A stretch of DNA of 51,505 bases from Burkholderiales bacterium (GTDB taxonomy: Bacteria; Pseudomonadota; Gammaproteobacteria; Burkholderiales; Burkholderiaceae_C): positions 1 to 51,505 of the forward strand of contig JAIXKR010000117.1 in NCBI GenBank assembly GCA_026932235.1. Direction: 5' to 3'. A program made the position numbers and the translations under genes. Positions 1-51,505 of the stretch are shown piece after piece (the stretch's first letter is position 1; every line of letters starts with the position of its first letter). The notes under the pieces were generated by a model. It saw only the letters and a program-made list of their open reading frames with translations, was not told the origin of the DNA and did no database searches.

Positions 1-2
1 GG

Positions 3-431
3 CGCAGCTGCCGCTGCACGCCCGAGCAGGTGGCGCGCTACCAGGGGCGCATCTCCGGCCCGCTGCTGGATCGCATCGACCTGCGCGTCGAGATGCCCGC
101 GGTGCGCCCGGCCGAGCTGCTGCGCCTGCCCGAGGGCGAACCCTCGGCGCAGGTCGCCGCGCGCGTGGCGCAGGCGCGCGAACGCGCCCTGCAGCGCCAG
201 GGCGTGAGCAACGCGCAGCTCGACGTCGCCGGCATCGACCGCCACTGCGCGCTGGACGCCGCCACCGCCGCCTTCCTGCGCAGCGCCGCCGAGCGCCTGG
301 GCTGGTCCGGCCGCCGCCTGCACCGCAGCCTCAAGGTCGCGCGCAGCATCGCCGACCTCGCCAGCGCCGAGTCCATCACCGTCGCCCACATCGCCGAAGC
401 CCTGCAACTGCAGCGGGCGCTGGCGGCGTAG
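3..431 (+). CDS. comM: YifB/ComM family Mg-chelatase-like AAA ATPase, C-terminal part (5' truncated by window)
   Basis: The frame is open from the window edge. It begins with the Cys-rich CRCTPEQV segment, followed by RYQGRISGPLLDRID, which is typical of the C-terminal third of the ComM/YifB family (Mg-chelatase-like, AAA+). The last ~130 residues form the helical C-terminal domain, including the W-S-G-R-x-L-H/R-x-x-K-V-A-R-x-I-A-D-L-A pattern. In naturally transformable bacteria ComM is a hexameric helicase that promotes branch migration during integration of incoming DNA; the family also occurs widely without proven competence. The Walker motifs lie outside the window, so intactness of the whole gene cannot be judged. 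A hairpin follows 41 bases after the stop. Confidence 0.9.
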   Translation, partial: RSCRCTPEQVARYQGRISGPLLDRIDLRVEMPAVRPAELLRLPEGEPSAQVAARVAQARERALQRQGVSNAQLDVAGIDRHCALDAATAAFLRSAAERLGWSGRRLHRSLKVARSIADLASAESITVAHIAEALQLQRALAA

Positions 432-472
432 GGCCAGGCGCGAGGTCACGGCAGAGGCAGGCCTCGACGCCG

Positions 473-502
473 GTGACGCCCGACCCATCATCCGGGCGTC
501 AC
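473..502. promoter_or_regulatory. Perfect 10-bp inverted repeat between comM and the toxin-antitoxin pair
   Basis: GTGACGCCCG at 473-482 is repeated as its exact reverse complement CGGGCGTCAC at 493-502, with a 10-base spacer. No T-run follows. It ends 20 bases before the ATG of the small antitoxin-like gene. It could be a terminator-type hairpin for comM or an operator for autoregulation of the toxin-antitoxin pair; the sequence alone does not decide. Confidence 0.55.
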
Positions 503-522
503 TGCGCCGACCGAGAACGCTC

Positions 523-723
523 ATGACGAACGTGAAAGCCATCGAGGAAGCCGTCAAGGCCCTCCCACCGAGGAATCTGGCCGCGTTCCGGCGCGGGTTC
601 GCCGAGTTCGATTTCGCAGCCTGGGACGCCCGCATCGAGGCGGACGCCGACGCCGGGCTCTTGGACGAACTTGTGCAGGAAGCGGCCACTGACTTCGCTC
701 GAGGCGGCCACCGTGTGTCTTGA
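523..723 (+). CDS. Small antitoxin-like protein, first gene of a type II toxin-antitoxin-like pair
   Basis: A 66-residue acidic, helical protein beginning MTNVKAIEEAV, with an E/D-rich middle (FDFAAWDARIEADADAG) and a LxELVxEAxxDFxxG tail. It resembles short proteins encoded directly upstream of ParE/RelE-like toxins in proteobacteria, where the acidic C-terminal tail neutralises the toxin. Its stop TGA overlaps the TTG start of the next gene, which supports co-translation. No obvious DNA-binding ribbon-helix-helix domain can be picked out by eye, so any autoregulatory role is uncertain. The assignment rests mainly on size, composition and position. Confidence 0.6.
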   Translation: MTNVKAIEEAVKALPPRNLAAFRRGFAEFDFAAWDARIEADADAGLLDELVQEAATDFARGGHRVS

Positions 724-986
724 AGCACACAGCGTCCCGGAGCTTCTGGACGTGCATTGATGCTCTGCCGGTCGAAGCTCAGGCGATTGCCCGCAAGAAC
801 TTCGCGTTGCTGAAGCTCGACCGGCGCACCCGTCGCTTCAGTTCAAACGCCTGGGCAGGATGTAGAGCGTCCGGGTCGGACTACACGGTCGACCTACACC
901 ATCGGGCCCTGGGCCTGCCCACCGCAGAGGGTGTGCACTGGTTCTGGATCGGCACGCACGGCGACGACGACAAGCTCGTCACCTGA
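720..986 (+). pseudogene. RelE/ParE-like toxin, probably inactivated by compensating frame changes
   Basis: The frame is open for 88 codons from a TTG start that overlaps the upstream stop. Its two ends look like a small toxin family: MKHTASRSFWTCIDALP and KNFALLKLD at the front, HHRALGLPTAEGVHWFWIGTH at the back. The middle (about residues 36-56) does not fit. Reading positions 827-874 one base out gives HPSLQFKRLGR, then ATG, an in-frame TAG at 863-865, then SVRVG, which is the expected family core. The pattern is explained by a one-base loss near 826-829 and a later 13-base near-duplication (875-886 versus 888-899) that restores the frame. The encoded protein therefore probably lacks its core strand. 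The family core was recalled, not searched. Confidence 0.6.
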
Positions 987-998
987 TCCAGCAAGGGC

Positions 999-3800
<2,802 letters not shown>

Positions 3801-3936
3801 GGCTCACCTCGGGGCAGGAGGCGAGCGCCGTTCTTCGGCGGCCGCGCGCGGCGTGTGCGGCCTGTCCCGAGCCTGGCGGCCGTGCGGCCGTCGCAGCGCT
3901 CCTCGGGAGGCCGGCGATTCTAGCCAGCGGCCTCGC

Positions 3937-5142
3937 TCAGGCGCAGGCCTGGACCTTGAATTCCACGCGCCGGTCCAGGGCGTCGCGCATGTCGTCGGTG
4001 CCGGTGCCGACGATGTTCTCGTCCCAGCCGTGGCCCTCGGTGCGCACGCGCTGGCCGCGCGCCAGCGCCGGCGCCGCACTCACCAGACGCTCGCGCACGG
4101 CCTGCGCGCGGCGCAGCGAGAGCGCGCGGTTGAACTGCTCGCTGCCGGTGCGGCTGGTGTGGCCGACCACGGTCAGGCACATCGCCGAATCCTGCGCCGC
4201 GCGCGCGATCTGGCGCAGCCACATGGCGTAGGTGTCGGCCTCGCCGAGGAAGTCGGTGGAGCCGGCGCGAAAGAGGATCTTCACCGCCAGGTTGCTGGTC
4301 GCCAGGCCGAGCGCGGCGATCTTGCCGAAGGCCGCCTCGGCCTCGGCGCTGCGCCCCAGCTTCATGTTGGCCATGTACAAGCCGTTGAAGGTGCGCAGCT
4401 GCTGGCCGTCGTCGCGCTGCGCCGCGGTGGCCATGAGCTTCTGCGCCTCTTCCCAGTGTTCCTGGTTGTAGGCGTCCTGCGCCTGCGCCAGCAGCGCGGC
4501 GGTGGGGATCTGCTCGAGGTAGAGCGCATCGGCCGGCTGGCCGACGGGCTTCTCGGTGGTCTCGATGTAGCCCTGCACGGCGCGGTCGCGCACGAGCGAG
4601 GGGCTCTCGGCGTAGAAGCGCGTCGGTTCGAGGTCCAGCTGCGCGTCCTGCACCGGCGCCACGCCGCGCGCGACGACGAGGCCGTCGGCGCGGTTGGAGA
4701 GCGCGAGCGTGAGGCGATAGCGGCCCGGCGCCCCGTCGCTTGCGCTCAGCGTGCCGTTGAGCAGCCAGCCCGCGCCGCGCGTGCCGGCCTCGTCGAAAGG
4801 CAGCAGGCGCAGCCCGGGAATCACCTTGGGCGCGGCCTGCGCCAGCAGCTGCGTGGCGCGCTCGCTGCCCTTGGTCTGCTGGCCGCTGCGCCCGTCCAGC
4901 AGCGGGTCGATGACGGCGCTGCGCGGCGCCGCGGCCTGCGCGCCGAGCTGGCGCGCGATGTCCAGCAGCGCGCCGTTGATCGCCCCTTCCAGCGTCTCGT
5001 CCACCGGCGGCGGAGGCGGTGGTGGCGGCGGCGGCGCGGCGCAGCCGACGAGCACGCCCGCCAGCAGCGCAAGCACGCGCCGGCGCAGCGCGGCGCGCGG
5101 CCGCCGCGCGATGAAACCGGGATCGTGTCGGCTGGGCGGCAT
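3937..5142 (-). CDS. OmpA-family outer-membrane lipoprotein with polyproline linker
   Basis: 401 residues. The signal sequence RRRVLALLAGVLVGC has a lipobox ending at Cys34, followed by an alanine pair and a run of ten prolines. The middle is a helical, repeat-like region (about 50-280) reminiscent of TPR-type helices (YNQEHWEEAQKLMATA). The last ~115 residues are an OmpA-like peptidoglycan-binding domain (VVGHTSRTGSEQFNRALSLRRAQAV, then TEGHGWDENIVGTGTDD and the final RRVEF). This predicts an outer-membrane-anchored protein that contacts peptidoglycan. The start at 5142 is chosen because GGAGGT lies seven bases upstream; a longer frame to 5205 would bury the signal peptide. The substrate or partner is unknown. 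Confidence 0.82.
   Translation of the reverse strand: MPPSRHDPGFIARRPRAALRRRVLALLAGVLVGCAAPPPPPPPPPPVDETLEGAINGALLDIARQLGAQAAAPRSAVIDPLLDGRSGQQTKGSERATQLLAQAAPKVIPGLRLLPFDEAGTRGAGWLLNGTLSASDGAPGRYRLTLALSNRADGLVVARGVAPVQDAQLDLEPTRFYAESPSLVRDRAVQGYIETTEKPVGQPADALYLEQIPTAALLAQAQDAYNQEHWEEAQKLMATAAQRDDGQQLRTFNGLYMANMKLGRSAEAEAAFGKIAALGLATSNLAVKILFRAGSTDFLGEADTYAMWLRQIARAAQDSAMCLTVVGHTSRTGSEQFNRALSLRRAQAVRERLVSAAPALARGQRVRTEGHGWDENIVGTGTDDMRDALDRRVEFKVQACA
5008..5037 (-). repeat. Polyproline-encoding GGN/CCN tract
   Basis: A run of GGC/GGT/GGA triplets on the plus strand encodes ten consecutive prolines (residues 37-46) right after the lipidated Cys of the OmpA-like lipoprotein. The codons are mixed, so it is not a pure microsatellite, but the tract is still prone to slippage by whole triplets. 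Confidence 0.7.
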
Positions 5143-5276
5143 CACGAGGACCTCCGATGACCGCGCCCGGGCTGCGCGCGGCAGCGCGATTCTGCCCACA
5201 AGCACAGGCGCCGCACCAGCCCGCGCGGGCGGGCGTCGGCGGGCATCGGTCCTCGTGCGCTTGCCATACTCGGCGC

Positions 5277-6983
5277 ATGCTCCCCTCTGCCGCCGCCGTC
5301 CTGCCCGTCCTGTCGAAGATCTTGCGGCGCGGCGTGCGGCTTGTCCTGCCTGCGCTGCTGGCGTGCGCCGCAGCGCCGTCGGGCGCCGACGCCGTCGCCG
5401 TGAAGGTGCTGGCGATCAACGATTTCCACGGCAGCCTGCAGACGCCGCCGGGCGAGCTCCACCTCGCCGAGCCGGCTGTGGACGCCGGCGCACCGACGCG
5501 CACGCGCGCCGTGCGCGCCGGCGGCGCGGCGCAGCTGGCGACGCTGCTGGCACGGCTGAAGGCGCAGAACGCGCAGCACATCGTCGTCGCCGCGGGCGAC
5601 CTGGTCGGCGCCTCGCCGCTGCTCTCGGCGCTCTTTCACGACGAGCCCACGATCGAGGCCTTGTCGCGCATGGGGCTGGAGTTGAGCGCCGTCGGCAACC
5701 ACGAGTTCGACCGCGGCGCCGCCGAGCTGCTGCGGCTGCAGCACGGCGGCTGTGCGGCCGAGGGCTGCCGCGGGCCGCGGCCCTTTGCCGGCGCCGGCTT
5801 TCAGTACCTGGCCGCCAGCACGGTCGATCGCGGCAGCGGCCGCACGATACTGCCGGCCTACCGCATCAAGCGCTTTGCCGGCGTGCCGGTGGCCTTCATC
5901 GGCCTCACGCTGCGCGGCACGCCCGGCATGGTGTCGCGCAGCGGCATCCGCGGCCTGCGCTTCCTGGACGAGGCGCGCAGCGTGAACGCGCTCGTGCCCG
6001 AGCTGCGCCGGCAAGGCGTCGAGGCCATCGTGCTGCTCATCCACCAGGGCGGCGTGCCCGCGCAGGACACGCTGGGCGGCACGGACGCCTGCGCCGGCTT
6101 CTCCGGCCCCATCGTCGGCATCGTGCAGCGGCTGGACCGCGCCGTCGACCTCGTCGTCAGCGGCCACACGCACCGCGCCTACACCTGCCGCGTCGACGGC
6201 CGCCTCGTCACCAGCGCCGGCAGCCACGGGCGCATGGTGACGGAGATCGACCTGCAGCTCGACCGGCGCAGCGGCGAGGTCATCGACGCCACGGCGCGCA
6301 ACCACGTCGTCGACGCCGACCTGCCCGCGGATGCGGAGCAGCGCGCGCTCATCGACGCCTACGAACGCCTGGCGCGCCCGCTGGCGCAGCGCGTGGTGGC
6401 GCCGCTGGCCGCGCCCGTGTCGCGCAAGACCGATGCCGCCGGCGAGTCGCTGCTCGGCCGCCTCATCGCCGACGCCCAGCTCGAGGCCACGCGCGCGGCC
6501 GGTGCCGAGCTCGCGCTCATGAACCCGGGCGGCATCCGCGCCGCGCTGGTGCCCGGTGCGGATGGGCTGCTGCGCTACGAGCAGCTCTTTGCCGCCCAGC
6601 CCTTCGGCAACCAGCTGGTGACGATGAGCTTGAGCGGCCGCCAGCTCGTCGAACTGCTGGAGCAGCAGTGGCGCGGGCAGCCGCTGGCCGCAGGCCGCGT
6701 GCTGCAGGTGAGCGCCGGCTTTGCCTACACCTGGGACGCGGCGCGTCCGCCCGGGCAGCGCATCGTCGCCGACAGCCTGCGCTTGCACGGGCGCCGCATC
6801 GGCGCGCAGACGAATGTACGCGTGACGGTGAACAGCTTCATGGCCGAGGGCGGCGACCGCTTCTCGGTGCTGCGCCAAGGCCGCGAGCGCCGCCTCGGCG
6901 TGTCGGACCTGCAGGCGCTCGAAGCGCACCTGAAGACGCGCCCGGCGCCGCCGCTGCAGGCGCGCATCACGCGGCTGCACTGA
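5277..6983 (+). CDS. Secreted 5'-nucleotidase / UshA-like bifunctional metallophosphoesterase
   Basis: 568 residues. An N-terminal signal peptide (hydrophobic LRRGVRLVLPALLACAAA, cleavage probably near residue 33) is followed by a calcineurin-like metallophosphatase domain with all metal-binding motifs: INDFHG, GDLVGASP, GNHEFDRG and SGHTHRAY. The C-terminal 5'-nucleotidase domain carries MNPGGIRA and the nucleobase-stacking region ending in NSFMAEGGDRF. The likely reaction is periplasmic hydrolysis of nucleotides or 2',3'-cyclic nucleotides to nucleosides and phosphate for scavenging. The ATG at 5277 places the signal peptide at the N-terminus; the frame is open earlier, but that extension reads as unrelated sequence. 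It is divergent from the OmpA-like gene and convergent with the crotonase gene. Confidence 0.88.
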   Translation: MLPSAAAVLPVLSKILRRGVRLVLPALLACAAAPSGADAVAVKVLAINDFHGSLQTPPGELHLAEPAVDAGAPTRTRAVRAGGAAQLATLLARLKAQNAQHIVVAAGDLVGASPLLSALFHDEPTIEALSRMGLELSAVGNHEFDRGAAELLRLQHGGCAAEGCRGPRPFAGAGFQYLAASTVDRGSGRTILPAYRIKRFAGVPVAFIGLTLRGTPGMVSRSGIRGLRFLDEARSVNALVPELRRQGVEAIVLLIHQGGVPAQDTLGGTDACAGFSGPIVGIVQRLDRAVDLVVSGHTHRAYTCRVDGRLVTSAGSHGRMVTEIDLQLDRRSGEVIDATARNHVVDADLPADAEQRALIDAYERLARPLAQRVVAPLAAPVSRKTDAAGESLLGRLIADAQLEATRAAGAELALMNPGGIRAALVPGADGLLRYEQLFAAQPFGNQLVTMSLSGRQLVELLEQQWRGQPLAAGRVLQVSAGFAYTWDAARPPGQRIVADSLRLHGRRIGAQTNVRVTVNSFMAEGGDRFSVLRQGRERRLGVSDLQALEAHLKTRPAPPLQARITRLH

Positions 6984-7006
6984 AGCGCCGCGTACCGCCG
7001 CGCTTC
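6982..7006. terminator. Hairpin between convergent genes
   Basis: GAAGCGC at 6982-6988 pairs with GCGCTTC at 7000-7006, leaving an 11-base loop. It overlaps the stop codons of both the nucleotidase and the crotonase genes, as expected for a shared bidirectional terminator; there is no U-run. Confidence 0.4.
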
Positions 7007-7751
7007 ACCGGCCGCGAAAGCGCGCGGCGCGCTTCTCGGCGAAGGCGGCGCGGCCTTCCTGCAGGTCGGCCGAGTCCAGCGTGCGCGCGACGTCCTGCGC
7101 CAGCGCGACGGCGTCGAGCTCGCCGCGCGCGATGGCGTTGAGGTGCTTCTTCATGCCCAGCACGGCCAGCGGCGCGTGGCCGGCGATCGTCGCCGCCAGC
7201 GCCGCGACGCGCGCGTCGAGCTCTTCCGCCGGCACCAGATGGGTGAGAAAGCCGATGGCCTTCATCTCCGCGGCGTCGATGCGCTCGGCCGTGAGGAAGA
7301 GCCGCTTGGCCACGTCCAGCCCCAGCCGCGACACGTAGCGCTCGAGGCCGCTGCGGTAGAAGTGCAAACCCAGTTGCGCCGCGGGCATGGCCAGGCTGCA
7401 GGCCGGCGTGCCGATGCGGAAGTCGCAGGCCAGCGCCAGATCGGTGGCGCCGCCGAAGACACCGCCTTGCAGCACGGCGATCGTCACCGGGCGCGCGGCC
7501 GCCACGCGCTCGACCATGCGCTCGAACGCGGCCACGCCCGCCGCGCCGACGCGGCCGATGTCGAAGCCGCTGCAGAAGTGCCGCCCCTGCGCGCGCAGCA
7601 GCAGCACGCGCAGCGCCGGATCGGCATCGGCAGTCTCGACGTGCGCCACCAGCGCCGCCAGATCCTCCGGCTCGAGGCGGTTCGCCTGCCCGGGGCGCCG
7701 CAGGGTGATCGTGGCGAAGGAACCGTCGATGGCGAGCGTGGGAGAAGGCAT
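7005..7751 (-). CDS. Enoyl-CoA hydratase/isomerase (crotonase) family protein with non-canonical active site
   Basis: 248 residues, the usual length for a crotonase-fold protein. The oxyanion-hole segments are recognisable: RHFCSGFDIG around residue 57-66 and LQGGVFGGATDLALACDF around 94-111. The two glutamates of true enoyl-CoA hydratases are not present: the first position reads Asp104 (GGATDLA) and the second Ala124 (PAAQLG). The C-terminal helices (MKKHLNAIARGELD, then EGRAAFAEKR) are typical. It probably binds an acyl-CoA, but the reaction may be isomerisation or another crotonase chemistry and not hydration. The ATG at 7751 follows a weak ribosome-binding region. It stands alone; no other beta-oxidation gene is nearby. 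Confidence 0.8.
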   Translation of the reverse strand: MPSPTLAIDGSFATITLRRPGQANRLEPEDLAALVAHVETADADPALRVLLLRAQGRHFCSGFDIGRVGAAGVAAFERMVERVAAARPVTIAVLQGGVFGGATDLALACDFRIGTPACSLAMPAAQLGLHFYRSGLERYVSRLGLDVAKRLFLTAERIDAAEMKAIGFLTHLVPAEELDARVAALAATIAGHAPLAVLGMKKHLNAIARGELDAVALAQDVARTLDSADLQEGRAAFAEKRAARFRGR

Positions 7752-7924
7752 CGGACTTAGAGTCGCGCCGCGCCGCGGCAAGGCGGCAACACTAGCTCAC
7801 TCGGAGCCCCGTCGGAAAGGTCGCGCCGGCATGACACGCGGGACCGCACGCCGATTTGCGCAGAAAGCACCCGGCAATTCCGCCCCTTCCGCCCTGCCTG
7901 CGGCAGCAGAATCGGCCTATTCGT

Positions 7925-7948
7925 TTGACATATGATGATCGATATACA
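7925..7948 (+). promoter_or_regulatory. AT-rich promoter region of the chemoreceptor gene
   Basis: The 290-base gap before the chemoreceptor contains one AT-rich island. TATGAT (7931-7936) and TATACA (7943-7948) are both acceptable -10 hexamers. A TTGACA at 7925-7930 lies too close to either to act as their -35. The leader from here to the start is about 95 bases. Confidence 0.35.
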
Positions 7949-8041
7949 ACGACTGTGCTTCGGTGCCCGCCTGCCGGCACCCGCCGTCCAGGCCCGTCTG
8001 CAGGCACCCCGACCGCGACGAGACCAAAGGAGACAGACGTG

Positions 8042-10018
8042 GTGAAGAAGCTGATCGCCAACCTGCCGCTGCGGCGCAAGTTCCTCGTTCTGGGACTCAT
8101 CGCCATGCTGATGCTGGCGCTGCCGGCCACGCTGATCCTCTCGGGCGACCTGCGACAGCTCACGACCGCACAGATGCAGTCCGACGGACTGGCGCCGGCG
8201 CGCGCAGCAGTCGAATGGATCCGCCTCACGCAGCAGCACCGCGGGCTGTCGGCGGTCCAGCTTGGCGGCGACGCCGGTGTCGCCGATCAGCGCCAGCGCC
8301 AGCGCGCCGAGGCCGACCGGACCGCGACGCGGGTGGAGTCGGCCGTCGACGCGCTGCGCGACGAGCGCCTGTCGGCCTCGGCGCGCGGGCTCGCGCAGAC
8401 TTGGCGCCAGCTCGCCGACGAGGTCGACGCCGGCAAGCTGACACCGGCGGGAAGCCTCGAGCGGCACACCGCACTCGTGCGGGAGCAACTCGAACTCGTC
8501 AAGGACATCACCCACGTCTCGCAACTCGTGCTGGTGCCGGGCGCGCACACCTACTACCTGCAGGCCGCCGTGCTCGGCCAGCTGCCACGGCTGACCGAAG
8601 CCTTCGCGCAGGCGCGCGGCCTGGGCGTGGCGTTGTTGTCGCAGCGCCAGGCCAGCGCCGAGGACCGCGTTCGCATCCAGGAGCTGCGCAACGCCGCGCG
8701 CAGAACGCGCGCCGACGCGCGCAAGTACCTGGATCTGGCCGTCGAGGGCGACGCCCTCGCGCGCTCGACCATCGGGCCGGCGATCGAAGCCGCGGCGAGC
8801 GCGGGCGAGAGCGCCCTCGAGATGACCGAGACGCACATCGTCCAGGCCGCACAGCTCGAGTTCCCCCCGGCGAAGTACTACGAACTCGCCACGAACGCCA
8901 TCGAGCAGCAGTTCAAGCTCGTCGACGCGTCGAGCGAGCTGCTGGCGGCCTACCTCGCGCGCGACCGCGAGCAGGCGCGCAACGAGATCCTGTTCGTCGC
9001 CGCGGCCTGCGGCGTGCTGGCGCTGCTTGGCGCCTGGGTGATGTGGGAGGTCAGCCGCAGCACCACGCAATCGATGGCCGCTGCCGTGCGCATGGCCAAC
9101 GCGGTCGCCGATGGCGATCTCTCGGTGCAGGTCGAGGCCCGCAGCCGCGACGAGGTCGGCGCGCTGCTGCGCGCGCTGGCGCGCATGCGGCAGAACCTGG
9201 CCGACGTGGTCGGCAGCGTGCGCGACAACGCCGAGTCGGTGGCCATGGCGAGCACGCAGATCGCGCAGGGCAACCACGACCTGAGCCAGCGCACGGAGGA
9301 GCAGGCCAGCGCGCTCGAGCAGACCGCGGCCTCGATGGAAGAGCTTGGCGCCACCGTCAGGCACAACGCCGACAACGCGCGCCAGGCCAATCAGCTCGCG
9401 CAGGGCGCCTCGGCCATCGCCGCCGACGGCGGCGCCGTCGTCGCCCAGGTGGTGGGCACGATGAAGGGCATCAACGAGAGCAGCCGCCGCATCGCCGACA
9501 TCATCGGCGTCATCGACGGCATCGCCTTCCAGACCAACATCCTCGCGCTCAACGCCGCGGTCGAAGCCGCGCGCGCAGGCGAGCAGGGCCGCGGCTTCGC
9601 CGTCGTCGCCGGCGAGGTGCGCAGCCTCGCGCAGCGCAGCGCCGAGGCGGCCAAGGAGATCTCGGCCCTGATCACCGCCAGCGTCGGCCGGGTCGAGGAG
9701 GGCTCGGCCTTGGTCGATCGCGCCGGCTCGACGATGAACCAGGTGGTCGACGCGATCCGCCGCGTCACCGACATCATGGGCGAGATCAGCAACGCCAGCG
9801 TCGAGCAGAGCGCGGGCGTCGCCCAGGTGGTCACCGCCGTCAGCGAGATGGACCGCACGACGCAGCAGAACGCCGCGCTGGTCGAAGAGAGCGCCGCCGC
9901 CGCGGAGAGCCTGCGCATGCAGGCGATGCAGCTCGTCGATGCGGTGGCGGTCTTCAAGCTGCAGACCGGTCAGGCATCTTCCCCCGCCCGTGCCGCCGCC
10001 GGCGCGGACCTTGGGTGA
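8042..10018 (+). CDS. Methyl-accepting chemotaxis protein
   Basis: 658 residues from a GTG start preceded by AAAGGAGA. A first membrane helix (about 14-34), a ~280-residue helical periplasmic sensor, a second membrane helix (about 316-336), a HAMP region (338-390) and a cytoplasmic signalling domain. The signalling domain contains the conserved hairpin tip [20 protein letters not shown] and [18 protein letters not shown]. The sensor begins with [15 protein letters not shown], which resembles the QxxRG entry of nitrate-sensor-like helical domains; the ligand is unknown. No C-terminal pentapeptide tether for CheR/CheB is present. A GTG one codon earlier (8039) is an equally possible start. It is followed after 40 bases by the GGDEF-EAL gene, so the two may be co-transcribed. 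Confidence 0.92.
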
Positions 10019-10058
10019 GCGCACGCCGGGCACCGCGCCTGGGAGGGGCCACAGCGAG

Positions 10059-13040
10059 ATGAATCCGCCCGCCCTTCCCCCCTCGCCAGCGCGCAGGCCC
10101 CGGCTCGCCGAGGCCTGCGCGCCGCGCCGCGTGGGCAGCGTCCTGGCGGCGGCGTTCGCCGTCGCCGCCGCGGTGGCGCTGGCACTCGGCCTCTCCGCAT
10201 CGGAGGCGGCGGCCTGGGCCGTGCCGGGCGGCGTCGGCGTGCTCGCGCTGCTGCTGGCCTGCCGCGCGATCCGGGCCCGTGCCATGCCGTCGTTCGACTC
10301 CACGCGGCTGCAGTCGGTCGAGTCGGTGGTGCGCGAGGGGACGCTCAACTACCGCCGCGTGCGCCTCACGCTCTACGGCGTGCTGGCCGCGCTGTGCTTC
10401 AACTTCGTCATCCAGAACTGGCACGCGCGCCAGACCGAGCAGAGCCGCCGCATCGAGAACGAGGCCATCGAGCTTGCCGCCACCCAGCGCTGGCTGAGCC
10501 AGCGCATCGCGCGGCTGGCGCTGTCGCCCGCTCTCCTCACCCAAGAAGCGTCGGTGCACGAGCTGCGCGCGACCATCGAACAGTCGGACGCGCAGACGGC
10601 GCGCCTGCAGGAGCTCCTGCGCGTGCAGGGGCTGCTCTCCGACGAGGCGCACGCCGACGTCGACCGCGCCTGGCAGGTCTGGATCGCGCGCCGCGCCAGG
10701 ATGACCGCCAGCGCCGGCAGCCTGGCCGACCGCGCCGAGCAGGACCCGCTTGCCATTGCGGCCGGCCAGCCGGCCAGCGTGGGCTCGCTTGCCGATGAGG
10801 CGCTGGCCGGCGTGCAGGGGCTGCTGGACGCGATGCAGGCCACCGCCGCGCGCAGCCACGCCGCGCGCGTGCGACAGACGCAGTTCTGGGCGGCGCTGAA
10901 CATCGTGCTGCTGTCGGTGCTGGCCCTGAGCGCCGTGGAGCCGGCGCTGCGCTCGATCCGCCGCCAGTACCGGCGCCTGGCCTCGCAGGCGATGGACCTG
11001 CAGCGCCTGGCGCTCGTGGCCGAGCGCACGACCAATGCCGTCCTCCTCATCGACGAGAACCGCCGCGTCGCCTGGACCAACCAGGCCTTCACGCGCATCA
11101 CCGGCGTCGCGCCGGCCGACGTGGTGGGCCGCGATGCGCTGGCGCTGTTCACGTCCGCCAGCAACGACGGCCACGCGGCCACGCTGCTGCGCCGCTCGCT
11201 GGACGGGCACGGCGGCGAGCGCTTCCAGTTTCGCCACCGCGCCCACGGCGGGCTGGACATCTGGCTGGACGTCGACATCCAGCCGCTGCAGGACGAGGCC
11301 GGCTCGATGCGCGGCCACGTCGCCGTGTCGGTGGACATCACCCAGCTCAAGCAGGTGCAGACCGACCTGCGCATCGCCGCCATCGCCTTCGATTCCTCCG
11401 GCGGCATCGCCATCACCGACGAGCACGAGCACATCCTGCGCGTCAACCCGGCGTTCACGCGCATCACCGGCTTCGCCATCGACGAGGCACGCGGCCGCAC
11501 CATGGCCGAGCTGCTGCGCTCGGGCCGCCACGGACCGGCCTTCTACGCCGCGATGCACGCCGCGCTCGCGCGCGAGCACCACTGGCAGGGCGAGATCTGG
11601 AACCGCCGCAAGAGCGGCGAGGTCTACCCCCAGTGGCTGAGCATCACCGCGGTGTGCGACGAGCAGGGGCGCACGACGAACTACGTTGCCGTCTTCACCG
11701 ACATCACCGAGAAGAAGCGCGCCGACGAGACGATCCGCTCGCTGGCCTTCTTCGACCCGCTCACCAAGCTGCCCAACCGGCGCCTGCTGCGCGACCGCAT
11801 CCACGAGGCGATCGCGACCAGCGCGCGCAGCGGCCGCCACGCCGCGCTGCTGTTCATCGACCTCGACAACTTCAAGGAGCTCAACGACAGCAAGGGGCAC
11901 GACGTCGGCGACCAGCTGCTGCAGGAGGTCGCCGCGCGGCTGAGCGCGGGCGTGCGCAGCGACGACACCGTGGCGCGCCAGGGCGGCGACGAGTTCGTCG
12001 TCCTCGTCACCGGGCTGAGTGCGGAGGCTTCCAGCGCCGGCGCGCAGGCGGAGCGGCTGGCGGAGAGCATGCGTTGCGAGCTCAACAAGCCCTTCGTGCT
12101 GGGCAAGCTGCGGCACCACACCTCGCCCAGCATCGGCATCAACCTCTTCCGCGGCGCGGAGCACGGCGCGGACGAGTTGCTCAAGCGCGCCGACAGCGCG
12201 ATGTACGTCGCCAAGCGGGCGGGTCGCAACGCCTACCGCTTCTTCGACCCCGCGCTGCACGCGGAGCTCGAGCAGCGCATCGAGCTGGAATCGGACCTGC
12301 GCCGGGCGCTGGAGCTGCAGCAGCTCGAGCTGCACTTCCAGCCACAGGTCGACGAGCACGGCACGGTGACCGGCGCCGAAGCGCTGCTGCGCTGGAACCA
12401 CGAGACCCGGGGCAGCATCCCGCCGGGCGTCTTCATCCCGCTGGCCGAGGAAAGCGACCTCATCGTGGACATCGGCACCTGGGTGCTCGAGGCCGCCGCG
12501 CGGCAGCTCTGCGCCTGGAGCGGGCGCCCGGGATGGCCGGCGCTGCATCTCGCCGTCAACGTCAGCGCCCGCCAGTTCCGCAAGGCCGACTTCTGCGACA
12601 CCGTGCGCGACATCGTGCAGCAACTCGGGCCGGCAGTCGGCCAGCTCAAGCTCGAGATCACCGAGAGCCTGATCCTCGTCGACGTCGACGAGGTCGTCGC
12701 GACCATGCGCACGCTGCGCGCGCTCGGCGTGCGCCTGGCGCTGGACGACTTCGGCACCGGCCAGTCCTCGCTGTCCTATCTGACGCGGCTGCCGCTGGAC
12801 CAGCTCAAGATCGACCAGTCCTTCGTGCGCAACCTCACCCAGAGCCGCTCCGATGCCGTCGTCGTGCAGACCATCATCGGGCTGGCGAGCAGTCTGGGCA
12901 TCGACGTCATCGCCGAGGGCGTCGAGACCGAAGAGCAGCATCGCCTGCTGGTGGCGATGGGGTGCCCGCGCCAGCAGGGCTACCTCTTCGGCCGCCCGAT
13001 GCCGCTGCCCGCCTTCGAGGCGCTCGCGAACGCGCGATGA
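10059..13040 (+). CDS. Membrane PAS-PAS-GGDEF-EAL c-di-GMP signalling protein
   Basis: 993 residues. Hydrophobic segments lie near 24-45, 55-70, 103-118 and 276-295, with an extracytoplasmic helical stretch between the last two. Two PAS domains follow (about 317-440 with AVLLIDENRRVAWTNQAF, and 440-560). Then comes a GGDEF domain with intact GGDEF at 642-646, and an EAL domain with EAL at 774-776, DDFGTG and IAEGVETEEQ. Both catalytic signatures are intact, so synthesis and hydrolysis of cyclic di-GMP are both possible; which dominates cannot be told. GGAGG lies 12 bases upstream of the ATG. It is placed directly after a chemoreceptor, so it may link taxis input to the motility/biofilm decision. 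Confidence 0.92.
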   Translation: MNPPALPPSPARRPRLAEACAPRRVGSVLAAAFAVAAAVALALGLSASEAAAWAVPGGVGVLALLLACRAIRARAMPSFDSTRLQSVESVVREGTLNYRRVRLTLYGVLAALCFNFVIQNWHARQTEQSRRIENEAIELAATQRWLSQRIARLALSPALLTQEASVHELRATIEQSDAQTARLQELLRVQGLLSDEAHADVDRAWQVWIARRARMTASAGSLADRAEQDPLAIAAGQPASVGSLADEALAGVQGLLDAMQATAARSHAARVRQTQFWAALNIVLLSVLALSAVEPALRSIRRQYRRLASQAMDLQRLALVAERTTNAVLLIDENRRVAWTNQAFTRITGVAPADVVGRDALALFTSASNDGHAATLLRRSLDGHGGERFQFRHRAHGGLDIWLDVDIQPLQDEAGSMRGHVAVSVDITQLKQVQTDLRIAAIAFDSSGGIAITDEHEHILRVNPAFTRITGFAIDEARGRTMAELLRSGRHGPAFYAAMHAALAREHHWQGEIWNRRKSGEVYPQWLSITAVCDEQGRTTNYVAVFTDITEKKRADETIRSLAFFDPLTKLPNRRLLRDRIHEAIATSARSGRHAALLFIDLDNFKELNDSKGHDVGDQLLQEVAARLSAGVRSDDTVARQGGDEFVVLVTGLSAEASSAGAQAERLAESMRCELNKPFVLGKLRHHTSPSIGINLFRGAEHGADELLKRADSAMYVAKRAGRNAYRFFDPALHAELEQRIELESDLRRALELQQLELHFQPQVDEHGTVTGAEALLRWNHETRGSIPPGVFIPLAEESDLIVDIGTWVLEAAARQLCAWSGRPGWPALHLAVNVSARQFRKADFCDTVRDIVQQLGPAVGQLKLEITESLILVDVDEVVATMRTLRALGVRLALDDFGTGQSSLSYLTRLPLDQLKIDQSFVRNLTQSRSDAVVVQTIIGLASSLGIDVIAEGVETEEQHRLLVAMGCPRQQGYLFGRPMPLPAFEALANAR

Positions 13041-13066
13041 GGGCCCGCGCGCCGATGTCGCAGGCT

Positions 13067-13588
13067 TCAGTCCGAGCGGGAGGCGTTCGCAAGCTCGACG
13101 AGCAGGTCAAGCAGCTGCGCGGCCTTTTCCTGGCCCAGCATGTTCAGCAGCTGCCGGCTCGGGCCCGCGCACAGGCGCTCGGCCTCGCCCAGCAGCAGCC
13201 GGCCGACGTCGGTCAGCTGAAGCCGCTTCTTGCGCAGGTCCGCGGCATCGGCATGCTCCTGCACGAGGCCGCGCTCGCGCAGCGAGCGCAGCACGACCGA
13301 TGTGGTCGAACGGTCGAGCGCAACCATGCGCCCGAGCTCGTTCTGGCTCGCGTCCCTGACCTCGCGCAGCATGAACAGCACGGCATACTGGGAGGGTGTG
13401 ATATCCAGATGGCGGCAGGACTCGGAGAAGGTCGCCGCGGCCAGTTGGTGCGCGCGGCGAAAGAGGAACTCCGGGCTCCCGAAGAGCGCACTGCGCGAAG
13501 ACGGAGCCTTCGGCTGTGGTTCGGCCGGATGGGCATCGACGCGCCCGGCAAGCCTGGAGGCGCGGGCTCTTCTCGAGGGCTCGGTCAT
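13067..13588 (-). CDS. MarR-family transcriptional regulator
   Basis: 173 residues. A basic ~30-residue N-terminal extension precedes a winged helix-turn-helix core: HLDITPSQYAVLFMLREV, QNELGRMVALDRSTTSVVLRSLRERGLV as recognition helices, and the wing DADLRKKR-like segment AADLRKKRLQLTDVGRLLL. Terminal helices would form the dimer interface. MarR proteins usually bind short palindromes next to their own gene and release DNA on binding phenolic or oxidant ligands. A perfect 6-1-6 palindrome lies 14 bases upstream of this start. The gene is convergent with the GGDEF-EAL gene and divergent from the receiver-like gene, which is a natural candidate target. Confidence 0.88.
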   Translation of the reverse strand: MTEPSRRARASRLAGRVDAHPAEPQPKAPSSRSALFGSPEFLFRRAHQLAAATFSESCRHLDITPSQYAVLFMLREVRDASQNELGRMVALDRSTTSVVLRSLRERGLVQEHADAADLRKKRLQLTDVGRLLLGEAERLCAGPSRQLLNMLGQEKAAQLLDLLVELANASRSD

Positions 13589-13602
13589 CGGGCGTCATCC
13601 GT

Positions 13603-13615
13603 TGTCCCTGGGACA
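13603..13615. promoter_or_regulatory. Palindrome TGTCCC-T-GGGACA, candidate MarR operator
   Basis: A perfect 6-1-6 inverted repeat in the 134-base gap between the divergent marR-like gene (start 13588) and the receiver-like gene (start 13723). Its size and placement fit an autoregulatory MarR site that could also control the divergent gene. The protein-site link is inferred from position only. Confidence 0.45.
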
Positions 13616-13722
13616 TCCGGGCGTCCGGCACATGCTGCCTGGCCGCGCGCCCATGAATGCCTTACGCGGATCAGAATATCAGGCGTGCATCCGCGCGCAC
13701 ATCCCACTTCCGCGCGATCCCC

Positions 13723-14484
13723 ATGAGGATGAAGGTCATTGTCGTCGACGACGACGCGGCCTCGGTCGCCGCGCAGGCCGGGCTGCTGGCGCACCTGGGC
13801 TGTGAGGTCAGGCCCTACACCGGCACGACGCAGGCCCTGCCCGCGATGCTGTCCGGCGACGCCGACCTCGTCTGCCTCGCGCTGCGGCTGCCCGAGCTGG
13901 ACGGCCGCCAGCTGCTCACCTTGATCCGCTCGCACGAGTACTCGACACGCGCGCCGAGCCTCCCCGTGGTCGCCGTCAGCGGGCATGTGACGCCGGAGGA
14001 CCGCGCGCTCGCGCTGGCCGACGGCTTCGCCGCCTGCCTGGCCAAGCCGGTCCTCGCCGAGCGCATGCACATCGTTCTTGGCCGCGCCATGCTGCTGCGC
14101 AACCACTTGCAGCGCACGCGCTACACGGTCGACCGACACCGCCTCGAGGAGCGGCTGCGCGCGCTGCAGCGCGCGGACCGCACGCCGACGCTGCATGCCG
14201 CGGTGGGGCTCGCGCTGGCGTTCGAGCAGCAAGGACGCACGGCGCTGCTGCAGGCGATGCTCGGTGCGAACGCGGGCGACCTCGTCGCCACGCGCGGCGT
14301 CCTGCTCTCGTTCGCAGCGACGGCCGAGAACCTGGGCGCGCGGCAGCTTGCGGCGACGCTGCGAGTCGCCGCGGACTGGTTCGAGCAGGGCTCGGAGGAC
14401 GAAGGGGTGACGGCGGCCGTGATGGCTCGGGCCGAGCTCGATCGCGTCGTCTTCACGCTGCGCGAGCAGGTGCGGTCGAATTGA
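13723..14484 (+). CDS. Degenerate receiver plus HPt-like protein (both phospho-acceptor residues missing)
   Basis: 253 residues. Residues 1-120 have a receiver (CheY-like) fold with an intact acidic pocket (VVDDD, 8-11), the switch Ser86 (VAVSGH) and Lys108 (AKP). The phospho-acceptor position in the beta-3 strand, however, reads LVCLALRLPELDG: Ala53 (codon 13879-13881) stands where Asp is expected. Residues about 150-250 look like a histidine-phosphotransfer helix bundle (SFAATAENLGARQLAATLR). In the usual H-S-L-K-G-x-A-x-N-L-G-A motif, His is Leu195 and Lys is Ala198. Both domains therefore appear unable to carry phosphate. The protein may act as a phosphorylation-independent binding partner. 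It is divergent from marR and follows the GGDEF-EAL region. An alternative start lies at 13729. Confidence 0.75.
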   Translation: MRMKVIVVDDDAASVAAQAGLLAHLGCEVRPYTGTTQALPAMLSGDADLVCLALRLPELDGRQLLTLIRSHEYSTRAPSLPVVAVSGHVTPEDRALALADGFAACLAKPVLAERMHIVLGRAMLLRNHLQRTRYTVDRHRLEERLRALQRADRTPTLHAAVGLALAFEQQGRTALLQAMLGANAGDLVATRGVLLSFAATAENLGARQLAATLRVAADWFEQGSEDEGVTAAVMARAELDRVVFTLREQVRSN

Positions 14485-14506
14485 AGACGACGGCGGGAGA
14501 CGGGCC

Positions 14507-15982
14507 TCAGGTGCCGCAGAACGTGCGGTAGCGGGCGGTCAGTTCGCGCGCCGCGGGCTCGGTGAAGGCCTCTTCCCCGGGTTGAGCCTCGTAGGGCCGG
14601 CGCAGCACGGCCAGCAGGTGCTCGAAGGGCCCCAGGTCGCCGCCGTCGACCGCCGCGGCCAGCGCCGCCTCGACGCGGTGGTTGCGCGGGATCACCCAGG
14701 GGCTCGCGCGGCGCATCGCAGCGGCGCGGACGTGCGGCGGCGCGCCCTCGGCGACCAGCCGCGCGCGCCAGCGCGCAGTCCAGTCCTGCAGCGCCGCGCG
14801 GTCGACGACGAGCGCCTGCAGCGGCGCGTCGTCGCCATCGGCAAAGTCGGCCAGCGCGCGCCAGGCGAGCGTGAAGTCGACCTGCTGCTCCTGCAGCAGC
14901 GCGAGCCAGTCGTCGGCGAGCGCGGCGTCCCCCGGCTGCGCGCCCGCCAGGCCCAGCTTGACGCGCTGGCCTGCGCGCCAGGCCTCGTCGAACCAGGCCG
15001 GAAAGGCGTCGACCACCGGCCTTGCCAAGGCCACGGCCGCCTCCGCCTCGTCGGCGAGGAGCGGCAGCAAGGCCTCGGCCAGGCGCGCGAGGTTCCAGCG
15101 CGCGATTCCGGGTTGGTTGCCGAAGGCGTAGCGGCCGTCGTGGTCGATCGAGCTGAAGACGGTCGCCGGGTCGTAGGCCTCGAGAAAGGCGCAGGGGCCG
15201 TAGTCGATGGTCTCGCCGCTGATCGTCATGTTGTCGGTGTTCATCACGCCGTGGATGAAGCCCAGGTTCATCCATTGCGCCACCAGCCGCGCCTGTCGCC
15301 GTGCCACCGCTTCCAGCCACCCGAGGAAGCGGTCCTCGCGGTCCGCCAGGTCGGGGTCATGCCGTGCGATCGCGTATTCGGCCAGGCGCCGCAGCGCGTC
15401 ACGCTGCCCGCGGGCGGCGAAGAACTCGAAGCTGCCCACGCGCAAGTGGCTGGCCGCCACGCGCGTCAGCACCGCGCCGGGCAGCTCGCGCTCGCGAAAC
15501 ACCGGCGCGCCGGTGGCCACCACCGCCAGCGCGCGCGTCGTCGGCACGGCGAGCGCGTGCATGGCCTCGCCCATCAGGTACTCGCGCAGCACGGGGCCGA
15601 GCGCGGCCTGGCCATCGCCACCGCGCGCGAAGGGAGTGCGGCCCGAGCCCTTGAAGGCGATGTCGCGGCGGCGCCCGTGGCGGTCGATCACCTCGCCCAG
15701 CAGCAGCGCACGCCCATCCCCAAGCTGCGGGCTGAAGCCGCCGAACTGGTGCCCGGCGTACGCCTGCGCCAGCGGCGCCGCGCCGTCGGGAACGCGTGTG
15801 CCGCCCAAGAGGGCGGCGCCCGCCGCGCCCTGCAGCGCCGCCGCGTCCAGGCCGAGTTCCTCGGCCAGCGCCAGGTTCAGCAGCAGCAGCCGGGGCGCGG
15901 GCGCAGGCGTCGGCGCCCAAGGCACGTACAGGCCTTCGAGCTCGCGCGCGAAGCTGTTGTCGAAGTGAAAGGGTGCAAGCAC
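14507..15982 (-). CDS. selO: Protein adenylyltransferase SelO (YdiU/UPF0061 family)
   Basis: 491 residues, about the normal size for bacterial SelO. Family signatures are present throughout: [14 protein letters not shown] at the N-terminus, [57 protein letters not shown], then [16 protein letters not shown] and the FLEAYDP segment. SelO is a pseudokinase-fold enzyme that flips ATP and transfers AMP to protein hydroxyls (AMPylation), linked to redox stress. The N-D-N-M and D-Y-G-P residues of the metal site are visible. A cysteine sits three residues from the C-terminus (FCGT), as in other SelO proteins where it takes part in redox control. The start is GTG at 15982. Its upstream ribosome site overlaps the TGA of the zinc-ribbon gene, implying translational coupling. 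Confidence 0.92.
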
Positions 15983-15994
15983 GAGCGCCGCACC

Positions 15995-17641
15995 TCAGAC
16001 GCCCCGCTGGCGCTCGCCGCAGCGGGGGCAGAAGCGCGCCGCGGCGGGGATGGATTCGCCGCAGTCGACGCAAAAGCGCCGCCCGGCAGGCGCAGCAGGC
16101 GCAGCAGGCGCGGGCGACGGCGCAGGCGACGGCGGGCGCGAGTCCCGCGCCTCCGCGGTGTTGATCTTCTCGGCGTAACGCTTGACCTGCTGCGCGCTGC
16201 GGCGCGCCGCGTCCTCGTCGCTCGCCAGCTCGAGCAGCACGCGACTGCCCGGGACATGCTCGCTCGCGGCGTAGAACGCCGAACGCGCACGCGCGACCTC
16301 CCAGCGCAACTGCACCGTGGAAGCCCCGGCACTGCTGCACTGCAGGCGCAGCAGCAGCGACCGCGCCTCGACCCGGCTCCACAGCAGATGGGCCACGCGC
16401 AGCGCATAGCCGCCGGCAAAGAAGAACAACACCGCCGCGCTGCCCATGCGCCAGGGCTGCGGCGCGCGCTGCAGCTGCGACCACACCACGACGCCCCACA
16501 GCAGGCCGCCGATGAGCGTGAACGCCAGCCCGAGCGCCAGCAGCCCGAGCAACCAGGGACGGCGCACGCCGCCGCTGCCGACCGGCGCCGCCGTGGCCGC
16601 CGGCAGGGGCTGCGACTCCTCCAGCGACGACATCTCGAAGCCCGCGCCGGTGCTGCGGTGCTCCACCTGGTTGCTCTGCCAGAGGTAGCGCCGGTTGGGC
16701 ACGCCCTCGCTCCAATAGCGATGCAGTTCGCGCTCGAGCTCCTGCTGCACGCGCTCGGGATCGGCGGCAATCGCCACGCTGCACGGCGCCGGCGCAGGGC
16801 CGGTGCTCAGCGGCCGCTCGGCGACCACGAGGCCCGCCGCCAGCGCAACGAGTTCGGTGAGCAGCAGCGCGGCAAGCATCAGCGCGGCACCTTCGGCCAG
16901 GCCTGCTGCCGCCAGCGGCGCCGTCAGCGCCTGCGGGGCCCGGCTCGCCGCCAGCCCGGCCAGAAGCGTCAGCCCCAGTTGCAACGCCACCGCGCGCGGC
17001 CGCGGTGCGGCGCGCGCGGCCTGGCGGGCGCGCAGCAGCACGAAGGCGGCCATGCCCACGCACAGCGCGCCCATCACCGCCACTCCCGGCGGCGGCATGA
17101 GCGCGCGTGTGACCAGCAGGGCCAGCGCCAGGCCGGCGATCCACGTCAAATGCACCAGACGCTGTGCCATCCACTCCCGCAAGGCCGGGGGTGCGGCAAG
17201 GAGCGTGGGCGACAGCCGCGCCAGCAACGGCCAGTGCGTCGCGTTCGACGGCGGCGCGACCGTACCGCCGCCGAGCAGGGTCGCCAGCGGTTCGGCCTCG
17301 GGGTTGGGCGTATTGGCCGAGCGCAGCACCGGAACCAGCGGCCCGGGTTGCCCGGGCAGCAGGCGCAGCGCCCGCTGGCGCGAGAGACGCAGAAGGTCGA
17401 TCGCAGCCAGGGCAAGCAGCAGCAGGCCGAGTGCCCCGTGCAGCCCCTGCCCCTCCTGCGGCAGGCGCAGCAGCCTGGTCGGAAACCAGCGCGGGAAGCT
17501 CACGTCCATCAGCACCGGCAGCAGCACGAGCAGCGCCAGCACGAGCAGCAGCGCGGCGCGCACGAGCAGCGCGAGGTTCTCGCTGCGGTAGATCCCGGCG
17601 ACCTCGAACGCGGGGCCCTGCGGGCCCCACTGATACGACAT
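15995..17641 (-). CDS. Unrecognised polytopic membrane protein with C-terminal zinc ribbon
   Basis: 548 residues, not recognised as a named family. By eye there are about eight hydrophobic segments (near 23-45, 67-86, 164-180, 186-204, 218-234, 250-272, 363-385, 400-421). A ~90-residue soluble loop lies between the sixth and seventh and contains a DPERVQQELERELHRYW helix and an SNQVEH segment. After the last helix comes a ~100-residue soluble domain, a Pro/Ala-rich linker (503-520) and a terminal C4 zinc ribbon: CVDC at 524-527 and CPRC at 538-541. The ATG at 17641 starts MSYQWGPQGP, a credible cytoplasmic N-terminus. It lies 12 bases upstream of selO on the same strand, so the two are probably one operon. 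Function is unknown; an association with SelO is an inference from linkage. Confidence 0.8.
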   Translation of the reverse strand: MSYQWGPQGPAFEVAGIYRSENLALLVRAALLLVLALLVLLPVLMDVSFPRWFPTRLLRLPQEGQGLHGALGLLLLALAAIDLLRLSRQRALRLLPGQPGPLVPVLRSANTPNPEAEPLATLLGGGTVAPPSNATHWPLLARLSPTLLAAPPALREWMAQRLVHLTWIAGLALALLVTRALMPPPGVAVMGALCVGMAAFVLLRARQAARAAPRPRAVALQLGLTLLAGLAASRAPQALTAPLAAAGLAEGAALMLAALLLTELVALAAGLVVAERPLSTGPAPAPCSVAIAADPERVQQELERELHRYWSEGVPNRRYLWQSNQVEHRSTGAGFEMSSLEESQPLPAATAAPVGSGGVRRPWLLGLLALGLAFTLIGGLLWGVVVWSQLQRAPQPWRMGSAAVLFFFAGGYALRVAHLLWSRVEARSLLLRLQCSSAGASTVQLRWEVARARSAFYAASEHVPGSRVLLELASDEDAARRSAQQVKRYAEKINTAEARDSRPPSPAPSPAPAAPAAPAGRRFCVDCGESIPAAARFCPRCGERQRGV

Positions 17642-17986
17642 ACCCACTCCCGCCCGGATTCGCTCCAGGCCACAAGACGCGAGTTTTGCATGAAGCCCTG
17701 CCATGCCGACCTCGTCGCCGGCATGCGCGCGCACAATGCCACGCGCCCGCAGCGCAGCGCGGCGTCCTCGAGGGGTTGTAGTCCTCGCTCCGGCGGCGCA
17801 CCGCATGCGCCGCGCAGCCTGCGACGGCCCCTCTGGTCTTCGGGTTTCCCGGGTCGGCCGGCCGCCGCCTCGGGGATTCCCCGGCGCGGCGCTCGGCCCC
17901 ACCCCGAAAAGCGCCGCCGCCGCGTGCCTCGACATCGCGCGCGTCCTAGCATCGCGCACCCCACAAGCGCCAGGAGGACGCGCAAC
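17642..17986. other. 345-base intergenic region between divergent genes
   Basis: Lies between the start of the zinc-ribbon membrane protein gene (minus) and the mscS-like gene (plus). It is GC-rich with no convincing coding frame, tRNA or strong hairpin. It must hold both divergent promoters, but no consensus hexamers are obvious. The only clear signal is AGGAGG at 17972-17977, the ribosome-binding site of the downstream gene. Confidence 0.6.
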
Positions 17987-18799
17987 ATGAACCTGCAATC
18001 GATCCAGACCTTTCTCGGCACCACGGTGACCGAGCTCGCCATCAAGGTGCTGGCGGCGATCGCCTTCTGGGTCGTCGGCCGCTGGCTCATCGGCAAGGTA
18101 GTCGGCCTGATCCAGGCCGGCATGAGCCGCAACCAGGCGGACCCGACGCTGACCAAGTACCTCGGCAGCATCGTCGCGATCGCGCTGAACATCGCGCTCG
18201 TCCTCGGCATCCTGGGCTACTTCGGCATCGAGACGACGAGCTTCGCGGCCATGCTGGCCGGCGCTGGCGTCGCGATCGGCGCGGCCTGGAGCGGGCTGCT
18301 GGGCAACTTCGCCGCCGGCGCCTTCATGCTCGTGCTGCGGCCGTTCAAGGTCGGCGACTTCGTCAGCATCGCCGGCGTCACCGGCACCGTGCACGAGCTG
18401 GGCCTGTTCGGCACCACGCTGGTGACGCCCGACAACGTGATGACCATCGTCGGCAACGGCAAGGTCTTCGGCGACACCATCCAGAACTACTCGTCGCTGC
18501 CGGTGCGCCGCGTCGAGCGCATCGCGCAGCTCGCGGCCGGCGTCGATCCGCTGGAGGCCATCGAGCGCCTCACGGCCGCGGTGGCCAAGATCCCCAACGT
18601 CAGCACCGAAATGGCGCCCGAGATCAGCCTGCTCGACATCAACCTCGTCGGCGCGGTGATCGCCGTGCGCCCGTACACGCACACCGACCACTACTGGCAG
18701 GTCTACTTCGACACCAACGAGGCCATCGTGCGCACCTGCCGCGAGGCCGGCTGGCCGGCGCCGACGCCCGCGCAGATCACGCGCCTGGTACAGGCCTGA
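17987..18799 (+). CDS. Small-conductance mechanosensitive channel, MscS family
   Basis: 270 residues, the size of the canonical MscS. Three membrane helices lie near 12-40, 60-82 and 88-120. The pore helix has the Ala/Gly pattern AAMLAGAGVAIGAAWSGLLGNFAAGAFML and is followed by the signature RPFKVGDFVSIAGVTGTVHELGLF of the beta domain. The C-terminal alpha/beta domain ends at PAQITRLVQA. It would open under membrane tension to release solutes on hypo-osmotic shock, in the inner membrane. The start is fixed by AGGAGG nine bases upstream of the ATG. Confidence 0.93.
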   Translation: MNLQSIQTFLGTTVTELAIKVLAAIAFWVVGRWLIGKVVGLIQAGMSRNQADPTLTKYLGSIVAIALNIALVLGILGYFGIETTSFAAMLAGAGVAIGAAWSGLLGNFAAGAFMLVLRPFKVGDFVSIAGVTGTVHELGLFGTTLVTPDNVMTIVGNGKVFGDTIQNYSSLPVRRVERIAQLAAGVDPLEAIERLTAAVAKIPNVSTEMAPEISLLDINLVGAVIAVRPYTHTDHYWQVYFDTNEAIVRTCREAGWPAPTPAQITRLVQA

Positions 18800-18809
18800 T
18801 CCGGCGCCC

Positions 18810-19532
18810 TCAGGGTGGCGCGCGCGGGCTTGGCGAGTCCGGCGCCAGCCCGCGCTCGACGAGCAGGGCGCCCAGCGGGTCTGGTCCTGCGATCCCCTCG
18901 GGCACGGGTGCGACGGGGGCGGGCGTCGCGTGCGTGCCGGCCCAGGTGCCGCTGCGGATCATGTCGTTCGTCAGCCGCAGGATCTCGACCGTGGCGACAC
19001 CGGCGAGCAGGCCCAGGCGCCGCGCCGCCGCATAGCTGAGATCGATCGCGCGGCCGGCGACGAAGGGGCCGCGATCGTTCACGCGCACGATCACTTCGCG
19101 CCCGTTGGCCCGGTTGCGCACGCGCGCGAAGCTCGGGATCGGCAGCGTCGGGTGCGCGGCGGTCATCGCGAACATGTCGTAGATCTCGCCGCTGGCGGTT
19201 GCGCGGCCGTGGAACTTGCTGCCGTACCAGGAGGCCAGGCCGATCTCACGCCAGGCGATGTCGCTCGTCGCCGGGACGTAGCGACGCCCCAGCGCCTCGT
19301 AGGGCTTGTTCGGGCCGCCGCTGCGCAGCGTTTCGACGCGCGGCACGGCGTCGGCAACGCGGTCGATGTCGGCCGGGATCGAGGACGGCAGGCCGTCGCG
19401 CACCGGCGGCGTGCCGCACCCCACGAGCAGCAGCGTCGCGACAGCGACGGTGTGCCGAAGACGCGCGCGAGGCGCACGAGGCGCGCGACGCGATCGCAAG
19501 GCGCGCGGTGCGAAAGGCGGTGAGGAGTGCAT
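18810..19532 (-). CDS. rlpA: RlpA-like septal ring lytic transglycosylase lipoprotein
   Basis: 240 residues. A basic N-terminus and the lipobox HTVAVATLLLVGCG predict a lipoprotein. The double-psi beta-barrel domain shows the RlpA hallmarks: EIGLASWYGSKFHGRATASGEIYDMFAMTAAHPTLP-type core (seen in pieces as ASWYG, FHGR, TASGE, AHPTLP), RVRNRANGREVIVRVNDRGPF and IDLSYAAARRLG. RlpA cleaves denuded peptidoglycan at the septum or acts in rare lipoprotein roles. No C-terminal SPOR domain follows; instead there is a ~45-residue Pro-rich tail, so septal targeting would need another route. The ATG at 19532 is preferred because GAGGA lies eight bases before it; ATGs at 19538 and 19565 are also in frame. 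Confidence 0.85.
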   Translation of the reverse strand: MHSSPPFAPRALRSRRAPRAPRARLRHTVAVATLLLVGCGTPPVRDGLPSSIPADIDRVADAVPRVETLRSGGPNKPYEALGRRYVPATSDIAWREIGLASWYGSKFHGRATASGEIYDMFAMTAAHPTLPIPSFARVRNRANGREVIVRVNDRGPFVAGRAIDLSYAAARRLGLLAGVATVEILRLTNDMIRSGTWAGTHATPAPVAPVPEGIAGPDPLGALLVERGLAPDSPSPRAPP

Positions 19533-19603
19533 CGGCATCGTCCTCGGCTCGGGCTTCGACGGCATGCGGGCACCGCCCTCGGCCGCCGGTGCGTCCCCCC
19601 CGG

Positions 19604-20365
19604 CTACTCGAACTTCACCGAGATGCCCGTGGTCAGCAGTGTATCGGTGGACTTGCGCCCCGGGCCGGGTTCGCTGTTGTGCGTGAGCGCGAAGCCGAGA
19701 TTCAGGTTCATGGTCTTGCTCATCGCCACGGCGAGGCCGGCATCCCAGTTCGCCCGGTACTCGCCGCGGTTCCTCAGGTTCGGCACCAGCGCAAGCCGCT
19801 GCTTGAAGGATGTGCTCTCGCTCAGGCGGTGCGTCGACTCCTCGCCCAGCAGCAACGAAGCGTAGCGGTAGGCGCCGCGCATTCGGCCGTCGATCAGCGT
19901 CGGCTCGACGTAGCGGTCCTCGGACACGCCCAGGCCGGCGAAGACGTCGAAACCGTGATCCTCGCTCTTCAGCAGGTGACGGCCCAGACCGGCGCTGGCG
20001 AGCCCGCGCAGCTTCACGTTGGCGAAACGGTTGCGCTCGAAATCCAGCCCGACGAAGCCGAACCAGTGCGCGTCCAGGTCATCGTCCCAGCGCCCGCCCA
20101 GGCGCCCCTGGTCGCTCGTCGTCACGCCTTCGCTGCGCGCGTACTGGGCATTGCCGTAAAGGCTGATCTTGTCGCGGGCCGTCGCGCGCACGGCATCGGC
20201 CGTGAGCGACAAGCTCGCCTCGCGTGTGTTGCCGCCGGCGTGGCTGGCACCGACGCCGAGCGCGGCACGCCACTTGCCGTCGTTCTTCACCGTCGCCTGG
20301 GCCGCGACCGCGGCGGCGGCCGTCGAACAGACGAACGCGCAGAGCGCAAGGCGGATGCATCGCAT
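19604..20365 (-). CDS. DUF481 family (YdiY-like) outer-membrane beta-barrel protein
   Basis: 253 residues. A signal peptide (MRCIRLALCAFVCSTAAAAVAA, cleavage before Gln) is followed by alternating amphipathic strands: WRAALGVGASHAGGNT, ISLYGNAQYARSEG, WFGFVGLDFERNRFANVK and a final strand ending in Phe-Glu (TGISVKFE). Start residues and strand spacing match DUF481/YdiY-type proteins, which are predicted beta-barrels that may handle salts or copper; no transport function is established here. The ATG at 20365 is preceded by an AAGGAA site. It reads away from the tRNA gene just upstream. Confidence 0.78.
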   Translation of the reverse strand: MRCIRLALCAFVCSTAAAAVAAQATVKNDGKWRAALGVGASHAGGNTREASLSLTADAVRATARDKISLYGNAQYARSEGVTTSDQGRLGGRWDDDLDAHWFGFVGLDFERNRFANVKLRGLASAGLGRHLLKSEDHGFDVFAGLGVSEDRYVEPTLIDGRMRGAYRYASLLLGEESTHRLSESTSFKQRLALVPNLRNRGEYRANWDAGLAVAMSKTMNLNLGFALTHNSEPGPGRKSTDTLLTTGISVKFE

Positions 20366-20482
20366 GAGGGTTCCTTTCCTGGGCTGGAACGGTGACGCAG
20401 CGGCGCCACCCCGACCGCGGCGCGCCTTGGCACGCCGGCTGCGGTACCGCGATGCGCGGCAAGGGTCTTCGGCTGGCCCGGA

Positions 20483-20557
20483 TGGCGCGACCGGCAAGAA
20501 TCGAACTTGCGACGCGGCCTTCGGAGGGCCGCATGATATCCACTTCACCACGGTCGC
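20483..20557 (-). tRNA. tRNA-Arg (anticodon CCG)
   Basis: Full cloverleaf on the minus strand: acceptor GCGACCG/CGGTCGC (7 bp), D stem GTGA/TCAT with a GG-containing loop, anticodon stem CGGCC/GGCCG with loop CTCCGAA (anticodon CCG), a 4-base variable loop, T stem GCAAG/CTTGC with loop TTCGATT, discriminator G and an encoded CCA. It reads CGG arginine codons, which are common in this GC-rich genome. Confidence 0.95.
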
Positions 20558-20571
20558 CGGGCGAACCGCGG

Positions 20572-20577
20572 ATTGTA
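20572..20577 (-). promoter_or_regulatory. -10 element TACAAT of tRNA-Arg
   Basis: TACAAT on the minus strand ends 14 bases before the mature 5' end of the tRNA. No consensus -35 is visible at the expected distance. Confidence 0.35.
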
Positions 20578-20630
20578 TGCGCCCGCCTCATCGGGTTCTC
20601 CCGCGTGGCAAGCGACTTGGATCGAGCCAC

Positions 20631-20636
20631 TATACT
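20631..20636 (+). promoter_or_regulatory. -10 element TATACT of the cytochrome c gene
   Basis: TATACT followed by a T-run, 60 bases before the ATG at 20696, in an otherwise GC-rich stretch. The upstream -35 is weak. Confidence 0.4.
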
Positions 20637-20695
20637 TTTTTGCGCCGCAGCGCCCCAGAACGTAGAACGCGCGCACCACCCCACGCGAGGATCCC

Positions 20696-21238
20696 ATGAG
20701 CGAGAACCCGGCCGAAGCCCAATCCCATCACGAGGGTCCGATCAAGACGCCGAAGCAGTTGATCTGGACCGTGGTGGGTTCCTTCCTCGTGCCGGTCATC
20801 GTCATCATGATGCTCACGCGCTGCGTCGACCAGCAGGAGCGCACCGGTGCCGGCAGCACCAGCATGAGCGCCGAAGCGACGGCACAACGCATCCAGCCGG
20901 TGGGCATGGTCGAATTGCACGACGCCTCGGCGCCCAAGGTCGTCCACACCGGCGAGCAGGTCTACCAAGGTCAGTGTGCCGCTTGTCATGGCACGGGCGT
21001 GGCCGGTGCGCCCAAGCTCGGCGACGCCGCCGCCTGGAGTCCGCGGCTGGCCGGCGGCTACGAGGTGCTGCTGCAGTCTGCGCTCAAGGGCAAGGGCGCA
21101 ATGTCGCCCCAGGGTGGCGGCCAGTATTCCGACTACGAGATCGGCCGCGCGGTCGTGTACATGGCCAACGAGGGCGGCGGCAAGTTCGCCGAGCCGGCGG
21201 CACCGGAGCCCGCCGAGGCCGCGAGCGCTCCCGGCTGA
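20696..21238 (+). CDS. Membrane-anchored cytochrome c (c5-like class I)
   Basis: 180 residues. A single N-terminal membrane helix (about 22-41, QLIWTVVGSFLVPVIVIMML) anchors the protein, with the rest in the periplasm. A ~40-residue linker is followed by one heme-binding motif CAACH (94-98), and Met136 (KGAMSPQGG) is the likely axial ligand. A Pro/Ala-rich tail follows. It resembles the c5-like cytochromes of Burkholderiales that carry electrons between quinol oxidising complexes and terminal oxidases. It stands alone; ccoG lies 24 kb away, but no oxidase subunits are in the window. GCGAGGAT serves as ribosome site. Confidence 0.9.
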   Translation: MSENPAEAQSHHEGPIKTPKQLIWTVVGSFLVPVIVIMMLTRCVDQQERTGAGSTSMSAEATAQRIQPVGMVELHDASAPKVVHTGEQVYQGQCAACHGTGVAGAPKLGDAAAWSPRLAGGYEVLLQSALKGKGAMSPQGGGQYSDYEIGRAVVYMANEGGGKFAEPAAPEPAEAASAPG

Positions 21239-21239
21239 A

Positions 21240-21261
21240 GCCGCACGCAGGCGCGTGCGGC
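21240..21261. terminator. Bidirectional terminator-type hairpin
   Basis: GCCGCACG (21240-21247) pairs perfectly with CGTGCGGC (21254-21261) around a 6-base loop. It lies between the convergent cytochrome c gene (ends 21238) and the gene ending at 21267. Confidence 0.6.
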
Positions 21262-21266
21262 CTGGC

Positions 21267-21797
21267 TCAGGGCTGCGGCCGCAGCCGGTAGCCGAAGCGC
21301 TGCGGCATCGCCGCGAACGGCAGTTCCTGCAGGGTCCAGGCGCCGGCCTCGAGCGCATCGGCGGCCACCGCCATGTCGAGCGAGTGCACGAGCCCGAAGC
21401 CGAGGTCCCCGAGCAGGAACAAGCGCCCCTTTTCGTCCAGCCACGCCGATCTCACCTCGGCGCCTTGCCCGGTATGCGCGTGCACCGAAGGGTGAGCCGC
21501 ATCGTCTCCGGCCTGCAGCCGCCAGACCCACGGCGCGGCTTCGAGTTCGACGTAGACGCGCTGCGGTCCGTTCTGGAAATACCAGGCACCGTGCTCGTCG
21601 GCGGCGTAGTTGCGGTGGATGAAGGCCAGCAGCTTCTCGTGCCGGATGCGGCTGCCCTTGACGCGCGGGAATTCGCCCGCAGCCTGCGCGCGTTCGTCGC
21701 GCATGTACCAGTCGCCGCGCGCATCCAGCGCCAGCCAGCCGTGGCAATGCGGCACCTTGGGCCACCTGCGCAGCGCCGCCTCGACGATCGCGTCCAT
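21267..21797 (-). CDS. Conserved betaproteobacterial protein of unknown function
   Basis: 176 residues, rich in Trp, His and charged residues and without a signal peptide or membrane helix. It begins MDAIVEAALRRWPKVPHCHGWLALD. Segments WYMRDERAQAAGEFP, GSRIRHEKLLAFIHRNY and WYFQNGPQRVYVELE resemble a family of uncharacterised soluble proteins that I recall from Burkholderiales genomes under a DUF name I cannot assign with certainty. The C-terminal half alternates short strands (GRLFLLGDLGFGLV). No catalytic motif is evident. It is convergent with the cytochrome c gene and separated from it by a hairpin. Confidence 0.7.
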   Translation of the reverse strand: MDAIVEAALRRWPKVPHCHGWLALDARGDWYMRDERAQAAGEFPRVKGSRIRHEKLLAFIHRNYAADEHGAWYFQNGPQRVYVELEAAPWVWRLQAGDDAAHPSVHAHTGQGAEVRSAWLDEKGRLFLLGDLGFGLVHSLDMAVAADALEAGAWTLQELPFAAMPQRFGYRLRPQP

Positions 21798-21859
21798 CGC
21801 TGCGCCCTAGGCCCGGCAAGGGCTTCGATCGCGCGCACGGGCGACAGCCCGCGGCGCGC

Positions 21860-22309
21860 TCAATGCACGGTCGAAGGCCACTCCTGCACCATCGCAGGCG
21901 GCTCGGCGCCCGCGGGGCTGGCGTGATGCGCGACCATGCGCCAGCCCTGCGCCGTATGCACGAACACGTTGGTAACCATGACGTAGGCCTGGCGCGGCCC
22001 CTCCTGCGTGGACACGCGCAGGCGTTCGACGAGGTGGTGCACGGCCACGCCGGCACCCTGCAGGCGCCGCACCTGCTCGGGAACGGCGGCGACGCCGCCA
22101 TCGGCGAGGATGGCCTCGAAGCTCGCGCGCACGGCCATCGGCCCGATCACGCGCTGCCCGCCGGGATGGATGCAGACGATCTCCTCTTCGTCCGCCCAGG
22201 CCGCCATCAAGCGCTCGAGGTCGCCGTTCTGCAGCGCGTCGTAATACTGCGCCTCGACGTCCTCGGCGCGGGTCGGCAACGCCGACCGGGACATCCTCTG
22301 GCGCGCCAT
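21860..22309 (-). CDS. SnoaL/ketosteroid-isomerase-like (NTF2-fold) protein
   Basis: 149 residues, with the alpha+beta cone pattern of NTF2-like proteins: DVEAQYYDALQNGDLERLMAAWADEEEIVCIHPGG (in parts), IGPMAVRASFEAIL, VRVSTQEG-type strands and a terminal strand GWRMVAHHASPAG. The family includes isomerases, hydratases and many non-enzymatic domains; the His-Pro-Gly-Gly after the third helix is typical of the nuclear-transport-factor-like subgroup. No substrate can be named. The start could be ATG at 22309 or at 22294; neither has a strong ribosome site. Confidence 0.75.
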   Translation of the reverse strand: MARQRMSRSALPTRAEDVEAQYYDALQNGDLERLMAAWADEEEIVCIHPGGQRVIGPMAVRASFEAILADGGVAAVPEQVRRLQGAGVAVHHLVERLRVSTQEGPRQAYVMVTNVFVHTAQGWRMVAHHASPAGAEPPAMVQEWPSTVH

Positions 22310-22344
22310 GCCGCCGTGCCCTGCCCTGCCCCGTGGCGCGCCCG

Positions 22345-22551
22345 TCAGTGCGCGGCGTGCAGCTTCTCGCCGGCCTTCAGGCGGTAGGCGGTGCCGCAGT
22401 ACGGGCACGCCGCCGGGCCGTGCGTGAGATCGAGGTAGACGCGCGGATGGTTGCTCCACAGCGGCATCGCCGGGTTCGGGCAATGCGTGACGCCCGGGCC
22501 CAGCAGGTCCTTGGTCGCGAGTTCCACGACCACCCTCGGCTTCTCGCTCAT
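22345..22551 (-). CDS. Small zinc-finger (CHCC-type) protein
   Basis: 68 residues. The pattern is Cys24, His35 (SNHPRVYLDL), then CPYC at 49-52, followed by GTAYRL, matching the CHCC-type zinc-finger family (as in the small NDUFS6-like subunit). It lies immediately downstream of ilvE with 11 bases between, a linkage I recall from many Burkholderiales. Role unknown; iron-sulfur or respiratory complex assembly is one possibility. Confidence 0.8.
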   Translation of the reverse strand: MSEKPRVVVELATKDLLGPGVTHCPNPAMPLWSNHPRVYLDLTHGPAACPYCGTAYRLKAGEKLHAAH

Positions 22552-22562
22552 CGCGCACTCCT

Positions 22563-23486
22563 TCAAACCCTGGCCAGCCAGGCCGCGTACTTCGGATTGC
22601 GGCCGCCGACGATGTCGAAGAAGGCCGACTGGATCTTCTCCGTCACCGGGCCGCGCTCGCCGGCACCGATCTGCACGCGGTCGAGTTCGCGGATCGGCGT
22701 CACCTCGGCGGCGGTGCCCGTGAAGAAGGCCTCGTCGGCGATGTAGACCTCGTCGCGCGTGATGCGCTTCTCCACCAGCTTCAGCCCCAGGTCGGCGCAG
22801 ATCGCGAACACGGTGTTGCGCGTGATGCCGTTGAGCGCACCGGCGGAGAGGTCCGGCGTGTAGACGACGCCATCCCTGACGACGAAGATGTTCTCGCCGG
22901 CACCCTCGCTGACGAAGCCGGCCGAGTCGAGCAGCAGCGCCTCGTCGTAGCCGTCCTCGGTGACCTCCATGTTGGCGAGGATGGAGTTGCTGTAGTTGCT
23001 CACCGCCTTGGCCTGCGTCATCGTGATGTTGACGTGGTGGCGCGTGTAGCTGCTGGTCTTCACGCGGATGCCGCGGCGCAGCCCTTCCTCGCCGAGGTAG
23101 GCGCCCCAGGCCCAGGCGGCGATCATCAGGTGGATCGTGTTGCCCTTGGGGCTGACGCCGAGCTTCTCGTCGCCGATCCACACCAGCGGGCGCAGGTAGC
23201 AGCTCTCGAGCGCGTTGGCCTTGACGACGTCGATCTGCGCCTGCATCACCTGCTCGAGCGAGTAGGGGATGCGCATGCGCAGGATCTTGGCGCTGTTGAA
23301 GAGCCGCTCCGTGTGCTCGCGCAGCCGGAAGATCGCGGTGCCGCCGACGGTGTTGTAGGCGCGCACGCCCTCGAAGGCGCCGCAGCCGTAGTGCAGCGTG
23401 TGCGTGAGCACGTGGATCTTCGCGTCGCGCCAGTCGACGAGCTTGCCGTCCATCCAGATCTGGCCATCGCGGTCGGACATCGACAT
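22563..23486 (-). CDS. ilvE: Branched-chain amino-acid aminotransferase
   Basis: 307 residues, fold-type IV PLP enzyme. It begins MSMSDRDGQIWMDGKLVDW. Visible are HTLHYGCGAFEGVRAY, the PLP-lysine region TQAKAVSNYSNSILA, FVSEGAGENIF and the substrate loop EAFFTGTAAEVTPI. It transfers the amino group between glutamate and the 2-oxo acids of Val, Leu and Ile in the last step of their synthesis, and in the first step of breakdown. The ATG at 23486 follows GAGGA; a second ATG lies two codons in. It is followed by the zinc-finger gene. Confidence 0.95.
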   Translation of the reverse strand: MSMSDRDGQIWMDGKLVDWRDAKIHVLTHTLHYGCGAFEGVRAYNTVGGTAIFRLREHTERLFNSAKILRMRIPYSLEQVMQAQIDVVKANALESCYLRPLVWIGDEKLGVSPKGNTIHLMIAAWAWGAYLGEEGLRRGIRVKTSSYTRHHVNITMTQAKAVSNYSNSILANMEVTEDGYDEALLLDSAGFVSEGAGENIFVVRDGVVYTPDLSAGALNGITRNTVFAICADLGLKLVEKRITRDEVYIADEAFFTGTAAEVTPIRELDRVQIGAGERGPVTEKIQSAFFDIVGGRNPKYAAWLARV

Positions 23487-23521
23487 CGGGGGTCCTCGAG
23501 CAGGTGCAGGGAAGATCGATT

Positions 23522-23953
23522 CTAGGGCGCCGGGGATGCCATCCCCGGCGCTCGCCCCACGGCGTCGTCGGCCGTGTGCGCGGCGGCGCGCTCGAGTTCG
23601 ACCGCGACCGTGCGCCCGGCGCGCAACTGCACGCGCACGCGGTCGCCGCCGGCATCGCTCCAGACGTAGGTCTCGGGATCGTCGGCCAGCTTCTGCCCGA
23701 GGCTGCCGGCCAGCGGCAGGATCCGCAGCAAGCGCATTCCGGGGCGCAGGCGGGCGTGCAGCATCACCGCGTTGTCGGTGGTTCCCGGCGGCCGCGCGGA
23801 GGCGTCGCGCAGCGCACGCAATGCGCGGCCGAACTGCAGCAGCAGCCAGAAGACGATCATCGTCACCGCCAGCACCACGCCCTGCCAGCCCCAGCGCAGG
23901 TAGCCGAGGGCGACCGCGAGCACCGCCAGGCCCCAGCCGAAGACAGGATTCAT
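23522..23953 (-). CDS. Small membrane protein of unknown function
   Basis: 143 residues. Two close hydrophobic helices at the N-terminus (VFGWGLAVLAVALGYLRWGW and VVLAVTMIVFWLLLQFG) are followed by a ~95-residue soluble domain with RLRPGMRLLRILPLAGSLGQKL and ETYVWSDAGGDRVRVQLRAG. The ATG at 23953 is preferred because GGAG lies seven bases upstream; a GTG two codons earlier is possible. It sits between ilvE and radA on the same strand. I do not recognise a family with a known role. Confidence 0.72.
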   Translation of the reverse strand: MNPVFGWGLAVLAVALGYLRWGWQGVVLAVTMIVFWLLLQFGRALRALRDASARPPGTTDNAVMLHARLRPGMRLLRILPLAGSLGQKLADDPETYVWSDAGGDRVRVQLRAGRTVAVELERAAAHTADDAVGRAPGMASPAP

Positions 23954-24004
23954 GAACACGCTCCGCGTGACACGGGCGCACCGGACGCGGCCGGAACGGC
24001 GGCG

Positions 24005-25363
24005 CTACAAGCCACGCACGATCTCCATCGCCTGCTCGATGCGCTCGACGGCGTGGATCTCCAGGCCCTCGAAGAGCGCCTTCTTCGGCGCGTTCGCCTT
24101 GGGAACGACGGCGATGCCGAAGCCCAGCTTGGCGGCCTCGCGCAGGCGCTCCTGGCCGCGCGGCGCCGGTCGCACCTCGCCGGCCAGCCCGACCTCGCCG
24201 AAGGCGATGAAGCCGCGCGGCAGGGCGCGGCCGCGCAGGCTGCTCTGGATCGCGAGCAGCACCGCCAGGTCGGCCGCGGGCTCGCCGATGCGCACGCCGC
24301 CGACGGCGTTGACGAACACGTCCTGATCCATGCAGGCCACCCCGGCGTGGCGATGGAGCACCGCCAGCAGCATCGCCAGACGGTCGCGGTCCAGGCCGAC
24401 CGAGAGCCGCCGCGGGCTGCCGCCACCGCCATCCACCAGCGCCTGGATCTCCACCAGCAGCGGGCGCGTGCCTTCCAGCGTCACCAGCACGCAGGAGCCC
24501 GGCACCGGCGCGCCGTGGGTGGAGAGGAAGATCGCGCTCGGATTGCCCACACCCTTGAGGCCCTTCTCGGTCATCGCGAAGACGCCGATCTCGTTGACGG
24601 CGCCGAAGCGGTTCTTGATCGCGCGCACGAGGCGGAAGCTGCTGTGCGTGTCGCCTTCGAAATAGAGGACGGTGTCGACGATGTGCTCGAGCACGCGCGG
24701 CCCGGCGAGCGCGCCTTCCTTGGTGACGTGACCGACCAGCACCAGGCTGCAGCCGCTGGTCTTGGCCACGCGCGTGAGCTGCGCGGCGCACTCGCGCACC
24801 TGCGCCACCGATCCCGGCGCCGAGGCAAGCTGCTCGGAGTAGAGCGTCTGGATCGAGTCGATGACGCAGAAGGCGGGTCGCTCGGCGGCGATGGTCGCGA
24901 GGATGCGCTCGAGGTTGATCTCGGCCTGAACGCGCACGCCCTGGCCGGCCAGGCCCAGGCGTCGCGCGCGCAAGGCCACCTGCGCGCCGCTCTCCTCGCC
25001 GGTGACGTAGAGCACCTTCATCTGTGCCGACAGGGCGTCCAGCGCCTGCAGCAGCAGCGTGCTCTTGCCGATTCCCGGGTCGCCACCGATGAGGACGACG
25101 CCGCCGGGAACGATGCCGCCGCCGAGCACGCGGTCGAGCTCGGCCAGGCCCGTGGGCGTGCGCTGCACGTCGGCGGCGTCGATCTCGGAGAGCGTGGCCA
25201 CCGGCTGCGCGCGCGCCAGCGGCTGGAAGCGCTTCCTCGCGCCCGCACCCGGCTCCGCCGGGCCTTCGTCCAGCGTGTTCCAGGCCTCGCAGTGCGGGCA
25301 CTTGCCGAGCCACTTGGGACTGCTGCCGCCGCATTCGCGGCAGGTGTAGACGGATTTCGCCAT
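24005..25363 (-). CDS. radA: DNA repair protein RadA (Sms)
   Basis: 452 residues. An N-terminal C4 zinc finger (CREC and CPHC), a RecA-like ATPase with Walker A GGDPGIGKSTL, Walker B CVIDSIQTLY, the RadA-specific KNRFG motif (AIKNRFGAVNEIG), and a C-terminal Lon-protease-like domain ending EIVRGL. RadA is a DnaB-type helicase that extends recombination intermediates and supports repair and natural transformation. The start at 25363 (MAKSVYTCRECGG) is standard for the family. Its neighbourhood with alr and lplT is one I recall from betaproteobacteria. Confidence 0.96.
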   Translation of the reverse strand: MAKSVYTCRECGGSSPKWLGKCPHCEAWNTLDEGPAEPGAGARKRFQPLARAQPVATLSEIDAADVQRTPTGLAELDRVLGGGIVPGGVVLIGGDPGIGKSTLLLQALDALSAQMKVLYVTGEESGAQVALRARRLGLAGQGVRVQAEINLERILATIAAERPAFCVIDSIQTLYSEQLASAPGSVAQVRECAAQLTRVAKTSGCSLVLVGHVTKEGALAGPRVLEHIVDTVLYFEGDTHSSFRLVRAIKNRFGAVNEIGVFAMTEKGLKGVGNPSAIFLSTHGAPVPGSCVLVTLEGTRPLLVEIQALVDGGGGSPRRLSVGLDRDRLAMLLAVLHRHAGVACMDQDVFVNAVGGVRIGEPAADLAVLLAIQSSLRGRALPRGFIAFGEVGLAGEVRPAPRGQERLREAAKLGFGIAVVPKANAPKKALFEGLEIHAVERIEQAMEIVRGL

Positions 25364-25388
25364 GCCGCGCATTGTGCGCGGCGGCGCC

Positions 25389-25799
25389 TCAGGCGCGCGG
25401 CTCGTGCACGCGGCCGCGTGCGGCCTTGAGCTCGGCGCGCTCGCGCTTGGCCTGCAGGCGGCGCCGCCGCGAGGCGAGCGTTGGCTGCGTGGCCACGCGC
25501 CGCCGTGGCACGGCAGCCGCAGCGTCCACCAGGGCCTGCAGCCGCGCCAGTGCCGCGCGGCGGTTCAGGGCCAGGCTGCGATGGTCCTGCGCCTTGACGA
25601 CGACCTCACCCTCGGCGTTGATGCGCCCATCGGGCCAGGCCAGCAGGCGCTGCTTCACCGCCTCGGGCAAGGCCGAGGCGCGGATGTCGAAGCGCAGCTG
25701 CGCCGCGTTGCTGACCTTGTTGACGTTCTGCCCGCCCGCGCCCTGCGCACGCACCGCGCTCCACTGCACGTCGGCCTCGGTCAGGCGCGGCGGCTTCAC
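25389..25799 (-). CDS. arfB: Alternative ribosome-rescue factor ArfB (YaeJ-like peptidyl-tRNA hydrolase)
   Basis: 136 residues. The catalytic GGQ loop is in RAQGAGGQNVNKVS, followed by the class-I release-factor-like core (NAAQLRFDIRASALPE) and a Lys/Arg-rich tail that would enter the empty mRNA channel. It releases nascent peptides from ribosomes stalled without a stop codon. It starts with GTG at 25799, whose last bases form the TGA of the preceding glsB-like gene (GTGA overlap), so translation is probably coupled to that stress gene. The tail length matches functional ArfB. Confidence 0.9.
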   Translation of the reverse strand: MKPPRLTEADVQWSAVRAQGAGGQNVNKVSNAAQLRFDIRASALPEAVKQRLLAWPDGRINAEGEVVVKAQDHRSLALNRRAALARLQALVDAAAAVPRRRVATQPTLASRRRRLQAKRERAELKAARGRVHEPRA

Positions 25800-26068
25800 G
25801 GTCGCGGCTGCTTGGAGCTGCCGCCGCTGCCGCGCAGCTTCTGCACGAGGACGAGCAGCACGATCGCGCCAAGCACCGAGGCGACCCAGCCCGCGCCCTG
25901 TCCGGGCGCATACCAGCCCATCGCCTGGCCGACGAATCCCGCCAGCAGCGAACCGCCGATGCCCAGCAGAATGGTGAGGATGAGCCCCATCTTCTGCTCG
26001 CCGGGAAGCAGGAAGCGCGCGAGCACGCCAACGATGAGGCCGACGACGATGGTTCCGAGAATGCCCAT
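25796..26068 (-). CDS. GlsB/YeaQ/YmgE family stress-response membrane protein
   Basis: 90 residues with three hydrophobic helices and Gly-rich turns: MGILGTIVVGLIVGVLARFLLP, LILTILLGIGGSLLAGFVGQAMGWY and GWVASVLGAIVLLVLVQ. This is the Transgly_assoc family, small inner-membrane proteins often induced by osmotic, acid or general stress; no enzymatic role is shown. A strong ribosome site (AGGAGA) precedes the ATG. Its stop overlaps the arfB GTG. Confidence 0.9.
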   Translation of the reverse strand: MGILGTIVVGLIVGVLARFLLPGEQKMGLILTILLGIGGSLLAGFVGQAMGWYAPGQGAGWVASVLGAIVLLVLVQKLRGSGGSSKQPRP

Positions 26069-26122
26069 GTCCTTGTCTCCTGGAGATGGCGCCCTGCACG
26101 GACGCGTGTTGGTGGGCCCGGC

Positions 26123-27238
26123 TCAATCGACGACCCGCACCGGCACCCGCTGCGCCAGTGCGCACATGAGCTCGTAGCCGATGGTAGCGGCAGCGTGGGC
26201 GACTTCATCGATGGGCAGCACCGCGCCCGTGCTCGACCGGCCCCAGAGCGTGACCTCGCTGCCCACGCCAGCCTGCGGCAGCGGCTCCAGGTCGACCGCC
26301 AGCATGTCCATCGACACGCGGCCGACGATGCCGGTGCGCACGCCGTCGACCAGCACCGGCGTGCCGTTGCCGGCGTGGCGCGGATAGCCGTCGGCGTAGC
26401 CGCAGGCAACGATGCCGATGCGCATCGGCACCTCGGCCGTGAAGCGGCCGCCGTAGCCCACGCTGTCGCCGGGCTGCAGCGCCTGCGTGGCGATGAGGCG
26501 CGAACGCAGCGTCATCGTCGGACGCAGGTCCCAGTGCGCGATGTCGTGCGCGGGAAAGTCCGGCGCACTGCCGTAGACGAGGATGCCCGCGCGCACCCAG
26601 TCGCTGCGCACCGCGGCGCCGGTCGGTCCGCCGGCCGCCGCACCATGGCGCAGCATGGCCGCGCTGTTGGCGAGGCTGCGCTCGCCCGGCAGGTCCTGCG
26701 TCGCGGCCTCGAACACGGCGAGCGGCTGCGCGATGCCGCGCGGCCCGTCGGCGTCCGCGAAGTGCGTCATGAGGGAGATCTCGTCGACCTGCGGCAGCGC
26801 CTGCAGGCGCGCGTAGGCGGCGCGAAAGGCTTCGGGGCGGAAGCCCAGGCGGTTCATGCCGCTGTTCATCTTCAGGAACACGCGCTGCGGCGCCTTCGTC
26901 TTGTGCGCCGCCAGCCAGTCGATCTGCGCCGCGTGGTGCACGACGTGCCAGAGGTTCAGGCGCGAGCACAGCTCGAGGTCGCGCGGCTCGAAGCAGCCCT
27001 CGAGGAGCAGCACCGGGCCGCGCCATCCCAGGGCGCGCACGCGCTCGGCTTCGGCGAGGTCCAGCAGCGCGAAGCCGTCGGCGCCTCGCAGGCCCTCGAA
27101 CGCGCGCTCGATGCCGTGGCCGTAGGCGTTGGCCTTCACCACCGCCCACACGCGCGCCTCGGGCGCGGCGGCGCGCGCGCGCGCAAGGTTGTGCGCGAGC
27201 GCGGCAGTGTGGACGAGCGCCTCGATCGGGCGTGGCAT
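26123..27238 (-). CDS. alr: Alanine racemase
   Basis: 371 residues, fold-type III PLP enzyme. The PLP-lysine motif [11 protein letters not shown] lies near the N-terminus, [10 protein letters not shown] is the typical internal motif, and the second catalytic base region is [13 protein letters not shown] (the Tyr). [13 protein letters not shown] and VGRVSMDM follow. It interconverts L- and D-alanine for peptidoglycan. The start at 27238 ([10 protein letters not shown]) is the normal N-terminus. It is divergent from lplT. Confidence 0.95.
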
Positions 27239-27279
27239 GGGCGCGGATTCTGCCAGCGACGCCGTCTGTAACCGCATGC

Positions 27280-27285
27280 TATAAC
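27280..27285 (+). promoter_or_regulatory. Candidate -10 element for lplT
   Basis: TATAAC in the 198-base alr-lplT gap, the only AT-rich hexamer there. It would give a leader of about 150 bases before the lplT ATG. The -35 is unclear. Confidence 0.25.
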
Positions 27286-27436
27286 CCGCGCGCCCCGGGG
27301 CGCTTGCCCCATGGGCCATGGGCTGCGCTGCATCGTTCCCGCACGGGGCCAGGCAAGCTGGCGACTTTGTTTCGATCCGAGAGACTGGAGTGTGGGCGAG
27401 GGCGGGTCGACCGCCGCGCCGGATGCGCGCGATGCG

Positions 27437-28717
27437 ATGAAAAAAGGCTTCTCGACCATCATGTCGGCGCAGTTCTTCAGCTCGCTGGCCGACAACGCGC
27501 TACTCGTGGCCGCGGTCGAGCTGCTGCTCGAAAGCCAGGCGCCACAATGGCAGACGCCCGCGCTGGCGCCGATGTTCGCGCTCTTCTACGTCGTGCTCGC
27601 GCCCTTCGTCGGCGCCTTCGCCGACAGCATCCCCAAGGGCCGGGTGATGTTCGTCTCCAACGGCATCAAGATCGTCGGCTGCCTGATGATGCTTTTCGGC
27701 ACGCATCCGCTGCTGGCCTACGCGGTGGTCGGTCTGGGGGCGGCGACCTACTCGCCGGCCAAGTACGGCATCCTCACCGAGTTGCTGCCGCCCTCGCAGC
27801 TCGTCAAGGGCAACGGCTGGATCGAGGGGTTGACGGTGGCGTCGATCATCCTGGGCATTCTGCTCGGGGGTCAGCTCGTCGGCCCGCGGCTGGCGCCGCT
27901 GCTGCTGGGCCTGGACCTGCCCTTGATCGACACCGGCATCGACACCCCCCCGGAGGCCGCAATCGTCGTCATCGCCGTCGTCTACCTCATCGCCGCGGTC
28001 ATCAACCTCTACATCCCGCGCACGAGCGCGCCGCTGATCCCGATGACCGGCAGCGTTTCCAGCATGGTGCGCGACTTCGCCGTCTGCAACGCGCGGCTGT
28101 GGGCCGACAAGCTGGGCCAGATCACGCTGGCGACGACAACGCTGCTGTGGGGCATCTTCGGCAACCTGCGACTGATCGTCTTCGCCTGGGCCGCCGCGGC
28201 GCTGGGCTACGGCACGACGCAGGCCTCCAACCTCGCCGGGGTGGTGATCATCGGCTCGGTCGTCGGCGCCGTCGCCGCCTCGGTGACGACCAAGCTCGAC
28301 CGCGCGACCAACGTTCTCAGGCTGGGCATCGTGGTCGGCTTCCTGATGATCGGCCTCAACGTCATCAGCAGCGCCTGGATGGCCGCGCCCTTCCTCATCG
28401 TGCTGGGCGCGCTCTGCGGCTTCCTCATCGTGCCGATGAACGCGCTGCTGCAGCATCGCGGCCACAACCTGATGGGCGCCGGGCGCTCCATCGCGGTGCA
28501 GAACTTCAACGAGCAGGCCTGCATCCTGGGCCTCGGCGCCTTCTACGCGGGCATGACGCGCCTGGGGCTGTCGGCCTTCGTGGCCATCGCCGTGTTCGGA
28601 CTGATGGTGGCCGGCACGATGGAGCTGATCCGCCGCTGGCACCTGCACAACACGGTCGTGCATCGCGACGAGATCGAGCGGCTGCTGGCGATCGCGCGCA
28701 TCGACGGCGGCCACTGA
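27437..28717 (+). CDS. lplT: Lysophospholipid transporter LplT (MFS)
   Basis: 426 residues with about twelve membrane helices. It begins [23 protein letters not shown], the typical LplT start. [12 protein letters not shown]-like motif A is seen as [14 protein letters not shown], and [27 protein letters not shown] is the family signature between helices 4 and 5. LplT flips lysophospholipids across the inner membrane for re-acylation. The partner acyltransferase gene aas is not adjacent. The frame is open 42 codons upstream, but the ATG at 27437 is the conserved start. Confidence 0.92.
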
Positions 28718-28778
28718 AGGCGGCCGCGCGTATGCTTGCGCGCCCCGATCCCAACCCGCGCCCCGAGCGCGCACAGCC

Positions 28779-29972
28779 ATGTTCCAGCACCTCGACGCCT
28801 ACGCCGGCGACCCCATCCTCGGCCTCAACGAGGCCTTCCAGAAGGATCCGCGGGCGCACAAGGTCAACGTCTCGATCGGCATCTACTTCGACGACGCCGG
28901 CCGCATTCCGGTGCTGGACTGCGTGCGCCAGGCCGAGGCGCAAATGCTCGCCGAGGGCGGGGCCAAGCCCTACCTGCCGATCGAAGGCGATGCGGCGGCA
29001 CGCAGCGCCGTGCAGGCCTTGCTCTTTGGCGCCGGGCACGAGGCGCTGCAAAGCGGCCGCGTGGCGACGCTGCAGACCATCGGCTCCAGCGGCGGACTGA
29101 AGGTCGGCGCCGACTTCATCGCGCGCTGGTTCCCGGGCAGCGAGGTCTGGGTCAGCGACCCGACCTGGGACAACCACCGCGCGATGTTCGAGGGTGCCGG
29201 GCTGCGCGTGCACGCCTACCCCTACTACGACGCCGCCAGCGGCGGCGTCCGGTTCGACGCCATGCTGCAGACGCTGCAAGGCCTGCCCGCGCGCAGCATC
29301 GTGCTGCTGCACGCCTGCTGCCACAACCCCACCGGCGTCGACCTCACGCGCGCGCAGTGGCAGGAACTGGCCGCGCTGCTGAAGGCGCGCGCGCTGCTGC
29401 CCTTCCTGGATCTGGCCTACCAGGGCTACGGCGAAGGCATCGAGGAGGACGCGTACGCACCGCGCGCGCTCGCCGAGGCAGGGCTGTCCTTCTTCATCGC
29501 CAACTCCTTCAGCAAGAGCATGAGCGTCTATGGTGAGCGCTGCGGCGCACTCTCGGTGGTCTGCGCGGATGCCGACCAGGCCGAGCGCGTGCTCGGGCAG
29601 CTCAAGGCGACGGTGCGCCGCAACTACTCGAGTCCTCCGTTGCACGCCGCGGGCATCGTCGCGCGCGTCCTCGGCGACCCGGCCTTGCGTTCCAGCTGGG
29701 AGGCCGACGTCGCGGCGATGCGCGAGCGCATCCTGGAGATGCGGCGTCGACTGCACGGCCTGCTGAGCGCACGGCTGCCCGGGCGCGATCTCGGGCACTT
29801 CCTGAGCCAGCGCGGCATGTTCAGCTACACCGGCCTCTCGGCGGCACAGGTCGACCGCCTGCGCGACGAGTTCGGCATCTACCTCATCCGCTCGGGGCGC
29901 ATCTGCATCGCCGGCCTGAACAGCGGCAACGTCGAACGCACCGCCGAGGCCATGGCCACCGTGATGCGCTGA
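28779..29972 (+). CDS. Aromatic-amino-acid / aspartate aminotransferase (class I, PLP)
   Basis: 397 residues, the size of AspC/TyrB. It starts [20 protein letters not shown]. Substrate and cofactor motifs follow in order: [41 protein letters not shown] and the PLP lysine [16 protein letters not shown], with the terminal Arg region [15 protein letters not shown]. It transaminates aspartate or aromatic amino acids with 2-oxoglutarate. Sequence alone does not separate AspC from TyrB, so no symbol is given. It is downstream of lplT with 61 bases between. Confidence 0.92.
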
Positions 29973-30024
29973 ACGCCGTCGGGGACATGTGGCCGGTGCG
30001 GGCATGACCCTGTCCTGCACAAGA

Positions 30025-30058
30025 TCTAGGGTTAACCCTAGAATTCAGGGTATTCCCT
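30025..30058. promoter_or_regulatory. Two tandem AGGG-N4-CCCT palindromes
   Basis: TCTAGGGTTAACCCTAGA at 30025-30042 is a perfect 18-base palindrome. A second, related inverted repeat AGGGTATTCCCT lies at 30047-30058. Their centres are 19 bases apart, about two helical turns, as for two dimers bound on one DNA face. They stand upstream of the 86-residue gene in a locally AT-rich patch of an otherwise GC-rich genome. Confidence 0.6.
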
Positions 30059-30086
30059 CATCAGAATGCCATCTGCAGGAATCGTC

Positions 30087-30347
30087 ATGCGCGTTTCGAA
30101 CACCCTCCCGACCCACCATCTCGGCGCCAGCGCCACACCCCGCATCGCGGGCCTGGTCGGGCGCATCCAAGACGTGGTCGGAGGCTTCTTCCGGATCACC
30201 GCCCCGGAGAGGCCGCGCATCACCGACGCCAGCATGGTGCGCCGCATGGCCGATCGCCTGATCTACAGCGACCCGACGCTGGCGGCGGACCTCTACGCGG
30301 CGGCCAGCCGGCACGAACGCTTCGATCAGGACTTCCGCGTGGACTGA
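30087..30347 (+). CDS. Small protein of unknown function behind tandem palindromes
   Basis: 86 residues: MRVSNTLPTHHLGASATP, then GRIQDVVGGFFRI, SMVRRMADRLIYSDPTLAADLYAAASRHER and a short acidic end (FDQDFRVD). It is soluble and mostly helical after residue 20. No family is recognised with confidence. The ATG at 30087 is preferred because AGGAA lies six bases upstream; an in-frame ATG at 30066 would add seven residues. The conserved-looking operator pair directly upstream suggests a regulated, real gene. Confidence 0.62.
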   Translation: MRVSNTLPTHHLGASATPRIAGLVGRIQDVVGGFFRITAPERPRITDASMVRRMADRLIYSDPTLAADLYAAASRHERFDQDFRVD

Positions 30348-30393
30348 ACGCGACCTCCATGGGCGGCGGCCCGTTGAGGCATCATCGCCGCCG

Positions 30394-31356
30394 ATGGGCC
30401 CCTTCCTCCTCAAGCGCCTGGCCACCTTCGTGGCCACCCTGCTCGTGGCCTCGATGCTCGTCTTCGCCGTGCTCGAGTTGCTACCGGGCAACGCCGCGGA
30501 GGTGATCCTCGGCGACACCGCCACGCCCGAGGCGATCGCCGCGCTGCAGGCGAAGATGGGGCTGGACCGGCCCCCGCTGGCGCGCTATCTCGACTGGGTC
30601 GGCGGCTGGCTGCAAGGGCAGAGCGCCGAGAGCATCAGCTACGGCACGCCGACCGCCGAGCTGATCGCCGAGCGCCTGCGCGTGACGCTGCCGCTGGCGG
30701 TTCTGGCGATGACGCTCACCGTCGTGCTGGCACTGGGGCTTGGCGTCTACGCCGCCGCACACCACAACCGCGCGGGCGACTTCGGCGTCATGGCGGCCAG
30801 CCAGCTCGGCATCGCGGTGCCCAACTTCTGGTTCGCGATCCTGCTCATCCTGCTCTTCGCGGTGAAGCTGCAGTGGGTCGGCGCCGGCGGCTTCCCGGGC
30901 TGGACCGAGGACGAGGGCGGCAGCCCGGGGCAGGCGCTGCTGGCGCTGGCGCTGCCCGCGCTGAGCCTGGCGCTGGTGCAGGCGGCGATCCTCGCGCGCA
31001 TGACGCGCTCGGCGGTGCTCGAGGTGATGCGCGAGGATTACGTGCGCACCGCGCGCGCCAAGGGTCTCTCGCGGCGCCAGGCGATGTGGCGCCACGTGCT
31101 GCGCAACGCGATGATCCCGGTGCTGACGGTGAGCGGCCTGCAGTTCGCCAACCTCGTCACCGGCACCATCGTGGTCGAGAACGTGTTCGTGCTCCCCGGG
31201 ATCGGGCGGCTCGTTTTCCAGGCGATCAGCAACCGCGACCTCGTCGTCGTGCGCGACGTCGTCATGCTGCTCGCGGCGATCGTGGTCATCGTCAACTTCG
31301 TCGTCGACCTGCTCTACGCCGCCGTCGACCCGCGCCTGCGCCGGAGCCAGGCGTGA
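30394..31356 (+). CDS. Peptide/nickel-type ABC transporter permease (DppB/OppB family)
   Basis: 320 residues with six membrane helices. The N-terminal first helix and LPGNAAEVILGD are typical of DppB/OppB proteins, and the cytoplasmic EAA loop that docks the ATPase reads RTARAKGLSRRQAMWRHVL followed by RNAMIPVLT. It forms half of the membrane channel with the next gene. Its stop overlaps the GTG start of that gene. The matching ATPases lie 2.6 kb downstream. Confidence 0.93.
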   Translation: MGPFLLKRLATFVATLLVASMLVFAVLELLPGNAAEVILGDTATPEAIAALQAKMGLDRPPLARYLDWVGGWLQGQSAESISYGTPTAELIAERLRVTLPLAVLAMTLTVVLALGLGVYAAAHHNRAGDFGVMAASQLGIAVPNFWFAILLILLFAVKLQWVGAGGFPGWTEDEGGSPGQALLALALPALSLALVQAAILARMTRSAVLEVMREDYVRTARAKGLSRRQAMWRHVLRNAMIPVLTVSGLQFANLVTGTIVVENVFVLPGIGRLVFQAISNRDLVVVRDVVMLLAAIVVIVNFVVDLLYAAVDPRLRRSQA

Positions 31357-32186
31357 GTTTCCGCACACGCGCAAGGCGTCATCCGAGCTTCGTCGTCGGC
31401 GGCCTGCTGACGCTGCTGCTGGTGCTGGCGGCGACGCTCTCGCTCGTGTGGACGCCGCATCCGCCCGCCGAGATCGACATCGCGCTCAAGTTGAGGCCGC
31501 CGGACGCGACGCACTGGCTCGGCACCGACACCTTCGGCCGCGACGTCGCCTCGCAACTGCTCGTGGGCGCGCAGGCGAGCATCCTCGTCGGCGTCATCGC
31601 GGTGGGAATCGGCGTGCTCGCGGGCGTCGCGCTGGGCTGCCTCGCCGCCGCGCGCCGCGGCTGGGTGGAGGAGCTGGTGATGCGCGCGGCCGACTTCACC
31701 TTCGCCTTTCCGGCCCTGCTCACCGCGATCATGCTGACCGCGATCTACGGGCCCGGGCTGGTGACGAGCATCGTCGCCATCGGCATCTTCAACATCCCGG
31801 TGTTCGCGCGCATCACGCGCGGCGCGGCGAATGCGGTGTGGGCGCGCGAGTACGTGCTCGCGGCACGAGCCGCGGGCAAGAGCCGCTGGCGCATCACGCT
31901 CGACCACGTCCTGCCCAACATCGCCAACCAGCTCATCGTGCAGGCGAGCGTGTCCTTCGCCACCGCCATCCTCGCCGAGGCGGCGCTGTCGTACCTGGGG
32001 CTGGGCACGCAGCCGCCGCGCCCGAGCTGGGGCCGCATGCTCTCCGAGGCGCAGACGCTGCTCTTCCAGGCGCCCCTGCTGGCGGTGTGGCCCGGCGTCG
32101 CGATCGTGCTCAGCGTGCTCGGGCTGAACCTGATGGGCGACGGCCTGCGCGACCTGATGGATCCGAAGCTGGCCAGAAAGCGTTGA
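31353..32186 (+). CDS. Peptide/nickel-type ABC transporter permease (DppC/OppC family)
   Basis: 277 residues. The DppC signature HWLGTDTFGRDVASQLLVGAQ follows the first helix, and the EAA loop reads ARAAGKSRWRITLDHVLPN. It begins at GTG 31353, overlapping the TGA of the first permease (GTGA), which indicates coupled translation. Together they form a heterodimeric channel for peptides or similar compounds. Right after its stop lies a broken DsbA-like gene start. Confidence 0.93.
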   Translation: MSFRTRARRHPSFVVGGLLTLLLVLAATLSLVWTPHPPAEIDIALKLRPPDATHWLGTDTFGRDVASQLLVGAQASILVGVIAVGIGVLAGVALGCLAAARRGWVEELVMRAADFTFAFPALLTAIMLTAIYGPGLVTSIVAIGIFNIPVFARITRGAANAVWAREYVLAARAAGKSRWRITLDHVLPNIANQLIVQASVSFATAILAEAALSYLGLGTQPPRPSWGRMLSEAQTLLFQAPLLAVWPGVAIVLSVLGLNLMGDGLRDLMDPKLARKR

Positions 32187-32188
32187 CC

Positions 32189-32293
32189 GTGAGGATCGAA
32201 TTCGTCTCCGACATCGCCTTTCCCTGGTGCGCCATCGGCGTGCAAGGCCTGGAGCAGGCGCCGGCCGCAAGTTTTCGCCGAGCGGGCCGATAA
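32189..32293 (+). pseudogene. Remnant of a DsbA/FrnE-like thioredoxin-fold gene (5' end only)
   Basis: From a GTG two bases after the permease stop, 34 codons run to a TAA. The first ~24 residues (VRIEFVSDIAFPWCAIGVQG) closely resemble the start of FrnE/2-hydroxychromene-2-carboxylate isomerase-type DsbA proteins, which normally have about 210-220 residues and a CPWC active site. Here the first Cys is Phe (TTT for TGT/TGC), and the sequence after GLEQAP departs from the family. The rest of the gene is missing. It reads as a truncated leftover. Confidence 0.6.
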
Positions 32294-32299
32294 CCCATC

Positions 32300-33445
32300 G
32301 TGTCGAACGAGCCGTCACCCCCACAAGACGCCCCGGCGGCGCCCGGTCTTGCCCGCGACCCCGACGGCGAGTCCCGGCTCATGGCCGCGGCGCTGCACGA
32401 CGACAACCTGCGCCGCATCCGCTGGGTGGCGCTGGCGATGCCGCTGCTGAACCTGCTTTTCCTCACCGCGCTGCTGACGGCCACGCCCCACACCGAGCCG
32501 CGCATGCTGCACTGGCAGGAGGCGCTGCGACCGTTGCACTTGGCGATGGCGCCCGTGTTCCTGCTGCTCGGACTCGGCGCGGTGTGGCTGCTGCGCCGCC
32601 CGGCCGCGCCTTCCCTGCTGCGCGCGGCTTGGGCGCGGCTGACTGCTGTGGCCGCACTCGGTTTCGCGATCGCCTTCGTCGCCGCCGACCAGCGCGTCGG
32701 CGGCAACATCACGACCTTCACCCTCGGCGCCATCCTCACCGGTGTCGTCGTCGTCATGCCGCCGCTGCAGTCGGCGCTCCTCTACATCGCGGCGCTCGTG
32801 GCCTTCTGGATCGTGATCGGGGCGACGCAGGTCGATGCCGTGCTGCTGCTGGCGGCGCAACTCAACGGCATCACCGGCGCCACCCTGGGCTGGGTGCTGG
32901 CGGCGATCACCTGGCGCCAGGCGCTCGTGAACAAGCGCCTCACGCTGCAACTGCAGCGCGCGGCAACGACCGACAGCCTGACCGGCCTGGCCAACCGCAA
33001 GGAGACGGTGCGCCTCGTCAACGAGGAGTTGCGGCGCGGCGCGCGCCACGGCCACCCGACCAGCCTGCTGCTGCTGGACCTGGACCACTTCAAACAGGTC
33101 AACGATCGCCTGGGCCATCCCGGCGGCGACCGCGTGCTGAAACATGCGGCGGCGGTTCTCGAGCAGTCGCTGCGTGCTCAAGACCGCATCGGCCGCCTCG
33201 GCGGCGAGGAGTTCCTCGTGCTCCTGCCGCAGACCGACGCCCAGGGGGCGCGGCGCCTCGCCGAACGCGTGCGCCAGCGCCTGGCCGAAGCGCTCGCCGA
33301 GCACGGCGAGATCACCTGCAGCATCGGCTTCATCACCAGCGAGACGGGCGAGGAATCGGGTTTCGATCAGCTCTACGTGCAGGCCGACCACGCCCTCTAC
33401 CGCGCCAAGGCCGGCGGGCGCAACCGCTGCGAGGTGGCGGCCTGA
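32300..33445 (+). CDS. Membrane-bound diguanylate cyclase (GGDEF)
   Basis: 381 residues from a GTG start. Six hydrophobic segments in the first ~205 residues form a membrane sensor with no recognisable ligand motif. The GGDEF domain follows (TTDSLTGLANRKE onward), with an intact GGEEF and, five residues before it, RAQD, the RxxD inhibitory site for product feedback. This predicts an active, feedback-controlled c-di-GMP synthase. It lies inside the ABC transporter cluster, between the permeases and ATPases. The ribosome site before the GTG is weak. Confidence 0.9.
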   Translation: MSNEPSPPQDAPAAPGLARDPDGESRLMAAALHDDNLRRIRWVALAMPLLNLLFLTALLTATPHTEPRMLHWQEALRPLHLAMAPVFLLLGLGAVWLLRRPAAPSLLRAAWARLTAVAALGFAIAFVAADQRVGGNITTFTLGAILTGVVVVMPPLQSALLYIAALVAFWIVIGATQVDAVLLLAAQLNGITGATLGWVLAAITWRQALVNKRLTLQLQRAATTDSLTGLANRKETVRLVNEELRRGARHGHPTSLLLLDLDHFKQVNDRLGHPGGDRVLKHAAAVLEQSLRAQDRIGRLGGEEFLVLLPQTDAQGARRLAERVRQRLAEALAEHGEITCSIGFITSETGEESGFDQLYVQADHALYRAKAGGRNRCEVAA

Positions 33446-33510
33446 CGAGGGTGGCCGCGTGCGCAGGCCGCCGGCTTCGCCGTCGCCGAGGTAAAGCTTC
33501 GTTGCTGCGT

Positions 33511-33526
33511 CGCCGCGATCGCGGCG
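33511..33526. repeat. 16-base perfect palindrome CGCCGCGATCGCGGCG
   Basis: Self-complementary sequence in the 123-base gap between the diguanylate cyclase and the small lipoprotein. It could fold as a hairpin in RNA but has no loop or T-run; it may be chance in GC-rich DNA or a protein site. Confidence 0.35.
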
Positions 33527-33568
33527 GGCGCCGTTGAAGGGGGGTTCCGGAACCTCACGGAGGTGCTG

Positions 33569-33907
33569 ATGTCTCGAAGCCCCTGGCCGCCGCGGGTGGC
33601 CCTCATCCTGGCGTTGACCCTGAGCGGCTGCGTCATCGCGCCGCTCGGTCCCGGAGGCTACGGCCACGACGACGGCCCGGTGGTCGAAGCCGCGCCACCG
33701 CCGCCGCGCTGGGATCCGCCGCCGCCGTCGCCGGGCCCCGCCTATGCGTGGATCGGCGGCTACTGGTCCTGGCAACTCGGGCGTCATGTCTGGATCGGCG
33801 GGCGCTGGGCGCTGCCGCCGGCCCCCGGCCGTGTCTGGGTGCCGGGCCAATGGAGCCGCGTTCCCCGCGGTTGGCGCTGGCGCGACGGCTACTGGAGCAG
33901 GCGCTGA
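33569..33907 (+). CDS. Small Trp/Gly/Pro-rich lipoprotein with YxWxxGxW-type repeats
   Basis: 112 residues. The lipobox is ALILALTLSGC, followed by a Pro-rich linker and four Trp-rich repeats: AWIGGYWSWQLG, HVWIGGRWALPP, RVWVPGQWSRVP and RWRDGYWSRR. These resemble the YXWGQXW-type repeat lipoproteins found in betaproteobacteria, probably anchored to the outer membrane; function unknown. GGAGG (33559-33563) five bases before the ATG fixes the start. Confidence 0.82.
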   Translation: MSRSPWPPRVALILALTLSGCVIAPLGPGGYGHDDGPVVEAAPPPPRWDPPPPSPGPAYAWIGGYWSWQLGRHVWIGGRWALPPAPGRVWVPGQWSRVPRGWRWRDGYWSRR

Positions 33908-33965
33908 ACGCGATCCGCCCCGGCTGCGCCGCGCGGAGCAAGCGCAGAGCCGTTATCGTCGGCGG

Positions 33966-34934
33966 GTGGCTGAACTGCTCGAAGTCCGCGACCTGCGCGT
34001 CACGCTGCAAACCGCCCGCGGCCCGGCCGATGCGCTGCGCGGGGTCTCGTTCGCGATGGCGCGCGGCGACACCGTCGGGCTCATCGGCGAATCCGGCTGC
34101 GGCAAGTCGATCACGGCGCTGGCGCTGATGGGCCTGCTGCCCGAGGGCGCGCGCGTCGCCGGCTCGATCCGTCTGCACGGGCAGGAGCTCACCGCGCTGC
34201 CCGAGGACGGGCTCTGCACCTTGCGCGGCAACCGCATCGGCATGGTGTTCCAGGAGCCGATGACGGCGCTCAACCCCCTGCACACCGTGGGGCGGCAGAT
34301 CGCCGAACCGCTGCGCCTGCACAAGGGGCTCTCGGCTGCGGCGGCGCGCGCGCAGGCGCTGCGCCTGCTCGAGCGCGTGCAGCTGCCGCAGGCGGCGCAG
34401 CGGCTGGACGCCTATCCGCACCAGCTCTCCGGCGGGCAGCGCCAGCGCGTGGTCATCGCCATCGCGCTGGCCTGCGGCCCGGACCTGCTGGTGGCCGACG
34501 AGCCGACGACGGCGCTGGACGTGACGATCCAGCGCGAAGTGCTGGATCTCATCCGCGAACTCGTGCGCGAGGACGGCATGGGACTGCTTCTGATCAGCCA
34601 CGACCTGGGCGTGATGGCCGATACCGTGCAGCGGCTGCTGGTCATGTACGGCGGCACCGTGGTCGAGAGCGGCCCGACCGCCGAGGTTTTCGACCGCCTG
34701 GCGCACCCCTACTCGCGCGGTCTCTTCGCCGCGCGCCCGCGCATCGGCCTGCCGCGCGGGACACGGCTGGCGACGATCCCCGGCCGTGTTCCCGAGCTCT
34801 CCGACCTGCCGCCGGGCTGCCCCTTCGCCGATCGTTGTGCGCTCGTCGTCGACGCCTGCCGCGGCGCACTGCCGGCGACGGACGAGGTTGCGCCCGGTCA
34901 CCTCGTGCGCTGCATCCGCTGGCGCGAGGCATGA
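33966..34934 (+). CDS. Peptide-type ABC transporter ATP-binding protein (DppD/OppD family)
   Basis: 322 residues. Walker [12 protein letters not shown], the Q-loop [14 protein letters not shown] signature LSGGQRQRV, Walker [14 protein letters not shown] and the H-loop SHDLG are all intact. The OppD-type C-terminal extension has the four-cysteine-like iron-sulfur/zinc segment (GCPFADRC, then AC and RC). The start is GTG at 33966. The last bases form ATGA with the next gene. It powers import with the permeases upstream. Confidence 0.93.
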
Positions 34935-35740
34935 GCGCGCCGCCGCTGCTCGACGTGCGCGAGGTGCAGCAGCACTATCTGCTGCCGCGCGAGCGCCTCT
35001 TCGGCCCGCGTCCGGTCGTGCATGCGCTGCGCGGCGTCAGCTTCACGCTGCAGCGTGGCCGCAGCCTGGGCATCGTCGGCGAGTCGGGTTCGGGCAAGAG
35101 CACGCTCGCACGCGTCGTGATGGCGCTGGAGACACCGAGCGCGGGCGAGGTCCGCTTCGAGGGGCAGGATCTGGCGACGCTCGACGCCGCGGCACTGCGG
35201 CGCGCGCGCACGGGCTTCCAGATGGTGTTCCAGGACCCCTACGGCAGCCTGGACCCGCGGCGCAAGGTGCTGCAGACGGTGGCCGAGCCGCTGGCCGTGC
35301 TGCACGGCACGCCGCGCGCCGAACAGCGCGAGCGCGCCGCCGAGGCACTGGACGCGGTCGGCCTGCGTCCAGCGGACCTCGACAAGTACCCGCACGAGTT
35401 CAGCGGTGGCCAACGCCAGCGCGTCGCCATCGCGCGCGCGCTGATCACGCGTCCGCAACTCATCGTCGCCGACGAGCCGGTGAGCGCGCTCGATGTCTCG
35501 GTGCAGGCGCAGGTGCTGAACCTGATGCAGGACCTGCAGGACCGCTTCGGCGTCACCTACCTCTTCATCAGCCACGACCTCGCGGTCGTCGACCTGGTCT
35601 GCGACGAGGTCATCGTGCTGCAGCAGGGCCGCATCGTCGAGCAGGGCGCGCCCGAGCAGCTCTTTCACGCGCCGCAGCACCCGTATACGCAGCGGCTGCT
35701 CGCCGCCGTACCCGGGCGCGGCGCCGTCGCCGCAGCCTGA
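34931..35740 (+). CDS. Peptide-type ABC transporter ATP-binding protein (DppF/OppF family)
   Basis: 269 residues with Walker A GESGSGKSTLA, VFQDPYGSLDPR (the typical OppF Q-loop), [15 protein letters not shown], Walker B LIVADEPVSALDV and SHDLA. The C-terminal extension is short compared with many OppF proteins (it stops soon after HPYTQRLLAAVPG). Its ATG overlaps the TGA of the DppD-like gene. It would pair with that subunit as an ATPase heterodimer. Confidence 0.93.
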   Translation: MSAPPLLDVREVQQHYLLPRERLFGPRPVVHALRGVSFTLQRGRSLGIVGESGSGKSTLARVVMALETPSAGEVRFEGQDLATLDAAALRRARTGFQMVFQDPYGSLDPRRKVLQTVAEPLAVLHGTPRAEQRERAAEALDAVGLRPADLDKYPHEFSGGQRQRVAIARALITRPQLIVADEPVSALDVSVQAQVLNLMQDLQDRFGVTYLFISHDLAVVDLVCDEVIVLQQGRIVEQGAPEQLFHAPQHPYTQRLLAAVPGRGAVAAA

Positions 35741-35763
35741 ACCCGCAGGAAGGAGTCCGCCCC

Positions 35764-37155
35764 ATGCCCGCTTTGCACGAACTGCAGGCGCACGAACTGA
35801 GCGAGGCCTATCGCCGTCGTGAACTCTCGCCCGTGGAGGTGACGCAAGCGGTGCTCGAGCGGATCGCGTGCTGGGAAGCGCAGCTCTGCGCGCTCTGGGC
35901 CTTCGAACCCGAGACGGCGCTCGCGATGGCGCGCGAGTCGGAGCGGCGCTGGCAGCGCGGGCAGCCGCTCTCGCCGCTCGACGGCGTGCCGGTGACGATC
36001 AAGGAGAACATCGCCACCCGCGGCGTTGCGGTGCCGCTGGGCACCGCGGCGACCGAACTGATTCCCGCCGCCGAGGACGCGCCGCCCGCCGCGCGGCTGC
36101 GCGAGGCCGGCTGCGTCTTCCTCGCGAAGACGACGATGCCCGACTACGGCATGCTGTCCTCGGGCCTGAGCAGCTTCCACAAGCTCGCGCGCAACCCCTG
36201 GGACCTGAGCGAGAACCCCGGCGGCAGCAGCGCCGGCGCCGGGGCCGCAGCGGCCGCCGGCTACGGGCCGCTGCACATCGGCACCGACATCGGCGGCTCG
36301 ATCCGCCTGCCGGCGACCTGGTGCGGCATCGTCGGCCTGAAACCGAGCAATGGCCGCGTGCCGATCAAGCCACCCTACATCGGCCGCGTCGCCGGCCCGA
36401 TGACGCGAAGCGTCACGGACGCGGCGCTGATGATGAGCGTGCTCAGCCGTCCGGACTGGCGCGACGCCACCAGCCTCCCACCGGCCGACCTCGACTGGCG
36501 GGCGCTCGCCATCGACCTGAAGGGCCTGAAGCTCGGCCTGCAGCTCGACGCCGGCTGGGGCCTGCCGGTGGACCCCGAGGTGCGCGCGGTGATCGCGGAC
36601 GCGGCGCAACGCCTTGCCGCCGCGGGTGCGCTCGTCGAGCCGCTCGAGCCCTTCCTCGACGCCGAGATGGTGGAAGGCATCGACCGCTTCTGGCGCCTGC
36701 GCTCTTGGATCGACATCGCCGCGCTGCCGCCCGAGCGCGCCGCGCGCGTGCTGCCCTTCATCCGCGAGTGGGTCGCCCCCGGGGCTTCGATCGGCGCCGC
36801 CGAGCTCTTTGCCGGCTTCTCGCAGATCGCCGCGCTGCGCGACGCGACGGTGGCCGCCACTCGGCCCTTCGACTTCGTGCTCGGCCCGGTCAGCCCGGTG
36901 AGCAGCTTCCCGGCCGAGTGGGCGATGCCGAGCCACGACGCCGCGCGCGCCATGCACCACATCGGCTTCACGCTGCCGTTCAACATGAGCGAGCAGCCGG
37001 CGATCAGCGTCCCCGCGGGCCACGCCGCCAACGGCATGCCCATCGGCCTGCAGATCGCGGGACGCCGCCACGACGACCTGGGCGTGCTGCGCCTCGCGCA
37101 CGCCTTCGAGCGCCTGCGCGCGCCGCTGCGGCCCTGGCCCGCGCCACCGGCCTGA
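35764..37155 (+). CDS. Amidase (amidase-signature family)
   Basis: 463 residues. The Ser-cisSer-Lys triad is visible: Lys80 in DGVPVTIKEN, Ser155 in NPGGSSAG and the nucleophile Ser179 in GTDIGGSIR. The C-terminal PAISVPAGHAANGMPIGLQIAGRR is typical. It hydrolyses an amide; the substrate is unknown. Its position 23 bases after the ATPase genes suggests that it processes what the transporter imports. The GGAAGGAG ribosome site is strong. Confidence 0.92.
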   Translation: MPALHELQAHELSEAYRRRELSPVEVTQAVLERIACWEAQLCALWAFEPETALAMARESERRWQRGQPLSPLDGVPVTIKENIATRGVAVPLGTAATELIPAAEDAPPAARLREAGCVFLAKTTMPDYGMLSSGLSSFHKLARNPWDLSENPGGSSAGAGAAAAAGYGPLHIGTDIGGSIRLPATWCGIVGLKPSNGRVPIKPPYIGRVAGPMTRSVTDAALMMSVLSRPDWRDATSLPPADLDWRALAIDLKGLKLGLQLDAGWGLPVDPEVRAVIADAAQRLAAAGALVEPLEPFLDAEMVEGIDRFWRLRSWIDIAALPPERAARVLPFIREWVAPGASIGAAELFAGFSQIAALRDATVAATRPFDFVLGPVSPVSSFPAEWAMPSHDAARAMHHIGFTLPFNMSEQPAISVPAGHAANGMPIGLQIAGRRHDDLGVLRLAHAFERLRAPLRPWPAPPA

Positions 37156-37177
37156 ACACCGCGCCGCCGCGCGTGCC

Positions 37178-40100
37178 TCAGACCCGCCGCACGCCGACCC
37201 AGCGCGCGAGCGCCGCGCTCAGGCGCTCGGCGTCGATGGGCTTGGTGAGGAAGTCGTCCATGCCGTCCGCCAGCGCCTGCTCGCGCTCGCTCACCAGCGC
37301 CGCCGCGGTGAGCGCGATGATGGGCAGGCCGCGGCCGGCGGCGCGTGCGCGCAGCGTGCGCGTGGCCTCGTAGCCGCTCATCTCGGGCATCTGCAGATCC
37401 ATCAGCACCGCCTCGTAGGGCCTGCCGGCGGCGGCCGCGGTCTCGATCTCCTCGATCGCCTCGCGCCCGTTGCTCGCCTGCCCGACCTCGACCCCCCAGC
37501 GCTCGAGCATGGCCACCGCGATCAGCATGTTCACGGCGTTGTCCTCCACCATGAGCACGCGCGCGCCGCGCAGGCGCTCGACCAGCGCCTGCGCGTGCTG
37601 CTGCGGGGCCGGCGGCAGGCCGGCGGCCTCGGGCAGCGGCAGCTCCGCCCAGAAGCAGCTGCCGCGGCCGAGCTCGCTGCTCATGCCGACCTCGCCCCCC
37701 ATGAGCTGCGCCAGCTCGCGGCAGATGGACAGGCCCAGTCCGGTGCCGCCGAAGCGGCGTGTGGTCGATTCGTCTGCCTGCGTGAAAGGACGGAAGAGGC
37801 GCGCCTGCACCTCGGGTGCGATGCCCTGGCCGCAGTCGTGGACCTCGAAGCGCACGCGCGCCCCCTGCCGGCTGGCCAGCATGCGCACCTGGCCGCTGGC
37901 GGTGAACTTGATCGCATTGCCGAGGTAGTTGCCGATGATCTGGCGCACGCGCAGCGGATCGCCGGCGACGCTGCAGTCGGTGCCCGGCTGCAGCTCCAGC
38001 TGCAGCGTCAGGTCACGTCCCTGCGCCAGCGCGCCATAGGCGCGGCAGAGCGCGCGCAGCATCTCGCCGAGGTCGAAGGTCGTGGCCTCGATCTGCAGCT
38101 TGCCGGCCTCGATCTTGGAGAGGTCGAGGATGTCGCTGATGATGCCGGTGAGCGATTGCGCGCTCTCCGAGATCTGGTCCAGGTACTGGCGGCGGCGCGC
38201 CTCGCCGATGTCGGGCGCGCGCGCCAGGTCGGCGAGGCCGAGCATGCCGTGCAGCGGCGTGCGCAGCTCGTGGCTGGTGTTGGCGAGGAAGGCGCTCTTG
38301 GCGCGGCTGGCGGCCTCGGCTTCGTCGCGCGCGCGCGCCAGCGCCGCTTCGATGCCACGGCGCTCGGTCACGTCCTGCAGCACCCACAGCGTGCCGCCGA
38401 GATCGCGCTGCGTCGGGTCGATGTTCTTCACGATCAGGTGGCCGATGAAGGTGCTGCCGTCGCGGCGGCGGCACTCGAGGTCGCCGACGGCCTGTTCGCC
38501 GCGCGCGAGGCGATCGGCCTGCTCGGCTGCCATGTGCGCGAACTCGGCCTCGCTGGCGAGGATGAGCTCGCGCGGCTGCCCGACCAGCTCGCCCGGCGCC
38601 CAGCCCAGCATCTGCTCCATGGCCGAGTTGGCGAGCACGAAGTGCTTGTGCTGGGTGACGGCGATGCCGATCGGCGCCGTCTGCAGGATGGCCTCGCGCT
38701 CGGCGCGGGCACGCTCGCTGGCGGTGACGTCGCGCGCGTTGATGACCACGTACTCGCGCCGGTCCATCGCGAAGCGCGCACCCGAGACGCGCATGAGCAC
38801 CGGCTGCCCGCCCTTGGTGACGAAGGTGGCGACGCGCTCGTGCTCGCGGTCGTGCTCGCGCAGGTGTTCGACGAAGCCCTCGCGCTGCGCCGGGTCCTGC
38901 CAGATGCCGAGCTCGACCCAGGTGCGGCCGACGACCTCGGCCGCGCTGTAGCCGGTGATGCGCTCGAAGCTCTGGTTGACCATGGCGTAGCGCCCGGTGG
39001 CCAGGTCGGTGAGGGTGATGACGTCGGGGCTCGTCGCCACCAGGTGCGAGAGCATCGCCTCGGAGCGGCGCACGGCCTCCTCGGCGGCGCGGCGCTCGGT
39101 GTCGTCGATGTAGATCGAGAGCACGGCCGGACCATCGTCGGTGGCCACGCGCACGCCGGTGGCGCGCACCGAGACGCGGCGGCCGAAGCGCCCGGTGAGG
39201 CGGTAGTCGGCCACCGGCAAGCCCTGGCCGGCGGGCAGGTGCTCGAGATCCTCGATGCGCCGTCGCGCACGCTCGCGCGAGTCGCCGCTCTCGTAGCTGG
39301 CGAGCAGGTCGCGGCCCACCATCGACGACATCGACTCGTAGCCGAACATCGCCAGGGCCGCCGGATTGGCATCGATCACGCGGCCGTTGCGGTGCAGGAC
39401 GAGCGGCGTGGGAATGCGCGAGAACAGTTCCTGGTAGCGCGTTTCGGTGGCCGCCAGCGACTGGCGCGCGCGCAGGTCGGCGGTGACGTCGCGCGCCACG
39501 CCCCAGTAGCCGGTGAAGACGTCGCGCTCGTCGAATCGCGGCTCGCCGCTGACCACCAGATGCCGGATCTCGCCCGTCTTCAGCCGCCATTGGAGCGGCA
39601 GGTTGTGAAAAGCCGCCCGGGTGTCGAGATCGGCCTGCAGCAGGTCCAGAGTCTCGTCGCTGCACCCGAACTCGGGCAGATCCCAGGGCACGCTGCCCAC
39701 GCTCTGCTCGAAGCCATGCTCGAACTGGCCGAAGCGGCGCGAGCTCGCCGCCACGATGCGATAGCGCTCGTCGATCTCCCAGTAGGCGTCGGCGGCGATC
39801 CCCAGCAGACTGCGAAAGCGGTGCTCGCGCTCGTCGGCCGCACGCATCTGACGTGCGACGAGCGCGGCGATCACGAGGCCGCCGGCCGCACCGGCCCCGA
39901 GCACGACCAGGTGCACCGCGATCCGCGCGGGCAGGTCGAGGTACACGGGCCCCATCGGCGCTCCCGAGGTCAGCGAAACCGCGGCCACGGCAAGCATCAT
40001 CAGCGCCACCAGCGGCAGCGCCAGGCGCCGGCGCAGCAGCACGCACAGCACGCACGCCAGCAGCGTATGGAGCGCGAAGGCCGGGGCCGAGAAGCCACGC

Positions 40101-40459
40101 CCGACCGCAAGCGCGGCCAGTGACGTCGCCATCACCGCGAGCATGGCCATCGACGCCAGCGCGCGCTCCACCCAGCGCGGCGGCGCGAGGAGGCTGGCCA
40201 GGCTGCCCAGCGCAAGCGCGGCGAAACTGCCCAGCAAGGGCAGCAGGCGACCCGCCGGCAGCGATAGCTGGGCCACCAGGATCCCCCCGAGCAGGCCGAG
40301 CAGGGCGAGGAGGTAGAAGACGTAGCGCGCGATCAGCGGCTGCACGCCCACGCCGGCCGGCCACCGCGCAGCCGGCCGCGCGCGCGGGGAGAGTGGTTCC
40401 AGCAGCGAATCCGGCGGTTCGGCCAGCAGCGATTCGTCGATTTGCGTTTCGGCGGACAA
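37178..40459 (-). CDS. Hybrid sensor histidine kinase with four PAS domains and receiver
   Basis: About 1,093 residues. Order: a hydrophobic N-terminal region of six or more helices, four PAS domains (first with YWEIDERYRIVAAS, then LVLHRNGRVIDANPAAL, PDVITLTDLATGRYAMVN and IGIAVTQHKHFVLANSA), a HisKA domain with phospho-accepting His730 (SHELRTPLHGM), a HATPase domain with GTGLGLSICRELAQLMGG, and a C-terminal receiver with Asp1021 (VLMDLQMPE). No HPt domain follows. There is no in-frame ATG or GTG between the pyrF stop and the membrane region except GTGs at 40351 and 40345. TTG at 40459 keeps a well-behaved acidic N-terminus, and TTG at 40552 overlaps the pyrF stop. The true start is uncertain. 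Confidence 0.85.
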   Translation of the reverse strand: MSAETQIDESLLAEPPDSLLEPLSPRARPAARWPAGVGVQPLIARYVFYLLALLGLLGGILVAQLSLPAGRLLPLLGSFAALALGSLASLLAPPRWVERALASMAMLAVMATSLAALAVGRGFSAPAFALHTLLACVLCVLLRRRLALPLVALMMLAVAAVSLTSGAPMGPVYLDLPARIAVHLVVLGAGAAGGLVIAALVARQMRAADEREHRFRSLLGIAADAYWEIDERYRIVAASSRRFGQFEHGFEQSVGSVPWDLPEFGCSDETLDLLQADLDTRAAFHNLPLQWRLKTGEIRHLVVSGEPRFDERDVFTGYWGVARDVTADLRARQSLAATETRYQELFSRIPTPLVLHRNGRVIDANPAALAMFGYESMSSMVGRDLLASYESGDSRERARRRIEDLEHLPAGQGLPVADYRLTGRFGRRVSVRATGVRVATDDGPAVLSIYIDDTERRAAEEAVRRSEAMLSHLVATSPDVITLTDLATGRYAMVNQSFERITGYSAAEVVGRTWVELGIWQDPAQREGFVEHLREHDREHERVATFVTKGGQPVLMRVSGARFAMDRREYVVINARDVTASERARAEREAILQTAPIGIAVTQHKHFVLANSAMEQMLGWAPGELVGQPRELILASEAEFAHMAAEQADRLARGEQAVGDLECRRRDGSTFIGHLIVKNIDPTQRDLGGTLWVLQDVTERRGIEAALARARDEAEAASRAKSAFLANTSHELRTPLHGMLGLADLARAPDIGEARRRQYLDQISESAQSLTGIISDILDLSKIEAGKLQIEATTFDLGEMLRALCRAYGALAQGRDLTLQLELQPGTDCSVAGDPLRVRQIIGNYLGNAIKFTASGQVRMLASRQGARVRFEVHDCGQGIAPEVQARLFRPFTQADESTTRRFGGTGLGLSICRELAQLMGGEVGMSSELGRGSCFWAELPLPEAAGLPPAPQQHAQALVERLRGARVLMVEDNAVNMLIAVAMLERWGVEVGQASNGREAIEEIETAAAAGRPYEAVLMDLQMPEMSGYEATRTLRARAAGRGLPIIALTAAALVSEREQALADGMDDFLTKPIDAERLSAALARWVGVRRV

Positions 40460-40548
40460 GGCAAGGGCCCCCCGGGTGGACTCGGGAGCATGCCTCGGAA
40501 GAACCGATTCCGGGGTGACCGCTCCCCGGCGCAGGTGTGCGGTCCTGC

Positions 40549-41388
40549 TCAACCCGGCAAGCTGCGTGCCGCCTGCAACTCGTCGCGCGCCCGCATCGCG
40601 GCTTCCCGCGCGGCGGCGGCGAAGCCATCCCCGGCACCCGCGTAGAGCACCGCACGCGAGGAGTTGACGACGATGGGCGCGCGCGTGGCGATGGCATCGC
40701 CGCGCCATCCCGCACGCACGGTGGCCGCCGCGTCGCCGCCCTGCGCGCCGACGCCCGGGATGAGCAGCGGCAACGTGGGCGCCAGTTCGCGCACGCGCCC
40801 GATCTCGCGCGGATAGGTGGCGCCCACGACCAGCCCGAGCTGCCCGTGGCGGTTCCACGGCCCCGCGGCCAGGCGCGCGACGCGCTCGAAGAGCAGCTCG
40901 CCGCCTTCCAGACGCTGGGCCTGCAGATCGGCGCCGCCGGGGTTGCTGGTGCGGCAGAGCAGGAACAAACCCTTCTCCGGCCAGCGCAGGTAGGGCTCGA
41001 TCGAGTCGAAGCCCATGAAGGGCGAGAGCGTGAGCGCATCGGCGCCGTAGCGCTCGAAGGCCTCGCGCGCGTACTGCTCGGCGGTGGCGCCGATGTCGCC
41101 GCGCTTGGCGTCGAGGATCACCGGCACCGCGGGCGCGACGCGGCGGATATGACCGATCAGGCGCTCGAGCTGGTCTTCGGCGCGGTGCGCGGCGAAGTAG
41201 GCGATCTGCGGCTTGAAGGCGCACACGAGGTCGTGCGTGGCGTCGACGACGGTGGCGCAGAAGTCGGCGATGCGCGCGGCGTCGCCCTTCCAGGCGCCGG
41301 GGAAGCGCTCCGGGTCGGGATCCAGGCCCACGCACAGCATGGACGCGTGGCGCTGCTGCGCGGCAGCGAGCTGGTCGGTGAAGCGCAT
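40549..41388 (-). CDS. pyrF: Orotidine 5'-phosphate decarboxylase (type 2)
   Basis: 279 residues, the longer PyrF subtype. The catalytic segment is PVILDAKRGDIGATAEQYA, and the phosphate-binding end is IVVNSSRAVLYAG. It carries out the last step of UMP synthesis. It lies 32 bases after purB on the same strand, and the kinase gene follows it. Its stop TGA overlaps an in-frame TTG of the kinase frame. Confidence 0.95.
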   Translation of the reverse strand: MRFTDQLAAAQQRHASMLCVGLDPDPERFPGAWKGDAARIADFCATVVDATHDLVCAFKPQIAYFAAHRAEDQLERLIGHIRRVAPAVPVILDAKRGDIGATAEQYAREAFERYGADALTLSPFMGFDSIEPYLRWPEKGLFLLCRTSNPGGADLQAQRLEGGELLFERVARLAAGPWNRHGQLGLVVGATYPREIGRVRELAPTLPLLIPGVGAQGGDAAATVRAGWRGDAIATRAPIVVNSSRAVLYAGAGDGFAAAAREAAMRARDELQAARSLPG

Positions 41389-41420
41389 GAGGGCGTCTCC
41401 GCGCGGTGGGTCGGGTTGCT

Positions 41421-42884
<1,464 letters not shown>

Positions 42885-42888
42885 TTAA

Positions 42889-42919
42889 TTGATACCCTGC
42901 TGGGTATCTCGTCTATACT
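42889..42919 (+). promoter_or_regulatory. Promoter with GATACCC-TGCT-GGGTATC operator
   Basis: A perfect 7-4-7 inverted repeat (42891-42908) overlaps a TTGATA -35 (42889-42894). TATACT (42914-42919) is a good -10 after a long 19-base spacer. The dyad ATACCC-N4-GGGTAT resembles operators of the CsoR/CstR family, repressors that sense copper or persulfide. A MerR-type activator, which also uses 19-base spacers, is an alternative. Confidence 0.6.
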
Positions 42920-42953
42920 CCACCCCGTACCCACGGAGCGCTGGAGGGATTCC

Positions 42954-44315
42954 ATGGCACACGACGAGGCGAAGATGGCTCCCGGTTCCGCGACGACACC
43001 GTCGGTGAACCGCCGGCGCTGGCTGGGCCTGGCGGCGGCCGCGCCCGCCGCCGGCAGCGCGCTGCTGGCGGCACCGGCACCGGCACCGGCCGCGGCACGG
43101 ACGAAGACGCAGGCGCACGTGCTGATCGCCGGCAGCGGCCTCGGCGGCATCGCCGTGGCGCACCGCCTGCAGTCGCTGCTGGACGGCGTGAAGATCACCA
43201 TCGTCGATGCCAAGGAGGAGCACAACTACCAGCCCGGCTACACGCTGGTGGCCACCGGCGTCTGGCCGGTGGCCAAGGTGCGCGAGCGCAACGCCGAGCT
43301 CCAGCCCGCGGGCGTGCAGTGGGTCAGGGAGATGGTGGCCGGCTTCGAGCCCGAGGCCAACACCGTCGTCACCGCGTCGGGGCGGCGCATCGGCTACGAC
43401 TTCCTCGTCGTCGCCACCGGCGTGCACCTGGACTACGCGCAGATCGAGGGCATGGACGTGAAGGCCATCGGCCGCGAGGGCCTGGCCAGCGTCTATCCCG
43501 GCCCGCAGGCCGCCACCGCCACCTGGGCCGCGATGCAGGCCTTCGCCGAGAAGGGCGGGCAGGCGCTGATGACGCTGCCGGCAACGCCGCTGAAGTGCGC
43601 GGGCGCGCCGCTGAAGATGACCTTCATGCTGCGCGACCGCCTCGCGCGCGCGGGCACGCTCGAGCGCTCGAAAGTGCAGTTCATGTCGGCCCTGGGCAAC
43701 GTGTTCGGCGTCAAGGCGGTCAACGACAACGTGCTCGAACGCTGGCAGCGGCTGGGCATCGCCGTCGAGACGACGCAGAAGCTGAGCGCGATCGACATCG
43801 GCCGCCGCCTGGCGACCTTCACCAGTCCCGAGGGCGAGAAGAGCGAGCGTCCCTACGACTTCGTGCACGTGGTGCCGCCGATGCGCGCGCCCGACGCCGT
43901 GAAGAACAGCGCGCTGGCCTGGCAGGACGGGCCCTTCGCCGCCGGCGGCTGGCTCGAGGTCGACAAGGGCACGCTGCAGCACCGGCGCTTCGCCAACGTC
44001 TTCGGCGTCGGCGACATCAACGGCACGCCGCGCGGCAAGACCGCGGCCACGGTGAAGAAGAGCGCGCCGGTGGTCGCCGGCAACCTGGCCGCGGTGATCG
44101 CCGGCCAGACGCCGGCGCTGGACTTCGACGGCTACACCTCGTGCCCGATGATCACGCGCGAGGGCTCCGCGATGCTGATCGAGTTCGACTACGAGGGACG
44201 CCTCACGCCCACGCTGCCCTTCATCGAGCCGCTGCAGGACAGCTGGTTCGCCTGGCTGATGAAGGTCGGCATGCTCAAGCCCGCCTACATGGCGGTCCTC
44301 AAGGGCCGGGTCTAG
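42954..44315 (+). CDS. Tat-exported sulfide:quinone reductase-like flavoprotein
   Basis: 453 residues. A twin-arginine signal (SVNRRRWLGLAAAAPAA, about 17-33) is followed by the FAD-binding fold (VLIAGSGLGGIAVAHRL), EEHNYQPGYTLVATG and the second FAD motif FGVGDINGTPRGKTAATVKK. Two cysteines remain in the mature protein: Cys215 in LPATPLKCAGAPLK and Cys397 in YTSCP, which fit the redox pair of sulfide:quinone reductases. The third, FAD-linking cysteine of some family members is absent. The C-terminal amphipathic part (DSWFAWLMKVGMLKPAYM) would seat it on the membrane. It would oxidise sulfide to polysulfur, passing electrons to quinone. GGAGGGA precedes the ATG. Confidence 0.85.
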   Translation: MAHDEAKMAPGSATTPSVNRRRWLGLAAAAPAAGSALLAAPAPAPAAARTKTQAHVLIAGSGLGGIAVAHRLQSLLDGVKITIVDAKEEHNYQPGYTLVATGVWPVAKVRERNAELQPAGVQWVREMVAGFEPEANTVVTASGRRIGYDFLVVATGVHLDYAQIEGMDVKAIGREGLASVYPGPQAATATWAAMQAFAEKGGQALMTLPATPLKCAGAPLKMTFMLRDRLARAGTLERSKVQFMSALGNVFGVKAVNDNVLERWQRLGIAVETTQKLSAIDIGRRLATFTSPEGEKSERPYDFVHVVPPMRAPDAVKNSALAWQDGPFAAGGWLEVDKGTLQHRRFANVFGVGDINGTPRGKTAATVKKSAPVVAGNLAAVIAGQTPALDFDGYTSCPMITREGSAMLIEFDYEGRLTPTLPFIEPLQDSWFAWLMKVGMLKPAYMAVLKGRV

Positions 44316-44352
44316 CCCGGCCCCGTTCCATCCCCTTCACGGAGGACGCACC

Positions 44353-44712
44353 ATGTACGAGATCTGGCTGGCGCTGAACATCCTGTGGGAGATCGCGCTG
44401 AACGCATGGCCCTGGCTGCTGGCGCTGGCGCTGCTGGCGACGGCGCTGTGGGCGCTGGCGCTGCAGCGCGGCGGCGCGCGCTGGCGGACGTGCCTGGGCG
44501 GCACGATCGCGGTCGGCGTACTGGCCGCGGTGGCAACGGTCCTGGTGCTGCCGGCGTGGTCGCAATCGAGCCTGGGGGAGCTTGCCTATTGGGTCGATTG
44601 GGCGACACTGTCGGGAATCGCCGCGGGCGCTGCCGGCGTGGCCATGCTGCTGGCCTGGCCGCTCCTGGTGAACCTGCGCCTTTCCCGTCCAGCCCCGGAG
44701 CAACGCCGATGA
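44353..44712 (+). CDS. Small membrane protein of unknown function
   Basis: 119 residues with three hydrophobic helices (WEIALNAWPWLLALALLATALWALAL in part, TCLGGTIAVGVLAAVATVLVLPAW, and ATLSGIAAGAAGVAMLLAWPLLV). It begins MYEIWLALNILWE after GGAGGA. Its TGA overlaps the ATG of the methyltransferase (ATGA), and it follows the flavoprotein by 37 bases, so the three probably form one transcript. It has no Cys or His pairs that suggest metal or sulfur chemistry. Not recognised. Confidence 0.75.
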   Translation: MYEIWLALNILWEIALNAWPWLLALALLATALWALALQRGGARWRTCLGGTIAVGVLAAVATVLVLPAWSQSSLGELAYWVDWATLSGIAAGAAGVAMLLAWPLLVNLRLSRPAPEQRR

Positions 44713-45347
44713 CCGATCCCGTCCCGCCCGCCGCCTTCGCCGATGCGGCGGCCACCTGGGACCGCCGTTTTGCCGCCGACGGATTCCTCTTCGGCACCGA
44801 GCCCAACGCCTGGCTGCGCGAGCAGGCCGGCGTCTGGAGGCCGGGGCAGCGAGTGCTCTGCGTCGCCGACGGCGAGGGACGCAACAGCGTCTGGCTGGCG
44901 CAGCAGGGCCTGCAGGTGCAGGCGTTCGACATCTCGCAAGTCGGCGTGGCGAAGGCGCGCGAATTCGCCGCCCGCGCCGCGGTGACGGTTGACTACGCGC
45001 TTGCCGACATCGACGCCTGGCCCTGGCCGCGCGCGGCCTTCGACGGCATCGCCGCGATCTTCGTGCAGTTCGCCGACCCGCCGCGACGGCAGCGTCTGTT
45101 CGCGCGCATGATCGACGCGCTCGCGCCCGGCGGCACGCTCGTGCTGCAGGGCTACACGCCCAAGCAGCTCGAGTACCGCACCGGCGGCCCGTCGAACCTC
45201 GATCACCTCTACACCGAGGCGCTGCTGCGCGAGGCCTTCGCCGCGCTCGAGATCACCGAACTGCGCGCGTACGAGGCCGATCTCGACGAAGGCAGCGGCC
45301 ACCGCGGGCGCTCGGCGCTCATCGGCATGGTCGCACATCGTCGCTGA
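44709..45347 (+). CDS. Class I SAM-dependent methyltransferase (TehB-like)
   Basis: 212 residues. The SAM-binding motif I reads RVLCVADGEGRNSVWLAQQG, followed by the acidic loop VQAFDISQVGVAKARE and APGGTLVLQGYTPKQLEYRTGGPSN-type region (in parts). It is close to the broad TehB/thiopurine-type group; the substrate may be a small thiol or metalloid but cannot be named. It starts by a four-base overlap with the membrane protein gene. Confidence 0.85.
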   Translation: MTDPVPPAAFADAAATWDRRFAADGFLFGTEPNAWLREQAGVWRPGQRVLCVADGEGRNSVWLAQQGLQVQAFDISQVGVAKAREFAARAAVTVDYALADIDAWPWPRAAFDGIAAIFVQFADPPRRQRLFARMIDALAPGGTLVLQGYTPKQLEYRTGGPSNLDHLYTEALLREAFAALEITELRAYEADLDEGSGHRGRSALIGMVAHRR

Positions 45348-45383
45348 AGCGCCGCAGCGCCGTCACCCGACACCAGCAGACGC

Positions 45384-46844
45384 ATGAACACTCGCCCCAC
45401 CGCCGAGGCCGCCACCGACGCCACCGCGGCCGACGACAGCTCGACCAGCATCGTTTCGCTCTACCAGAAGCAGCGCAAGATCTACGCGCGCGCCGTCACC
45501 GGGGTGTTCGCGAAGTGGCGCTGGGCCTTCGTGTGGCTGACGCAGATCCTCTTCTACGGCCTTCCCTGGCTGCTGTGGAACGACCGCCAGGCGGTGCTGT
45601 TCGACCTCGTCTCGCGGCGCTTCTACATCTTCGGCCTCGTGCTGTATCCGCAGGACCTGATCTACCTCACCGCGCTGCTCATGATCAGCGCCTACGCGCT
45701 GTTCCTGTTCACGGCGGTGGCCGGGCGGCTGTGGTGCGGCTACGCGTGCCCGCAGACCGTCTACACCGAGATCTTCATGTGGATCGAGCAGCGCTTCGAG
45801 GGCGACCGCGTGCGCCGCATGAAGCTCGACGCCGGACCCTGGAACTTCGAGAAGATCTGGCGCAAGAGCGGCAAGCAGCTGGCTTGGATCGCCGTCGGCC
45901 TCTGGACGGGCTTCACCTTCGTCGGCTACTTCACGCCCATCCGCACACTGGGGCAGGCCGTGGCCTCGATGAGCCTGGGCCCTTGGGAGACCTTCTGGAT
46001 CCTCTTCTACGGCTTCGCCACCTACGGCAACGCGGGCTGGATGCGCGAGCAGGTGTGCAAGTACATGTGCCCGTACGCGCGCTTCCAGAGCGCGATGTTC
46101 GACAAGGACACGCTCATCATCACCTACGACCCCGAACGCGGCGAGCCGCGGGGCGCGCGCAAGCGCAAGCTGGACCATCGCGCGGCGGGGATGGGCGACT
46201 GCATCGACTGCACGCTTTGCGTGCAGGTCTGCCCCACCGGCATCGACATCCGCAAGGGGCTGCAATACGAGTGCATCGGCTGCGCCGCGTGCATCGACGT
46301 CTGCAACGGCGTCATGGACAAGATGGAATACCCGCGCGGCCTGATCCGCTACGCGACGCAGAACGCGCTCGCCGAACACCTGGGCCCGCGCCAGATGCTC
46401 GCGCGCGTGCTGCGGCCCCGCGTGCTGATCTACAGCGCGATCCTGACGCTGATCGTCCTCGCCTTCGCCTGGAGCCTGGCCACGCGCACGCCCTTCCGCG
46501 CCGACGTCGTGCGCGACCGCGCCTCGCTCGCGCGCATCGTCGAAGACGGCCGCATCGAGAACGTCTACCGCCTGCAGGTGATGAACCAGGCCGAGCAGAC
46601 GCAGAGCTACCGCTTCAGCGTGCAGGGCCTGCCCGGAATCGCCATCGCCGAGCGCGCCGAGCTCACGCTCGGCCCGGCGCAGGCGCAGTGGGTGACGCTG
46701 CACGTGCAGATCCCGCACGAAGCGGCGCGCAGCCTCGGCGCCGGCGCGCACCCGATGCGGTTCGGCATCGAGCGCCTGCCCACGCAAGCGGGCGACGCGC
46801 CCGTGCACGTGGACGAGAAGTCGACCTTCGTCGTGCCGCGCTGA
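45384..46844 (+). CDS. ccoG: Cytochrome c oxidase accessory protein CcoG (RdxA/FixG)
   Basis: 486 residues. Membrane helices alternate with iron-sulfur sites: CGYACPQTVYTEI and CKYMCPYARFQ near the membrane, then a ferredoxin pair CIDCTLCVQVCPTG and CIGCAACIDVC, and a C-terminal immunoglobulin-like periplasmic domain. CcoG reduces copper for assembly of the cbb3 oxidase CuB centre. The ccoNOP and ccoIS genes usually found beside it are not in this window. The ATG at 45384 gives an acidic Thr/Ala-rich N-terminus. Confidence 0.94.
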   Translation: MNTRPTAEAATDATAADDSSTSIVSLYQKQRKIYARAVTGVFAKWRWAFVWLTQILFYGLPWLLWNDRQAVLFDLVSRRFYIFGLVLYPQDLIYLTALLMISAYALFLFTAVAGRLWCGYACPQTVYTEIFMWIEQRFEGDRVRRMKLDAGPWNFEKIWRKSGKQLAWIAVGLWTGFTFVGYFTPIRTLGQAVASMSLGPWETFWILFYGFATYGNAGWMREQVCKYMCPYARFQSAMFDKDTLIITYDPERGEPRGARKRKLDHRAAGMGDCIDCTLCVQVCPTGIDIRKGLQYECIGCAACIDVCNGVMDKMEYPRGLIRYATQNALAEHLGPRQMLARVLRPRVLIYSAILTLIVLAFAWSLATRTPFRADVVRDRASLARIVEDGRIENVYRLQVMNQAEQTQSYRFSVQGLPGIAIAERAELTLGPAQAQWVTLHVQIPHEAARSLGAGAHPMRFGIERLPTQAGDAPVHVDEKSTFVVPR

Positions 46845-46853
46845 GCGACGCGC

Positions 46854-48374
<1,521 letters not shown>

Positions 48375-48451
48375 GGGCTTCTCCTGAAGATGACGAGTCC
48401 GGCAGTTTAGGAAAAAGGGCAGGCCATGCCACGAGCGCCGAGAATGGGGCC

Positions 48452-49108
48452 ATGACGCCCGCTCCCCTGCCCCCCAGGCCGCTTGCCGAGGCCGAGATCG
48501 AGACGCTGCAAGGCCTGCTCGACGCCGTTCCCGCGCCGCTCGAGCCGCTGGACGTGAGCGCGCTCGACGGCTACCTTTGCGGCGTGCTGCTGCAGCCGCA
48601 GGCGCCGCCGCTTGCGCAGTGGTGGCCCGGCGTGCTCGACGTCGAAGGGCGGCCGGCGCCATCGGCCTTCGACGCCGCACCGCTGCAGGCGCTGGTGCTG
48701 CGCCGCCACGCCGAACTCGAGCGCGCGATCGCGCGTCGCGACTGGTTCGATCCCTGGGTGTTCGAACTCGACGAAGCCGCCTCGCCCTCGGAGGCGCTGC
48801 TGCCCTGGGTCGCGGGCTTCGCCGCGGCGCAGGAGCGCTTCCCGGCGCTGATGGCGCTCGCCGAGCCCGCACTCGTCGAGCCGCTGGCGCTGCTCTACCT
48901 GCACTTCGATCCCGCGGACCTGGAGGACGCGCAGGCCCTGCTCGAGGTCATCGAGACGCTCGAGCCGCCGCAGGACCTGGCCGAGGCGGTGCAGGACCTC
49001 GTGCGCGCGCTGATGCTGATCGCCGACGCGACACGCCCGCGCCCCGCGGCACCACCGCGCGCGCCGTCGCGCCGCAGCGCCGCGCGCAGGCACCCGCGGC
49101 GGGCGTGA
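48452..49108 (+). CDS. UPF0149 (YgfB/YecA) family protein
   Basis: 218 residues. The helical YgfB/YecA-type domain is recognisable: [32 protein letters not shown] (in parts), [18 protein letters not shown] and [16 protein letters not shown]. The family lacks an assigned biochemical function. Some members end in a SEC-C zinc motif, but here the tail is Arg/Pro-rich ([17 protein letters not shown]) without cysteines. It is divergent from mmsA with about 77 bases between the starts. Confidence 0.85.
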
Positions 49109-49215
49109 ATTGAGGCACGGCGACCGCTCGAATCGGGGATTCTGCGGCGCCGCGAAAGGCCGACACTGGGCGCATCAGGCAAGTCACCCCGGACTTCTGC
49201 CAAGAGAGGCCCACG

Positions 49216-49416
49216 ATGAGCGAGTCCAGCGTCCCCATGCGGCTGTTCAACCTCTGGCGTCGCCGCGCCGGGTCGTCCGCCGCTTCCGAGCCTGCGGATC
49301 TCGGCACCGCGTTCGGCCTCGAGCTGAGCATGCTGCCCGATGAGGACGACGCGCAGGCGGCGCCCCATCCGCAAAGCCCCTGGTGGCAGCGATTGCTGCA
49401 GCGCCCGGCGGGCTGA
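49216..49416 (+). CDS. Small hypothetical protein
   Basis: 66 residues: MSESSVPMRLFNLWRRRAG, an acidic middle (LELSMLPDEDDA) and a Trp-rich end SPWWQRLLQRP. A GAGAGG ribosome site precedes the ATG. It has no recognised domain and could be a peripheral membrane peptide. The terminator hairpin overlaps its stop. Confidence 0.5.
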   Translation: MSESSVPMRLFNLWRRRAGSSAASEPADLGTAFGLELSMLPDEDDAQAAPHPQSPWWQRLLQRPAG

Positions 49417-49431
49417 GCGTCGGCGCTCAGC
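49412..49431. terminator. Bidirectional hairpin GCTGAGCG-TCGG-CGCTCAGC
   Basis: A perfect 8-bp stem with a four-base loop that contains the stop codons of both convergent genes (ends 49416 and 49427). No T-run; a likely shared terminator. Confidence 0.6.
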
Positions 49432-49849
49432 GCACCAGCAGCACCGGCGTGCTGCAGTTGGCCAGCACCTTGGTGGCCACCGATCCCATCACCAGTCCGG
49501 TGAGCGCGCCGTGGCCGCGCGAGCCCATGATGAGCAATTCGTAGCCGCCCTTCTCCGCCGTTTCGGCGATCACGTCACCCGCCGACCCGACCTTGCTCAC
49601 GTACTGCGCGCGCATGCTTCGCCGCGTGAAGAAGCTGCGGATCGGCTTGAAGATCTTCTCCGCTTCCGCGTCGTAATAGTCCTTCAGGACCTTGCGGTCG
49701 AGTACCGCGGCGGCGCGCTGCGGCACCGGTGGCACCGTGTGGATCACGGTGTAGTCGTGCGCACTGCCGAGCCACTCGTCGTGGGCGGCGAGGTAGGCCA
49801 ACATGCGCTTGGTGTAGGAACTGCCGTCGACGGCGACCAGGATCTTCAA
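49427..49849 (-). CDS. Universal stress protein (UspA family)
   Basis: 140 residues, a single Usp domain. The ATP-binding type pattern G-x2-G-x9-G-S/T is present in MGSRGHGALTGLVMGSVATKV, with ILVAVDGSSYTKR at the N-terminus and STPVLLVR at the end. It probably binds ATP and acts in stress survival. The start is TTG at 49849: GGAG lies six bases before it, and no in-frame ATG is available upstream. Confidence 0.92.
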   Translation of the reverse strand: MKILVAVDGSSYTKRMLAYLAAHDEWLGSAHDYTVIHTVPPVPQRAAAVLDRKVLKDYYDAEAEKIFKPIRSFFTRRSMRAQYVSKVGSAGDVIAETAEKGGYELLIMGSRGHGALTGLVMGSVATKVLANCSTPVLLVR

Positions 49850-49951
49850 CGTCGTCTCCTTCCAGCGGCAACCGCGCCGCCACCCCGAGTGTCGCGTATG
49901 GCGGCGCGATTGGGGTGAGTGCCCGACTTTCGTGCTGCCCGCCGGCCCCGA

Positions 49952-50728
49952 TCAGACCTCGATCAGCCGCTGTGGCTCGAAGCCCGCGGCTTCACCCTTG
50001 CGCGGCATGCCGCGCGCGTGGCAGACGACGCGCGCGGGCGGCGTTCCGGCGCGCGCAATCCCGTAGTCGTGACGGCAGTGCAGGTGGCCGTGCAGCCAGA
50101 GGTCGGCGCGCAGGATCAGCTCGTCGTCGGCATTGCAGAAGCTCGCGGTCCCGGGCTGGCGGCCGAAACGCGGGTCGGCGCTCCGCAGGCTGGGCGCGAA
50201 GTGCGTGATCACGACCGTGCGCGCCCAGGCGCCGCGCGCAGGCCGCTCCAGTTCCCGTTCGAGCCAGGCGCGATCGGCGAGGCCCAGCGCACGCACCGCT
50301 TCGGCGTCGAAAGGGCGGCCCTCGTGCGTGGCGCCCATGAGGCGCTGGAAATGCGCGGCAGCGCGCATCGCGCGCGGGCGCTCGGCGGCGCCGAAGACGT
50401 CGTAGTCGCTCCAGCGCACCGCACCGAGGAAGCGCAGCGGCACGCCGTCCGCGCCCGCGAGCAGCAGCGCCTCGCGGTGCAGCAGGCGGATGCCGAGCGA
50501 GGCGCAATGCACCCGCAGCGCCGGCACCACCGCCTCCACCGCGCGGCCGTCGAACTCGTGGTTGCCGGGGACGAAGAGCACCGGCACCGGCCAGTGGGCG
50601 AAGCGCGCCAGGCCGCGCCAGGTGGCGTCGATGTCGCCGGCCAGCACCAGCAACTCGGCCCCCGGCGCCGGCTGCGGATCGAAACTCTCGGTCTCCAGGT
50701 GCAGGTCCGAGAGCAGCTGCAGCTTCAT
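49952..50728 (-). CDS. Metallophosphoesterase (calcineurin-like)
   Basis: 258 residues. All five metal-site motifs are present: SDLHLE, LAGDIDA, GNHEFD, ITHFAPS and HGHLH. The protein is cytoplasmic in appearance (no signal sequence) and belongs to the small Ser/Thr-phosphatase-like or cyclic-phosphodiesterase group; the substrate is unknown. The ATG at 50728 starts MKLQLLSDLHLE. It is divergent from the small exported protein with only ten bases between the predicted starts. Confidence 0.88.
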   Translation of the reverse strand: MKLQLLSDLHLETESFDPQPAPGAELLVLAGDIDATWRGLARFAHWPVPVLFVPGNHEFDGRAVEAVVPALRVHCASLGIRLLHREALLLAGADGVPLRFLGAVRWSDYDVFGAAERPRAMRAAAHFQRLMGATHEGRPFDAEAVRALGLADRAWLERELERPARGAWARTVVITHFAPSLRSADPRFGRQPGTASFCNADDELILRADLWLHGHLHCRHDYGIARAGTPPARVVCHARGMPRKGEAAGFEPQRLIEV

Positions 50729-50738
50729 CGGCACGATT

Positions 50739-51134
50739 GTGGAGGACACCCCGCCGGGACCGGACGCTAACGCCTATCTGTTACGGCGAAGTCGGACCCG
50801 GATCCTCGGCGCGGCGCTCTGGCTGGGCGCCGGATCGATCGGGCTCTTCGCGTCGATGAGCCCGAGTGCCCAGACCCCAGCAGCGAGGACGTGCAAGATG
50901 GACCCGATCAAGCAGTCGATTTGCATCTACAAGGCCATCCTCGACGACGTGGAGCGGAACTACGCGATGCGCGGCGGCGGCGGCATCGGCAGCATCGTCC
51001 AGAACTCGTCCACCTCGTATGCCGTCCATCTGCTCCAGGAAGGCCGCGAGGATGTCCGCACCTATGACGTGCAGGTGTCTTCCGGCGGCAAGGTGACGAT
51101 CACCGCCGTGACCGAGACAACGGTGAAGCACTAG
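50739..51134 (+). CDS. Small exported protein of unknown function
   Basis: 131 residues from GTG at 50739. A basic stretch (LLRRSRTR) and a hydrophobic core (ILGAALWLGAGSIGLFASMSPSAQ) form a signal peptide with cleavage near AQ-T. The mature part has two cysteines (ARTCKMDPIKQSICIYK), a Gly-rich turn and strands ending in KVTITAVTETTVKH. The start is uncertain: the GTG lies only ten bases from the divergent gene's ATG, and later starts would cut the signal peptide. No family recognised. Confidence 0.6.
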   Translation: MEDTPPGPDANAYLLRRSRTRILGAALWLGAGSIGLFASMSPSAQTPAARTCKMDPIKQSICIYKAILDDVERNYAMRGGGGIGSIVQNSSTSYAVHLLQEGREDVRTYDVQVSSGGKVTITAVTETTVKH

Positions 51135-51140
51135 CGCACT

Positions 51141-51168
51141 CGCGCGGCGAGACCGGGCCCGCCGCGCG
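51141..51168. terminator. GC-rich hairpin between convergent genes
   Basis: CGCGCGGCG (51141-51149) pairs perfectly with CGCCGCGCG (51160-51168) around a 10-base loop, between the small exported protein gene (ends 51134) and pckG (ends 51174). Confidence 0.55.
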
Positions 51169-51173
51169 CCGTC

Positions 51174-51505
51174 TCAGGCCGCGAGCCCCGCCTCGATGCG
51201 CTTCATCGTCGCCGGCAGCTCGGCCGGCAGCTTGTGCGCCAGGCGCGCGAAGTGCTCCGCGTGCAGCGCCAGTTCCTGTGCCCATGCGGCCTTGTCGATG
51301 CCGATCACCGCGGCGTACTGCTCGCGCGTGAAGTCCAGGCCGTCCCAGCGCAGGTCCTCGTAGCGGGGCGAGATGCCGAAGGCGTTCTCGTCGCCGCCCG
51401 CGGTCCCCTCGAGCCGGCGCAGCATCCACTCGAGAACGCGCATGTTCTCTCCGTAGCCCGGCCAGACGAACTTGCCGTCGGCGCCCTTGCGGAACCAGTT
51501 GACGC
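51174..51505 (-). CDS. pckG: Phosphoenolpyruvate carboxykinase (GTP), C-terminal part (truncated by window)
   Basis: The frame is open to the window edge. It reads VNWFRKGADGKFVWPGYGEN, then MRVLEWMLRRLEG, the end of the nucleotide-binding region of GTP-type PEP carboxykinase, followed by the terminal helices (YEDLRWDGLDFTREQYAAV, ending EAGLAA). The enzyme converts oxaloacetate to phosphoenolpyruvate for gluconeogenesis. The catalytic and P-loop parts are outside the window. Confidence 0.93.
   Translation of the reverse strand, partial: VNWFRKGADGKFVWPGYGENMRVLEWMLRRLEGTAGGDENAFGISPRYEDLRWDGLDFTREQYAAVIGIDKAAWAQELALHAEHFARLAHKLPAELPATMKRIEAGLAA

Follow-up and report, generated by a model that had tools for sequence, protein, structure and literature searches.

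The protein encoded by the gene studied here consists of a receiver domain followed by a tail that is a His-less HPt-like domain in its whole family, a view supported by profile matches to true HPts. In the window genome a kinase has apparently been lost along with the receiver's phosphate-accepting residue. We favour, at a probability of about 0.6, a reading in which the family is a kinase-driven regulator with a His-less HPt-like docking output, paired with a MarR protein, and in which the kinase has here been deleted and the receiver is now a pseudo-receiver. Two telling facts go beyond the initial annotation of this DNA: the missing convergent kinase, and the MarR gene, which linkage evidence points to as a co-inherited partner of the family gene. 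The window is the whole 51.5-kb stretch that was analysed; its relevant features are collected in Table 1, and G and L numbers denote genomes and loci.

Table 1. Features of the window that bear on the REC - His-less HPt-like gene.
Feature	Coordinates	Strand	Basis
NIT-HAMP-MCP chemoreceptor neighbour	7856..10018	+	neighbour annotation
PAS-GGDEF-EAL protein, c-di-GMP neighbour	9939..13040	+	neighbour annotation
MarR-family repressor, divergent partner gene	13067..13588	-	linkage in family loci
CAGAATATCAGGC, -10-like element, divergent intergenic region	13672..13684	+	identical in G066, partly kept in G104/G028/G078/G067
REC - His-less HPt-like protein gene	13723..14484	+	253 aa then stop (translation)
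Receiver domain, residues 5-116	13735..14070	+	Pfam PF00072; D9, D10, S86, K108 kept
Codon 53 = GCG (Ala), phospho-acceptor position	13879..13881	+	alignment to full-length relatives
Residue 105 (K-3 position) = Cys	14035..14037	+	family alignment
HPt-like helical bundle, residues 153-253	14179..14481	+	fold of tail alone, structure search, profile comparisons
Residues 195-198 Leu-Ser-Phe-Ala in place of H-x-x-K	14305..14316	+	alignment to true HPts
22-bp gap, proposed kinase deletion site	14485..14506	.	G066, G104, G005 have histidine kinase gene there
selO, far flank of missing kinase gene	14507..15982	-	neighbour annotation

The receiver and its missing aspartate

The reading frame of the window gene is already open from 13657, and homology to its relatives starts only at 13723. 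The receiver is matched by PF00072 at E 2.7e-14, its 53.7 bits lying above the gathering score of 30.2. This match, with the HPt kinship of the tail detected by profiles, bears out the proposal in the initial annotation that a receiver precedes an HPt-like bundle; alignments to relatives and to the HPts L090 and L091 show that it had also placed Ala53, Leu195 and Ala198 in the correct register. It was right, too, about the retention of the frame and of much of the pocket (D9, D10, S86 and K108 are present).

The gene is found in 10 of 81 genomes of the genus, its own included, and a sample of 399 genomes of the family contributed its own genome and one more, G163. There are thus 10 full-length relatives besides the window protein, with identities of 39-75%. 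Searches with a tail profile added three divergent members, G771, G743 and G685, from 399 genomes of another family of the order and one additional member, G466, from 399 genomes of the same family, bringing the total to 15. The phospho-acceptor Asp is absent from the window receiver, where codon 53 reads GCG (Ala), and is present in all 10 other full-length relatives (GAC or GAT). Two bases differ, so that Ala53 is no one-base slip, as judged on the assembled sequence. The window protein thus fits the definition of a pseudo-receiver (ALR), a receiver profile without an acceptor Asp. A scan of the genome's own contigs gave nine weak receiver matches, at 24-33% identity. In G771, G743 and G685 the receiver is wholly decayed, with G, P, G and A at the positions of D9, D53, T86 and K108, respectively; G466 has D in the Asp53 column, but E and A at D9/D10, Q at the T position and W at the K position.

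The window sequence pairs with that of G066 in the tree (support 94/88, or 92/88 without G466), and the two are nested in an Asp-bearing clade with G104 and G005 (100/99). Since it lies inside a well-supported clade that bears the residue, the loss of Asp53, private to the window genome, is derived on this tree. The initial annotation had spoken of a 'doubly dead' module and had named orthologues with intact Asp and His as one observation that would tell against it. Both acceptors are indeed absent from the window protein, but the two absences do not go back to a single inherited state: all 10 relatives keep Asp53, whose loss is private, while His195 occurs in 0/10 of those relatives and in 0/15 of the family. 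Half of this observation against the module, an intact Asp, has therefore been made. The absence of the His from all 15 members argues that the tail is no relay step that has decayed in this strain.

The K-3 position carries His (n=8), Phe (n=1) or Tyr (n=1) in the 10 intact receivers; it is Cys in the window and in the G771/G743/G685 clade and Val in G466. According to section 7 of PMC12632262, Tyr/Phe at K-3 is the residue used by a published receiver switch. The His found in 8 of the 10 intact receivers is unlike that switch and counts against the reading that we favour.

An HPt-like tail without its histidine

A model of the whole protein was poor (pLDDT 58), and for this reason the tail was folded on its own. 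Structure searching also brought up numerous four-helix bundles of no relation, such as BRIL fusions and designed proteins, so fold alone was not accepted as proof of an HPt. Homology to true HPts is indicated instead by profiles. Outside the family, the tail profile had two matches at close to E 1e-4, and both are true HPts, confirmed by Pfam. Compared by hhalign with five hybrid-type HPts, three of which were called by Pfam and two (L013 and L016) picked by eye, the tail profile gave a probability of 78, with a score of 34.7 against 21.7 at most in 100 block shuffles and 12.1 for the reversed profile. The probability fell to 19 when CheA-type and hybrid-type HPts were taken together, and CheA-type HPts alone gave no match (hhalign probability 0.92).

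Pfam itself does not recognise the tail. PF01627 found nothing in the window tail at E <= 1, and of 11 members just 2 gave an HPt match, with E 0.53 at best. A piece of the hybrid-type L013, in an assumed frame, had no Pfam match either. When the tail profile was run against PDB sequences there was no HPt among the 15 sequences up to E 10; the best match was a designed protein (E 0.16).

The register of the missing histidine was set by aligning the tail profile (A3), ungapped, to the Pfam-confirmed HPts L090 (AVHQLKG) and L091 (AHTLKSS). Counted along these alignments their His falls at tail position 195, Leu in the window, and their Lys at 198, Ala in the window. None of the 15 REC-HPt-like members has an acceptor His at 195, and so the H-x-x-K-G motif is missing throughout. 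Position 195, central in the face by which HPts usually dock, varies freely across the 15 members.

Apparent loss of the convergent kinase gene

In G066 a 538-residue PAS-PAS-HisKA-HATPase protein is encoded convergently to the family gene, ahead of selO. Its homologues occupy the same site in G104, at 73% identity across 523 aa, and in G005, at 65% across 515 aa; a longer convergent homologue is present in G028 (53% over 509 aa). No adjacent cognate kinase gene of the kind that makes up a two-component pair lies beside the window gene. Both flanks align, the 31 bp between them in the window corresponding to 1,665 bp in G066, and the DNA alignment leaps from G066 position 8326 to 9992 across window positions 14474-14506. 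The sole match to the G066 kinase in the 51.5-kb window has 29% identity and lies at 37.6-39.1 kb, 23 kb from the gene. Beyond the locus, the bin yielded 24 kinase matches, one being the window's own at 37.6 kb, and none of the 24 is near orthologue level: the best by E value has 47% identity over residues 220-533 and the highest identity is 49%, over 276-523. Completeness of the bin is 81% and contamination 5.8%, so that the kinase may have moved elsewhere. Because the window groups with G066 inside the clade of G104 and G005, the tree places the losses of both the kinase and Asp53 in the window lineage.

Among the family loci a kinase was found in the fetched stretch at 8 of the 10 with intact receivers and at none of the 5 with degenerate ones (the window, scored 0 for its near surroundings, G771, G743, G685 and G466). 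The search used tblastn with the G066 kinase as single query at E 1e-6, with Pfam on some neighbouring genes; in the G771/G743/G685 clade no kinase was found within about 8 kb of the gene. The two intact loci without a kinase are G099, whose stretch reaches only 443 bp beyond the gene, and G067, which has only a HisKA fragment nearby and retains Asp53 despite this, counting against a tie between kinase and receiver. Fisher's test on 14 rows, with G099 dropped, gave p 0.003, which is not significant once corrected for the 2 independent pairs on the tree.

The kinases elsewhere in the bin leave room for another role, one near to a proposal of the initial annotation: a phosphate-free protein could act by titration, sequestering a hybrid kinase or some other partner. 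The 24 matches, with one at 37.6-39.1 kb, would supply targets, and plants do have His-less HPts. We nevertheless hold titration to be quite unlikely, for the likely partner kinase is the very gene that is missing from the window locus, and position 195, at the centre of the face by which such a partner would usually dock, varies freely in the family.

The HisKA fragment of G067 (L038:10397-11767) is a segment without an ATPase domain, in frame with a REC-HD-GYP protein; it may represent a fused or cut kinase.

Constraint on the receiver and the tail

A gene that has lost its kinase might merely be decaying, without function. The private losses of Asp53 and the kinase and the Cys at K-3 would fit such decay, as would the receiver changes, which exceed those of the sisters. 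When G005 serves as outgroup, 19 receiver changes are unique to the window and 10 to G066 (chi2 2.79, not significant); in the comparison with G104 the counts are 18 for the window and 5 for G104 (chi2 7.35). The tail tells against decay, having changed no faster than those of the sisters (6 changes against 6 in G066; 8 against 6 in G104), with only 1 of 22 otherwise invariant columns altered. The frame is also intact, with a GC3 of 0.91 similar to that of neighbouring genes, and the G771/G743/G685 clade, whose receiver is wholly decayed, retains tail residues R236, E238, R241, T245, R247 and E248 (the R236-x-E238...TLRE signature). We therefore think it improbable that the window gene is a functionless remnant.

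Relaxed constraint on the window receiver is suggested but not proved, since branch pN/pS for the receiver is similar in G066 (0.80) and the window (0.74), and since G081, which bears Asp53, departs from the family at 4 of the 32 receiver columns that are otherwise invariant, the same number as the window. Among the four nearest sequences each of the six pairwise comparisons gives dN below dS in both domains. Overall the tail of G771, G743 and G685 is no better kept than the receiver (30-31% and 32-34% identity to G066, respectively); E168-Q169 is lost in that clade and the C-terminal signature alone stands out.

The linked MarR gene and its genomic context

A MarR gene adjoins the family gene in 15/15 loci, 14/14 when the window is set aside; it is divergent in 11 of these 14 and tandem in 3. 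Within the genus co-occurrence is complete: the 10 of 81 genomes that have the MarR gene (at least 46% identity) are the 10 that have the family gene. Another three genomes of the genus have MarR matches of 38-39% only, and the stretch fetched around them contains no family gene. In the family sample the fetched stretch likewise lacks the family gene in G360 and G230, two of the five genomes in which MarR was matched. GGDEF, EAL or HD-GYP genes, counted by clustering with Pfam-scanned representatives or by tblastn, are present in the neighbourhood fetched for 12 of the 15 loci; none was seen in G081, and the contigs of G104 and G099 are short. By association only, the REC-HPt-like/MarR pair is thus tied to c-di-GMP signalling.

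The linkage makes MarR a tentative candidate for the partner of the tail, to which we would give rather less than an even chance. MarR might instead regulate no more than its neighbour's transcription in response to a small-molecule cue, leaving the REC-HPt-like protein to act on the c-di-GMP enzymes or the chemoreceptor and never on MarR. The divergent arrangement in 12 of 15 loci, the c-di-GMP genes near 12 of 15 and the related MarR genes of G360 and G230, which adjoin REC-HD-GYP or degenerate-REC-PAS-GGDEF genes instead, all speak for such separate working. It accounts less well for the complete co-occurrence within the genus and for G771, G743 and G685, where MarR is tandem and downstream and the linkage is kept nonetheless. 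We regard it as possible, though we would not bet on it. An operator palindrome common to the species was sought and not found.

In G360 (L121:3726-6121) the related MarR gene is divergent to a REC-HD-GYP gene that is followed by a degenerate-receiver-PAS-GGDEF frame, and in G230 (L122:6958-8349) it is divergent to a degenerate-receiver-PAS-GGDEF protein that stands in place of the REC-HPt-like gene. The tandem MarR gene of G771, G743 and G685 (L092:9412-10960) is followed in G771 by a glucokinase gene.

A proposed mechanism and its relation to known systems

Under the reading that we favour, a kinase-driven regulator paired with MarR, a kinase would phosphorylate Asp53 in most family members, and this may alter how the tail, which bears a conserved RxELDR...TLRE helix, docks on its partner; the likeliest candidates are MarR and the c-di-GMP enzymes of the cluster. 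In the window lineage the convergent kinase gene would have been deleted, with Asp53 changing to Ala and residue 105 (K-3) to Cys. The window protein would then be held in one state and hence be controlled by its amount, presumably through MarR. In a bolder form, the His-less HPt-like domain would be a response-regulator output that docks on MarR, allowing a kinase-receiver switch to work a ligand-type repressor, with the phospho-switch dropped here and in a second clade and the docking pair kept; we consider this form somewhat unlikely. The family can be read as a natural series that runs from an intact receiver with a kinase, through a private Asp loss with the kinase missing, to a wholly decayed receiver; the signature of the tail and the neighbouring MarR gene are retained throughout. 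It would also provide a testable partner for a His-less HPt-like domain from bacteria.

Each part is of a known kind, whether Asp-less receiver, pseudo-receiver or His-less Hpt domain. What is new, as far as the literature was searched, is the family-wide His-less tail behind a receiver, the MarR pairing and the kinase-loss series; a search for the REC/Hpt/MarR combination found nothing, which says little. Plant His-less HPts of the AHP6 type stand alone and have an inhibitor role. The window family shares with such pseudo-HPts an HPt-like bundle without the His, and it differs in that the whole family lacks the His and the tail is not recognised by Pfam, is fused behind a receiver and is paired with MarR. 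ArmR, the antirepressor that acts on MexR, is a small protein that partners a repressor of the MarR type. The working proposed here is the same, with binding predicted and no sequence kinship claimed.

For receivers without the acceptor Asp, figures given in PMC12632262 are 2.0%, with about 4% ALR and about 6% pseudo-receivers; an earlier inference of 13% is also given. Section 6 of the same 2025 review counts 90 of 10,312 bacterial Hpt domains (0.9%) as missing the His, and the review terms the switching of bacterial pseudo-receivers a mystery. The receivers treated in the relevant parts of PMC4395418 and PMC12632262 have in common with ours a receiver profile with DD, S/T and K but no acceptor Asp; in our case, by contrast, the loss is private, the relatives are intact, the kinase gene is missing and the output is a His-less HPt-like domain. 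The HmrABCX relay of Caulobacter also has atypical HPts (HmrB is without HxxKG) and is tied to c-di-GMP and the motile-sessile switch (PMC11481889). It differs in that HmrX has a candidate His (H81), and no receiver fusion or MarR pairing is described in the parts of that paper drawn on here. The REC-HPt ends of hybrid kinases in related genomes (L013, L016 and L090) show the same domain order and a distant sequence kinship, whereas the window family is a stand-alone gene with no kinase part and no His.
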